64,000 bases of DNA from Chamaelirium japonicum (taxonomy: Eukaryota > Streptophyta > Magnoliopsida > Liliales > Melanthiaceae), in assembly GCA_947650365.1 (NCBI GenBank), contig OX393553.1:36671526-36735525 (forward strand), read 5' to 3'. Shown one piece after another: positions 1 through 64,000 of the stretch; position 1 is the first letter of the stretch; the number at the start of each line of letters is the position of its first letter. Position numbers and translations under genes: made by a program. The notes under the pieces are model-generated. The model had not been told where the DNA came from. It worked only from the letters and a program-made list of their open reading frames with translations, and ran no database searches.

Positions 1-45
1 TAGCGGCATAGGTCCTGCACCACATCTCTATTTGTCATCTATAGA

Positions 46-281
46 ATGCCCTGCTCTCCTTGGTGGATGAGGAGACTCACTTTGCAGACTGCAGATGACC
101 TTTCCCAATCTCCTGCTCTGTCATGTGGCCTTACTTATCTTCGGCTAGTGCGCTTGCAATTGGCTCCCGCAACACCTCCTTCAGTTCCGTGCTCTGTCAT
201 TACTGTAAGGCGGTTGGTTGGTCACATGAAACCTAACTGTCCGACAAGGGATAGTCACATAATTGTGATCGTTCGATGTGG
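46..281 (+). pseudogene. Possible degenerate gag-like fragment with zinc-knuckle traces
   Basis: Two overlapping frames look like parts of one broken coding sequence. One frame gives LLSLVDEETHFADC and, near 196-215, CHYCKAVG. The other gives LQTADDLSQSP and then GHMKPNC near 222-252. Joined across a frameshift, the pieces would resemble a CCHC zinc knuckle (C-x2-C-x4-H-x4-C) as found in plant retrotransposon Gag proteins. The fragment is cut by the window edge on the left and by the TIR element starting at 286 on the right. It could also be chance similarity; nothing else of a retrotransposon is visible here. Confidence 0.3.
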
Positions 282-285
282 CTAA

Positions 286-2717
286 GGGTGTGTTTGGCAT
301 TGGTTTTGGAGGCCTAGTTTTGTGTCAAAACTAGTTCCGCTTGCCAAACTGGTTTTGGTATAAGATTTTAGTGCGTTTGGGATTCGATTAGAAAATTGGT
401 TTTCCAAAACCAAAACCAGAAAATTATCAAAACCCAAAAGCTGAAATTTTCTGCTTTTGGATTCTTCTTTTGGGTTCTTGAGGCAAGAAGGCAAAACAAT
501 AATTAAAAGAAATTATTGTGAATAACATATATGTTGTAAAGAGAAACTATTGTAAAGAGAAAAAAATTAAAACCAGAAGAATATATACATATCATATTGT
601 AGAGAGAGAAAATTATTATAGAGAGAATCCTTTAGAGAAAATATATGATAGATATAAAAATATTATAGAGAGAAAAATTTTTAAAGAGAAGAATATAGAT
701 AGAGAGTATTAAATAAATAAATATGTAGTGAGAGAAAATATTAAAGATAAAAAATAATATAGAGAGGAAATATTATAGAGAAATATTATAGAGAGAGAAA
801 ATATTATAGAGAGAAAATATTATAGAAAAAAAATATTGTAGAGAGAGAAAATATTATAGAAAGAGAATATTTTAGAGAGAGAAAATATTATAGAAAGATA
901 ATATTTTAGAGAGAGAATATGTTATAGAGAGTAGTTTAGATAGAAAATATTGTAGAGAGAGAAAAAATATAGAGAGGAAAAAAATATTAATAATAGAGAG
1001 AGAAGATATCATAAAGAGAGAAAATATAATAGAAATAGAATATTTTAGAGAGAGAAAATATTATAAAAAGAGAATATTTTAGAGAGAGAAATATTATAGA
1101 GTGGAAACTTAATAGAAATAGGATATTTTAGAGAGAGAAAATATTATAAAAAGAGAATATTTTAGAGAGAGAAAATATTATAGAGAGAATATTTTAGAAA
1201 GAAAAAATATTGTAGAGAGAGAAAATATTATAGAAAGAGAATATTTTGTAGAGTTAAAATATTATAGAAAGATAATATTTTAGAGAAAGAATATATTATA
1301 GAGACTAAAGTTTAGAGAAGAAATATTATAGAGAGAGAAAATAACGTAGATGGAAGAAAAATATTAATTATAGAGAGAAAAGATATCGTAGAGAGAGAAA
1401 ATATTCAAGAGAGAAAATATTATAGAAAGAATATTTTAGAGAGAGAAAATAGTATACAAAGAGAATATTTTAGAGAAAGAAATGTTGTAGAGAGAAAACA
1501 TTATAGAATATGAAATTTTAGAGAGAAAATTATATAGAAAGATAATATTTTAGAGAGAGAAATATTATATAGAGAGAATATTTTAGAAAGAGAAAATATT
1601 GTAGTGAGAGAAAATAACATAAAGAGGAAAAAATATTATACAGAGAAAATATCATAGAGAAAAAATTATATAGAGAAAAAATATTGTTGAAAGAGATCGA
1701 AGATACTGCAGATAGAAAAAATGTTATAGAAAGATAATATTTTATAAAGAGAAAATATTGTAAAGAGAAAATATTGTAGAAAGAGAATATTATAGAAAGA
1801 AAAAATATTGTAAAAAAAAAATATTTTAGAGAGAGAAAATATTGTAAAGAAAAAATATTTTAAAGGGCAAATATTTAAAAGAGAAACTGAATGAGAGAAA
1901 ATATTATAGAGAGAAAATATCATAGAGAGAAAAAATAGGGTAGAGAGAGGAGAAATAATATTGTAGAGAGAAATATTAGAGAAAGTGTAATAGAGAGAAT
2001 ATTTTTAGAGTGAGAGAATCTTGTAGCAAGAGAATATTTTAGAGAGAGAAAATATTATATAATGAGTATATTTTAGAGAGAAAATATTGTAGAGTGATAA
2101 AATATTATGGAATGAGAGTATTTTAGATAGAAAATGACATAGTGAGAAGAGAAAATATTATAGAGAGAAAATATCATAGAAATAATGTTGAAGAGAAAAT
2201 CTTGTAGAAAGAGAAAATATCGTAAAGAGAAAATATTGGAGAGAATATTTTAGAAAAATAAAATATTATAGAGAGAAATTGACATAAGAGATAGAAGAAG
2301 AAAATATCATAAAGAGAAAATATTATAGATAAAAAATATTATAGAAAGAGAAAGTACTCTAAAGAGAAATATTATATAGAGAGAATATAAGCAGAGAGAG
2401 TATTACATAAATAATGTTTTAGAATGAGAAATTATTTGAGAGAAAATGATACAGAGAAAATATTATAAAGAGAATATACTATAGAAAAAGAATGTGATGG
2501 ATAAAATATGTTATATAGATAATATTTTACAAATAAAATATTTAAAAATAGAGGAAATAACTGCAAAACTAGTTTTAGGCTCAAAACTAGTTTTATTGCC
2601 AAATGTTGATAATTCTATAACTGGTTTTTGATAAGCTAAAACTGATTTTACACAAAACTAGTTCTTGGTATTACAAAATAAAAACCTAAAATTTCAAAAC
2701 CAATGCCAAACACACCC
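286..2717. mobile_element. TIR element (Tourist/Harbinger-like shell) filled with a GA/ATATT array
   Basis: The left end reads GGGTGTGTTTGGCATTGG and the right end is its reverse complement (CCAATGCCAAACACACCC). TAA flanks both sides (283-285 and 2718-2720), as expected for PIF/Harbinger-type insertion. Subterminal sequence on both sides contains copies of CAAAACTAGTTTT-like words in opposite orientation. No transposase is present, so the element is non-autonomous. The centre (about 530-2560) is a degenerate tandem array annotated separately. Confidence 0.75.
530..2560. repeat. Degenerate purine-rich tandem array (AGAGAGAAAATATTATAG-type units)
   Basis: About 2 kb is built from short variable units, chiefly AGAGAGAAAATATTATAG and AGAGAATATTTTAG, with nearly all G on the plus strand. 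Unit length drifts around 18-22 bases, with frequent small indels. Open frames in it are low-complexity and not credible genes. The same word family reappears in a partly inverted arrangement at 28250-29700. Confidence 0.85.
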
Positions 2718-2938
2718 TAAGTATTTATCCCACATCATAGAGCCACATAATTGTTTAACTGGAAAGCAAAAAAAGTCCCTATACGGACCTAATTAGCCTT
2801 CGGGATATGGGTCACACACAAACGTTAATTAACCCACAAGAAACTCCTGTGCTCATGAAAGTCGTTTCTTTCCCCAAATGCGGAGCACAATAGCTATCCT
2901 TCCTTCGATTTTCCAAAGTAGGGAGGGAAGGCCATGAC

Positions 2939-3418
2939 TAGGGGTGCCAATGGGTCGTGTCAGATCGGGTTCATGTCGTGTCTAGTTTCGGGTCGTGTCC
3001 AAAACCCCTAGACCTGGACCCGACCCGTTTAACTAATTGTGTCTAGATTCTAAACCCGTACCCGACCCGTTTATAAACTGGTAGATCCGTTAGACCCGTT
3101 TACCACATGGGTTTATTCAGTTGACCCGATCCGACCCGACCCGACCTAACCCGATAGACTCGCTAATACTATATATTACTGTATCGGATTGTGGGTAGAC
3201 CCGATCCAACCCGACTCGACACGACCTATTGAATTTTAAACGAGTCTTCCCATGTCTATCGTGTCCAGACACTAAACCCGGACCCGACCCGTTTATTAAA
3301 CGGGTCTATCGTGTCGACCCGTTTACCACCCGAACCCATTTAGCCCTAACCCAGACCCGCTAACTTTGTGTCGGGTCGTGTCGGGTCTGCCGTATCGGGT
3401 CCAAAATTGCCAGCCCTA
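2939..3418. mobile_element. hAT-type MITE, copy 1 (GGGTCGTGTC family)
   Basis: A 480-bp element starts TAGGGGTGCCAA and ends TTGCCAGCCCTA. It is flanked by a perfect 8-bp target duplication, GCCATGAC (2931-2938 and 3419-3426). The TAGGG ends and 8-bp duplication are typical of hAT elements. The body is built of repeated GACCCG/CGGGTC words. Related copies are at 46383-46869 and 49314-49789. Confidence 0.85.
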
Positions 3419-3426
3419 GCCATGAC

Positions 3427-4235
3427 CCGATTAAAGAAGCCGCCAATGGCTTTCAAGGCACGCGCTATGCACGCAGCCTTGGCTCTCGGACTCCTCCCCA
3501 GTTTGTCTGAGAGTATGTCCCATTGTATGTTCAAAAAGCATTCATTATTGTAATATATTTTTTTCCATACAGTGATTGTGAGTTATAATGCCAGTGAAGC
3601 TATTCACCCATCAGTTTTTCCATCTGGAGCAGACCATCCTGACGTGGCCCCTGATCATAGCCGTCATTTTGCCTGCCAGTTGGGTTGATTGCGATTTACT
3701 TGTCGGGCTCTAGGTGCAACGGGTGGTTGTTATCAGGTGCCACATCAGGATGGTCAGATCTTGATGGCAAACTCGACAGTGCCGATGAGCTTTTTCGGTC
3801 AGAGTAATGCTATATAGCCAACTCATTGGCCAACTTTTGGTTGCCAACGCCTCGTGAAGTGGCCGCACCTAATCGGTGGGACCATTTTCCTTTCGGTCAT
3901 GATATTGCCTTCCAATTTTGCTTAGCGTCAAGAGTCTAATTAATATTTATATATAAAAAACAAACAATATTTGTCATATTAACTGATTTTAGTGGGTTCC
4001 AACAATTAAATTTGGACTTGGCCTTCAAGCTCAATAGTGAAAATGGGTGGGCCCACCCTCTCTCTCCCTCTCTCTCTAAGGGGGAACCTCGAGAGCTTTA
4101 TTTATCAACGTCTTGCAATTACGCGCACCTGATGGTCTTATGCATGTCGGTCGGGATTGAGTGTTACAGGTGCCTGCTCGTGCATCTTGAACAGTTTTAC
4201 AATGCTATTAATCTTAATAATTCTATAATTTTTTA
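3427..4235. other. Intergenic sequence, no gene recognised
   Basis: There is no supported coding region. Near 3806 and 3880 there are short words (GTAATGCTATAT, GTGGGACCATT) that recall MITE ends elsewhere, but I could not pair them into an element. A short (TC)n stretch lies near 4060-4078. Confidence 0.5.
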
Positions 4236-5070
4236 TAAGGATGTGCATGATCCAAACTAAACTGTCCAAACCGACCAAACCAAACCAATCGATGTTGATC
4301 GGTTTCGACATACTTAATGGATCGGATTGGATTGGTTTTCTTAAAAAAAATCAACATATTTAGTTTGGTTGACAAATTTATTAATTTAAAACCAAAAAAT
4401 ACTGAACCGAACCACCATATGTATATATATAGTTGTCATCAATTATTAAGTTGGATTTCGTAGTTTTTATGAACATGAATATTAGGGTAATGACTATTTT
4501 TTTTTCTTTTCTGTTGGACTGGCTAAGCAGCCATAGGACAGGGCGCTAGAGCAAGGGATCAAAGAGGTCCAGAGATTAAAACAGGGGAGGTAGCAAATTT
4601 ATTAATTCTATAATCCAGTGAACATGACATCAATAGCCATGATTCGCACTCGCAAGCAAGACTCAACGGTCTTGAGGGAAAGTTGACTCCATGGTGTTCA
4701 TATCGAGAGTCGAACATGTAATCTCTCCATCAAAAGAGAGAGAAAGTACCACCAGACCAAGAGCTCATAGGTTGGTAATGGTGTCATGCATGTATTATTA
4801 TTGGTAATTTTATATTTTGTTTGTACCATGATAAACAAAAAACTTATGTAGTGTTATTTTGTAACTTATCTAACACGTTAGGATGATCTTTTTTTAAGTT
4901 GAAGCTAGAACCCCATATTGACTAAGGACTAAACTGGCCGTCCAATACAATCTAAACCCATTTTAATTTGATTGGATTGAAATCTAATTTAAGTTCGGTT
5001 CGGATCGGATTGGGAATTCTCAAAATCGACAAAGGTTGGATCTTAGTTTTCGATCCGGTGCACATCCTAA
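4236..5070. mobile_element. Probable hAT-type element (TAAGGATGTGCA ends) carrying an inserted SINE
   Basis: The left end is TAAGGATGTGCA near 4236. The right end is TGCACATCCTAA near 5070, so the termini are near-perfect inverted repeats. The flanking octamers (ATTTTTTA and TCTTTTAC) match only in part, so the target duplication is not proven. The subterminal sequence is rich in AACCGACCAAACC-like words, and a better-preserved relative lies at 49827-50397. The middle is interrupted by the SINE-like copy at 4497-4776. Confidence 0.5.
4497..4776 (-). mobile_element. tRNA-derived SINE-like copy (minus strand)
   Basis: Read on the minus strand, the sequence starts AGCTCTTGGTCTGGTGGTA, which resembles an RNA polymerase III A box. 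Next comes ATGTTCGACTC, B-box-like, then GCTCTAGCGCCCTGTCCTATG, and it ends in an A-rich tail (poly-T at 4497-4507 on the plus strand). The same order of words occurs on the plus strand at 47829-48014. GGTAATG occurs on both sides but is not directly abutting, so the target duplication is uncertain. Confidence 0.55.
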
Positions 5071-5267
5071 TCTTTTACTTCATGATGTGGCACCGGATCC
5101 TGATGTCCGGCCGTGGCATAACAGATGGCTGTGATCTCTGCCATGTCAAACTGTAAAATAAATACGTTTTTTTTTTTTATTGGATAAAATAAATACGTAA
5201 AACTGGTCGGTTGGATAACATTTTTCTATTTAAATAAAAGAAGTCAATAAGTCATGTTTTAAATTAG

Positions 5268-5533
5268 GGTTCTTTTGACGTTGCCTCCCAAATTTTGCCT
5301 TGAATTAGATTTTACCCCCCGTATTTCATTAATCAGACTTTACCCCCCAAACCTAACTGTTCCGTCAACTCACCCCCCCAAAACTTTATTTATTTTCCGT
5401 CAGCTCACCCTTCCTCTTAGATGGTGAGCTGACGGAACAGTTAGTTTGGGGGGGTAAAGTTTAATAAATGAAAATATGGGAGGTAAACTCTAATACAAGG
5501 CAGAATTTGGGGGGCAAAGTCAAAATAACCCTT
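5268..5533. mobile_element. Fold-back MITE, copy 1 (CCCCCAAATTTTGCC family)
   Basis: The whole unit is an imperfect palindrome. The left arm runs GGGTTCTTTTGACGTTGCC and continues with CAAATTTTGCCTTG. The right arm ends with the complementary TTTGGGGGGCAAAGTCAAAATAACCC-type sequence. GTCAGCTCACC and GGTGAGCTGAC meet near the centre. There is no coding capacity. A second copy is at 50957-51237. This copy lies about 440 bp upstream of the LCB2 start codon. Confidence 0.75.
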
Positions 5534-5593
5534 TAAATTAATTACCAACAATTCATTCAATAATCCCCGCGACAAAAGATCAAAGAGATCGAG

Positions 5594-5709
5594 TCACCGA
5601 CTGGACGTTGCACCATTTGGGCCACAGGTCCTCGGTTCGAATCCCACGGGCCACGACCACTGTGGCTGTGCGCTGCGCAGGCGTGGCCACGTGGGCAGAA
5701 TAAAATCGA
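5594..5709 (+). mobile_element. Short SINE-like insertion with B box, upstream of LCB2
   Basis: A polymerase III B-box match, GGTTCGAATCCC, lies at 5634-5645. An A-rich tail (GAATAAAAT) lies near 5697-5706, and 9-bp direct repeats GAGATCGAG flank the unit (5585-5593 and 5710-5718). The A box is weak. The unit is only about 116 bp, so it may be a truncated SINE or a tRNA-like relic. It lies in the LCB2 promoter region. Confidence 0.45.
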
Positions 5710-5898
5710 GAGATCGAGAGACACGGCTAAAGGGATTGGCTGTTTCACCGGTCAACGCTCCTCCCCCCCTTCCTCCCCCCTTCAACGTTCAAACCTCCCC
5801 GTTCACCTCTTCTTCAACCCCTGCGACGCCATTGACGACCGAACCCCTTCATTAAACCCACCACCCCCTTCCTCTCCTTCTCCATCACCCTCCTCAGA

Positions 5899-5923
5899 TC
5901 TCTCTCTCTCTCTCTCTCTCTCT
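5899..5923 (+). promoter_or_regulatory. CT-rich tract in the LCB2 leader/core promoter
   Basis: A (TC)n run lies about 50-70 bases before the LCB2 start codon. Pyrimidine patches and CT runs near transcription starts are common in plant promoters and 5' leaders. I see no convincing TATA box just upstream. The functional role is inferred. Confidence 0.4.
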
Positions 5924-5970
5924 GACCTCTCGCTTGCTGTCTGATCTCTGAGAACTCCGGATCGAGAAGG

Positions 5971-6381
5971 ATGGTGAGGTTACCGTACCTGACAGCCCTG
6001 ACGACCCTCTTCAGCTACGGCCTGCTCTTCGCGTTTGGGCAGCTGAGAGATCTCGTCCGGAAGTTCCTCGATTGGTCCAAATCCCAAAACCTCCAGGTCC
6101 GCGACACCCCCCGCTGTCCCCATTGGGGTTTCACAGATTTCGCAATTTCCTTCTGTACTTCCGTTTGATTTAGATCACTGAAAGAAATTTGGTTTTTTTT
6201 TTGGATTAGGGTTACGCGCCGATCTGTTTGGGGCTCGAGGATTTCTACACCCGACGTCTCTATCTCCGCATTCAGGTGCCTTCATGTCTCATCCTCCTCT
6301 TTTAGGGCTTCTCTTGAGATCTCGCTGGTTTCCTTGGTTTGATATGTTATTTGGATGAAGAAAAGAATTAAGGGTTGTTTC

Positions 6382-6415
<34 letters not shown>

Positions 6416-9400
6416 TTTTTTTTTTTATCATGTTGATCTTTTTATGGTAAAGACTGCTTTTTGGAATTTTTTGAAACTATGACTGTTGAGCCCTTTTGAT
6501 CTCTATACAACCCAATTAGATTAAACAAGGATAACCCAACAATAGATTAGCCTGATGCCTTTTGGTTTGACTCTTTTTGAAGATAGATCTGAAAGAAGAG
6601 GATTATAGTTATTGGGTTCGATTTACTGAACTCGATGCCGAGAAATGATCGGTATTATAGCATGATCTTGCTTAATTACAATAAAATTAGTAAAAAGAAC
6701 AAGCTTGGAGGCAAAGGTAAGTAGTCGGACTTCGAAGAAGGGTTCATCAATCATGGTGACAAAACCCTCTTTCCGACCTAGCTCTTGGAACATTAAGAGC
6801 GCAAAATTTATAGGTGGTTCGAATCCCTAAAGAGGGAATTCATGGTAACCTTTTAATTTGATCTTGAGGCAATCTGAAATTGAGTATGTTGCTCTAATGC
6901 TTGACAACGCATGCAAGTTGTGAAATTTGGTGTTGCTAGAGTAGGTGTCTCCTGAACTAGAGCAATTGATCTGAAGGAGATTGTTGGGTTAGAAGGCCCC
7001 TGAAAATAGTTCAGGCATAGGTAGTTAAAAATATTTTAACACTTGTCTACTTTGGCAGGATTGTTTCGGTCGACCGATTGCAAGTGCACCAGATGCTTGG
7101 ATTGACGTTGTTGAGCGTCAATCGAATGACAATAACAAGACACTCCAGTGAGTTTTACCATTTTCTTTCTCTCTCAAAACTTATGGTTTGCATATTCGTG
7201 ATTAAGTCAATATTTGGGACATTTATAGCGTGAAAGGTGATGCATATCTTTCTTTCTAGGGTTTGACAGAAGATAATAGAAATTCACTTTCATTCTCCAC
7301 CTCCGTTGCTTATTATTGCAATTAGTACTATGTTGCGTGTTTTCTTCGCAGGATGGATTGTAGCTAACTCTCTCTTTAATGCAGACGGACCTCAAACACG
7401 AGTAAATGCCTCAACCTAGGGTCGTACAACTACCTCGGTTTTGCAGCAGCAGACGAATACTGCACACCCCGTGTTATCGAGTCTTTGAAGAAATACTCAC
7501 CAAGCACATGCAGTGTCCGTGTCGACGGGGGTAGGAATTTTCTGCTTATTATGATTGAAAAAAATGCTCTTTCTTGATGTGTTTAGGATTTAGCTGATTC
7601 CACGTGGTATGGTATTAGGAACCACTAAATTGCACACCGACCTGGAGGAATTAGTCGCACGATTTGTTGGAAAACCGGCTGCTATTCTTTTCGGCATGGG
7701 TTATGTGACGAACTCGGCCATTATTCCTGCTCTCATCGGGAAGGTTTGTACAATTGCCAAGGGATTTTATTAGCCTGTGGAGTACATGAAAGTATGAAAC
7801 CTTCAAACATGAGTTTGGATTAACTGACTGCGGCTTCGCTTATCATGATCATATACAGGGAGGGCTGATAATAAGTGATTCTTTAAACCATAATTCAATC
7901 GTCAATGGTGCTCGAGGATCAGGTGCAACAGTACGGGTCTTCCAACATAATAGTAAGTTTCAATACATGGTGCATGACTATGCTCAGATGAACAGCTTTT
8001 TACGGGAAATTTTATAATTTTGCTATTGTGCTTGCAGCTCCGTCGCACTTGGAAGAGGTCCTGAGAGAGCAGATCTCCGAGGGGCAGCCACGTACTCATA
8101 GACCGTGGAAAAAGATAATTGTTATTGTTGAGGGAATCTATAGTATGGAAGGGGAGCTTTGCAAACTTCCTGAGATCATTACTGTCTGCAAGAAATATAA
8201 GGTCTGACCTTCTGATTTCATGCATTTTTGATGATTTGTTCTAAGCTTCTCATTTGTATAGAGTGACTTTGAAGTGGCACTTTTTAAGCTCTAATAGGCA
8301 TAAGCCAATTTGGAGTAGTTTTAAAAGATCACTTAGCAGTGGCAGCCTTATGTTTGTCCTCTGGTTGCACGAGCTTAAATTGCCTAGCCAAAATGGTAGG
8401 TTTCCTTACCCTCCATTCGGCTCTTTAGATTTCTTGGCATGCTCCTCTCTTGCCAAGTCACCTTGGTCTGGTTTTCAGCACTAATCTTAATGGGTTGACA
8501 TCTGGTTTACAGTCGGTCCCAGTCGTCCTTATGGTCCACCCCATAATGATGGGATAAGACATGGATGATGATGGCTTCGAGGGTTGACATCTGGTTTACA
8601 GTTGGTCCCAAATCCCAACTGTCCTTACAGTCAACCCCATAATGATGGGATAAGACATGGATGGTCATGACTTAGCATTGGCACTTTCAGCTCTAATGCA
8701 AGATCAAAAGGCAATCTGGATTTATTTTATCTTTGGGATGCAAAGCATTTGAGGAACTATGGCCAACATTATATCTTCTTTTTGAGTAGGCATACACATA
8801 CTTAGATGAGGCCCACAGCATTGGCGCAATTGGTAAATCAGGCAAAGGTGTTTGTGAGCTCCTTGGAGTGGATCCAGCAGATGTAGACATTATGATGGGA
8901 ACTTTTACGAAATCTTTTGGATCTTGTGGTGGTTATATCGGCGCATCAAAGGTTAAATTTCTCTCCTTTACCACACCATGATTGTTTCTTTAATCATCAA
9001 ATAAACATTCGGGCAAGATTGTGAGCCTAAAAAATCTCTCTCGTCTTCATCAGGAAATAATTCAGTATTTGAAACACACCTGTCCGGCACATCTGTATGC
9101 GACTTCAATGTCACCACCCGCTGTAGAACAAGTTATATCTGCCATTAAGGTGGTTCTTGGAGAGGATGGGTCTAATAGAGGTACGAAGGATTATCCTTGC
9201 TACCTTTTGTTTTTAGCTTCAGCATGTCTGATGCCATGGAAGTTAGATCGACGCTAATGTGTGGCTTGTTTGGTTGTGGCAGGGGCTCAGAAACTTGCAC
9301 AAATTCGTGATAACAGCAATTTCTTTCGATCAGAACTTCAGAAGATGGGGTTTGAGGTTCTTGGGGATAATGATTCACCCGTGATGCCGATAATGCTTTA

Positions 9401-12400
9401 CAACCCTGGAAAAATACCTGCCTTTTCACGGGAGTGTCTCAGGCAGAATGTGAGTATGAAAGTTTTTTTTACAAAGTATAACATGTGTTTCCTACCTTGT
9501 GAATCAAAACTGCATGCAATCCCTGTGGACATAACATCATTGTCGAGAACTCTATCTTAACCTCTTAGACATGTCTGACCACCTTATTTGCTTGTTATAA
9601 CTTCAGTTATTAGAACTTTAACCTTATCTATTACTTGATAGGGCATTTTAATCGTAAAATGCCATAGTTCAACTTCAACATACATTAACCGGTAAAGAAT
9701 TTGTTGGTTGCCCCTTTTTGGGTGTATACTGTGTACATATTTCCATAAGTATTATTGCAACAGGCAGGATAAGCTTGTCATAATCTGTTTATCTAAAGTG
9801 CACATTGATTTGAGAAATTAGGGGTTTTCTTCTTTTTGTGCCTACATCTTTACTTGAAATTGTATTATGGTTCTCTATCATGGTTGCATCTTTTTATTTT
9901 TGTCTGTCTACCCCTAAATTATTAAAGGCTATGCTGTGAAGTATATCCACCTCTGTAGCATTAGCATCCATGATTACCTCTAAAACTATGTTTTATGAGT
10001 CTATTGCTCAATGTTAATACAGTCATATGGCTCTCTTGGCTGAGCTCCCTTATGCAAGGGATCATCTCATGTTTTGCATATTAGAGACAGAGAAAGCACA
10101 CTTGTCCTTCAGGCATGTCTTAAGTGGAGTGCATTCCTTACTTTTTTCCTGTCCTGACCTAATACAATCTTCTATGGATCATGGATAAAAATATCGGTCG
10201 CGGACAAATTATCGGCCGGCCGAAAAACCGGTTCGAACCGGGTGGTACGAACCGGTATCAGTCTGAACCAGGCCATACCGGTGTGAATTGATTTTTGGTT
10301 TCAAAAAAATTTGAAAAAATAACCAAAAAATTCAGAATAATCTAAAATACTGGTTTGTGATGTTTTTTTTCATTAGTAAACTAGTTATAGGTATGAACTG
10401 GTCTTTTTAAGTTATAAAGTCATTGTTTTCACTGTATGATTCTAAATTGTGGAATTTGATATAGTTATTAAATTGTATGTGTTAGATTAGCTTAGTATTA
10501 TGCTTAGGAATTACAAAACACAATTCATGACCATTGCACAAACATGAATTACACAACTAACACGACTACATGAGCCATATTTTACAATTTCACATAATGA
10601 ACACAAATTCATAGTTCTAAGACTCCTGAAATGTTTAACAAATAAAATGCATATCCATATCTATAGATGTAAGCTTTGATGGCATAGATCTGGCCCATAT
10701 CAACATTTTCACCACAATTATTTGGTTTATTTTCAAAAAAAATGCAAAAAAAGAAAAGAAAATTGAAAACCACCCAAATTTGCATGAACCGATCATGCAA
10801 ATTTGGAGATGATGCTTATAGATCTAAGATTTGATGGCATAGATCTGGTCCATTTCAATATTTTCACCACAATTATTTGATTTTTTTCAAAAAAAATACA
10901 ACAAAACAAAAGAAAAAAAAAATTATGAAAACATACCTTCAAATGTGATTTTGATTTTGCAAATCCGAGTTTTTGGCTTCAAATCTTGCAAATCCAGCTA
11001 GTATGGAGCTTCACCTTATTTGGGAATGAAGAAAGATGCCCAAAAAAATGAAACCGGAATGAAGAAACCTCCCAAAACTATGCCTAATACTCGGAACCGG
11101 TTCAAAACTGCCGGTTCGAACCGGTATTTGGTCGAACTGGTCGGTATTTACACGATTTGATCCTCGCGACCAATATCGACTGAATACCAATGCGGTTCGG
11201 TCCGGTTCCCGGTTTGAACCTACCTTAACCTTGCAGTTTCAAAATCCTAAATCCACGACCAGGGATTGTTGCCTTACCAAGAGGCAAGGTTTGAAATTTT
11301 GGTTTCAACCATCATTTCGACCCCTCCAAAAAACGGCATATTTTGTGAAATATTGCGAAATATCAATATCGCGAAATTTGCATTTCGATATATATAAAAA
11401 AAGAAATATTTCAATTTAACTTCACTAATGTTAAAAATCCCTATTGTGGTATCAAAGATTGGATTGCTCTCATCAAAAGGTTATTCTCTACTCCTCCATC
11501 TGGTGTCTTGTTAATCTTCAGTTCTATATTAGCTGTATTACATTAGCATATAGTTTTTCATCCGATGAAGCAATTATGCATAATAACTTGAATGTTTATT
11601 ATCAAAGAAGAACATCTTATGCCTATATCTGCTATTTATAGTATTTTAAAGTCAAAAATATTGTTTAACAACTTGTTATCATACTCTAACGTTACAATCC
11701 TTGGCCGAATTGTGTAGGTTGCTGTCGTGACTGTTGCATTTCCCGCGACGCCGCTTCTCCTTGCCAGAGCTCGCATATGCATATCTGCTTCACACTCCAG
11801 GGAAGACCTGATAAAAGGATTGGAGGTAGATTTCCCCCCTTTTTTTCAATTTTATATTTCTTAGGGCCCACTTATCTTTTACATTCATGATTCATCAGTA
11901 TTCCAGATCACACATGTTAGAGCATCTCCAACGTATGCTCTACATATTTGGAGGCCAAAATCTCCAAATTTGGAGGAGATTCTTTTTTGGAGGGGGTTGA
12001 ACCCCAACACCCAATCCCCCCCCCCCCCCCCCCCCCCCCAAAACAAAAAACAAAGACACATACACACAATTTTAGCCTCCATTTGTTTATTGATTTTAAA
12101 GAATCTGTTCAATTTTAGTCTCATTTTAAAGGTATTGGTGAGATATTTCCAACGTTATAATTTTCGTAAAAAATGGGTTAGTTTAATTAAATTTACATCG
12201 AGTTTATATAATCTCTATTGCCAAAAACTCATATTTTTTTAATAAGTCGCGATAAAACACGCCTTATTCAGTAAACGTTCGCTATGCCACTTTTTCCTGA
12301 TTTTATGTAAAAAGTCATGATTTTCACGTTTTAATCCCGATTAATTACGTTTTAATACCGTCATGTACTGCTCAAAAAACCTGTTGGAACATCTTTATAT

Positions 12401-13035
12401 AAATATGTTCCAAAAATTCTACCGTTTGTTTCTCGACTCTTTCCCTATCTTTCCGACTTTTTCTCGATTTTTTCGATTTCTCCCCTAGCTGATCTTTTTC
12501 CAACTTCCGACTTGGCAACTATGTATATAATTAGTGTATTTTTTACCAAAGGATACAAGTGGAATTTAGATCAAGGAGCATTGACTTTTGAGGGTGTTTT
12601 AAGTAAATAATAGGGATGAATAGTATTTTGCAGGAGGGCTGCATATTCCTCCCAAACCTCCAACTATGGAGCCCAAAAGGGTTGGCTGCATATTTGTTGG
12701 CGGGAATGCAGTCCGGTTGGAGGAGCTCCCACCCCGAAATTGTAGATATGCTGTCCGGTTGGAGAGAGATCTTAGATAATCGTTCGAATCTTTTGCATCC
12801 ACCCAATCTAACTCTGAGCCTCATTTTGGTGTCCTTTTTTTTGTCCAGGTCATCAGCAAAGTTGGTGACCTTGTAGGGATCAAGTACTTCCCGGTGGAGC
12901 CACTCTGAGTCTCATGTTGGTGTGCTTTTTTTTCCCCAGGTCATCAGCAAAGTTGGTGACCTTGTAGGGATCAAGTACTTCCCGGTGGAGCCACCGAACC
13001 CTGATGTCGAAGCCAAACTGAAGAAGCTGGAATAA
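5971..13035 (+). CDS. LCB2: Serine palmitoyltransferase subunit LCB2 (12 exons)
   Basis: Catalytic subunit of serine palmitoyltransferase. With LCB1 at the ER membrane it condenses serine with palmitoyl-CoA, the first step of sphingolipid synthesis. Exons: 5971-6096, 6210-6275, 7059-7147, 7385-7530, 7619-7743, 7859-7952, 8038-8201, 8790-8951, 9054-9180, 9283-9449, 11718-11825, 12940-13035. All introns are GT-AG. The joined frame is open, 1470 nt and 489 aa, the usual plant LCB2 length. An N-terminal hydrophobic segment lies at about residues 7-25 ([16 protein letters not shown]). The pyridoxal-phosphate lysine is K311 in GTFTKSFGS, and DEAHS lies at 276-280. The first ATG in a GC-rich exon matches the family start (MVRLPY). 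Intron 10 (2.3 kb) and intron 11 carry repeats. The last exon's 5' part and acceptor are duplicated just upstream (12811-12901); only the downstream copy gives the full C-terminus. Confidence 0.96.
6385..6415 (+). repeat. Poly-C tract in LCB2 intron 2
   Basis: About 31 uninterrupted C residues followed by a T run, 110 bases into intron 2. Similar C/G homopolymers occur at 12016-12039, 18874-18893 and 63124-63143. Exact lengths may be unreliable in the assembly. Confidence 0.85.
10190..11222. mobile_element. Probable MITE in LCB2 intron 10 (CCGGTTCGAACCGG-rich ends)
   Basis: The left part has ATATCGGTCGCGGAC followed by CCGGTTCGAACCGG. The right part has the rough complement: CGGTTCGAACCGG near 11113, then CGCGACCAATATCG near 11167. 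The centre is AT-rich and contains two diverged copies of a block (about 10668-10745 and 10824-10900) sharing TTTGATGGCATAGATCTGG and TTTTCACCACAATTATTTG. The exact ends and target duplication are unresolved. Confidence 0.5.
11914..12040. mobile_element. Left end of a Tourist-like MITE in LCB2 intron 11
   Basis: TTAGAGCATCTCCAACG at about 11917 is the classic end of a plant Tourist/Harbinger MITE family. It is followed by ATTTGGAGG/CTCCAAATTT words and a 24-base C tract (12016-12039). I could not find a convincing matching right end within the intron, so only the left end is annotated. Confidence 0.45.
12811..12992 (+). repeat. 91-bp tandem duplication of the LCB2 terminal intron/exon junction
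   Basis: Unit 1 is 12811-12901 and unit 2 is 12902-12992. Each has about 38 bases of intron end (polypyrimidine tract and AG) plus the first 53 bases of the last exon. The exon parts look identical; the intron parts differ at about five positions. Acceptors fall before 12849 and 12940. Splicing to the first acceptor puts TGA right after codons for VEPL, replacing the normal C-terminal residues. Splicing to the second gives the full 489-aa protein. Confidence 0.9.
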
Positions 13036-13370
13036 GAAGCAGCAATGAAGCACCTGTGAACAGAAGATGAAGACGGGAAAAAAAAACATTGCATTCTCGA
13101 AAGTGTTTGTTCGTACATAAGCAGATTTTTGTTTCTCAGCCGCGTATTATTATCTTTGATAAACTCTGAATGCGCTCGCTCGTCTGTACAGCTTGTATGG
13201 CAAGGCTTGCTGATCACCCCCCCAGCTGTTGTTTCAGATGTTATTCCTTTACGTTTGCAGTCGGAACTAATTCGAAGTTCTGTAAAATTTATTTTACTTT
13301 CCGTGAAGACATTAATTTCGGTATGTTCGGGTTTGATCTGCTGTCGTGAGAAATCTTGAACTCTTATCAT
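13036..13370 (+). other. Probable LCB2 3' untranslated region
   Basis: Sequence after the LCB2 stop codon shows no coding signal on the plus strand and is moderately AT-rich. The first clear repeat boundary lies farther on, near 13586. The poly(A) site was not identified. Confidence 0.4.
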
Positions 13371-15659
13371 TGTGTGCTAGCCGGCACCCCCCCCCACCCC
13401 GGTTGATAATTGGGGCCGCCGCCATCTCTCCCACTGCAAAAGTTTGATGCTGATGAGTGGTTGAGCCAGCTAGAAAAGTCTCAGAATGATTTGAAACTTG
13501 TTTCTTTGTTGTCTACAGTTTTGTCGAAGAACATAGGGGGAATGTGTTAGCGGTCTCTGACAAAGATATCCTTTTAAATTAAAAGGAATTTGAAATGCTG
13601 TGGAGGAAATTATCCTTCACAACATTTCAAATTTTCTTTTGTATGCCAGCGAACCTCATAACCGAACCACAACGGCGTTGCCGGAGCTGCTCGCTGCCGT
13701 TGAACCGAATTTAATCCTAACTCTAAACCTAAGATTTATGGGCCATGGGATGAACTCTAGACCTGGGATCAAAATTGAACCCTAACGGAAGGGAGCCCTA
13801 ATCAAACCCTAGAACTGGCATCTTTGCTGCTCGCCACCGATTGAAACATGACCGAACCCAATTGCCTCAGCTGCAACTTGTCAGGTAGAGCTCGCTGCTG
13901 TTGTCTCGCCGTCGCCGCTCGCATGATCGAGAGAGATGGGAGAATGGTACTAAAAGTCTGGGGACTTTTCGTTGGTTGAAATGTTTAGATGTCCTGTGCA
14001 TTAGAAATTCTCTCTGCCAGGGATTAATCACCTATTATCCGAAGAACATATGCATGCCTTGAAGGAATAAAAGATGGATGATCGAACCAATTCCCAGTGA
14101 CGAAGATCACATACAAGTTCATACCACGGAATAACCGTGGGCCTCGAACTACGGAATCACCGTGGTTCGGGTCCAGCCAACAACACCTGTCCTCATCCGT
14201 TTGATCACCCGGCCCTTATGATAGTTGCCCCTTGGGATTCTCTCGGTGGTCTGTAGATCTCAACGATCTAGAACCATCCAAACAGATGGAAATAATAGGT
14301 GTCGATGGCCAAACCAATACCGTGGTTCGGGGTAACTAGGTTAAGGGCTTTAGAAGATTTATGGTCATGAGAATACTTATTCTTTAGATTTAAAAACAAT
14401 AACTTTATTAGAAATGTTTTTTGCAATAAACTTTTTTTAACTTTAAGCAGGCCGACTTGGACTTACGAGGCCACGAAGAGGCCATCTACTCTGAACCCAA
14501 GAGGTAAATTCCTAAGTAATGTGCTTGTGAACTACGTATGAAATTATTAAAAATAAATAAAATAATAACAAAATTGTAAAAATAATTTTTTTAAAAAATA
14601 CTATAATGAAATAACAAATATATAAATTTGATATTTGAACATAGGTCATAATATTTGACAGTTGGACATGCATTCCAACCGATCATGCCTATTAAGCAAC
14701 TATCATAATATTTAGGAGGAGAAGGAGGTGAAAACTACTTTTAAGAAGATGCTTTTTGAGCTTAAGGATTTTGAAATGCCGTGGATGGAATTACTCTCCA
14801 CAACATTTCAAATATTCATTTGGGATGCCACTGAACCAGTGAACCACCAAGCACCGAACGCCGCCACTCGCCGCCAACGAACCACCGAACGCCGCGTTGC
14901 TCATCGCCCCGCCACTCGCCACCGCCGCTGCCGAACCGAACCTAACCCTAACCCTACCATGAGATCTACAGGCCAAGGGATGAACCCTAGATCTGAGATC
15001 TCATCGAACCGTCGTCGGATCTGCTCACTGACGTTGCTGGGGCTGTTACCCGCTACCCTCGCCGCCTCTGCTGCAGCCGCCGCCGGAGCTGCTCGGGAAA
15101 GTGGAGAGAAGACAGGGTAATTTTGGGTTTATTATGAAAAGCAGAGACCTTAGGCTAAATGAAACAATCCAGTGTCCTGCTCATGTGATGGATATGTTGT
15201 TAGGGACCTCTCATACATTAACCCTAATATTTAATCGTTGGACATGCATTCCAACCGAGCATGCCTTTTCACCAACGGTCTTGTTTCTTATCGTTGGGCA
15301 AGCATGCCAACCATGCTCACTTTTTCACCAACGGTTATATACTTTTCCTCCTATAAAAATAGAGATATTTCACACTTTGAATGACTACAACCACGCCACC
15401 CGCTCGACCTACTCTTCCATTCCCCCCAAATATTATTGAGTGTTAATCTTCTTCACTGTTATATCGGACAATGACTTATTAAGGACTTGTTGTTCGATGA
15501 GTCCGACGATATGGTGTAGATGATGTTAACTTGGGCTACATGTCAAAAGCAATGTGACCAAGAAGGGACGACTTCAAGGTGGAGAGGCTCCGTTCCAGGG
15601 CATACCACTATCTTGCGTAACCGACTAGCAGATCGCAACTAACTATTCAATGACTACTT

Positions 15660-16560
15660 TACTAAAGAGAGACTTACAATTCTTTGCAAATCCGTAAAGA
15701 TTTCGATTGCGACGTCCAGTATTTGACCGGATTCATAAAGCTGTGGTTGAAAACGATGAATACTTTATACAAAAGAGAGACCGTGCGTCGATTCTCAGAT
15801 TGTTGTCTCTACAGAAGGTAGCGGCCACTATGAGAATGCTCGTTTATGGATCGGTTGCATATCAACATGACAAGTACTTCTCTTGAGAGTCTAAAACGGT
15901 TTGTCAAAGCCATGATTGTGGTTTTCTCAGATGAGTACAAGCGCTAACCAAACTAGGCCGATGTTGCATACCTACTAGTGCATGCGGAGACTTGAAACTT
16001 CCTGGGGATGCTCGGCAGTATCGACTGCATACACTGGAAATGGAAGAACTGTCCGGCAGCATGGAAATGTATGTTTACTGGTCACATACACGCGCCTACC
16101 ATTATACTTGAAGCCGTAGCTAGCTATGATTTTTGGATCTAGCATGTGTTATTTGGGCTACCGGGATTGCGCAATGATATTAACATGCTCGAGCTGTCCC
16201 TGTTTTTGCGGATCTTGCAAATGGATGTACTGCACCATGTAACTTCACTGTCAATGAACACAACTACAACATGGCCTACTATTTGGCAGACGAAATCTAC
16301 CCGTCATGGCCAACGCTGGTAAAGACGATTCCATCACCAATATCCTCTAAGCAGAAGCACTTTTGCGCAATGTCAAGAGGTGTCCCGAAAAGATGTTGAA
16401 AGAGCGTTTAGGATATTACAAGTCCGGTTTGCAATAGTGTGAGGTCCAGCACGTTTCTGAAAACATGAGACCCTGAATGACATCATGACTGCTTGTGTCA
16501 TAATGCATAATATGATAGTTGAAGATGAGAGAGATGCATGTATACTAGATGAAAAGGAAC
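15660..16560 (+). pseudogene. PIF/Harbinger transposase pseudogene (HARBI1-like DDE nuclease)
   Basis: Broken frames match plant Harbinger transposases in order: FDRIHKAVVENDEYF near 15720; SLESLKRFVKAMIVVFSDEY near 15880; GMLGSIDCMHWKWKNCP near 16010-16060, the conserved DDE-region block; GHIHAPTIILEAVASYD; GLPGLRNDIN; and KDVERAFRILQVRFAIV near 16390-16435, followed by DIMTACVIMHNMIVEDE. Several frameshifts and stop codons interrupt it, for example TAA in the DEYKR block and TAG after SYDFWI. It cannot encode an active enzyme. Confidence 0.85.
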
Positions 16561-16986
16561 ATTTGATTCAACCCGTGCTGCTTTACCCGTAAACCAACTC
16601 CAGAACTGATGCAGTTTATCAACAATCACCAACAAATCAGAAACAGAGACATGCATTCCCAACTTCAGAAAGATCTGATCGAGCATTAGTGGCAGAAGCA
16701 TGGAGAAGTATAGCTTTATGTTGTAAATCCTAATTTATGTCGTAATTCAAGTATATTGTAAATCCTAATTTTATAATGTAATTCTAGTATGTAGTGCAAT
16801 ATAAACTTACTTTGAAATCAAACTCATTAAAACAAAGATACAATTGAAATATTAAACTACAATCCCACGGACACACGATTGAAATAAAAAGATACAACTG
16901 ATAGTACATGTCTAAAGGCAAATGACTGAAATAAAAAGATACAACTGATAGTACAAATCTAGTTATCCTCTTCGTAGTATCTCTTG

Positions 16987-17195
16987 TTTTTTTTTTTTTT
17001 GACATCGGCGGGTGTCCCGAAATCTTTCGGGCAATGGCCCACTTCAGGCTAGGACTAATCCCTCCGGGAGTGAAGCCCGACCCACTCGGCAATTCCCACT
17101 TCACTCCTGGGTAAATCGAGGGGAGGAAGAGTTGAACCCACAACCTCATCACCAAAGCATCAGTTGCTTTGCCAACACTCCAATCCCCTGGTGGG
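16987..17195 (-). mobile_element. tRNA-derived SINE with perfect 16-bp target duplication
   Basis: A 209-bp insertion on the minus strand. Flanking direct repeats TTCGTAGTATCTCTTG are at 16971-16986 and 17196-17211. The A tail appears as a 14-base T run at the left edge. The minus-strand head contains GTTGGCAAAGCAACTG (A-box region) and GGTTGTGGGTTCAACTC, a good B box. It sits in the decayed Harbinger region between the transposase and ORF1 fragments, so it inserted after that element. Confidence 0.88.
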
Positions 17196-17414
17196 TTCGT
17201 AGTATCTCTTGTTGATGCTTCCTATAGTAGGCGGATTGTGTGGATGGAAGCGTATCAAGATCGATCGACATGAATTTCTTCCATTCCATGGCAAGTATGT
17301 CAGCATTGACTGCAGTCTGTACATTATCCCCCTTAATCCCTCTTTTGATCTATTTTGATCATTTATTCATTATGTGCAATCTTCTCCGCTTCCATTGCAA
17401 GTCTATGTTGGTTA

Positions 17415-17780
17415 ATCTCCTACGACCTCTTGTAGGCTTTGATCTTGACATCCTTCAGCTCCTTTTGACCACATCTCATATCAGAGAAGAGCTCAAACAT
17501 CTTGCCTTGTACTTTCGGGGCACTACTCTTTCCCTTGCGTTTGGTATGCTCCTTCTCGGCATTCCTTCCTAGTGGTCGTTCTAGCTCGGTGGTATTATCC
17601 TCAATATTAATTGAACCTGGAGTAGAGGAAGAGGACGAAGAAGACGAGGCAGAGGCACAGGTTTTGGCCATCTTCGTTGATCTATTCAACTTGTAGCTTA
17701 AGCCGTAACTGTAGCCGGAGAAGCCTCCCGTCTCATCGCTTGAGCCACCGTCGCCGTAGTCGGAGAAGCCTCTCATCCCA
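17415..17780 (-). pseudogene. Harbinger ORF1-like fragment (NAM-associated C-terminal type)
   Basis: A minus-strand open frame encodes a serine-rich stretch (SSSSSSSSSTPGS) followed by ERPLGRNAEKEHTKRKGKSS and MFELFSDM. The RP-x-GR-x-A-x-K pattern after a serine-rich linker is characteristic of ORF1/Myb-like partner proteins of plant PIF/Harbinger elements, often labelled no-apical-meristem-associated C-terminal domain. It faces the transposase fragment, as usual for these elements. The N-terminal Myb/SANT part is not evident, so it is probably truncated. The frame closes at TAG within the domain. Confidence 0.6.
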
Positions 17781-18159
17781 CCTCATGAGCTACCGCCACT
17801 TGTGTTTCACACAAACCCATAATGGGGTCCATTTTATCAAGAGAGAGGGTTTTGAGGCTGTAGATGTGTGAAACAAATGGAGCTTTTATAAGTATCTTTT
17901 TTGGAATTTTTTTAAAAATTTGTGTTGGATTTTTTTACTGTATTTTTTAACTTGTTCGGATTTTTTTTTTATAGCCGTTGAGCAAATGGTCCTATTTTGT
18001 TTTATCCGTTTAAGTGTCAGATTTTATGGCTGTTACACCGTGCAGCTTTTGGATTGTTGATAGTATACGTGTAGCTAGTTGTACATCATTGCTTTTTTAC
18101 CTTTTTAATGGTTTTTTCATAGGAGATGAGGGCTCAACAGTTCCCCCAAAAGATGGGGG

Positions 18160-18672
18160 TTGACCATGGCCGGGTTGGGCTCGGGTTAACCCAAGTTGGT
18201 GCGACTGATCGGGTTGTGCAATTTCGAGTATACTTGTTTAAAATTTTAACCTTTGAATATCAAAATCTAAAAAAAAACTTTTACTTGCTAACAGTACCTT
18301 ATAACCTTTTAAACATTTCTATCAATGCAATTTACTAGATCATTAGATAATACATTTATTTGATGAGCAAGAAGCTAATAAATAATATAGTACTGGGTGA
18401 AACGGATGACTGTGACTACGACCCCTCAACATATGAGTACTCGAGATGGTTGTGTGTACAACCCGTCAACATATATCATAGACTTGTAGATATAAAAGAG
18501 TACTTGGGCTCGGGTTGGGTCGGATTGCCTGGCCCCTCAACCCGAGCTCAAACCAAATTCAATCGGATTGTATTTTTTCAACCCTAACCCAACCCAATAT
18601 TCAAATACATCAAACCAAATCAACCCAAAATTCGGGTTGGGTCGGTTCCAACCCGCCCAAGTCGCACCCCTA
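18160..18672. repeat. Repeat with CGGGTTGGGC / CCAACCCGCCC ends
   Basis: The left side carries GGCCGGGTTGGGCTCGGG and the right side GGTTCCAACCCGCCCAAGTCGCACCCCTA, giving an inverted-repeat look. The right end CACCCCTA resembles hAT MITE termini. No target duplication was found. Confidence 0.4.
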
Positions 18673-19117
18673 GTTGGAGATGCTCTAAGGTGCTGAGATC
18701 CCATCCCCGCATAATGAGAAGCAACTGTATCTAGCAAACGGGACACTTACACAAATGCATAGTAATGGGCCTCCATCTCCGATGACGGGCCCAGGTGATC
18801 AAACCCAGGGGAGCTATTGGGGTCCAAGAGCGGGCCCGAGAAGAAAGTTGACTGGCTGGACCAAGAGGATCTGCCCCCCCCCCCCCCCCCCCCGGTCCAC
18901 TCAACAGCAACTACCGCGACGATCGAGCCACGGACGAAGGCCCATGGGCCGATAACCAACGCAACTTTAGCGACCTCCAAGTAGGATGGCCTAGTTACAG
19001 GTCCACCACCCGGATCCGGGATCGGAACAAACAGACGTGGCGAAGGCTGCTCCGCCACAGATCTAGGGTTTCCTCTGATCTCTCATCCTCGAGGTAGGCT
19101 CTCCTGTAGGGCTTGTG

Positions 19118-19118
<1 letters not shown>

Positions 19119-19174
<56 letters not shown>
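19119..19174 (+). promoter_or_regulatory. (CT)28 microsatellite in the CFAP20 5' leader region
   Basis: An uninterrupted CT run lies about 320 bases before the CFAP20 start codon. CT tracts in this position often lie in plant 5' UTRs. The transcript start is unknown; the role is inferred. Confidence 0.5.
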
Positions 19175-19178
<4 letters not shown>

Positions 19179-19494
19179 AATCTGAGATTTGTTTTCTTCC
19201 CCATTTCACCCCCTCTAATTCAGTGGTGTACTTGGGATTTAGTTCAATTTAACTGTTTTTTGGCTAAAACCCAAGTTCAATTTGGATTCTACTATAAGAA
19301 ATGAAGATTAACGGATCATTTGATGTCTTATTCTTATAGAGGAAGCGATTTTGAGCTGTGGGTATTCTGAATTTATTCTCTTTTTGTGAAAACAACAACA
19401 ACAACAACAATTTGGTATTGACGATCGAGTTGATTTGTTGTGTGATTTTTGTTTCGGGGATGTCGATCCAGGGTTACCGGTTCGGTTCGGAGAC

Positions 19495-22400
19495 ATGTTT
19501 AAGAACACATTTCAGTCGGGGTTCTTGTCCATCTTGTACAGCCTCGGGTGAGTTCTGTTTCGGTGCTCACTTCCCTCCTGTGTTGAAGAATTGTATATGA
19601 AACCTGCAGTTTATCTTATGGAGTTGTCATACTTTCTTTTGGTTGTTATGCCAGGAGCAAGCCTTTGCAAATATGGGACAAAGAAGGTTTGTAACCTTTT
19701 CTTGTCTAAATAAATTACTTTTAGTCATGTTAGCAGACTGTGAAAAATGATGATTTGGCTGGGCTCTTAAACTGTGGTGGTAAATCATTTTATCAGCCTC
19801 GCATCGTTCTATTTAAAGAGGATTTAATGTTTTCGTTTAAATCGAACTTGTGCCATTGTCTCGTATGTAGTGCGTAGCAAATAATGAATGACAGAGGACT
19901 CTCGGAACCGATTCCGAGTAGAAGTGTCTTGAGTGTCGACCCGTAGTTTTTAGATAGATGATGGTGCCAATGTTGTCGAGTGCGATTATGCGATCTGTGC
20001 GATCCTGGTCCCAAATCGTGTATGCAATCGTTCGATTGCATACGCTCAATATGAGATCTCACAACCAATTTGTGCTATTGCATAGCTCATTGTGTGACCT
20101 AACAACTCATTGTGCAATCGTGCGAATCCCATGGCTGAAAAAAAATAATAGTCGTTGTGGTGTGGCCTAGACCACACATGTGATTGTGTGCCGTAGAAGA
20201 TGTTCTGCTGTGGCACAAAACCTCATGCACATACTAGTCCTGAACCTTAGTTACGAAAAACTCTGACTTTTGAAAAGTCACATTTTAAACACGAGCTTAA
20301 CATTAGCCGAAAATCACCGATGTTTATCACAACTTATCAGGCCACTGGAGTCGCTGATTTTTACAGTGGCTTTTCCAATAGGTCACGATTTGATTGCTAA
20401 TTCTGGTGATGGTGAATCCTCAGGAAATGAAGATAATATAGCAACAAAGAATGATACAAATTTGGGACAATGTTCATGATAAGTTGATAAATTATAGCTA
20501 GGACATATAATATTTATTTTGGCATGGTGTTAAGTTTGTATTTATGTAGTTTTGTTGATGAATCATAATTGGGAATCTGAGATATGGATGCTGTTTTTGT
20601 TGATGGCTTATTGTCTAATATTGTTATATATTAATGCATTATGTTATTCTTATTTTTAACTCCTGGAGTTTTTTTTTTTGACAACCATTTTTTAAAATTT
20701 TCTTTTCTAATTTCATCCTAGCCGATTAAATCCCAAACCATATCTTTCCCCGATTTATCTTATTCCCCCTCCCCCCCCCCCCTTCCCCCATATTTTTTTT
20801 TCGATTTTCACCAATATTTCTCAAGCTTTACACGGGTCGAATTATTGCAAAGCCCGAAATTAGTGGCTATGGGACCCCCGAACCCCAGTTGAGGCCCGAG
20901 AAAATGGGCGAATGGGAGGGTTCACAAACAAAATATTAGTTGTCTGTTAATCCACAATGGGTAACACGTTTGATGAAAGCAACGTTTTCCCTGCTTGAAT
21001 CGGTTTAAAGAAACCTGTGAGGAGGGACATCCACGTGGACGCATGGTGGTAGTGGAGGGGGTTATTACTTATTAGGGCATCAAAGGGTGCTACGTATGGA
21101 CCTTGTGCCTTTTATTATAATATTGATAAGTGATAACACTTAACAACAATAGATAGTACTACTAGCAAATATAGATTATGCGTAGAGGAGAGATACCAAA
21201 AGAGAGTAGCATAAGTATGCCTTTTTGTCGTTTTGTGTGCTCCTTCCTGCCTAGGAATTGACATTTGCCAGGTTTGGTTCACCATCTTGGGTATTGCGAA
21301 GTGATAGAGCTCTGTTATCAATTATTGGGAAACACATGGGAATTTTGATATGCCACAATATCAAGCTAACCATCCTGAGAGAATACCAAAGTTCTTTAAA
21401 ATAAATCACTCAAAACGGGCTACATCCATTGGACTTAGTTCAATGATAACCTTGCAATATAGAGCATGGTAGATATTGCGAAATTCACCTCAAGATCAGG
21501 GAATGACAAGGACCAAATCCATTCAAGAGGTAAATCCCTCTTCCAACCATTTTTGATATATTCAATCGTATCTGGTCCATCGCTTGTCGACAATACCTTG
21601 CCTTGTACACCATGAATATTATCTTATATGGACACGGTTCCTCTCTTCTATCTCGGTAGCAAAAGAATATGAATGGGGCTTGCATCATGCATTGTACCCC
21701 AACAATCTCCCCCTATAGACCATGAGAGTGTACCACCAAATTATCCTTTACTTGGAGTAAAAAAAATTAATGGGGCCGTACACCACGTCCAGTTCAACTT
21801 TGTTTTGTTAAGAAACTATTTTCTTATTTCCAAATTTTGCGACATGGATACAACTATACAAGTGTCTTCAGGTTGGTTATTAGATTTGATCAAGCAATCT
21901 CTGCAATTTTCCTCCGAAAGTTATTTGCATTATTTTGTCACTTAATAAATTATCTGTTGTAGTTTTTGGTATTTGAACTTTATTGATTGGCTGATGCCAA
22001 TTTTAGATTATCAGGCTTAGTTGACTGTATTCTGATGACATTTTGAAATCCACTACTGAATCTCTTACTTGGATTTTCTTGCAGTTATCAATGGGCACAT
22101 CAAGCGGACACAAGATGAAGACATCCAATCTAGTGTACTTGAAATTGTTGGATCTAATGTGCAGTCAACATATATCACATGCCCTGCTGATCCTTCTGCC
22201 ACACTTGGGATAAAGCTTCCCTTTTTTGTTATGATTGTAAAAAATTCAAAGAAATACTTCACTTTTGAGGTTCAGATTTTGGATGATAAGAACGTTCGCA
22301 GGCGTTTCAGAGCATCAAATTTTCAAGTGTGTAAGTCTTTCCAATTGTTCAATGATTGGTCATTTTTCTCCTATCAGCTCATTTTTTCCTCCCTTGTAGT

Positions 22401-25400
22401 AGGAATATGATATACATTAAAAAGGATGCTGATTAAATGAATGTCAGGTTTTAGAATATGTTTCTACCTCAGTAGACTAAATAGATCAAAACCATTTTTT
22501 AAGCCACAAGTGTAGCATAAGGTTTTGAAACTTAGTGTCAAGATTTTAAATTTCGGTTTTGTGTCTGGTTTCAGTCCAGGCCAAAACCAAAGATTAAGCT
22601 CTGTTTGTTTTGAAGTAAAACCAATTCAAGTAAAGGATGAAGTACTATCTTTACTTGTAGAATATGTACTTCAGTAAAATGTGTATATTACCTGTTTGTT
22701 TCGAAGTAAAATTTGTGATAAGTATTTTGTCCAAACCCCAGTTTTGTGGATTTTTTGTTGAATCATACCATACTAAGTAACCGGGAAACAATTTGAATCC
22801 TATCAATCTCTTTTCAAAAGCACCTCGACACTCTCAAATGAGGGGAAGGGCAACAACTTTCGTTGTTGCTCACTCCTCACCTATTTGTCAACTAAAACTT
22901 TTTGATTTTCTTCATTATCCTCATTTCTTTCAATTTCTATTGGGTGATTAGCTGATCGTAGATATATTCTCATTTTCCCTTCATATTCTATGTATGCCCT
23001 CATATACGCCTGAGGATTGAGACCATTTGTATATTGGGGGGATTGTATCCCATCGAGCTTTTCCATGTTCCCTCGGTCAAAATAATGACCTTGTTTTTAT
23101 ATACTTGATGACCAACAAACATAATGATTAAATTTGGGGGTGGGGGTCCCTAATAATGAAAACTATGCATTTTTTTTATTTAGCACCTAAATATTGGGGG
23201 GTGCTGTTTTTTTTTGGTTATTTTGACTCCCCCCCTACCCTCCCAAACATTGAGGTGGTAAGTAGAACACCCACCAAAGTTTTCGTTATTAGCTCCACCC
23301 CCCAATCGGACCCATCTAGTTAGTCAATCGTTGTTGACCGTCAATCCGTCCAAAGCTTCCTTTTAGTGGACTATTTTGCCTCTCACTGGTCCATCTTTCT
23401 TAAATCTTAGGTCAAGAAACCCATTTGTGAAGAACCCATTCGTGAGCTAAGAGATGAAGGTTTTTCCACAATAATTGTTTTTCCTCATGAATGGTTTCTT
23501 GATCTCGAATTTGAGGAAGGATTTGAAGATCTCTCATGAATGTGTTCCTTGATCTAGAATTTGAGGAGGGGATATAAAGATCTCCCCTCAAGAATGAGTT
23601 TCTCTTACAAGTGGGTTTCTTGACCTCGGGTTTGAGGAAGGATGTGAAGGTCTCCTCTCATGAATGGGCTCCTTGGTCTATGATGTGAGGAAGGAGATGA
23701 AGATCTCCCCTAAAAAATGAGTTTCACTCATAAATGGGTTTCTTGATCTCGGATTGGAGGAAGGAGATGAAAATCTAGCCCTCCACGAATGGATTTTCCT
23801 CACAATTGGGTTTTTAAACTCCATTCAAGCTCGAAACCCAAGATTAAAGCTCTAAGCCCTAAGTGAAGAATGGGTGGGTGAAGGATCAAATATGACTTCA
23901 AAGCTAAAATCATGCCATAAAACCTCTTTGATCCTCATTTTCATAAGTTTTGACCATTTAACCATATATATTGAAGCTCCCCAATTTGGAACTTGAGTTG
24001 TCTTCCTTGCTGATCGAGGGTTTTTGTAAGTGGAGTGGGGTGGGACCGTGGGCTGCCCCTAAATAATGAATAAACAAAGGGGATTAAGTCTAATTTGAAT
24101 GAGGGAAAAAATAGTTAGTCAATTACCCAAGAGATAGTTGACTTAACAAGTAAGATGAAGCTCATACGGTGCTATTAGTTTTTTTTTTTTTTGGGGGGGG
24201 GGAGCTAGTAATGAAAACTTTGGGGGGTATTTACATGGCGCCTAAATTTTTGGTAGGTTTTTTTTTTTGTGTGTGTGTTTGTATGGGGGGGGGGGTTCAT
24301 ATATATGTACTTTGATTATAGTTGATACTGATAGTTATAAGACATGTTTCTCATTTTTTTAATCACTTACATGTTTCGATAAATTTAATATATATGGACA
24401 ATAGGCATTTCTCCCTATTGTCAAGTGAAACATACGCTCCAAAACCGAAATTTTGAACTATGATGAGTGAGGCCTTTGAATCTTATTTCAACTTCCCTGG
24501 CCTGCTACAATTGTTATTAACCAATATGTTTGAGAGATACTATGATACCGTACAGGAATCGTACTTGTCAAAATACACTTTCCATTAGGCTCTTTGGCCT
24601 CGAGTTTAATCTAGGGCAAATTACAAAGACCTCCTTGAACTATGCACCTCATTTCATATTGGTCCCTCAACTTTTTTTTCGAACAATTTGAACCTACAGG
24701 ACTATGCTTCTTCTGCATTTAGCCGCCGCTATCAACTTTTATTGCCAAAATACCCTTGTCCTAGTAAGCATAAGTTAAATATTACAAAAATCATTTGAGT
24801 TTTATTGGAAATTGATATGGGTATTTTCGGGATAAAAAGTTGGTGGAGGGGGACTAAATGTAGACGAAGCATAGTTCAGGATTCAAATTGGTCAAATAAA
24901 AAGTTGAGGGACCAATATGAAATGAGGCGCATAATTCAAGGGAGGTTTTAGTAATTTATCTTTTAATTTATGCCATGGAGATTAATGCGATTCCATTTAT
25001 CATATCTTGTGATCTTCTACCATCTTTGTCTAGATGCTTTCCTAGCCTGGGACTCTGGGAGAACCTTGGAGGGTTGCCCCCTGGTTGCATGATCTTAAAT
25101 TGTGTAACTAACAAGGTAGGTCTCCCTACCCGCTAACCGTCATGCCCTCTCTTGCCAAGTTGCCTTGGTCAGGGTTTTGGGACCAATTTTTCATCACATT
25201 AACAAGGTTGGAAAATTCTTGTTTATCCTCCCCATATTTGACACCATTTTGGTGGGATATGACTTGTATGATGATGATGACCAGAATACTCTTGTCAGCA
25301 GTTTATTATACATTACATTTACATCACAACTATATGAGTGTTTATCGTATTTTTATTTTTGTTTAGTTTACCTTGTACTCGTGGTAACATTGCGTCACCT

Positions 25401-26552
25401 TGTATAGAACAATAGATGTTCCATTGCCCCGGTTAGTATTCTAGGTTGGTTGACAGCATATGAGACATTGCTCACTAGTTTTATACGTTAGCCTCAGTCC
25501 AATTTTACTGGATTTCAATATGTTAATGTGGAGTTACACTTCAAGCAGGCTATAATTTTGATGCTTCTCCCCCTATCCATACACAAGAACAAGGTTCAAA
25601 ATCACGGTATCGGCCTATAGTTTTGATACTAGCCGGTACGTACCAGTCGGTATCAGTATGTACTGGTTGGTACCGGTTGATGGCTCCTTTCTTTATGATT
25701 TCTTTATTTCTACAATGGTACCCATAAGACATTTGTGCTTAGTTGGGCTCCAAAAGAGGGGTTAACTGACTTGATTAAGATAAGCCAATTAAGTTGATGC
25801 TAATCTACTTTCTCGTTTCAAAGCATTATCATCGACATGTGTGGTCATCAAATTATCTCACTTAATCAGATGTCTTATGGCCTTAACTCTTAAGTTAATG
25901 CACTCACCTATTAAAACCGATCTATTGATTCCAATTATGATTTAAGAGAGAAAATAAGGTAAATAACGGTACTGGGTGTTGTACCGGTACATGTCGTTCT
26001 CAAATCGGTATGTACCGTTCTCAAATCGGCATGTACCGTTATCGGCCTGCAATTTGAGCTATGCTGAAAGGTGATATGTTTATGAGGATTTTGGGCATTA
26101 CTGTAATGTGGTGTCTGATTCTGTTTTGCTTTGTTTTAAATGACCGGTCTTGGGATGCAAGCTTGTTCTCTTTTATTACTCCACAATTTTCTCCTCGTAG
26201 GCTATAACGAGGGTGAAGCCGTTCATCTGCACTATGCCCTTGAGGCTGGAAGATGGCTGGAACAACATCCAGTTGAATCTTGCTGATTTCACGAGGAGAG
26301 CGTACGGCACAAACTATGTCGAGACTCTCCGTGTGCAGGTCCATGCAAATTGCCGCCTGCGCCGGATTTACTTCTCCGACCGTCTGTACTCGGAGGAAGA
26401 GCTCCCCCCGGAGTTCAAGATGTACCTCCCTATGCAGGTAAAGCATTTCCTCTTCTCCCTTGGAAAAGCGCATCTACTGGGGACTTCTCATGTTGTTTGA
26501 CTCGTTCTGCAACGTAATCCAATGCATTTGGTGTGAGTTCCAGAAGGCGTAG
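19495..26552 (+). CDS. CFAP20: CFAP20/BUG22 family protein (5 exons)
   Basis: CFAP20 (BUG22, GTL3) is a small conserved protein. In ciliated eukaryotes it is an inner-junction protein of axonemal doublets; in flowering plants it persists without cilia and is often labelled transcription-factor-like. Exons: 19495-19547, 19655-19686, 22085-22326, 26201-26437, 26544-26552. The joined frame is 573 nt, 190 aa, matching the family length. It starts [18 protein letters not shown], contains TYITCPADP, the invariant block [15 protein letters not shown] and [11 protein letters not shown], and ends YLPMQKA. The last exon codes only lysine, alanine and stop. Introns 2 (2.4 kb) and 3 (3.9 kb) carry repeats. 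The exon 3 donor is GTGTGT with a stronger GTAAGT four bases on, which would shift the frame. An out-of-frame ATG at 19460 overlaps the start. Confidence 0.96.
19687..22084 (+). other. CFAP20 intron 2 content
   Basis: A 2.4-kb intron. It holds a region of ATTGTGCGATC-like words (about 19950-20130), a pyrimidine-rich stretch near 20770-20790 (C12), and a Copia LTR remnant (21330-21720). No coding sequence was recognised. Confidence 0.7.
21330..21720 (-). mobile_element. Copia-type LTR remnant in CFAP20 intron 2
   Basis: On the minus strand the sequence reads GGGGGAGATTGTTGGGGTAC near 21716-21697, a classic Copia polypurine tract plus LTR start (TGTTGGGG). About 380 bases later, near 21323-21310, comes TTGATAACAGAGC, a mutated version of the initiator-Met primer-binding site. 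A short remnant of what may be gag leader follows. The family assignment is by word similarity only. Confidence 0.45.
23440..23830. repeat. Degenerate minisatellite in CFAP20 intron 3
   Basis: Several units about 55-65 bases long share the pattern CTCATGAATGGGTTTCTTGATCTC, then ATTTGAGGAAGGAGATGAAGATCTCC, with substitutions and indels. At least five units are recognisable. The surrounding sequence (23100-23300 and 24170-24300) is rich in G and T runs with GGGGGGTG words and may be part of the same inserted repeat. Confidence 0.7.
24613..24958. mobile_element. Fold-back MITE in CFAP20 intron 3
   Basis: The left arm (GGGCAAATTACAAAGACCTCC, then CATTTCATATTGGTCCCTCAAC) is matched by a complementary right arm (GTTGAGGGACCAATATGAAATG, then GGGAGGTTTTAGTAATTTA). 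The arms are about 60 bp around a 220-bp centre with no coding capacity. Confidence 0.75.
25585..26060. repeat. Repeat with GGTACCGG/ATCGGCC words, CFAP20 intron 3
   Basis: The left side has CACGGTATCGGCC and GTACGTACCAGTCGGTATC. The right side has GTACCGGTACATG, CAAATCGGTATGTACCG (twice) and TTATCGGCCTG. The inverted similarity of the ends suggests a MITE related to the 10190-11222 element. Boundaries are approximate. The right edge is about 140 bp before exon 4. Confidence 0.4.
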
Positions 26553-26960
26553 CACCTGGGGGCGACCCATTACCAACTACCGTCGAGCATCAACTGGTGG
26601 TGCTGCTTTTCTGAACTTGTTGCTGCTATTGGTAATCTTGCCCTTTACCCTTTTTCGTTCTTGGACTTTGATGAATGAAGTAGGTGCTGAGTGTTTAATC
26701 CAAGTACTAGTTGGCACTAGCCATATCTCGTGTCTGTGTGTCTGGTTGTTGAGATTACTTGTTTCCTTTCCTTCTGTCAATGAAGGCTAGTAAACTGTAA
26801 AATTGTAATTGCCTAATGTTTGTACCTGATCTAGGGTTTGTTTGAAATAGAGATTCTATGAAGCTTAATTGTATGAAGTTTATTCGAGCGGTTTGTTCAT
26901 GGCATGGAATGGTGTGTATATATGTATATATATATGCAATTAGAAAGATTACCACCACAC
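26553..26960 (+). other. Probable CFAP20 3' untranslated region
   Basis: Sequence after the stop codon is AT-rich with no coding signal or clear repeat boundary. An AAATAGAG/ATGAAT-type poly(A) region may lie near 26840-26870, but the site was not fixed. Confidence 0.35.
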
Positions 26961-27739
26961 AGAAGTCTTTTATCTTTTGTTTGCTATATAAACTTAGGTA
27001 CGCAGAAAGAAGTTTATGGATGTTATTTTCTAATGAACTGAAGTATGGAGGCAGAAATTTTTGTTCAGTTCCTTTGCGAAGAACTTTATGGATAATTTCT
27101 TATCTCCTTTGTGTGCAGTTGTTGGTTGCTTGTGATATGCATGATTCCTCACATGTGGGAGGAGAGGAGATGACTCGTCTGATATTGAAATATCATGCAC
27201 TGAAGAAGGTACACTAAATCGAGACTTGTAGGATGCTATGATCAAGGATTCAAGAAGGTAGGCTAGAAGTCTTTAATCGAGCACCTAGGTGTGGAATTGG
27301 TACCAAAAGGAGTCAAAGTTATCACAGAGCTTCAGAGAATTTGTTAGATGGCTTTGAGGATTTGTTGAAGGATGTGCTCCCCTGGTATTTCAGTATCAAA
27401 CTTGATCTGTCCAACTTCTCATTTGATTTCTTAGGATCAAGTTCTCTTGTTGGGGCTTGTTGCTCCAAGTGTGACACAACAGGATGATAGATCAGCAGGT
27501 CTCACTGCCGACTAGTCATCCCAACAAGAGGAAGAGGAAGTGGTTATTGATGATGTTTCCTTATATCTTTTTTTTTTTGAGAAATCCATCAGCGTCACAT
27601 CTGAGGAGTGAGGAGTGTTAAGGCTTGGACCTCAACCAGTTCATTGTTGATGTATGCATGATTCGATCCTAGGTCTCTGGATACCAGCTGTGCTAGCTAG
27701 CATCCTCAATCTTTAGAACTGAACCAAGAAATTTTGAGC

Positions 27740-27920
27740 TCATTATGTTTGGAGGAACATAATGGAAGAGTTGGATGGTCTTCATAAGAATGAGACTTGG
27801 GATATTATTGAAGTACCACAAGGGAAAAGAGTGTAGATGGAATTTTTAAGCAGAATTATAAGTGATGGCACCATAGAAATGTATAAGGTAAGGCTTGTTA
27901 TTAATGATTATACATAAACA
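27740..27920 (+). pseudogene. Copia reverse-transcriptase fragment
   Basis: One frame reads EELDGLHKNETWDIIEVPQGKRV, a stop (TAG), then MEFLSRIISDGTIEMYKVRLVINDY. This is the start of the Copia RVT_2 domain (usual pattern: W.AM..E...L..N.TW.LV.LP.GK...; G.IERYKARLVA.GY). It is truncated and carries a nonsense codon. No integrase or RNase H was found around it. Confidence 0.75.
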
Positions 27921-28249
27921 TTCGAAGAAGTTTATAAGTAAATTATTTTGGAGAAATTACTGATCAGTCCCTATTACAAGTTCTGTATACGGACGATTAA
28001 TGTTTGTCGCTAGCTTTAAGTCCCTCTGGACCATTACCTACTGTGCACGGAAGAATACTTTACGCACAACCACGACAGGTGCACTCACCCATACCCTTTT
28101 TACGTTCAATCCGCAAGCTCTTTTTCTTGCCCAGAGACCTGATGTGAAATGTTACTTGTTCGTGTCCTTATTGTAAGTCGGAAACTTGTTATAGGCCAAG
28201 AACTGATCACTAAGTCCCCCATAAATTTTTACACCACTAGAAAACATGA

Positions 28250-29700
28250 ATGTATCAAGAGTATTATGATAAGAGTGTAGATGTTGTAGAGAGAGGAAGT
28301 GAGAGAATATTGTTGAGAGAAAAATTTCATAGAGAAAGTTGTAGATAAAATATTATAGAGAGAATGTGGTATATAAGAAATCATAGAGATAAAGTTGCTG
28401 AGAGAAAATAATGTAGAGAGAAAATGTCATTGAGAGAATGTTGTAGAGAGAATGTCATAGATAGAGTTTTAGACAAAACAAAGATCTAGAAAGAATGTAG
28501 AGACTATTGTAGAGAGAAATGTTGTAGAAAGAATGTTAGAGAAAAAATCCCAGAGAGAATATTATAGAGTTGTAAAGAGAGTAGATGTTGTAGTGAGAGA
28601 AAGCTATAAAGAGAGTGTCCCAGAGATAGTGTTGTAATGAAAATATTATAGAGATAAAATGTCATTGAGTGAAAAATATTATAGAGTGTCGTAGATAGAA
28701 TATCATAGAGAATATGTTAAAGAAAGTATCATAGAGTTGTATTTTCTCTCTACAATATTCGCTCTATAACACTCCACAACTCTCTTTGTATGATATTCCT
28801 CTGCAATATTTCTCTCTAATCTTTCTGACACTACAGCTTTCTTTCTATTATATTTTCTCTCCAATATTTTCTTTATAAACATCTCTGCAGCTTACTCTAT
28901 CTCTACAGAAATCTCTCTATGATACTTTCTCTACAACTTTCTTTATGAAATTTTCTCCTTACAACATTTCTGTTTAATTTTCTTTCTACATCTCTATAAT
29001 ATTTTCTTTTTTTTACATCATTCTTTGTACAATTTTCTCTCCCTCGGTCATTTTCTGTCTATATATTATTCTCCTTGTTGAACTTTCTCTTTCAATAACT
29101 CTACGACATTTTCTCTAGGATATTCTCATCTTTTTTTCTATAAAATTATCTTTATATGACATTCTCTCTTTTGAACTTTCTCTCACTACACATTCTCTCT
29201 ACAATATTCTCTTAATAAGATTCTCTCAACTACTTTCGTTCTCTTTGACATTTTTTCTCTATAATAAGTTGACTACAACATTCTTTTTCTATGACAATCT
29301 TTCTATAACTCTACAAATTTTTTTCTTTGATATGTTCACTCTTGACAGTATTTTCTCTCTATTACTTTCTCTTTCTATGGAACTTTTCAATAATATTTTC
29401 TCTATATCAATTTCTCTTTAGAACATTCTCTCTCTACACATTCTCTCTACAATATTCTCTTAATAAGATTCTCTCAACAACTTTTGCTCTCTATGATATT
29501 CTCTCTATAATATGTTGACTACAACATTCTACAAAATTCTCTCTCTAACACTGTCTCTCTATAACTTGTCTCTAGAACATTCCCTCTATGACTGTCACTC
29601 TTCAACTCTATGATATTTTCCCTTGTATTTATGATGTTCCATTCTCGACACTATAAAACTCTTTATAATATTCTCTCTAATATTTTTTCCACAAAAGAGA
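28250..29700. repeat. GA/CT array that switches strand (inverted array)
   Basis: From about 28250 to 28740 the plus strand carries GAGAGAATGTTGTAGAGAGA-type units. From about 28741 to 29700 it carries the complementary type (TTTCTCTCTACAATATTCTC). The switch is abrupt near 28741. The word family is that of the 530-2560 array. At 29905 the sequence CCAAACGGACCCTTA looks like a TIR-element end, but I did not find the matching left end. Confidence 0.75.
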
Positions 29701-29933
29701 TGGTAGCGGTCGGCAAGGGATAGTTTGATCCACAAATCAATGGGAATTCAAACTTTGTCGGATCACGATTCAAAATACTGTAGTATGCACTCTCACTAAT
29801 CTTTATTGGATTTTAAACTGCAAAAACATCCATTCATTAGTTTGAACTACTGTATTTTGATCGCTAGCCCGAACTACTGTAGTTTGGACTCCCAACTCCA
29901 CCAACCAAACGGACCCTTAGGGAGGGTTTGATT

Positions 29934-30297
29934 AAGGGTGTTAATTTTTGCACCGCAATATTTTCCAAGTACAACCACACTTAACAAAAAAAATAAAATA
30001 CCGCCGGTGTACCCCCTGGTCATTTTCCAAGAACCACCGGACACAGCTGGGGTGGTGGGGGGATTTGCAGGTCGTCATTGCCGCATGCCACCCTCGATAA
30101 CTAGACGTTGTAGCCGCCCAACCCCCTCTCTGGAACCCTAGCCCACCGTGTTTTCATGGGTCGACACGGTGGGTTTCGGCGAGAAGGAAGGACAGAGGAC
30201 GGTGTCGATGGAGGTATGCCAGGGGACACAAGTGGTATTTTCTAATTTTGAAGTGTGGTGCTTGGAGAAAATTGCGGTGTAAATGTTAAACACCCTT
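29934..30297. mobile_element. MITE with AAGGGTGTTAA ends
   Basis: The left end AAGGGTGTTAATTTTTGCACCGCAAT is matched by the right end ATTGCGGTGTAAATGTTAAACACCCTT. Subterminal CCACACTT/AAGTGTGG also pair. The centre is a GC-rich filler (30000-30220) with no supported gene. Confidence 0.75.
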
Positions 30298-30514
30298 CAT
30301 TACAACTCACCAAAGCTGATTTGCCAATCTTAGTAATGCTGAAGCCCATGTTGGCTGGTTTACGGGACCAGAATTGATCCAATAAGGCGTCCCGTTGATA
30401 AGGTGGCATGATTGACGCATCTGCAGCCGTCCAATGGCAAGCAACCCTATGGGTGAACTGGATGATGGCTGTAGATCGATGCACCTACTTACAGTACGGG
30501 ACACCTTATGGTAT

Positions 30515-31140
30515 CTCAATATTAAGCATCTATATAACATGGTACGTTGGTTTTGCGCTGACTAAACAAAACGAAAGCTGACTGGGATAAGCTGACTGGA
30601 CAAAAATGAATCGAATAGATCTAACCATTCGTTCAAAAATCAACGCACGATCTTTATTTCCTCGTCCATTTGTTCAAAAATCAACGCACGATCTTTATTT
30701 TTCCATCAACCAACTCCCTCCCTGACCATTTAAATTGCACTAAACCCCTAAAATCTTGGTCCATTTAAACTGTACTAAATCTGACCGTTCATCCCGTGAT
30801 CTTTGTCCGCATCAACGGCTATAAACCCGTCTATTGAAATTTTGGTCGCTCCAAACCATCGGGTTGATCTCGAGGAATCCGTTCAAATAGAGACAACTTT
30901 CATTGATCAATTAGGGGGGAGAGGGAGTTGGTCGCGCCAAAGGCGCCCGCTTCGTGTCAATCGGCACGAGCGAGGAAATGGGTGTCCTTATGAATACCCG
31001 TGTTGTTGTCTAAAGCGTTTTGTTGCCGAAGACGTTCAGGTGTGTTGCCATCGAAGGCGGCCCGATGTAGTGCCGACAGATGTGTTGCCTCCGAAAGAGA
31101 CCCGCTGTAGTGCCGACAGGCACGGACATGCACTAGTCTA
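30515..31140 (+). repeat. Dispersed repeat, copy A (partner at 48457-49012)
   Basis: It shares an ordered series of words with 48457-49012 in the same orientation: CATCTATATAACAT, GACTAAACAAAACGAAAGCTGAC, GAATAGATCTAA, ACGATCT, GGCGCCCGCTTCGTG and ACATGCACTAG. Within copy A, the stretch GTTCAAAAATCAACGCACGATC is duplicated in tandem (30632 and 30670). No coding function was recognised. Confidence 0.7.
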
Positions 31141-31199
31141 CAACATGATATATATTACGTACCATTGTTGTCGGATCCTCTACGGCTATAATCTCAGGG

Positions 31200-31666
31200 G
31201 ATCCGATAGGTGATAAAAGTCAAAACCGAATCACAACCATCCATTACACCCAACCACATATGGTGATCCACACTCATCCTCCCTGAGGTTATAACCTTTG
31301 GCTTGGCAGAAATTTGATGTGGTTTTGGTTTTCCCTTGTTAAAGGGTGGTAGAATCCCATGCATGCACCAGATTTGATGGTAGTACTGAAAAGCATTGCA
31401 AGGAGGTGAATGTCCTTTTCAGCCACCTTTATAGGGGGATGCTTTGAGATGAAAGATACTATATCACATCCATGGTAGAGAAAACCATTACTCTTTTTAG
31501 GGTCAAAGTGTTGAAATCAGCCACCATGAGCACATGAAGCATGATGGGAAGATGGAGAATGAGAGAAGGCTGGGGTTCATTCAATTAATTTATTTTCGGG
31601 TTAATTATACTGACCTCCCATGGGGTCTATCTAAATTACACGGCTCTTTCCTTTGGTTCTGGTATT

Positions 31667-31713
<47 letters not shown>

Positions 31714-32075
31714 TTCTGGTTGTTTAGACTTACGCTAGCTAGAGTAGGAGCTCATTTCTCAATGCTGGAAAAAAAAATTATGATAAAAATGATTAGAAAA
31801 TTTCACTGATCTTTCTTGTGGTGTTTCAAAAATGACTGGAACCTTCCTTGCTTTAAGTAGGTGATTACTTTGACCCAGGACCTAGATCTACTGAATATAG
31901 TTAGAAAAATAAGAATAAGGAAGAAGAAACAAAAAAAAAGTGAAGAAATGTTTCACTTTTTGCATATGTAATTACCAAACCTTTGCAATCCCCAAAATAG
32001 TAAATAATTAAAGAATTTGATGGAACATGAGGTAAGGGAAGATATACGTCAATGGCGGACTAGCCGGAGCATGAA
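31200..32075. other. Intergenic, no gene recognised
   Basis: Holds a CT microsatellite at about 31670-31710 and otherwise unremarkable AT-rich sequence up to the retrotransposon. Confidence 0.5.
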
Positions 32076-32210
32076 TGTAATAACCGGTACTAGTAAATAG
32101 AAAAAAAAAAAAAACTAAATTTTAAAACTAAAACCTAAGCCCAAACCCAAACCCAAACCCGGCCCCAAACCCCATCTCTCTCTCTTTCTTTCTCTCCCTC
32201 TCTCAGCAGC

Positions 32211-32291
<81 letters not shown>

Positions 32292-35200
32292 TCAACTCCC
32301 TAAACCCGAACCCAACCCGATACCCCCTCATTCTCTCCCTCTTTCTTCTCTCCCTCTCTCAGCAACTCACACCCTAGCTGCCGCCCTCCTCCACCCTAGA
32401 CGCCGCCCCTATCCTCTACCCTAGCTGCCGCCCTCCTCCACCCTAGACGCCGCCCCTCCCCTACACCCTAGCAGCCCCCCCTACCCTATCAGCCGATCCC
32501 TTTTTACCCCTTTTTAAAACCCTAGAACCAGCCCGACTTCATCCCCCTCCAATCCCTCCCTCTCTCTCCGACCCCTCCCGATCTCCTCTCTCTCCCCTGA
32601 TTTCTCTTCGTTGTGGTGGACTGTGTGTCGCCGGCCGGAGCAAAGGCAGCCGGCGCCGGAGGGAAATTAGCCGGCTGGAGAAGCCGCGGCCACCACCAAC
32701 GACCCTTTCCCACTGAGCAGCCCAGCCCAATCCCCCTCACCTCTCTCGATCTGTCCTTTTTCCCCGAGGAGCCTCATGCGCACTGTACCGGAGCTCGGGA
32801 GGAGCAGCCGACGCCGGAGCTACCGAACAGGTTAGCACACCTCTGTCATGTTCTTTTTTTTTTTTGTGTGTGTGTGGATGCGACTAACCGCCAGCTCCCC
32901 TTTGTCGCCTTCCATTTGATCGCGGCCATGGCTGCCAGTTGTGCAGCCGGCGAGGTCCGACCCAGCCAGACTGGGTCCTCTACCGGCCACCCTACCACCA
33001 CCCAACCAGCATGAACCAGACCCCCTGTTACCTCTTGCTCCCGCTGCGACGGTCGTCAGCGGCTTTGCTGCCGGTGGACGGACACCGGGTCTATATCCCG
33101 CCGGTCGTCTTCTTTTTTCTTGTGATCAGCCCGACCACCCCGACTATGATTCCTATGGCCCGATCAGGCTGCGATTCTCTTTCCTGACCCTTCGCCGACG
33201 TCGTCTATGAATGGTCTCGATCGCTACCCCGGCCATGTTTGATCCCTCGATGCCCATGATGCTTGATCCGACCATTTCTCATGTTTCTCTGAGTCTTTTA
33301 AAACCCTTTGTGATGCATGATGGTGAGATGATGATAGGGGTGATAGGGTTAGTGGTGCCCCATCGAGCCAGTACGTGTATTGGGTTCGGCACGCCGCCTA
33401 AGATAATGGATCGATTCATTTGCTAACACGGCTTCCACTGTAATTGGCCATAGGATCAAACCATAATGACCATCCCTAAGGCTTTAACGACCATTGGTCG
33501 CGTGTATAATCCTGCGCCGATTACCTCGTCATGAACAAAGCCATCGCCCTATTTTGCACGGCAATTTGGAGCTTGCTCCAATAGCAATAGTGACCAACCC
33601 CGGATTCGACCAAGCTTTGTAATTGTGCCTGTAAACTCGTACCCCACGTAAGCTCGAGGTAACTCTGGCGTATGACGAATCAAGCCTTAGACCTTAACTT
33701 GAGCCAGTGTTCGTTGCAAGTGAAAGTCGAACTGAGCATTCCTTTTATCTAAACCCTGACTTAGATGCCCTTAAAATAATAAATAGGCAATATGATTCCT
33801 TGCTTGCCAGATTTTGTTCGTGATGATCCAATGGAGGCAGAGCAGAGGTGAATTACCGGGAGTCTGCACGCATTTACCAGGTGACATCTACTTCCCTTGC
33901 ATGGTCTTTAATAGTGGGAAATGAGAATGACTAAAGGCAGGTATCCATAACGCTGCATGCGGGTCCCGCCGGACATCGTCGCATGTGGTCGAGTGGACCC
34001 CGCCTTGCATGCGGAGTCGCGAGTCCGGCGACACATGCTTAATAATATTAAAAATTAAATAATAACCTTTCTGCTGATTGTTTGGACACCGTAAGTAGGA
34101 ATTCCCTTAAGTTTTGAAAATTAATAATTAAATAATAATTATCGGGTCCCATCCTCCTAAGTGGAGTGTGGAGACCCGGGCACACGGGAATACGGGTGAG
34201 AGTAACTGTTGTGAGTGCGGTGCGAATCCCGGGGTAAAACGTCAAAGTTATTTTATTATTATAATACTCAATCATGTGGGAAGATTGGATTCCGTGCGCG
34301 CAAGGGTCGTGAACCACCTGGCATGCACAGCCAAAGACCAGTAAGCTAAGGGGTCACGGGCAATGGTTGTGGTAAAGCCAATAGGAGTAGCCCTCTAGTG
34401 GGGATTGGCCTAGCAACTCTGTCCCGGGGTAGTTGAAGTCCCCAAAGTAACGCAAGTGGGGTGGTAGAGCTCCACTATGAAGGACAGAAAATCCCTTATG
34501 ATAATACAGGGTTCACTTTAGGATATATGGTTTATATTGTAATTCATAATTAAGTACTGTAGTATATCTAACGGACTGTATGGTAGATAACCTAGTGACA
34601 GTAGGAATTGCATGTGAACATAGATTACTGGTAGACTTAGGTTAACCTTCTGTAAACTTCATTATATCGTCTCATATTATTAAAGACTATTAGGATGTCA
34701 CTAGCCATTAATTTGGCTAATCTCCCAATTTTCCATTGGGGGCTACTCTTTCTCACGAGTAGACTCTCCTGCAGGTCCGGAGGTTCGAGAGTAGCAGTTG
34801 GAGGCCGGAGGCAGTTTTAGGATTTCAGTAGTATTTTATTTTGGTATGTAGTTTCGTGGTAATGTAATGGGTAGATTTTGTATAAGAATCATTTAGTTTA
34901 AGATTAGTTAATTGTTAGAAGCATTGATACAGCTGAAGTTATTTTGGGTAGGCCTCTCCTTAAGGCCACAAGCCTAGGGTAGCTCACAGTGAAAATATAA
35001 GTATCTAAATGACCTAATTGACTAGCCCTATAAATAGGACCCCTAGACCAGTGTGCTGAGTGTCAGAGAGGGTGAGATTCCTAGCTCGCCGTCGGAGGCT
35101 TGAGCCTCGTGCTCCCTTAGAGGTATTCCTATTAGCATGTGATGGCGCCGACATGCCACACATGCTGAGAGGATAACCCGATTGAAGGTCGAGCGTGATC

Positions 35201-35432
35201 ATCTCTCTGTCGAAAAAAATTTATCTCTCAGCTTTCTTTTAACATAAAAATATTTTCATAAAAATTAAGTTTTAAAATATTCCGTGTTTCACCCTTCTCC
35301 TTCTTAAATTTTGAGAGAGTCACAGCCCAGTAAGAAACCCTTATTGGTATAGATAGGCGACCAGACCCTCAACCATTTTGTTTTCCTCATTTCACACCCC
35401 AGGGATCAGTTCCAGATTTCTGGGGCGTGACA
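32076..35432 (+). repeat. 5' LTR of the gag-only retrotransposon
   Basis: 3357 bp, TG...CA ends, with a pyrimidine-rich start including (CT)n at about 32213-32288. The two LTRs share small open frames that are conserved only because the LTRs are copies, and I do not regard them as genes. A TATA box lies late in the LTR (35028-35036), so U3 is unusually long, nearly 3 kb. Confidence 0.92.
35028..35036 (+). promoter_or_regulatory. LTR TATA box (CTATAAATA)
   Basis: CTATAAATA in the 5' LTR, about 400 bases before the LTR end; the same motif occurs at 42721-42729 in the 3' LTR. It is the likely promoter for the retrotransposon transcript, with R and U5 following. Confidence 0.65.
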
Positions 35433-35433
35433 G

Positions 35434-35447
35434 CTAGTATCAGAGCT
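35434..35447 (+). other. Primer-binding site (initiator-Met tRNA type)
   Basis: TAGTATCAGAGC begins two bases after the LTR. It differs from the usual plant TGGTATCAGAGC by one base. Confidence 0.8.
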
Positions 35448-35533
35448 TAGGGATATGATTATAGGGATTAGGATTGTAGAAGTTGAAGTTTAGGTCTTGG
35501 AGTCATAGTATTCTAATATGAGTTGTATTGTAG

Positions 35534-36481
35534 ATGGCGGGTACTAGAAGAGGTAACGGAGCGAGTTCGTCCTCTGAACCTGACGGTACAACGAGGATGA
35601 TGGAGATGCTCCAAGGAATGGCCACCATGGTTCAACAGTAGCAGACAGCGGCCCAGCAGCAGACTGCTTTAGCTTTGACTGCCCTTGCCCAGGCACAGGC
35701 TCGTCAGCTAGCAGAGGGCGAGCATCAAGGGAGACTTTTAAAGGACTTCAAGGCGATGGGACCTCCAACTTTCAAGGGAGAGCCGGACCCCTTGCAGGCA
35801 GATCGATGGTTTCAATAGATAAAGAAGGTCCTTGACGTTTTGGAGGTCGTCGGAGACCGACGAGTCGCACTTGCATCTTACCAGTTTGAGGCAGAGGCTG
35901 ACTTCTGGTGGCAGTCGATCTTGCGTTCAAGAACAGCTGATCGAGGAGCTATCTCCTGGTTAGAGTTCGAGGAACTTTTTCGGAGGAAGTTCTTTCTGGT
36001 GACTGTGCAACACCGGATGGAGATGGAGTTTCTGGCTCTTTCCCAAGGGTCTCTTACTGTGGCACAGTATGAGGTCAAATTTTCAGAGCTTGCGAGGTAT
36101 GCACTGCACCAGGTGGTGACTGATGCCCGGAGGGCAAAGTGTTTTGAGCATGGACTAACGTCAGAAATCAGGGGTAGGGTTACAGCCTTCTTAGGTCAAT
36201 CCTATGAGGAGGTAGTTACTCGAGCGTTGGCCATTGAACAAGAGTTGGAAGAATCTCGCAAAACCCAAGAGCAACATCAGGTAGACAACCCTAGTAAAAG
36301 GTGTAAGATTTCATCCGGACCACCAGATGATGGACAAGGGAAGAAGAATGGAGGGCTACGACTTTGCTATCGCTGCAAGCGGGAAGGACACATTCGCAGC
36401 ACTTGTCCTTTGGGAAAAATATGCTTCAATTGTGGACAAGGAGGTCATATGAAGAAGGACTGTCCCGATTCACGTGTATGA
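35534..36481 (+). pseudogene. Retrotransposon Gag with two CCHC knuckles, two in-frame stops
   Basis: From ATG at 35534 the frame continues to the stop at 36481 (about 315 codons) but is broken by TAG at 35639-35641 and 35816-35818, both after CAA/CAG-rich context. The capsid-like part has FEAEADFWW and FRRKFF, followed by the usual EF..L.QG..TV..YE..F..L..YA pattern. The C-terminus has two zinc knuckles, CYRCKREGHIRSTC and CFNCGQGGHMKKDC. The 213-aa remainder from 35840 is open. This family of Gag binds RNA and forms particles. Whether this copy makes protein is doubtful because of the two stops. No pol frame follows. Confidence 0.88.
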
Positions 36482-37146
36482 TGTAAGGGTTTAATATGTA
36501 TGAATAATATGCGATGTGTTTTGATCCTTTTCATGTTGAAATCCTTATGGAATATAGCATATAATTATAGTAAAATTTTAGAGCGCACAGAGGTATGAGG
36601 TCCTCCTTTTGTTAGTTATTGTTGTTTTCCGTTGACCTTTAGCATTAGAAACCTAGCCGGTATTTTAGGACTCCTTAATCTTCGTTGACCCTTAGTACTA
36701 GAGACCTAGCTAGTATCTTAGGATTCCTTGATTCTCCATCGACCATTAGTATTAGAGGCCTAGTTGGTATTTTTTAGGATCCTCCATTATTTAGTTTTAG
36801 GTATAATAATTGGATTGGTCCTCTTGTTAGTTTTCTCCGGTGCATCGCCGGTTATAATAGAGCTTATCTGTATGTTAAAATAAATCCTATGAGTAGTAAT
36901 GATGACCCTTGGGGGTAGTGGTTTGAAAGAGTGTACCAGGAGATGGAAATCTCAGGTAGTAGTTGAGTTCACATGGTTCCTAAATTTTGGAATGTCTCGA
37001 TGAAGACCCTCGCGACAGGGTACGCACTGTTCCTCGAGAACTTTGGCGGTGGATTATGACTGTCCGGTAGAGAACATTATGAGGCTACACACTTTCTCTT
37101 CGGAGAATTTGGTAGATAAATACGCATCGACTTTTCAGAGACTTTA

Positions 37147-38245
37147 GCGGTTGGTTTCGCAGTTCCTGTTGGAACTTGCGGCAGAGCGTGCACTATTTCT
37201 TCGGAAACTTTGGCAGCTGGCAGAGCTTGCACTATTCCCAATTGGAACTTTGGCAGCTAGTTACGTAGTTCCTGTTGAAACTTGCGGCAGAGCGTGCACT
37301 GTTTCTTCGGAAACTTTAGCAGCTGACAGAGCTTGCACTATTCCCAATCGGAACATTGGCAGCTAGTTACGCAGTTCCTGTTGGAACTTGTGGCAGAGCG
37401 TGCACTGTTTTTTCAGAAACTTTGGCAGCTGGCAGAGCTTGCAATGTTCCCAATCGGAACTTTGGCAGCTAGTTAAACAGTTCCTGTTGGAACTTGCGGC
37501 AGAGCGTGCACTGTTTCTTCGGAAACTTTGGCAGCTGGCAGAGCTTGCACTGTTCCCAATCGGAACTTTGGCAGCTAGTTACGCAGTTCCTGTTGGAACT
37601 TGCGGCAGAGCGTGCACTGTTTCTTCGGAAACTTTGGCAGCTGGCAGAGCTTGCACTGTTCCCAATCGGAACTTTGGCAGCTAGTTATGCAGTTCCTGTT
37701 GGAACTTGCTGCAGAGCGTGTACTGTTTCTTCGGAAACTTTGGCAGCTGGTAGAGCTTGCACTGTTCCCAATCGGAACTTTGGCAGGTAGTTACGCAGTT
37801 CATGTTGGAACTTGCGGCAGAGCGTGCATTGTTTCTTCGGAAACTTTGGCAGCTGGCAGAGCTTGCACTGTTCCCAATCGAAACTTTGGCAGCTAGTTAC
37901 GCAGTTCCTGTTGGAACTTGCGGCAGAGCGTGCACTGTTTCTTCAGAAACTTTGGCAGCTGGCAGAACTTGCACTGTTCCCAATCGGAACTTTGGCAGCT
38001 AGTTACGCAGTTCATGTTGGAACTTGCGGCAGAGCGTGCGTTGTTTCTTCGGAAACTTTGGCAGCTGGCAGAGCTTGCACTGTTCCCAATCGGAACTTTG
38101 GCAGCTAGTTACGCAGTTCCTGTTGGAACTTGCGGCAGAGCGTGCACTGTTTCTTCGGAAACTTTGGTAGCTGACAGAGCTTGCATTGTTCCCAATCGGA
38201 ACTTTGGCAGCTAGTTACGCAGTTCCTGGTGGAACTCACGGCAAA
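37147..38245 (+). repeat. 106-bp tandem array inside the retrotransposon
   Basis: About ten units of 106 bp. Each unit consists of three related sub-blocks: a 32-base block starting GGAACTTGCGGCAGAGCG, a 41-base block starting GGAAACTTTGGCAGCTGG, and a 33-base block starting GGAACTTTGGCAGCTAG. All three begin GGAA(A)CTT and carry GCAG, so the array arose from a shorter ancestral repeat of about 35 bases. Units differ by only a few bases. Diverged copies extend upstream to about 36960. The 98-aa open frames in it are by-products of the periodicity. Confidence 0.93.
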
Positions 38246-39581
38246 GCGTGCACTGGCCAGATGGCAGTGATGTCAAGTTGGAACTGAGATATTTGACTAC
38301 TGGATAAATGATTAGTGCCTATGTCAGGGACATTTTCTATATATATGGAATTTGGAAATACTTTATCGGTTAGGAAGAATATTCATTGTTTAGTTGTTTC
38401 ACCCTGGTTTGTTTTAGTTGCTTACCGGATCTAATAACTTTTATCGCCATAGTTCTCCTAACCAAATTTTCATTGGTACTTAGTGGTTCGGAATTATGTT
38501 AGTTTCTCCGTGGTCCTTGTCGTGCTAAGTCGTCTCATTTGGGTCTAGCTAGTTTTGTCTAGATTTGCTTCAAGTTGTTTCCAATGATCTCGGTCCTCTT
38601 ATTCTCACTCTTTTCATATTTCTCAGGTCTCTGTCTAACTAACTCGTTTCATTTAGGGTAAGGATTTAATACTTTGCGATAGTTGGCCATTAGGCTTCTA
38701 GTATGCGATTTCTTCAGAGTTGCTTTAGTTTGGGACTAGTCACCTAGTTGTATAGTGTGTGTTATGTCGTATCTTAGTTTTCGGCTTCTTTCTGTTCTTT
38801 AGTGAGTTTTCTCCTTACCAGGTTCGTGTACCATAGTGTACCCTTTAGAAGGTTTCCAAGTCGTACCCCAATAGCATAGTTGGGTATACTGGTGTTGATT
38901 TGTTTCAACGAGTATCAATATTTTCAATTCATCGTTATTTTCCCCTTACTCTTGTTAGTATATGGCGTAATTCTGTTATCTTGGATTCAACATCGTATCG
39001 GTTAGTCAGTATGTATGTCGGGATGTCCGATTTGTATCTTAGTTATGTTTTCTTCGTAAGTTAATGACCTAGTAGTGGTGGTATAAGTGTAGACGTGTTT
39101 GCTCCAGAGAGGAATCTTATAGGATTTAAGTCTAGGGGTACTAGTTCGAGTTATCTAGTTGTCTTCAATTCGGTTCTATAGGTGTATGAGCATAGGTTTA
39201 TATGTTTCCTCGTTAGTATCGTTAGTGGAGAATGTCTCGTGATTCTGTTTCGTGAATCCAATTGCTACCTCACTTTTGAATAAGTCTATAGTTGTTAGGA
39301 CCATGATTGGACATTATGCCTTGTGAGAGCTCCACGAGCGCCTAATGTTCTAATCCTATCCTAATAATTATGTGACTCAATTGTATAAGTTCGGGTAGTA
39401 GTCTAGCCAGTGGCAGAGTCTTTTTCTTTTTGGTATGATTGATGTATTGATTGACCTTCTCGAGGGCAGTATCAGAAAGAATATAGTACCAGTTGTGGAT
39501 GAGCTTTCATTACTTTGGTGGTAGGATTGGTAGAATTGTACCCTCAGTTTAGTAATTAAATTTTTGGGACGAAAATTCTAT
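38246..39581 (+). other. Retrotransposon interior without coding signal
   Basis: About 1.3 kb of T-rich sequence between the tandem array and the polypurine tract. It has many stops in all frames and no recognisable pol motif. Confidence 0.7.
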
Positions 39582-39595
39582 TAAGGTGGGTAGGA
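39582..39595 (+). other. Polypurine tract
   Basis: TAAGGTGGGTAGGA immediately before the 3' LTR, preceded by GGACGAAAATTCTATT, a context typical of gypsy-type elements (GGACGAAATTC...AAGG...GGGAGGA). Confidence 0.75.
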
Positions 39596-39739
39596 TGTAA
39601 TAACCGGTACTAGTAAAGAAAAAAAAAAAAACTAAATTTTAAAACTAAAACCTAAGCCCAAACCCAAACCCAAACCCGGCCCCAAACCCCATATCTCTCT
39701 CTTTCTTTCTCTCCCTCTCTTAGCAGCTCACTCACTCAC

Positions 39740-39788
<49 letters not shown>

Positions 39789-39876
39789 TCAACTCCCCTA
39801 AACCCGAACCCAACCCGATACCCCCTCATTCTCTCTCTCTTTCTTCTCTCCCTCTCTCAGCAGCTCACTCTCTCAC

Positions 39877-39911
<35 letters not shown>

Positions 39912-42900
39912 AACCCCCCCAAAACCCGACGCTCTCTCTCTCTCTCTCTCTCTCGGATCTCACACTCTCTCTCGGATTCACCCATTCCCCCCCCAAACCG
40001 AACCCGATCTCCCCCCTATACCCTAGCAGTCGCCCGCCGCCCCCTAGCAGCCGCCCCCCCTCATCCCGAGCCGGATTTCTCGCCGGCCGCCGCCGCCGCC
40101 CCTATCCTCTACCCTAGCTACCGCCCTCCTCCACCCTAGTCGCCGCCCCCCCTCCTACACCCTAGCAGCCCCCCCTACCCTATCAGCCGATCCCTTTTTA
40201 CCCCTTTTTAAAACCCTAGAACCAGCCCAACTTTATCCCCCTCCAATCCCTCCCCTCTCTCCGACCCCTCCCGATCTCCTCTCTCTCCCCTGATTTCTCT
40301 TCGTTGTGGTGGACTGTGTGTCGCCGGCCGGAGCAAAGGCAGCCGGCGCTGGAGGGAAATTAGCCGGCTGGAGGAGCCGCGGCCGCCGCCAACGACCCTT
40401 TCCCACTGAGCAGCCCAGCCCAATCCCCCTCACCTCTCTCGATCTGTCCTTTTTCCCCGAGGAGCCTCACGCGCACTGTACCGGAGCTCGGGAGGAGCAG
40501 CCGACGCCGGAGTTACCGAACAGGTTAGCACACCTCTGTCATGTTCTTTTTTTTTTTTGTGTGTGTGTGGATGCGACTAACCGCCAGCTCCCCTTTGTCG
40601 CCTTCCATTTGATCGCGGCCATGGCTGCCAGTTGTGCAGCCGGCGAGGTCCGACCCAGCCAGACTGGGTCCTCTACCGGCCACCCTACCACCACCCAACC
40701 AGCATGAACCAAACCCCCTGTTACCTCTTGCTCCCGCTGCGACGGTCGTCAGCGGCTTTGCTGCCGGTCGACGGACACCGGGTCTGTATCCCGCCGGTCG
40801 TCTTCTTTTTTCTTGTGATCAGCCCGACCACCCCGACTATGATTCCTATGGCCCGATCAGGCCGCGATTCTCTTTCCTGACCCTTCGCCGACGTCGTCTA
40901 TGAATGGTCTCGATCGCTACCCCGGCCATGTTTGATCCCTCGATGCCCATGATGCTTGATCCGACCATTTCTCATGTTTCTCTGAGTCTTTTAAAACCCT
41001 TTGTGATGCATGATGGTGAGATGATGATAGGGGTGATAGGGTTAGTGGTGCCCCATCGAGCCAGTACGTGTATTGGGTTCGGCACGCCGCCTAAGATAAT
41101 GGATCGATTCATTTGCTAACACGGCTTCCGCTGTAATTGGCCATAGGATCAAACCATAATGACCATCCCTAAGGCTTTAACGACCATTGGTCGCGTGTAT
41201 AATCCTGCGCCGATTACCTCGTCATGAACAAAGTCATCGCCCTATTTGGCACGACAATTTGGAGCTTGCTCCAATAGCAATAGTGACCAACCCCGGATTC
41301 GACCAAGCTTTGTAATTGTGCCTGTAAACTCGTACCCCACGTTAGCTCGAGGTAACTCTGGCGTATGACGAATCAAGCCTTAGACCTTAACTTGAGCCCG
41401 TGTCTGTTGCAAGTGAAAGTCGAACTGAGCATTCCTTTTATCTAAACCCTGACTTAGATGCCCTTAAAATAATAAATAGGTAATATGATTCCTTGCTTGC
41501 CAGATTTTGTTCGTGATGATCCAATGGAGGCAGAGCAGAGGTGAATTACCGGGAGTCTGCACGCATTGACCAAGTGACATCTACTTCCCTTGCGTGGTCT
41601 TTAATAGTGGGAAATGAGAATGACTAAAGGCAGGTATCCATAACGCTGCATGCGGGTCCCGCCGGACATCATCGCATGTGGTCGAGTGGACCCCGCCTTG
41701 CATGCGGAGTCGCGAGTCCGGCGACACATGCTTAATAATATTAAAAATTAAATAATAACCTTTCTGCTGATTATTTGGACACCGTAAGTAGGAATTCCCT
41801 TAAGTTTTGAAAATTAATAATTAAATAATAATTATCGGGTCCCATCCTCCTAAGTGGAGTGTGGAGACCCGGGCACACGAGAATACGGGTGAGAGTAACT
41901 GTTGTGAGTGCGGTGCGAATCCCGAGGTAAAACGTCAAAGTTATTTTATTATTATAATACTCAATCATGTGGGAAGATTGGATCCCGTGAGCGCATGGGT
42001 CGTGAACCACCTGACATGCACAGCCGAAGACCAGTAGGCTAAGGGGCCACGGGCAAGGGTTGTAGTAAAGCCAATAGGAGTAGCCCTCTAGTGGGGATTG
42101 AACTAGTAACTCTGTCCCGGGATAGTTGAAGTCCCCAAAGTAACGCAAGTGGGGTGGTTGAGCTCCACTATGAAGGACAGAAAATCCCTTATGATAATCC
42201 AGGGTTCACTTTAGGATATATGGTTTTTATTGTAATTCTTAATTAAATATTGTAGTATATCTAACGGACTGTATGGTAAATAACCTAGTGATAGTAGGAA
42301 TTGCATGTGAACATAGATTACTGGTAGACTTAGGTTAACCTTCTGTAAACTTCATTATGTCGTCTCATATTATTAAAGACTATTAGGATGTCACTAGCCA
42401 TTAATTTGGCTAATCTCCCAATTTCCCATTGGGAGCTACTCTTTCCCACGAGTAGACTCTCCTGCAATTCCGGACGTTCGAGAGTAGCAGTTGGAGGCCG
42501 GAGGCAGTTTTAGGGTTTCAGTAGTATTTTATTTTGGTATGTAGTTTCGTGGTAATGTAATGGGTGGATTTTGTATAAGAATCATTTAGTTTAAGATTAG
42601 TTAATTGTTAGAAGCATTGATACAGCTGAAGTTATTTTGGGTAGGCCTCTCCTTAAGGCCACAAACCTAGGGTAGCTCACAGTGAAAATATAAGTATCTA
42701 AATGGCCTAATTGACTAGCCCTATAAATAGGACCCCTAGACCAGTGTGCTGAGTGTCAGAGAGAGGGTGAGATTCCTAGCTCGTCGTCGGAGGCTTGAGC
42801 CTCGTGCTCCCTTAGAGGTATTTCTGTCAGCATGTGATGGCGCCGACAGGCCACACATGCTGAGAGGATAACCCAGTTGAAGGTCGAGCGTGATCATCTC

Positions 42901-43127
42901 TCTGTCGAAAAAAAATTATCTCTCAGCTTTCTTTTAACATAAAAATATTTTTATAAAAATTAAGTTTTAAAATATTATGTGTTTCACCCTTCTCCTTCTT
43001 AAATTTTGAGAGAGTCACAGCCCAGTAAGAAACCCTAATTGGTATAGATAGGCGGCCAGACCCTAAACCATTTTGTTTTCCTCATTTCACACCCCAGGGA
43101 TCAGTTCCAGATTTCTAGGGCGTGACA
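39596..43127 (+). repeat. 3' LTR of the gag-only retrotransposon
   Basis: 3532 bp, about 175 bp longer than the 5' LTR. The extra length is mostly additional CT/C-rich sequence at about 39860-40090 (ACTCTCTC blocks and GCCGCCGCC). Elsewhere only scattered single-base differences were noticed, such as CTTAATAA contexts and CGCATGTGG. Confidence 0.92.
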
Positions 43128-44480
43128 ATGACTACCCATTGGCTGGAACAATAGTAGATGTTATACAATTGCAAAGGGGAAAATGCTAGTCAAGCACAAG
43201 AAAATACATGGGGAAGCCTATGAAAGTAGTAGAGTGGTAGTTTGAGTGCTTTTAAAAACTTAATTGCTTGTTTCGGCTGTTTTGTTGTCAGATACTAACG
43301 CCGCCCTAATAGAGGGAAAATCTGTCTCAAACAAGTAAAGCAAAGGGGAGGTTCATGTAAATGCCTGAACTAAGGGGAAGGCCAGTGTAATTTAGATAAA
43401 CCTCAGGGGAGTCAGTATAATTTACTCTTTAATTTAACCATATAGATATATATTAGATATATATAGCGTCTACAACTAGAAACAAAATCTAAATTCAAAT
43501 ATTAGATTGCCTATTTTATCCTTTACATCAAAAAAAAGTTTTATCCAAATTAGTGAAATATTATATCTAACATTTTTTACCAGCTTGAGAATGATCGAGG
43601 GTTATTGTCAGGTTAAAAGCTAACAATAAGCGTTAATGGTAGGAAATGAATCCTAATTCAATAAATGTTAATGGTAGGTACCATCTTCGCCTGTAAGTGC
43701 TGTGCCACAACCTAATCCGATTGTGGTGAGTAATAAGTGAGCCTTGCTGGATCGTCACCCATAAATATCACGCCCCACAGCCTAATATGATTCTGGTGAG
43801 GAATGGAAAAGAGTTTGTTATGTCGTTACCTATAAGTGGTGTGTCATAACAAAAAATTTCATAAGATATAGCTAGCCCTGAATAAACATGAATGGTAACT
43901 TAAGATTCATAAAACCGACCCCAAATAGATGGGACATAACTTGGTGGTTTTGGTATTCATAATGTCTTAACATTTTGCTTAGACTGAGTATTTAGTATTA
44001 ATTAGTCATGATCAGTTTACCACAAAGGAATGCTGAGAAGGGGAAAGAAAAGCCAAACGAATGGAATAAAATGAAAGGGAAAAAAAAAAAAAATTCAAAC
44101 GAGAGAGAGGTACTCGGTACTCCCGACCCCAAAGGCATGTGCATGTTCTGATGGCCGGCCTCCAATACAACACAACTCTGGCAGAATGTCACGTGCCAAA
44201 GGACAGCTAAAAACAAAAGAGGGAAGAAAAACAGTGTGTTAGTGGTTGGAAGGTAGTGGGGTGTGTCATCTCATTGGGGGTGGGGGGTGATGATCAATCT
44301 CTCTGCCCTCAGCCATCCTATCGATCATGTCTTCTTATGTTCTCGTGGGCAGTAGGGATTATAGTGTGTGCTGTCATGTGGAAGACTGACATACCAAATT
44401 AATGTATTGATGGGGATGAAAGGAGTGAAGTCTTTCTTGTTGGCATGAAGTGAAGATACTCGATCATATAATGTGTGTGT
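43128..44480. other. Intergenic, no gene recognised
   Basis: AT-rich sequence flanking the retrotransposon, with no credible coding frame. Two related blocks near 43680-43760 and 43770-43850 (GCCTAA(T)...ATTGTGGTGAG) hint at an old duplication. Confidence 0.5.
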
Positions 44481-44482
44481 GT

Positions 44483-44485
<3 letters not shown>

Positions 44486-44552
<67 letters not shown>
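44486..44552 (+). repeat. (GA)n microsatellite
   Basis: About 33 GA dinucleotides following a short GT run. Confidence 0.95.
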
Positions 44553-44557
<5 letters not shown>

Positions 44558-44639
44558 ATTACCTTCAAAAAAAATTGAGAGAGAAGATTAGATAATCACA
44601 GGATGACACAAAGCTGGAGAGATTAGTCCAATGGCTAGA

Positions 44640-45175
44640 TGTTTCTGGTTGCCGCAAGGTTCCTTCTGTTTGTTTCCTGATTGAAGTAGAAGTGCTTGCC
44701 ATACTGAAAGGAATAAAACTCTGCTTACAGTAAACAAGTAATAATGTGATGTTAGAAGATGATAATCTCCCAGTCATACACTCCTGTTGGAGAAAGACAC
44801 CCATCCTTTCTGAAAAATCCATAATTCCATTATGGAATGCTGAAGGCTATCACAATTCTTTACCTCGTGCAAGTTAAACCACATTGATCGGAATTACAAC
44901 CAGGTGACTCATGGTTTAACCTCTCATATATGTTTTTTTATTGTAATTATGATTCTTCTGTTCTCTTATCTCCTGGTTGTGTCTCACCTTTATTTGATGA
45001 GGTTCTTTGTAATCCGTTGAAGATCATTAATGAATTAACCACTGATCGAGTAATCTCGTCTCTTTATCTGGACCTACTGGCTCTAAACAACCCGTTAGTA
45101 TTGGCATCCAGCTTTCCGAATAGAAAGAGATGGAGAACACGGGATGAGTTGGATTTTGATTGCAAAAGAAAATAA
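44640..45175 (+). pseudogene. LINE 3' fragment (RNase H-like C-terminus and tail), copy B
   Basis: Word-for-word parallels with 58790-59210: GAAGTGCTTGCCATACTGAAAGGAATAAA corresponds to the RNase H AEA..I..GLK block, then ACACTCCTGTTGGAG, then AAATCC and the terminal TACTGGCTCTA. It is broken by many stops. It is the end of a plant L1-type LINE in which an RNase H domain follows the reverse transcriptase. No RT or endonuclease part was seen here. Confidence 0.6.
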
Positions 45176-45649
45176 AATAAAAAAAAAACCCTAGAGAGAG
45201 AAGAAACTGTGACGATAGAAAGATCTACCTTCCATTGCAAAGACTTCTACCATACAGAACAGTGATTCCACTTCCTCCTTGAACTAAGACCATAGTCATG
45301 AGACACGTACGGACTATACAATTAAGTCCTTGATCATACTTAATCAAAGGTCGAAGCTAATAGTATCTAAGCTTGCAGCAGTATCGGATGGGGCCCATGC
45401 GTACGTGGTGCAAAAATTTGAGTCGTCAATGAGCGCATCATGGTGGCAAGTGATCATACGTCTCATGGCATGTCATTCCCATGTTGGAGAGGTCACTCTA
45501 TAGTCAATTCATCTGACCGCCTGACTGGTCAGCAATAAATAGGGGCAAATTGGTAATTAATCGCTGCTTTTTATTATTACGGTAAGTCCACGTAGCTAAA
45601 TTTCAAATGAAATTTAATTGCAAAGGCCAAACTACTTGTGAGTTTCTAT

Positions 45650-45800
45650 TCTGCTATCCAATCCCGCATGAAGTCAGTGATTTTGGATTGCTACAATGAT
45701 TTCGGACTGCTATAGTATTTTTGAACTTCTACAACGATTTCGGATTGTTACTGTATTTTCGAACTGCTATAGTGATGATTTCGGACGGCTACAACGATTT
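45650..45800 (+). repeat. Short tandem repeat (GATTTCGGATTGCTACA-type)
   Basis: Five or six units of about 22-30 bases: GATTTTGGATTGCTACAAT, GATTTCGGACTGCTATAGT, and so on, with alternate units carrying TTTTTGAACTTCTACAAC. It directly abuts the telomere-like tract. Confidence 0.75.
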
Positions 45801-46055
45801 TGGTTAGGTTTAGGGTTAGGGTTCATTGTTAGGCCGGGGTATAGAATTAGTTTAAGATTAAGATTTACCATTTAGGGTATAAAATTAAGGTTAGGGTTAA
45901 CGTTTAGGGTTCACTCTTAGAGGAATATATAGAAGTAGGGTTATGACGTTAGGTTTAGGGTTATGATTCACTATTTAGGATATAGAATTATGATTAATGT
46001 TAGGTTTAGGGTTCAATATGTAGGGTATTGAAGTAGGTTTAGGGTTAGGGTTTCA
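45800..46055 (+). repeat. Degenerate interstitial telomere-like repeats (TTTAGGG)
   Basis: Plant telomere-type words GTTTAGGGTTAGGGTT recur among diverged relatives (TTAGGATATAGAATTA, TTTAGGGTATAAAATTA) across 250 bases. Perfect TTTAGGG units are isolated, so this is an old interstitial tract rather than a telomere. Confidence 0.65.
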
Positions 46056-46319
46056 CAATAGGACAAAAATGTTTCAGAATTTTTGAAACGTTTTTGTCAT
46101 GTTGTGAATTGGTTTAACTATATGCATGATAAATGGAAGAGCATGTGTCATTTGCATGGTTTGAAGTCAAACCGATAGTCGGAAGAATTTACTATTTAAG
46201 ATCGAGCAAATTGTTACATGAACTTTTTACTAAAATGATCATTTGAGCGTCTTCGATATAATTATATAATCTCTTATAAGGGACCTATCACTAAGCCCCT
46301 CCCCAAATAGAAAAAGATA

Positions 46320-46940
46320 ATGCTATTTGTACTGTCTCCATAGGCAAACACATTGACAAACAAGACCCAAGCTATTTGTACCTAGGGGTGGCAATAGGTC
46401 GTGTCAGGTCAGGCTCGTGTCGTTTATAATTTTGGGTCAGGTTCATGTCGTGTCTAGTTTTGGGTCGTGTCCAAAACCCCTAGACCCGGACTTGACATGT
46501 TTAACTAATCATGTCTAGATCCTAAACTCGTACCCGACCTGCTTATAAATGGGTAGATCCGATCGATAAGACTCGTTAGATCCGTTTATCACACAGGCCT
46601 ATTCAATTGACACGATCCGACTCGACTCGATCTGACCCGTAAACTCAGTGGTACTACATATTACAGTATTGGATTACAGGTAGACCCGACCCGACACGAC
46701 CTGTTGAATTTTAAACGGGTCTTCTCAGGTCTACCGTGTTCAGACCCTAAACCCGGACCCAACCCATTTATTAAATGGGTCTATAGTGTCGACCCGTTTA
46801 CGACCCGAACCAGTTTAATCCTCAACCAGACCCGCTAACTTCGTGTCGTGTCCAAAATTGCCTGCCCTATTTGTACCACCACCATTTCATGGGTTCTAGT
46901 TTGTCAATGTTTTTGTCCATGGAGATGGTACAAATAGCAT
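46320..46940. mobile_element. Outer MITE (ATGCTATTTGTAC ends), TA target, split by a hAT MITE
   Basis: The left arm begins ATGCTATTTGTACTGTCTCC. The right arm ends with the complement GGAGATGGTACAAATAGCAT. TA lies at 46318-46319 and 46941-46942. Removing the inner element (46383-46869) and one copy of its 8-bp duplication leaves a hairpin-like MITE of about 126 bp. Confidence 0.75.
46383..46869. mobile_element. hAT-type MITE, copy 2 (nested)
   Basis: 487 bp; starts TAGGGGTGGCAA and ends TTGCCTGCCCTA. A perfect 8-bp duplication TTTGTACC lies at 46375-46382 and 46870-46877. Same family as 2939-3418. Confidence 0.9.
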
Positions 46941-47531
46941 TAGTCAAAAAAAAAATAAAAAATGGCAAGTGATTACTTTGTACGTACGCATGCATGCAGA
47001 TTGAAGACGTCCCCATGGATAAGCACACGAAGCCGGGTGCTTTACAGAACAGTTGAACCTGCATGGGAGTGAGAGCTCCGGACGAATATTTCCATGTCGA
47101 TAGTGGCCTGGCCCTATGATGGATGAGGGATAGGGTTAGGGTTTCCTTTTTCCCAGGGGAAATGGACAAGAAGCTGGCACTCAGGTGACTTGGAATCACA
47201 ACACATGGCAACAAAAACAAACGGGTCAAGTCCCATCACTGATCCCTCTCCCCATGCATTTTTGGAGCTAGTGCTCCTCCCGGGCTGGCTAGCTCCGACT
47301 CGGCTCCTCTCGATTCCGTCCTTTTTTCGAGTCTTTGGAGTCAGAGCTTCAATAAGCCATGCTCATGATCCAACAGCTAAGATCCATCGGGCTCAGTTGT
47401 TTGCGTACCTAGATGAAAAAGATCGATCCCTACCGTTGAAAGATGAGCATGGCACATCGAAGGACCGACTCCAAGGACTTGAAAAAAGGACAGAATCGAG
47501 AGGAGGCCATCCGCCATTGGCGCTTGGTTCT

Positions 47532-47534
<3 letters not shown>

Positions 47535-47597
<63 letters not shown>
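47535..47597 (+). repeat. (CT)n microsatellite
   Basis: CT run with one interruption (CTTTCT) near 47578. Confidence 0.95.
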
Positions 47598-47828
47598 CAA
47601 CAAACCAATTTTGGTAGGACGCTTGGTTGGTGGTCCGTCCCCATAGTGGTCTCTACATTTAGATCAGATATACCATCAGTATGTTATGCTTCTAAATTAA
47701 GTCGATCAATCGTGCCATTTTAGAATTATTTGATGGATCGGCACTCCCTAGCTGTCTAACATAGGATATCTATGCATTATCTCGCACAACATGCCTCGAG
47801 CTATGCTTAACTTTAGTTTATGCCAACA

Positions 47829-48014
47829 GGCTCTTGGCTTGGTGGTACTGGCTTCCTCTCTCCCTTGTTAGAGAGGTTTTCTATTCGACTCCTAGTCTGG
47901 CGTTGATATGTGCGGTGTGCCTTTGCCCCCCATTTTGATCTCCAGAACCTTTTTAGACCTTGCTCTAGCGCCTTGTCCTATGACTACTTGGTCGATCGAT
48001 TCAACAAAAAAAAG
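47829..48014 (+). mobile_element. tRNA-derived SINE-like copy (plus strand)
   Basis: A-box-like TTGGCTTGGTGGTA near 47833, B-box-like TATTCGACTCC at 47883-47893, then CTTGCTCTAGCGCCTTGTCC and an A-rich end CAACAAAAAAAAG. It shares order and wording with the minus-strand copy at 4497-4776, from which it differs in the middle. Target duplication not found. Confidence 0.6.
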
Positions 48015-48132
48015 AGTTTAATATACGAAGAAAGATATTGTAAGATTTTTTTTTTTTTTTTTCGGTTGAGATTGTTGTGGAATGCTTTTGTCTGCCCTAG
48101 TGATATCATTTGTAACATGTCCTCCCAATCGT

Positions 48133-48260
48133 AGTGGGAGGAGGAGATTTGTTAGGATTTAGTCCCGCATCGGCTAAGGATGGGAGTTAAAGGAAACTGT
48201 TACCGCCACCCACTTAATGGATCTGCCCACCCCCTCATTTCATTTATCTTTATGGATGAA
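48133..48260 (+). mobile_element. Possible Copia 3' LTR start
   Basis: AGTGGGAGGAGGAGATTTG followed by TGTTAGGATTTAGTCCCGCATCGG resembles the polypurine tract plus LTR start of plant Copia elements. The rest of the LTR was not delimited. Confidence 0.35.
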
Positions 48261-48456
48261 AATATTCTTACCGTTAGAATGGGGGGTGTGTGTGGAGTGT
48301 GAAATGGGAAAAAAAAAAAACTATGGTGTGTTCATCAATGGGGTGGTGACAGGAATTCATGAGGTGGCAGGCAAATTACCATTAGCTAAATCAATGCGAA
48401 TAGACATTTGCGCCCCATGCGGGGAGAATTCGAATGGCAAAAATGCACAATACCAA

Positions 48457-49012
48457 CATCTATATAACATAGCACATCGGTTTTGTGCCGACTAGACAAA
48501 ACGAAAGCTGACAAGGACAAACTGACTGGGCAAAAATAAACCGAATAGATCTAATCATTCATTCAAAAGCCAACACACGATCTCTATCTCCCCATCAACC
48601 AACTCCCTCCCCTTGGTTTCAAATCCCGACTTATTTAAACTACACTAAACCTGAACCAGTTTATCCCGTGATCGTTGTTCTCATCAAAGGCTATAAATCC
48701 GCCTGTTGGAATTTCGGCCGCCCTAAACCATTGGGTCAATCTCAAGGATTCCGTTCGAATGGAGACAATTGTGATTGATCGATTATAGGGGGAGGGGGAG
48801 TTGGTTGCGTCGAAGGCGCCCGCTTCGTGCCAATCGGCACGGGCGAGAAAATGGGTGTCTCTATGAATGCCGGTGTTATCGTCGAAAGTGTTTTGTTGCC
48901 GAAGGCGTTCAGGTGTATTGCCGTTGAAGGCAGTCCGCTGCAGTTCTGACAGATATGTTACTATAGAAGATGATCCGTTGCAGTGCCGACAAACACGAAC
49001 ATGCACTAGCAT
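48457..49012 (+). repeat. Dispersed repeat, copy B (partner at 30515-31140)
   Basis: Same ordered words as copy A in the same orientation, from CATCTATATAACAT to ACATGCACTAG, with many substitutions and without copy A's internal tandem duplication. Function unknown. Confidence 0.7.
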
Positions 49013-49313
49013 CAGAACAATTCACACGATGGGTCAAAAAAAAAAAATCAAAAAGGGAGAGGGAAAACAACAGGTGATTGACCACTTAAGTTACGAAACC
49101 ACCAAAGAGGACTACTTTGAAAACAAGATACCAAAGAGGCCAAATAAGATTAAGTGTGACCAATTAAATTGGCCCTTCATTTTGTTCAGCAGCTGCATTA
49201 ACTGTTCCTCGATGAAAGGCCCTAGCCTCCAGCTTGAGACCAGCTCCAACGACCTCCTCTCTGGCGATCCCCACCACTCTACCCTCTCAGACCTCTCCTT
49301 CAGCCGGCCTCAA

Positions 49314-49789
49314 CTTGAGAGCAAATGGGTTGACCTGTTTCGTGTCGTGTCCGGTTTCGTGTCGTGTCCAAAACCCCTAAACCCAGACTTGACCTGTTTA
49401 ACTAATGGTGTCTAAACTATAAACCCATACCCGACCCATTTATAAACGGATAGACCCGGTAATACTTGTTTAAATATTCATTCATTATAATTTTTTTATT
49501 TTATATTTCGTTGTAACTCTTCATCATGGGTGTCCTGATCACAGCGATTCGTTGAACCCATCGCAGACCAGTGAATCAGATATCTAACTATATCACACTG
49601 TGATCAGATACCAGGTAGACCCAACCCGACACGACACGATCCATTTTTTTTTAAACGGGTCAGAGACAAAACCTGGACCCGACCCGTTTACTAATCAGGT
49701 TAATCGTGTCGATCTGTTTATGACCCGAACCCGTTTAATCCAGACCAAGACCTGCTAATTTCGTGTCGGGTCTAAATTTGCCCGCCCTA
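49314..49789. mobile_element. hAT-type MITE, copy 3 (decayed left end)
   Basis: The right end TTTGCCCGCCCTA at 49777-49789 and the CGGGTC/GACCCG-rich body match the 2939 and 46383 family. The left end is degraded (GAGAGCAAATGGG instead of TAGGGGTGGCAA). No clean target duplication. Confidence 0.7.
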
Positions 49790-49826
49790 GCTTCTGCTGC
49801 CTCTTCAGGCTGACAGAGGTCCAGCA

Positions 49827-50397
49827 TAGGGATGTGCATCGGTTCGAAACCGACATATTTAAGCAAAACCCAAACCAATCCAACTTAGGTCGGTTTTGAG
49901 AATTTGCAATCCGATCCAAACCGATTGAGACTGGAATCCAATCCAATCCAATCCAATTAAAGTCGGTTTGGATTGGATTGGATGGTCGGTTTGGGCTTTG
50001 GCCCATATGCTTACTATATTTTTTTTTTATTTGGACATAATTTCAACTTTAAAATGATTATTTCAAAATTATAGAATGATACTACATTACTTACCAAAAT
50101 ACCAAGTTATCAACAACAATACCATTATGTCCACAATATTCATATCCATCAAATATTAAAATCTACAAAGTATAGTTTTAACAATTAAACAAAAGTTCAC
50201 AACAGTTACTACTAAATTAGTAAATTATAAACCAGAGTCCGGTTCGGTTCGGTTCGGTTTAGGTCGGTTTTTAATTGATAAATCCGATAACCGATCGAAT
50301 CATATCGGTTTTGAGAAATCCTGATCCAATCCGATCCGTTGAGTGTGTCGAAACCGATCAAATTCGGTCGGTTTGGTTTGGATCCTGCACACCCCTA
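49827..50397. mobile_element. hAT-type MITE (TAGGGATGTGCA family)
   Basis: 571 bp; ends TAGGGATGTGCA and TGCACACCCCTA. A perfect 8-bp target duplication GTCCAGCA lies at 49819-49826 and 50398-50405. The body is rich in GATTGGATTGG and CGGTTTGG words with an AT-rich centre. Confidence 0.9.
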
Positions 50398-50956
50398 GTC
50401 CAGCAGGTGGGTCTCCGCCCTCCGCAGCTGCGGCTATAGGATCGAGACGAAGGGAAATAGGAGGCGAGGGATCATTGCTTCGCGACCAAGCCAAACAAAT
50501 CCCCACTGCCGCCGAGGCCGTCGCCGTCGCCGCCTTCCTCCTCGTCGATCTCGAGATAGAATGACTCGCACAGGTATCGGACGATCCGGATCTCCTGGCC
50601 TGGGACTACTGTGTACTCATTGTTAGTCGGGCTGTCCAAGGCCCCGAATCTCGAGGCCACAGAACTCTTGGTATCTCTGCTGAGATCTTAGTCCAGGGAT
50701 ATAATTGGGATTACAAATGCGGAGGTGACAGTAGATGGGAAATTGAGTCACAGTCCCATTTTAGTCCTATTTCCTACTTTGGGGGATAGATCCTTAATAG
50801 TGCATCCTTTTATACATATTTTTGTCCTTTTTATTCAATGCCCAAAAAAAGAACGGGTCAGAAAAAAAATCAAAAAATTGATTATGGGTCAGTTTCAAAT
50901 ATTGGAGTCCAAGTTTTGTGGTGTTAACCCTAACTTTTGTAAACCCTAAAAAAATT

Positions 50957-51237
50957 TGGGTTATTTTGACTTTGCCCCCCAAATTTTACCTTGAATTAGA
51001 CTTTACCCCCCATATTTTCATTAATAGACTTTACCCTCCAAAACTAACTGTTCCGAGTCAGCACACCCCCAAAACTTTATTTCTTTTCCGTCAGCTCACC
51101 CTTTCTCTTAGATGGTGAGCTGAGGGAAGGGTGAGCTGACAGAACAGTTAGTTTTGGGAGGGTAAAGTCTAATTAATGAAAGAATAGGGGCTAAAGTCTA
51201 ATTCATGGCAAAATTTGGGGGCAAAGTTAAAATAACT
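50957..51237. mobile_element. Fold-back MITE, copy 2 (CCCCCAAATTTT family)
   Basis: Left arm GGGTTATTTTGACTTTGCCC, right arm GGGGGCAAAGTTAAAATAAC. The same internal GTCAGCTCACC/GGTGAGCTGA hairpin as 5268-5533. Confidence 0.75.
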
Positions 51238-51508
51238 CAAAAATTTTTGTAATCAATCCTATTTTTTTTCGGCTCCTTGTTATGACCCTGTTATCAAGTT
51301 GGTCAGATCATATTTTTGGCAACAATAATCTTAGATGGTTGATGGCATGTTTTTGGATTAAACCAGTCCAACAATCAAGTATGATTACCATCCACATCAA
51401 ATTGTTCTATGGATCCAGAGCAGCACCTCTACTTTAGGCTCCTACATAAATCTCATTGACAATATCACATAAAGCCCCTATGTCAGGTTGGGTTTTGTAT
51501 TTTGTCTA

Positions 51509-51637
51509 TGTCGAGCGGTTGGTCCTACATCGGTAATGTGAGCGGATCGAGATGGCTGTCTTAATATACCCACTGTAGGTGTTTTTCTCTCTTCATGAGA
51601 TCGGTCTTTTGGGACATGCACTCCGGATGTTGTCACA
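51509..51637 (+). mobile_element. Small LTR with primer-binding site (TRIM-like)
   Basis: A 129-bp block starts TGTCGAGCGGTTGGTCC, contains CTACATCGG, and ends GTTGTCACA. It is followed at 51638 by TGGTATCAAAGC, close to the initiator-Met primer-binding site (TGGTATCAGAGC). The length and CACATCGG-type wording fit terminal-repeat retrotransposons in miniature. A second LTR was not found. Confidence 0.5.
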
Positions 51638-51785
51638 TGGTATCAAAGCTGGATCCGCTCTGGGAAGCATTTCTTGAGTGGCTCTCTAACCCACACATTC
51701 GTGCGGGTAGGTCCGCGGTGAAAACACTCTCCGTGTGCCGCGGGGGTGGGGGGGGTGGGGGTGTTAAGGGGGGTAACATACACAC

Positions 51786-51789
<4 letters not shown>

Positions 51790-51874
<85 letters not shown>

Positions 51875-51879
51875 CTCTC

Positions 51880-51917
<38 letters not shown>
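51790..51917 (+). repeat. (CT)n microsatellite with TCC interruptions
   Basis: A CT tract of about 128 bases, preceded by a G-rich stretch at 51741-51775 (GGGGGTGGGGGGGGTGGGGG). Confidence 0.95.
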
Positions 51918-52589
51918 AAAATTCCTAAGCGTGGGAACTAATAGAGGGTGACATCCATAAGGACCCTCTCTTTCATGGCTTCAACTTCTTCCGGCTTCGG
52001 AAACCCATTATTTCTTTCAACTCCGCCTCCAACACTTCCGGCAACTTCCGTCACTTCTTCTCGACTGCTGATTACATCCACTGGAATGACCAACACGGAA
52101 AGATCGGACGGATGGTGCTGGTCCACGACGTTGGCATGACATCATGTCCCCCGCTCGGAGGCCTCGTCCGGCGACAGTACGGCAGCTATGGGGACTTCCC
52201 CGGTGGCACCCAGCTGGATATTCATCAAGAAAAAGGGTTCCGTGATATCGAACATAATGGAGGATGAGGGACCTCGGAGCGACGAGGTGGGAGGAAAACA
52301 AGAAGCGGGGACCAGTTCTAAGGACGGGGACGGGGACGGGGGACGAGAGAGACGAAGGGTGGCTCACAACTAGGCATCGGCAGCCGTTTGTCCGGCTATC
52401 GCGGGCTCGGCAATGGGCCGACGACCCGTCGAGTAGCGAGACTCGGAGGAGGGGACATGTGATGGAGGTCAACTTCAGCTCCGATCGGCCGCCAGATCCC
52501 CATCTCATCCCGGCTCCGGTGACGATGCCATTGCTTCCGCCGGTGGCAGCCTGGTATCCCCGGGAGGCTCTGTGGGGTATTAACAATCT

Positions 52590-52928
52590 GAACCCAATAT
52601 CGAGTGCTTCGGACGTCCGCCGGCCACAATTGGGTCCAATCCGGGCGCCCGTCGGGGAGCCCCGGCCCGGCGGTGGCGTCCGGGGAGGACACGAGGGTGG
52701 TGGTTAGCCCCACCGCCGAGGCCGCAGATCGGATGTGGTTCGTGCTCCGGCAGCGGGAAAACCAGTGAGTTGGGGTGGAGTTTTTAGGGCAAGGATGATC
52801 ATCTTCTACCTTCTTTTTAATCGTTTTCATGATGGGTTTGCACTTTCTTTTCAAATATTAATGCAGAGAAAAGGAGACCTCTTTGCCTCAGATTTCAAAG
52901 AGCTACTTGAGAATCAAGTACTTTTGCT

Positions 52929-52967
<39 letters not shown>

Positions 52968-53117
52968 CTCTCCTCTCTCTTCTCCTCCTCTCTCTCTCTC
53001 TCTCTCTCTCTCTTGGGTTTCATGGTTGTGGTTTCACTTTGCAGGGATGGGAGGATGACAGTTAGGGTGTTGATGAAGTATATAGCTAAGAAATTGGCAC
53101 TGGAGAATGAATCAGAG
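52590..53117 (+). CDS. Partial DRIP/BMI1-type E3 ligase gene: start of RAWUL domain
   Basis: Three exons join in frame: one ending at 52764, then 52867-52917 and 53045-53117. Junctions are CA/A and AA/G, with GTGAGT, GTACTT and GTATTT donors and AG acceptors. The product reads RMWFVLRQRENQ, then SLPQISKSYLRIKDGRMTV and MKYIAKKLALENESE. This matches the segment of plant DREB2A-interacting (DRIP) and related Polycomb RING proteins that opens the ubiquitin-like RAWUL domain (LPQIS.CYLRIKDG...KKYL..KL.L..EAE). The upstream exon is GC-rich, and its start is unclear (the frame opens after a TGA near 52588). I find no RING finger upstream and no following RAWUL exon within several kb. It may be a truncated gene, a distant-exon gene or a captured fragment. 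The second intron holds a CT microsatellite. Confidence 0.6.
52931..53013 (+). repeat. CT-rich microsatellite in the RAWUL-gene intron
   Basis: CT runs interrupted by GTC and TCC between exon 2 and exon 3 of the DRIP-like locus; it ends about 30 bases before the acceptor and may serve as an extended polypyrimidine tract. Confidence 0.9.
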
Positions 53118-54780
53118 GTATTTAATGCCATTCTCCCTTGTGCTTCTTTCCCTACATGGTAGTTGCTTTTCAATATGAGCTTTTTTTAAAAAATTATTAG
53201 CTCCAATTTGAGCTGTGCAAAGCACCCCAAAGTCTTGCAAGAACAAAAACCAAGAATTAATAGTGTCACAACCCTGAGTTCATCTACTAGTAACCTCATC
53301 ACCTTCTCAAATGGTTGGTGCTAGGGCCAGCTAAAAGGAAGCAAGGGTCATCTTGTGGAATCTCCAACTTTTCTAGTAATATTTTGTTGGCTATGGCTCA
53401 ATTTTAGAGGCCGAGGAAAAATTTAGTCCGATCGATCGACATGTCGATCTAAATCAACTGATCTGTTTGGGTGACGTTCTGAAAGACCGATCGGATCTAT
53501 TAATTGCAGATTGATTGGATGTGATTATAAGAAAAACAACTTTGTGGAAACTAAAGTACTATTCTAGTAACATTTTAGGTGGGGTATGTGTACATATTTG
53601 AGTGGCAGATCATAGTTTACTTTGATTAAGGTTCAGTAAGCTTGGAATGGGACTGATTGGGTTGTTACATATATAGTCTGTTGTCAGTGGTAATCATGGG
53701 TTTTTATTAGGTGGTGCAAGATTTGGTAAGTTTGGTGTTGGTTGCATGTGGAACCCTAGAACTCATGACCCATCATAGCAAAGCAACTTTTCCTAGAGTT
53801 GACATGTCTGAAATGAAAGGACATGCTTATAGGTACTAATCTTTGAGGAAATGTGAGAGTGGAGGACCCATTGGCAAATTGTAATTTCCTTTGATTAGCC
53901 TCTTTTGGTAAAGGACATATAATTAATCAGTCAGTACAAGAAAGTGCTAAAATTGTTCCCCTATTGTCTTATATGCTAATTTTGATTTTTTCTAAATTGA
54001 TTCATTATTAATATTTTTTTCAAATATAATGGAAGAGTTTTAAGAAGTATTATGCCGTATGTTTTGTTGTTTTCCCCGTAGAGTACAAAATGAAGGCCCC
54101 TAACCGTCTTTCATGTCTATCCAATCGATCACCATTATACATTAGAAATTCTAATTAGAGATCATCAAATGTGTCGCTCATGTGATAAACTATGATCGTG
54201 CAATCATGTTCATATGTTTTTAAAAAAATTTCCCAATATCCGAGCCTGGACTACATAAATAGTGATCAAATCATCTTAATGCCAAATACATATTTGCACG
54301 TACTTATTGTAAACTGTATTCGTACATGGAAGTAAGTGTCACTAACGCAACTATAAAACTTACAAATTCTTTACCAATTATGTTGTAGCATCTGATATAA
54401 TTAGCTCTACCAAAGTTTTGACATTGTTAAATAGACCTTGCATATATGAGGCCTTAAAATGATAAATGTATAATTGGCAAAGAATTTGTAAGTTTTATAG
54501 TTTTCAAATTTTGACCAAATATCAATCTTGATTCTATATAGAAGCTATCATTCCTTTCCATGGTCAAATTATCACAAGAAACCAAACAAACACACAAAAC
54601 ATAAGTTTAGGACATGAATCTTCGATCATAAAGAGCACCTACAAATAAAATACATGCATGTCGTTTTCAAGGATTATATTCTGTAGAACATTACATGTCC
54701 ATTCACATCCAATTAAAAACTAAGAAAATTTAAAAATAAACTCAGTTGGTTAGTGTTATAAACATGTGAAGTATCTTGGG
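53118..54780. other. No gene recognised
   Basis: AT-rich, intron- or intergenic-like sequence. I looked for the remainder of the RAWUL domain and did not find it. Confidence 0.5.
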
Positions 54781-54785
54781 TTTTT

Positions 54786-55345
54786 TTTTTGCTAATTTCC
54801 TCCCCAACCAATTGGTTAACTAAGAAAGCCTCCCTCATTTTTCAGTAATTACATAAACCTCCCTCGTATAAACAAGTGCAGTACTGGATGTACACACTTG
54901 CATTACTACATTTGTGTATATATTAGCCCTACACTTGTGTGAATGAGGGAAGTTTCTATTATTACTAAAAATTGAGGGAGGTTTTCATAGTTAGCATATT
55001 AGAGCATCGCATGCCAGCCTATCTACTCTAGAGAACCAAAAGTAGAGAGAAATGTCAATTTTTCTAGAATAGAGAGCCATAATTGAAACCCAACCCCAGC
55101 ATGCACGATCTCTATTCTAGATAGCCAAAATGAGGTGGGGGCCCCCAAGATTGGCGAAGGCTGGCGACAATCGTGGCTGAATGTGGGTGGGACCCCCGCA
55201 ATTGAGCAAAGAAGTCTAGAGCCCGTTAGAGGCCAGGACTATTTCGGATCGAGATTTCGCTCGCCAAAAAAGCTAAGTTGAATGTATATAGAGAGAGGTT
55301 GCTGGAGATGCGTTGCTCTTAGTTGGGGAGGAATTAGCATATCCC
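54786..55345. mobile_element. Fold-back MITE split by a Tourist-like element
   Basis: Left arm GCTAATTTCCTCCCCAACC, then GCCTCCCTCATTTTTCAGTAAT. The right arm has ATTGAGGGAGG and GTTGGGGAGGAATTAGC, the latter lying beyond the inserted element. Excision of 55002-55318 with one TTA restores a continuous arm (GTTAGCATATTAGTTGGGG). Confidence 0.65.
55002..55318. mobile_element. Tourist-like MITE (GAGCATCGC ends), TTA target
   Basis: 317 bp. Left end GAGCATCGCATGCCAGC, right end GCTGGAGATGCGTTGCTC. TTA duplications lie at 54999-55001 and 55319-55321. Inner AGAGAACCAAAAGTAGAGAG words are typical of this high-copy family. Confidence 0.8.
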
Positions 55346-56330
55346 TCGTATCGTTTATTCTAAGTATCTCTCATGAAAAGCAGAATAAACATACTTTAAA
55401 CCACATTAACTATATCGAAGAATGGTTGACGAAATAAAAGTATGATTTATTGTAAATTTAACTTGCAATACTGTTGGAAGTTAGGTGTTATTCTCTCAAA
55501 AGAAAATAATAAATTAGCCACCGTATTATATCTAAAAACCACCTTCATGAGCCTCAAAATAAGTTAAGACAACATCAACTAATTAGTTCTTTATATATTT
55601 TTTTCATTTTTGTTGCCATTTGTTGTGGCTTAGTCAAACAAAACAAACATTCAACTATATGATCATGATGAACTGTTAACATGACGATATACAATACAAT
55701 CATCATTCATATGCATGAACTACAGTCATGCCATGCATATTACTTTATCTCCAAGGTCAACTGTGTGCCATTGGTTGCAATTTTTCTGTTAGTGTTTGGT
55801 TGACCCTGTATTATTGATGCTATATGTATTTGGTTATGCACTAATCAAGAAAATTAACAACATATGTGGTTTCTCCATTTGCCATGGCATTGTTCAATGG
55901 ACCATGCCTTATACTTGCATGAGGATGCCCAATGAGTATGACATGTAAGATTCATCTCTCGAACATGCATCTAATGGGATTATCATTTCCAATGATTGAT
56001 GCACAAATCCCATAGACGAATATTTGTTCGAATCATATATAATGTGATGACACTCTTAATTTCTTAATTTTTGTTTGAACCTCCTATGCATGGATCGACT
56101 TTGCTTTTGGTATTTTTTTTTTCAAGTTGGGATTCCTTTCTCATGTGCATACAATTATTAATCATTAGCATGCCCGGACTAATTTTCTTTTGAGATAATA
56201 GTATGTTGCCAATTACTTGTGTTGACCTTGCAACCTCGCAACTATATACTTCGACTATCGTTGTTTCATGGAGGCCACCTCGATCTCTCAGTACTTTGTT
56301 TGTAATATTTACCTAGTCTAATGCTATATA
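55346..56330. other. No gene recognised
   Basis: AT-rich intergenic sequence with no credible open frame or paired repeat. Confidence 0.5.
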
Positions 56331-56333
56331 TTA

Positions 56334-56599
56334 GAGCACCTTCAACACCTCGTCAGAGGTATCGTTATAGATAATTATTAATTTTTACCATTTGGTCACT
56401 GCAACAACTTAATTATTTAAATTAACTTTACAAGCAAGATTGTAGTCTAGCACTGGCTCGTCACATGTAGAGAGCCTTTGGTCAAACTTGGTGAGCCACA
56501 TAAGATAGCAACACCTCAAAAAATAAAACAATCGAGAAATATATGATTTTGGCTCTCCAAATGAACAAAAATTAAAGCGCTTGTTGGATATCGGTGCTC
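56334..56599. mobile_element. Tourist-like MITE (GAGCACC ends), TTA target
   Basis: 266 bp. Left GAGCACCTTCAACA, right TGTTGGATATCGGTGCTC. TTA lies at 56331-56333 and 56600-56602. Confidence 0.8.
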
Positions 56600-56602
56600 T
56601 TA

Positions 56603-57351
56603 GTGGGGGATCTGCCGCCCATATTTACAGCCCCCAAAATTAAAAAAAAAACTTAAACCATCATTACCATGGTTGAAACCACAAACCCAATGAGCCAAAC
56701 AAAAGAAAAGAAGGATGGGGGGGTCCAATCTAAAGGTACACATGGACCCCTCGCACGATACGATGGCGATCAAAACTATCATCATGCTTTGGATGGCGAT
56801 GGGGGTCTATCGTCATGCTCTCGCATGGCTCACGAAAAAAGATCGATGGTTAGAGGAGTCGATCACCAGAGCCCAAAGTGGTGGCACTTGTTGGAATTAA
56901 TACTGAAGTCCCCATCATTCCATCAACAGCAGACTATTCGGAAAGGCAATGCATGGGAAGATATTATCAACCATAGAGAATCATTCCAAGCTAGTAGGTG
57001 AGGAGGGGAGCATCAAAGCAACAAAGGCAAAGGACCACACTACCCCCTACCAACACCCATAGGGTGCGATGTGTTGCGTCCGTGAAGGCCGGATCGAATG
57101 GTGTAGCTGAAAGAAAAGGAGGGCTAGGGATATATAGCCTAGGTAGTGTGAAAGTGTTTGTGTCCGTCCGTTCCTTTTCCCGGTTGGTGGTGGATTGGCT
57201 TAATTCCCTTGGGGCGAGGGTTTACAAGTGAGAATAAAAGGTGGGATGGCGTGAGGGAATATTGGACTTGCTGTGCTTCTAAGATAAGGGATCCATCGAG
57301 TAGGGTCGATCGTAATAGAAAAAGGATCGTGAGGGAGACGTGCATGAGTAC

Positions 57352-57398
<47 letters not shown>

Positions 57399-57532
57399 TC
57401 TAATATTCTAACGTGCATGGAACGATTCCTCCTCATAGATGTTGGGTTAGTCCTACGGGTGGGACTTGGGCGGGTCTAACCCGACCCGAATCCCGACCCG
57501 ATCGAAGAATGGACAACACAGCGATCTAGTGT
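56603..57532. other. No gene recognised; GA microsatellite at 57353-57396
   Basis: Mixed sequence up to the assembly gap. The only clear structure is the (GA)n run, plus GGGTCTAACCCGACCCGAATC words near 57472 that recall the hAT-type family of 2939-3418. Confidence 0.5.
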
Positions 57533-58032
57533 NNNNNNNNNNNNNNNNNNNNNNNNNNNNNNNNNNNNNNNNNNNNNNNNNNNNNNNNNNNNNNNNNNNN
57601 NNNNNNNNNNNNNNNNNNNNNNNNNNNNNNNNNNNNNNNNNNNNNNNNNNNNNNNNNNNNNNNNNNNNNNNNNNNNNNNNNNNNNNNNNNNNNNNNNNNN
57701 NNNNNNNNNNNNNNNNNNNNNNNNNNNNNNNNNNNNNNNNNNNNNNNNNNNNNNNNNNNNNNNNNNNNNNNNNNNNNNNNNNNNNNNNNNNNNNNNNNNN
57801 NNNNNNNNNNNNNNNNNNNNNNNNNNNNNNNNNNNNNNNNNNNNNNNNNNNNNNNNNNNNNNNNNNNNNNNNNNNNNNNNNNNNNNNNNNNNNNNNNNNN
57901 NNNNNNNNNNNNNNNNNNNNNNNNNNNNNNNNNNNNNNNNNNNNNNNNNNNNNNNNNNNNNNNNNNNNNNNNNNNNNNNNNNNNNNNNNNNNNNNNNNNN
58001 NNNNNNNNNNNNNNNNNNNNNNNNNNNNNNNN
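57533..58032. other. Assembly gap (500 N)
   Basis: Exactly 500 N residues, which suggests a placeholder of unknown true length. The bases on either side are inverted copies of each other (GCGATCTAGTG left, CACTAGATCGC right). Confidence 0.98.
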
Positions 58033-58259
58033 CACTAGATCGCGTGTTGAGGATCGAAAATAATGATATTATGGGATGGATCTAGCACCTTCTGGGAGGT
58101 ATAAAATTGGCTCGGGATATCGAAACATCATCAAGGAATGGTTCGAGGCTCCTAATAATCGACAGGATGCCCATTGCCCACCGCCGACCGTTCAATTGGA
58201 AGAAGATTTAGAAATTGAAAGGGATTCTATACCAAGGTGTAATTGTTTTTATTGCGACT

Positions 58260-59180
58260 TCTAGCTATCATTGCCCCTCTCAGGACCCGTATGGATCCTT
58301 TTTGGTCCACATATCTCCCCTCTGTGCTCTGTGCAATCAATTCTTAAAGGATGAGACCCATCTATTTTTCGACTGCATCATAGCTCGTAGTGTGTGGACA
58401 ATATTGGGCTATCCTTACTCGTCAGGCAATCAAGAGTGGTTCATTGAATCCTGTTTGAATTCCATCTGGGATTTGCTTTCCATGATAGGGATTGGCTTCA
58501 TCTTGCTACTTATCTTTTGTGAGCAGTTTGGAAGGAAATGAAGCACCATTTTTGAAGGTGTAGCGCCTAATTATGGAAGGGTTGTAAAGACAGCTCGAAA
58601 CCCCTCATGCTGCTATAATAAATTCGTTTGAAGATGTCTTCCTAGATTTCTAAAACTTAACGTTGATGCTTCAGAAGGGGCGGATCACTCTGACTGTGGG
58701 CTTACTATTCGTAATAAATGGGGGCATCCAGTTTGTAGCGTGGGTAAAACCTTTCCCTGTCTGTTCACCTATTGAAAGAGAATCCTATGTTATGATGGAA
58801 GGAATTAAGCTATGCTTATAGCTAAGAATCAACAATGTGATGATGGAGGGGGCAACGACCTATCTGTTCACACTCCTGTTGGAGGACACTCCTCCTCTCT
58901 GGAAGATCCATACAATGACTATAGAATACAGAAGAATTTTTTAGCTATTTGCTAACTGTGAGCTACATCATGTGAGAAGAGACTACAACAAGCGACAGAT
59001 AATTTAGCTTCGCATGCTCTCCAGTGTAATTCTCATTTTTTTTCTTTTTCAAACTCCCCTGGTTCTCTTTCTATTCTCTTTGAAGAGATTATCTGTAAAG
59101 ATACTGGAGATCATTAGTGAGAATTGCTTCCACCTCCTCCACCACTATTCCCTCCTCTCTATTTGCACCTACTGGTTCTA
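58260..59180 (+). pseudogene. LINE 3' end: RT zinc-binding and RNase H-like domains, copy A
   Basis: CALCNQFLKDETHLFFDCIIARSVW near 58320-58400 is the reverse-transcriptase zinc-binding motif that closes plant L1-type LINE ORF2 (C..C.....T..H.F..C..A..VW). Near 58652 follows LNVDASEGADHSDCGLTIRN, the start of the RNase H-like domain (.N.DGA...G..G.G..IR). Farther on come AMLIAK and the terminal YNKRQ-type block. Frames are broken by stops and shifts. A related shorter copy is at 44640-45175. The upstream RT body is either absent or inside the gap. Confidence 0.75.
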
Positions 59181-59481
59181 GGCAACTCCTTGGGATTGGT
59201 ACCATAAAGAATGGACAAGAGTAGTGGTAAGGATGGTTTCAACATGCCAAAAACAAATAAATCAAGCTCTGATTTTTTCCGAAGTCCCACCGAAAACGAA
59301 CAAAGATTCGGACGCAACTATTGTTGGGCAAGCAATCACTAGGAGATCAACTGTTCCAAAGGCGACAACAACAGTAGTAACATTGAAGAGAAGATCCCCA
59401 CAGAGATCCATGACCAGCAACAAAGTGAAGGAAACACATCTGCAATGGCGTGTCCAATCAGCACCCCCACCACCCAGCAAG

Positions 59482-59612
<131 letters not shown>

Positions 59613-59744
59613 ATAAAAAAAAACCCCAACAGTTGAACAGTCTTTTGGTTACTCTCCATATGCTGCAGGAATAACATGCAGAAACGAATTAAACGTTCAT
59701 TTAAGATAAAAAAACGGAGGCATGAGAACTATTACTAGAGTAAT

Positions 59745-60690
59745 GCTATTTGAACAAAGTAAGGGACAATCAGACGGGACAACTATATGTGAATGTATTG
59801 CTGGCATCTCCTGATTGGCGGGACTACGGGCCATGGGATGAATCTTAGGGTGGTCTCACAACCATTGGACATTGCCGGATGCCTCTCCCCGGCCAATTAT
59901 GATGCACGGGTACAAATATGGATATCGGTACAGGTACAATACGGATATACCGATATGATAATATCTTTAAAAGGTATGATACGGGTACGATGAGATACCT
60001 ATATAAATTTTTTTTTTTTTTATAATTTTAATATAATATCAATGATATTTTTTATAATTTAGTATAATTAAAAAGTAATAAAAATTTAAAAATATTTGCA
60101 TCGTATTTGTATTAATTTTTTCCTAAATTTTTAATTATTTTTAAATTTTATGTATCCGTATCCGTTTTCATGTCGTACCGGTGCCGTACCCATACCATAT
60201 CGAGGTACATGTACCCATGGCATACTAGTGTCATACCCAAATCGGTGTGTTAGTATCCGATTCAAAACGGCGTACAGAGTACGAAAATTGTCGTACCCGT
60301 ATCCGGTGTTTGTACGACAATCCTTTCGAAGTACCCATGTTTCATAGGCCCCCAGCAACCGTCCACTGCCCCGCCATTGACAACCGCTAGTCACCCTACA
60401 AGCCACTTGTCACTGCCACCCGCCACCAAGGACGCACCATAGGTCCCGTCGCTGCCTTTCATCAGCCACCACCCGCCGACGGCCATCACCCACCACCTCG
60501 CCAGGCCAACCGCCACCGTCCACCACCAACCAGCCTTCTACCGGCAATGTACATGCACAAACGTCAACCACCACCGCACAAAGCATCCCCATAGGGTTCA
60601 TCCCATGACCCATAGTCCCACCAATCAGGAGATGCCAGCACTCCACTTCATGCGGAGTTGTCCCGCCGGGCTGTCTCTCAGTTTGTTCTA
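59745..60690. mobile_element. TIR element with about 100-bp inverted repeats and GC-rich cargo
   Basis: The left arm has TGCTATTTGAACAAA, then GACGGGACAACT, then GCTGGCATCTCCTGATTGG and GGGCCATGGGATGAA. It is matched in reverse on the right by TTCATCCCATGACCC, CCAATCAGGAGATGCCAGC, AGTTGTCCCGCCGG and TTTGTTCTAATAGCA. The interior holds an AT-rich block with ATACGGATA/GTACCGG words (59900-60330, possibly a nested MITE) and a CCACC/CGCCAC-rich segment (60350-60560) with no recognised gene. The target duplication is not clear. Confidence 0.75.
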
Positions 60691-60794
60691 ATAGCAGTCA
60701 ATTTTAGGTAAACTCTATGGTAGTGGAACACTTACTCTTGTTCTTAAATTTAGATCCACACTTCCTGATATTGTTACCTTGACTTTTTGTCCTC

Positions 60795-63696
60795 TTAAAA
60801 GGACCACATGTGGTGGATCAGCACTTGTTTGAGAAACTCATCATGCCTTTGATCACCCAGTTCATCCTAAAATTGTTGTACATCACAAATATCATGGTAA
60901 TAAATGATTTATCATTGGGTAATAAATAAAATTTACTTTACTTTATAGCTGGGAAATACAAGCAGAGTCTAGAAGGATGAATGATGATATACCTGGGAGA
61001 AGGCAATTTGGCCTTGCCATGCAGTAACCATGCTTCTGGAGTGTCCATCACATGATAACTTCTTCTTATATCCCTGGGTTGCTGAAAGGGACTGGTGTGA
61101 TGTACAGATGGCACTAGCTGTGACTGTGAGTCCTCTGATATGTTCCCCAACTTCTGACCCAAAAAAAACCCATCAACATCATGTACACTGTTTATAGAGA
61201 GAGAAACAGAAATCCCAGTACAGGAATGGAGATAGGTTCTGTATCCTACACCTCTGATTGATTCACAGCAAAGTGGTGTGGCATGGAATTCACAGCAGCA
61301 AGCTTCATGGAGAGGAGCTGGGTAATGGGTAAGCATCAATCAATGCTCAACTTTGTTCAACCAATGGAGCTTTCATACATCAAATGCACCAAGCTCTGTT
61401 TTACCTCAACCTGATTCTGCAAGGACTGCACATACTTGATTATCTCCTCCAACACCATGGCCTTTCCTACAACCTAAAGTACAACCAAGGAGCAAACTGT
61501 CATTGAAAGTCTCTCTATAGGAGGGGAAAAAAGGTATTTTTGAGTATGCCCCCTAACCAATAATGATATTACAGATAACTTCCTCATTTTTTGAGTTGTA
61601 AAAACAGCTCTCTCACATATTTCTATTTTTACCAAAAAAAACACTGGTATGAACAATTTTTTGATAACTTTACCCTTTGCTGTCTCATGTGCTTGTGCAT
61701 GCCACCGTCATCCAAGGGAGGAGGAAGGAGAGAGGATGAGGATAACAACGAGAAGGAAGGACGACGATGATATGCACAGACACCAACAAATATGACATTC
61801 ACAAAGACCGAGTAGTGAAAACGATCAAATGGTGATTAAAAAAATAGCTATAATTTTTTTTTGTAAAAATCGGGATATGTGAAGGGATTATTAATAAAGT
61901 TTTAAAAGTGAAGGTTTATTCATACATCAATATTTGTCATGGATGTATATAAAAATCCTCAGCCAATATTAATTAATATTATAAATAGGGAAATTTTATT
62001 CATACCCCAAAAATCTATAATTAGCCTGCATTTTTAACAAACTTGAACGCACCCGTTTTCTTTTATCATACCCCATTCCTATCCTAAAAATACCCTTTCT
62101 CTAGCTCACCTCACCTTGAACCAGTTAAATGGCCCGTCCTATCTTGATTATACCCCAATTAAACACACACCCTCTTGAATATATCCTAATTATAAGCCCT
62201 CTTTAACACACCCCGCTCTTAAATACATCAGACGAGGGTGCGAACTCCTATTCTTTTCCCCATTGGTAGAGGGGGATAGGTCTCCTATGGAGAAACTGAT
62301 TGGGGGAATTGGGGGTTTGGTTTGTCGAGCCTCTTTGCCGTTGTTGTTACCGATGGCGATGATGCCATATTCGCCACCGTTTTCTTCTCAAATAGGCATT
62401 CAAAGGGTTCTGTATTTAAGTTAGGTTTTAGTGGATGTGGGATACAAGATAAGGGTATAATGGGTATTTAAAAAACTCAGAGATAGCTATTGAGAAACGA
62501 ATGGGAGACGGAGGGCAATTACAGATTTTTCGGGTATGAATAAAATTTTCCTATAAATAACCTCACTTTCTAAATATTATTCATAACCCCTCCAATTTTG
62601 GTTTTTACAAAACGACCCATACGCACGACTTAATAATCATTTTATCCTTGGCTGTCAAAGGTGCTCGTGCATGCCACTGTCCTTGAGCAAGGAGGAATGA
62701 GATGGGATGAGAATTAAGACAAGGAAGGATGACGAAGATCTATTCTCGGGCACCGACGGTGACGTCGTGCACACATGCCAAGTAGTCGAAGGGTAAAATG
62801 GGCAATTAGTTATATATTTATTTGCAAAAAATCACCATATGTGAGGGGGGTTATTAATCAAACTAAAAATCGAAAGGGTTATCTCTAATATCAACATTTA
62901 TTAGGGGTGTTTTTAAAAAAAAAACCACAAAAATAAAATGCAGCACCCCCAAAAGCTTGCACCTTGTGACAGCCAGGAACAAGGGCCTGCAAGAGCTTCA
63001 TCCTCTCACCTATTTTCTCCCTTCTTACCTGGAAAACCATATGGAGAGAATTTTGCTTACAAAACTATGAATCCCTGCATGGTAAGTAACCAAACACCAA
63101 CCGAAATGGTGTGTCCAAGGGCACCCCCCCCCCCCCCCCCCCCTTTACCCTTTCTGCAAGGCTGTGGCTGTCTGTCGCCTGACCTCGCCTTGCCCTCACA
63201 TGGATGTACCCTACAGGAGGCTCCCCACATTCCTCCCTCTCCTTCATCCCATCACCTCTGAGCTTCCCCCCCTCTGTCTGCTTCAGCCCACCACCACCAC
63301 TGAGTCTCCCCTGTCCCCAGCTCTTGCTTCCCTCTGTATCCTGACAACACATACAAGGAAACCAACTTACTAAAACCAGAAAAAAAGAAAAAGGGAAGAT
63401 ATACTACTAGGGTTTGATGATGTTCTTACTTGGGGTTGAACAGAAGTCGAGCAGCTCCCATCTCTGAACTTCCTCTTCTTCTCCGTTGAGCCTTGAGGTG
63501 TTTGGACCCTCATACCACCATGGGTCTCCAATGCAGGGTCTTTTCCGGCACTGCCAAGGGAGGGGTTGCTCTCATAAGTTTTGGGTTCAGCTGTCGAGGA
63601 GTGTGGAATGGCATCAGGTGTCTGGTGGTAAGGGAAGCTAGTGGAGCCATTGCTAAGATGGGGAGACGAGCGGAGTCTAGAAGCTAAGGCTGCCAT
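60795..63696 (-). CDS. bHLH transcription factor, BEE/CIB/bHLH137-like (6-7 exons)
   Basis: Nuclear DNA-binding regulator. Minus-strand exons: 63696-63430, 63340-63149, 63028-62963, 61473-61405, 61317-61252, 61153-60993, and a probable terminal exon 60866-60795. Exon 2 ends with the basic region [21 protein letters not shown]. Exon 3 gives helix 1 and the loop start ([20 protein letters not shown]). Exon 4 gives helix 2 ([18 protein letters not shown]) and exon 5 [10 protein letters not shown]. All HLH exons keep frame with GT-AG introns. The E-box-contacting E and R residues are present. ATG 63696 is chosen because a TATATATA box lies just upstream (about 63735-63742), making the in-frame ATG at 63792 unlikely. 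Exon 6 is 161 nt, which throws the last exon ([10 protein letters not shown]..., typical C-terminus) out of frame; without splicing, translation stops at 60938. Intron 3 is loaded with repeats. Confidence 0.85.
61540..61975. repeat. Repeat copy in bHLH intron 3 (left)
   Basis: Shares with 62575-62925 the series TTTACCCTTTGCTGTC, GTGCATGCCAC, GAGGATGAG, GAAGGACGACGA(T), and a final GTGAAGGG.TTATTAAT. The two copies flank the hAT MITE in the same orientation. Confidence 0.65.
61988..62551. mobile_element. TIR element in bHLH intron 3, 8-bp target duplication
   Basis: 564 bp. Left GGGAAATTTTATTCATACCC, right GGGTATGAATAAAATTTTCC. A perfect duplication TATAAATA lies at 61980-61987 and 62552-62559. 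An 8-bp duplication fits hAT. The interior has ACACCC/TATACCCC words; no transposase. Confidence 0.85.
62575..62925. repeat. Repeat copy in bHLH intron 3 (right)
   Basis: Partner of 61540-61975, for example TTATCCTTGGCTGTC, CTCGTGCATGCCAC, GGATGACGAAGAT and GTGAGGGGGGTTATTAATC. It ends about 40 bases before exon 3 on the plus coordinate. Confidence 0.65.
63124..63143 (-). repeat. Poly-G run just inside bHLH intron 2 (minus strand)
   Basis: Twenty G on the sense strand, starting about six bases after the exon 2 donor (AGG/GTAAAGGG...). G runs near donors can act as splicing enhancers or form quadruplexes. Length in the assembly may be approximate. Confidence 0.8.
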
Positions 63697-63734
63697 TTTT
63701 GAGAGGTGAGGCAGTGACTGCAAAAGTTGAGGGA

Positions 63735-63743
63735 GTATATATA
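63735..63743 (-). promoter_or_regulatory. TATA box of the bHLH gene
   Basis: TTATATATA on the minus strand, about 40-50 bases upstream of the ATG at 63696. If used, the 5' leader would be very short. Confidence 0.5.
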
Positions 63744-63796
63744 AGAAGGCAAGGAAACGGATAGAGAACTTGGTACTGATAAGACCAGCCAAAATG

Positions 63797-64000
<204 letters not shown>

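Follow-up and report, generated by a model that had tools for sequence, protein, structure and literature searches.

The LCB2 gene, which encodes subunit 2 of serine palmitoyltransferase, carries a 91-bp tandem duplication across the border between intron 11 and exon 12, and both copies contain an intron end, an AG and an exon start (Table 1). The duplication is real in the assembled sequence. As to its consequences, we favor a reading to which we give even odds (probability about 0.5): the duplication arose locally, both acceptors are used, either product works, and the change is near neutral. A tandem duplication joined through a 2-bp microhomology (AC) would have copied the last part of intron 11 together with the start of exon 12. 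Copy 1 retains what would be the complete native acceptor with the branch point CTAAC, a T-rich tract and CAG, and copy 2 has the tract and CAG with a branch-point candidate that is weaker. Splicing would probably occur at both acceptors, with substantial and perhaps predominant use of the upstream one, which would give an LCB2 of 477 residues that should keep all positions ordered in the Arabidopsis enzyme and lack a variable tail; the downstream one would give the usual enzyme of 489 residues. As either product should work, the duplication would be tolerated and close to neutral, and it is probably a tolerated accident. In this account the role of CTAAC as branch point, the use of the acceptors, the activity of the enzymes and the neutrality of the change are all inferred from the sequence.

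Table 1. Features of the LCB2 gene around the duplicated splice acceptor. Positions are those of the window, the whole 64-kb stretch of DNA analyzed; a slash marks a splice border.
Feature	Position	Strand	Description
LCB2 (serine palmitoyltransferase subunit 2) gene	5971..13035	+	12 exons; 489 aa via the distal acceptor; from spliced translation, PDB and Pfam matches
Exon 11	11718..11825	+	Ends GAG/gtagat
Intron 11	11826..12848	+	1023 nt with the proximal acceptor; 1114 nt with the distal one (to 12939)
Likely native branch point CTAAC	12808..12812	+	Branch A at 12811; straddles the duplication breakpoint; fits the YURAY consensus
Duplication copy 1	12811..12901	+	38 nt of intron 11 end and 53 nt of exon 12 start
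Alternative last coding segment	12849..12908	+	Ends ...VEPL, TGA at 12906-12908
Hypothetical new intron	12861..12939	+	79 nt; AAA/GTTGGT (copy 1) to acceptor 2; would keep the frame and add 4 aa (VISK)
Duplication copy 2	12902..12992	+	38 nt of intron end (CTCAT, branch A at 12914; without YTRAY) and 53 nt of exon start
Exon 12, distal acceptor	12940..13035	+	Stop TAA at 13033-13035

The gene model rests on 12 exons placed between the gene borders from the reading frame and GT-AG intron borders. In a phmmer search of the PDB, the top solved-structure match of the encoded protein is 'Long chain base biosynthesis protein 2a' (7yjk_B; E = 5.8e-280, 932 bits), a protein that has the same length of 489 residues as the distal-acceptor product. 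The alignment is gap-free over residues 1-478, a full-length likeness to a characterized plant LCB2, and on this match the gene is identified as a plant LCB2, with a coding model that, judged by sequence, is complete. The domain of PLP-dependent enzymes is present, as Pfam PF00155 matches residues 101-460 above its cut-off. In the alignment to 7yjk_B, a lysine stands at query residue 311 within GTFTKSFG, the PLP-binding position; PLP is described as linked to Lys311 in the Arabidopsis LCB2 structure (PMC10058238). A search for LCB2 relatives with a degenerate 10-residue protein pattern gave 0 hits in prokaryote contigs and 0 in viral contigs, as expected there.

The initial annotation had described a 91-bp duplication with two acceptors 91 bp apart, and repeat detection bears this out. 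Tandem Repeats Finder reports 12811-12994 with a period of 91, 2.0 copies and a score of 333, self-BLAST of the region gives 94.6% identity over 93 bp, and the two acceptor CAGs end at 12848 and 12939. With E = 1.4e-36 in the self-BLAST, chance is not an explanation. The head-to-tail copies are identical at 86 of 91 positions, and within the 64-kb window the region 11601-13100 has no further copies besides the duplication itself and poly-C matches. Copy 1 is preceded by ...CAATCTA and copy 2 by ...GGAGCC, each followed by ACTCTGAG. The match extends by two bases (AC) beyond copy 2 and the other bases flanking the joint differ, so that the joint is one of 2-bp microhomology.

The five mismatches (12819, 12825, 12833, 12843 and 12844 in copy-1 coordinates) all lie in the intronic part of 38 positions, whereas the exonic part of 53 has none, a clustering with P = 0.011 in a post hoc test, or P = 0.028, likewise post hoc, when the two adjacent mismatches are counted as one event. 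This pattern could fit constraint on both exon halves, but also conversion, or an unequal allelic exchange in which the two alleles had the same exon and different introns. It also resembles allelic intron differences beside an unchanged exon, which brings up an assembly artefact, with a head-to-tail joining of two haplotypes or of a stretch that was wrongly resolved. Long poly-C runs, 31 C at 6385-6415 in intron 2 and 24 C at 12016-12039 in intron 11, point to possible difficulty in assembly or sequencing, as does a run of 500 N. Against an artefact, this N run, the only one in the window (57533-58032), lies 44 kb from the duplication, the joint is a clean microhomology, and the same gene holds other near-tandem duplications: 8492-8577/8581-8673 in intron 7 (84%) and 10662-10762/10817-10916 in intron 10 (90%). 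We thus regard a misassembly as most improbable. Such duplications, which in introns 7 and 10 have units of about 90-100 bp, thus recur in LCB2, and the one described here stands out among them because it includes an acceptor.

Which of the two acceptors would the spliceosome choose? Both copies carry a T-rich tract and CAG, and both have CTCAT 25 nt upstream of the acceptor. CTAAC is present only before copy 1, as the breakpoint cuts through it. Its branch A is 37 nt from acceptor 1 and 128 nt from acceptor 2; the plant branch-point consensus is given as YURAY and the usual branch distance as 18-40 nt (PMC3017782). In the stretch about 15-50 nt before its AG, copy 2 lacks a YTRAY. Such a motif is found at this distance in seven of the ten other LCB2 introns and is missing from three; in the LCB2 introns at large, YTRAY occurs at 34% and CTAAC at 1.6% of positions, counts in which positions overlap and true sites are included. 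Because copy 2 is without the likely native branch point, a point that the initial annotation missed, the upstream, seemingly extra acceptor may be the main or better site. The rule that the first AG not too near the branch point is chosen is described in the same work on Arabidopsis (PMC3017782). However, branch points were assigned here from the consensus alone, and with three of ten other introns lacking YTRAY in this range, acceptor 2 may be fully competent. Scores from a rough matrix (acceptor 1, 9.8; acceptor 2, 3.8) make for a weak preference for acceptor 1, as the matrix was built from ten sites whose own leave-one-out scores spread from -9.2 to 12.7.

Published results on acceptor hexamers (PMC12480690) point both ways. 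The strongest acceptor hexamer is given there as TTGCAG, from which, counted by hand, GTCCAG of copy 1 differs at two positions and CCCCAG of copy 2 at three; in the same source, the worst intron was given a pyrimidine tract and a consensus branch point, with negligible effect unless the hexamers were improved (PMC12480690). The CTCAT of copy 2 has a precedent in RPT5b intron 7, an Arabidopsis intron in use for which CUCAU (CTCAT) has been proposed as branch point (PMC3017782), so that copy 2 is not disqualified by its motif. RPT5b is a parallel in a further respect, in that its intron has two competing acceptors and two competing branch-point candidates, CUAAC and CUCAU among them; there, however, a SNP and a 10-nt shift are described, as opposed to a 91-bp duplication in LCB2 (PMC3017782).

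The same features could support exclusive use of the distal acceptor, with copy 1 as a silent remnant in intron 11 and an ordinary LCB2 as the outcome. Such splicing would preserve the length of LCB2a in 7yjk_B, and copy 2 is equipped for it with its own CTCAT at 25 nt, of the kind proposed as branch point in the Arabidopsis intron (PMC3017782), a long T tract and CAG. Copy 1, however, contains all three of these elements and CTAAC besides, and comes earlier in the transcript; moreover, the exon halves of the two copies are identical over 53 bases. We consider sole use of the distal site unlikely, though more probable than the other rivals to the favored reading, in which both acceptors contribute.

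What would the two messages encode? Spliced translation confirms the earlier claim that the first acceptor (exon start at 12849) leads to a stop after VEPL and 477 residues and the second (12940) to the complete enzyme of 489. The products are identical through residue 476 and then diverge into L and a stop versus a tail of 13 residues. Several lines of comparison place this tail outside the aligned and ordered part of the enzyme. The cryo-EM model of Arabidopsis LCB2a is reported to span residues 1-36 and 41-475 (PMC10058238). In query residues, the phmmer alignments end at 478 for LCB2a (7yjk) and, for proteins named 'Serine palmitoyltransferase 2', at 472 (6m4n), 471 (7k0i) and 470 (8c80), the first two of which we take to be the human and the third the yeast enzyme; the Pfam match ends already at 460. 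From these end points, the lost tail is, as far as sequence comparison and the reported model extent go, variable, poorly conserved and unmodeled in Arabidopsis, and both forms of LCB2 should be active. A function of the tail in plant LCB2 is conceivable, given that 7yjk_B likewise runs to 489 residues.

The early stop lies in the apparent last coding exon, and its use would lengthen the 3' UTR by 127 nt. Nonsense-mediated decay is not expected for a stop in the last exon, and by this rule the short message would plausibly escape. To this extent the initial annotation, which had proposed escape from decay and an enzyme with a changed C-terminus, holds: there are two coding outcomes, and the escape is plausible. 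A functionally distinct enzyme is unlikely, because the residues that change come after the part that is ordered in the known structure. This also bears on a regulated switch, in which tissue or condition would select the acceptor and thereby LCB2 forms with different regulation. The identity of the exon halves beside differing intron halves would agree with such a switch; against it stand the position of the tail outside the part aligned and reported as ordered, and the post hoc nature of the clustering test with its weaker value for a single adjacent event. We regard regulated switching as far-fetched.

A duplication of this type is already known in kind, and by analogy the LCB2 case would be a further plant example beside one in potato. 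In the potato RdRp gene PGSC0003DMG402000361, an intron arose when a segment spanning the border of intron 1 and exon 2 was duplicated in tandem; its donor is a GTAAG within the exon half of the upstream copy and its acceptor that of the downstream copy, as supported by 106 RNA-seq reads (PMC4974935). As described there, the potato gene resembles LCB2 in being a plant gene with a duplicated intron end and start of the next exon, acceptor and pyrimidine tract included, and in having copies that differ at a few sites, ten in potato and five in LCB2. The cases differ in that the putative branch site was duplicated along in potato, whereas in LCB2 the breakpoint cuts the likely branch point. Furthermore, potato has an activated GTAAG donor with RNA-seq support (PMC4974935), whereas LCB2 has no GTAAG. 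Unlike the reported potato event, the LCB2 duplication falls in the last exon and brings with it a frameshift and a stop. The general model of introns arising from duplicated segments also applies in part: the LCB2 unit contains CAG/GT and could thus provide a GT as donor and, at a distance of 91 nt, an AG as acceptor, but the model has an exonic segment duplicated, whereas the segment in LCB2 spans an existing acceptor. Among the papers found on LCB2 alternative splicing there is apparently nothing about this event, and among those found on duplicated acceptors and two-step splicing apparently nothing closer than the potato case.

Could the duplication in LCB2 likewise have made a new short intron? 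After joining at acceptor 1, a cryptic donor in copy 1 would be spliced to acceptor 2, much as the potato gene acquired its intron when a border of this type was duplicated (PMC4974935). The exon half of copy 1 has six GTs, of which four keep the frame, and three of these give introns of 91, 79 and 67 nt, all longer than the 59 bp that a survey in Arabidopsis reports as the minimum among verified introns (PMC6161759); the fourth would give 46 nt, which is probably too short. With CAG/GTCATC at the acceptor itself as donor, the intron would measure 91 nt, and two-step splicing would restore the exact message for 489 residues. The best candidate, AAA/GTTGGT, scores 6.9 compared with 1.7-9.1 for the 11 donors of LCB2 itself (leave-one-out), in a matrix that is based on just these 11 sites; CAG/GTCATC scores 3.3 and CTT/GTAGGG -0.3. 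None of the six GTs is part of a GTAAG, unlike the donor described in potato, and an exon of 12 or 0 nt between two introns would be demanding for the splicing machinery. We thus consider a new intron quite unlikely, and very unlikely in its specific form of a nascent spliceosomal intron of 79 or 91 nt, nested and removed after the first, where the 91-nt case implies a zero-length exon.

LCB2 is an essential gene. If both acceptors are used, as we favor, it would show how a frame-shifting duplication can be harmless in such a gene when it adjoins a dispensable tail, and would offer a natural experiment on the choice of the spliceosome between near-identical acceptors, of which mainly the presence or absence of the likely native branch point tells one from the other. 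Intron gain may also be seen here at an early stage. Should the plant use just one of the acceptors, the duplication would be an ordinary intronic one.

Further repeats are found in the gene and in the window. Intron 11 holds a probable MITE-like insertion at 11920-12771, with TTA beside its outer ends; the ends consist of GAGCATCTCCAAC at 11920-11932 and of inverted related sequences at 12716-12728 and near 12760-12771. A transposon as cause of the duplication was considered because of these ends, the inverted ones of which lie about 40-83 bp upstream of copy 1, and was dropped, as no link to the breakpoint was found. Downstream of the gene, direct repeats of 3.3 kb (32146-35432 and 39797-43127) are 94.4% identical. 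Between them lies an ORF at 35819-36481 with two CCHC-like motifs, which by eye appears gag-like, and the whole is probably an LTR retrotransposon with long LTRs. Inside this presumed element, 37154-38255 is an array of a 106-bp unit with 10.4 copies and 94% matches. Finally, 594-2389 is a 1.8-kb tract of degenerate repeats rich in purines (ATATTATAGAGAGAGAAA), to which a diverged copy in inverted orientation near 28740-29563 corresponds.
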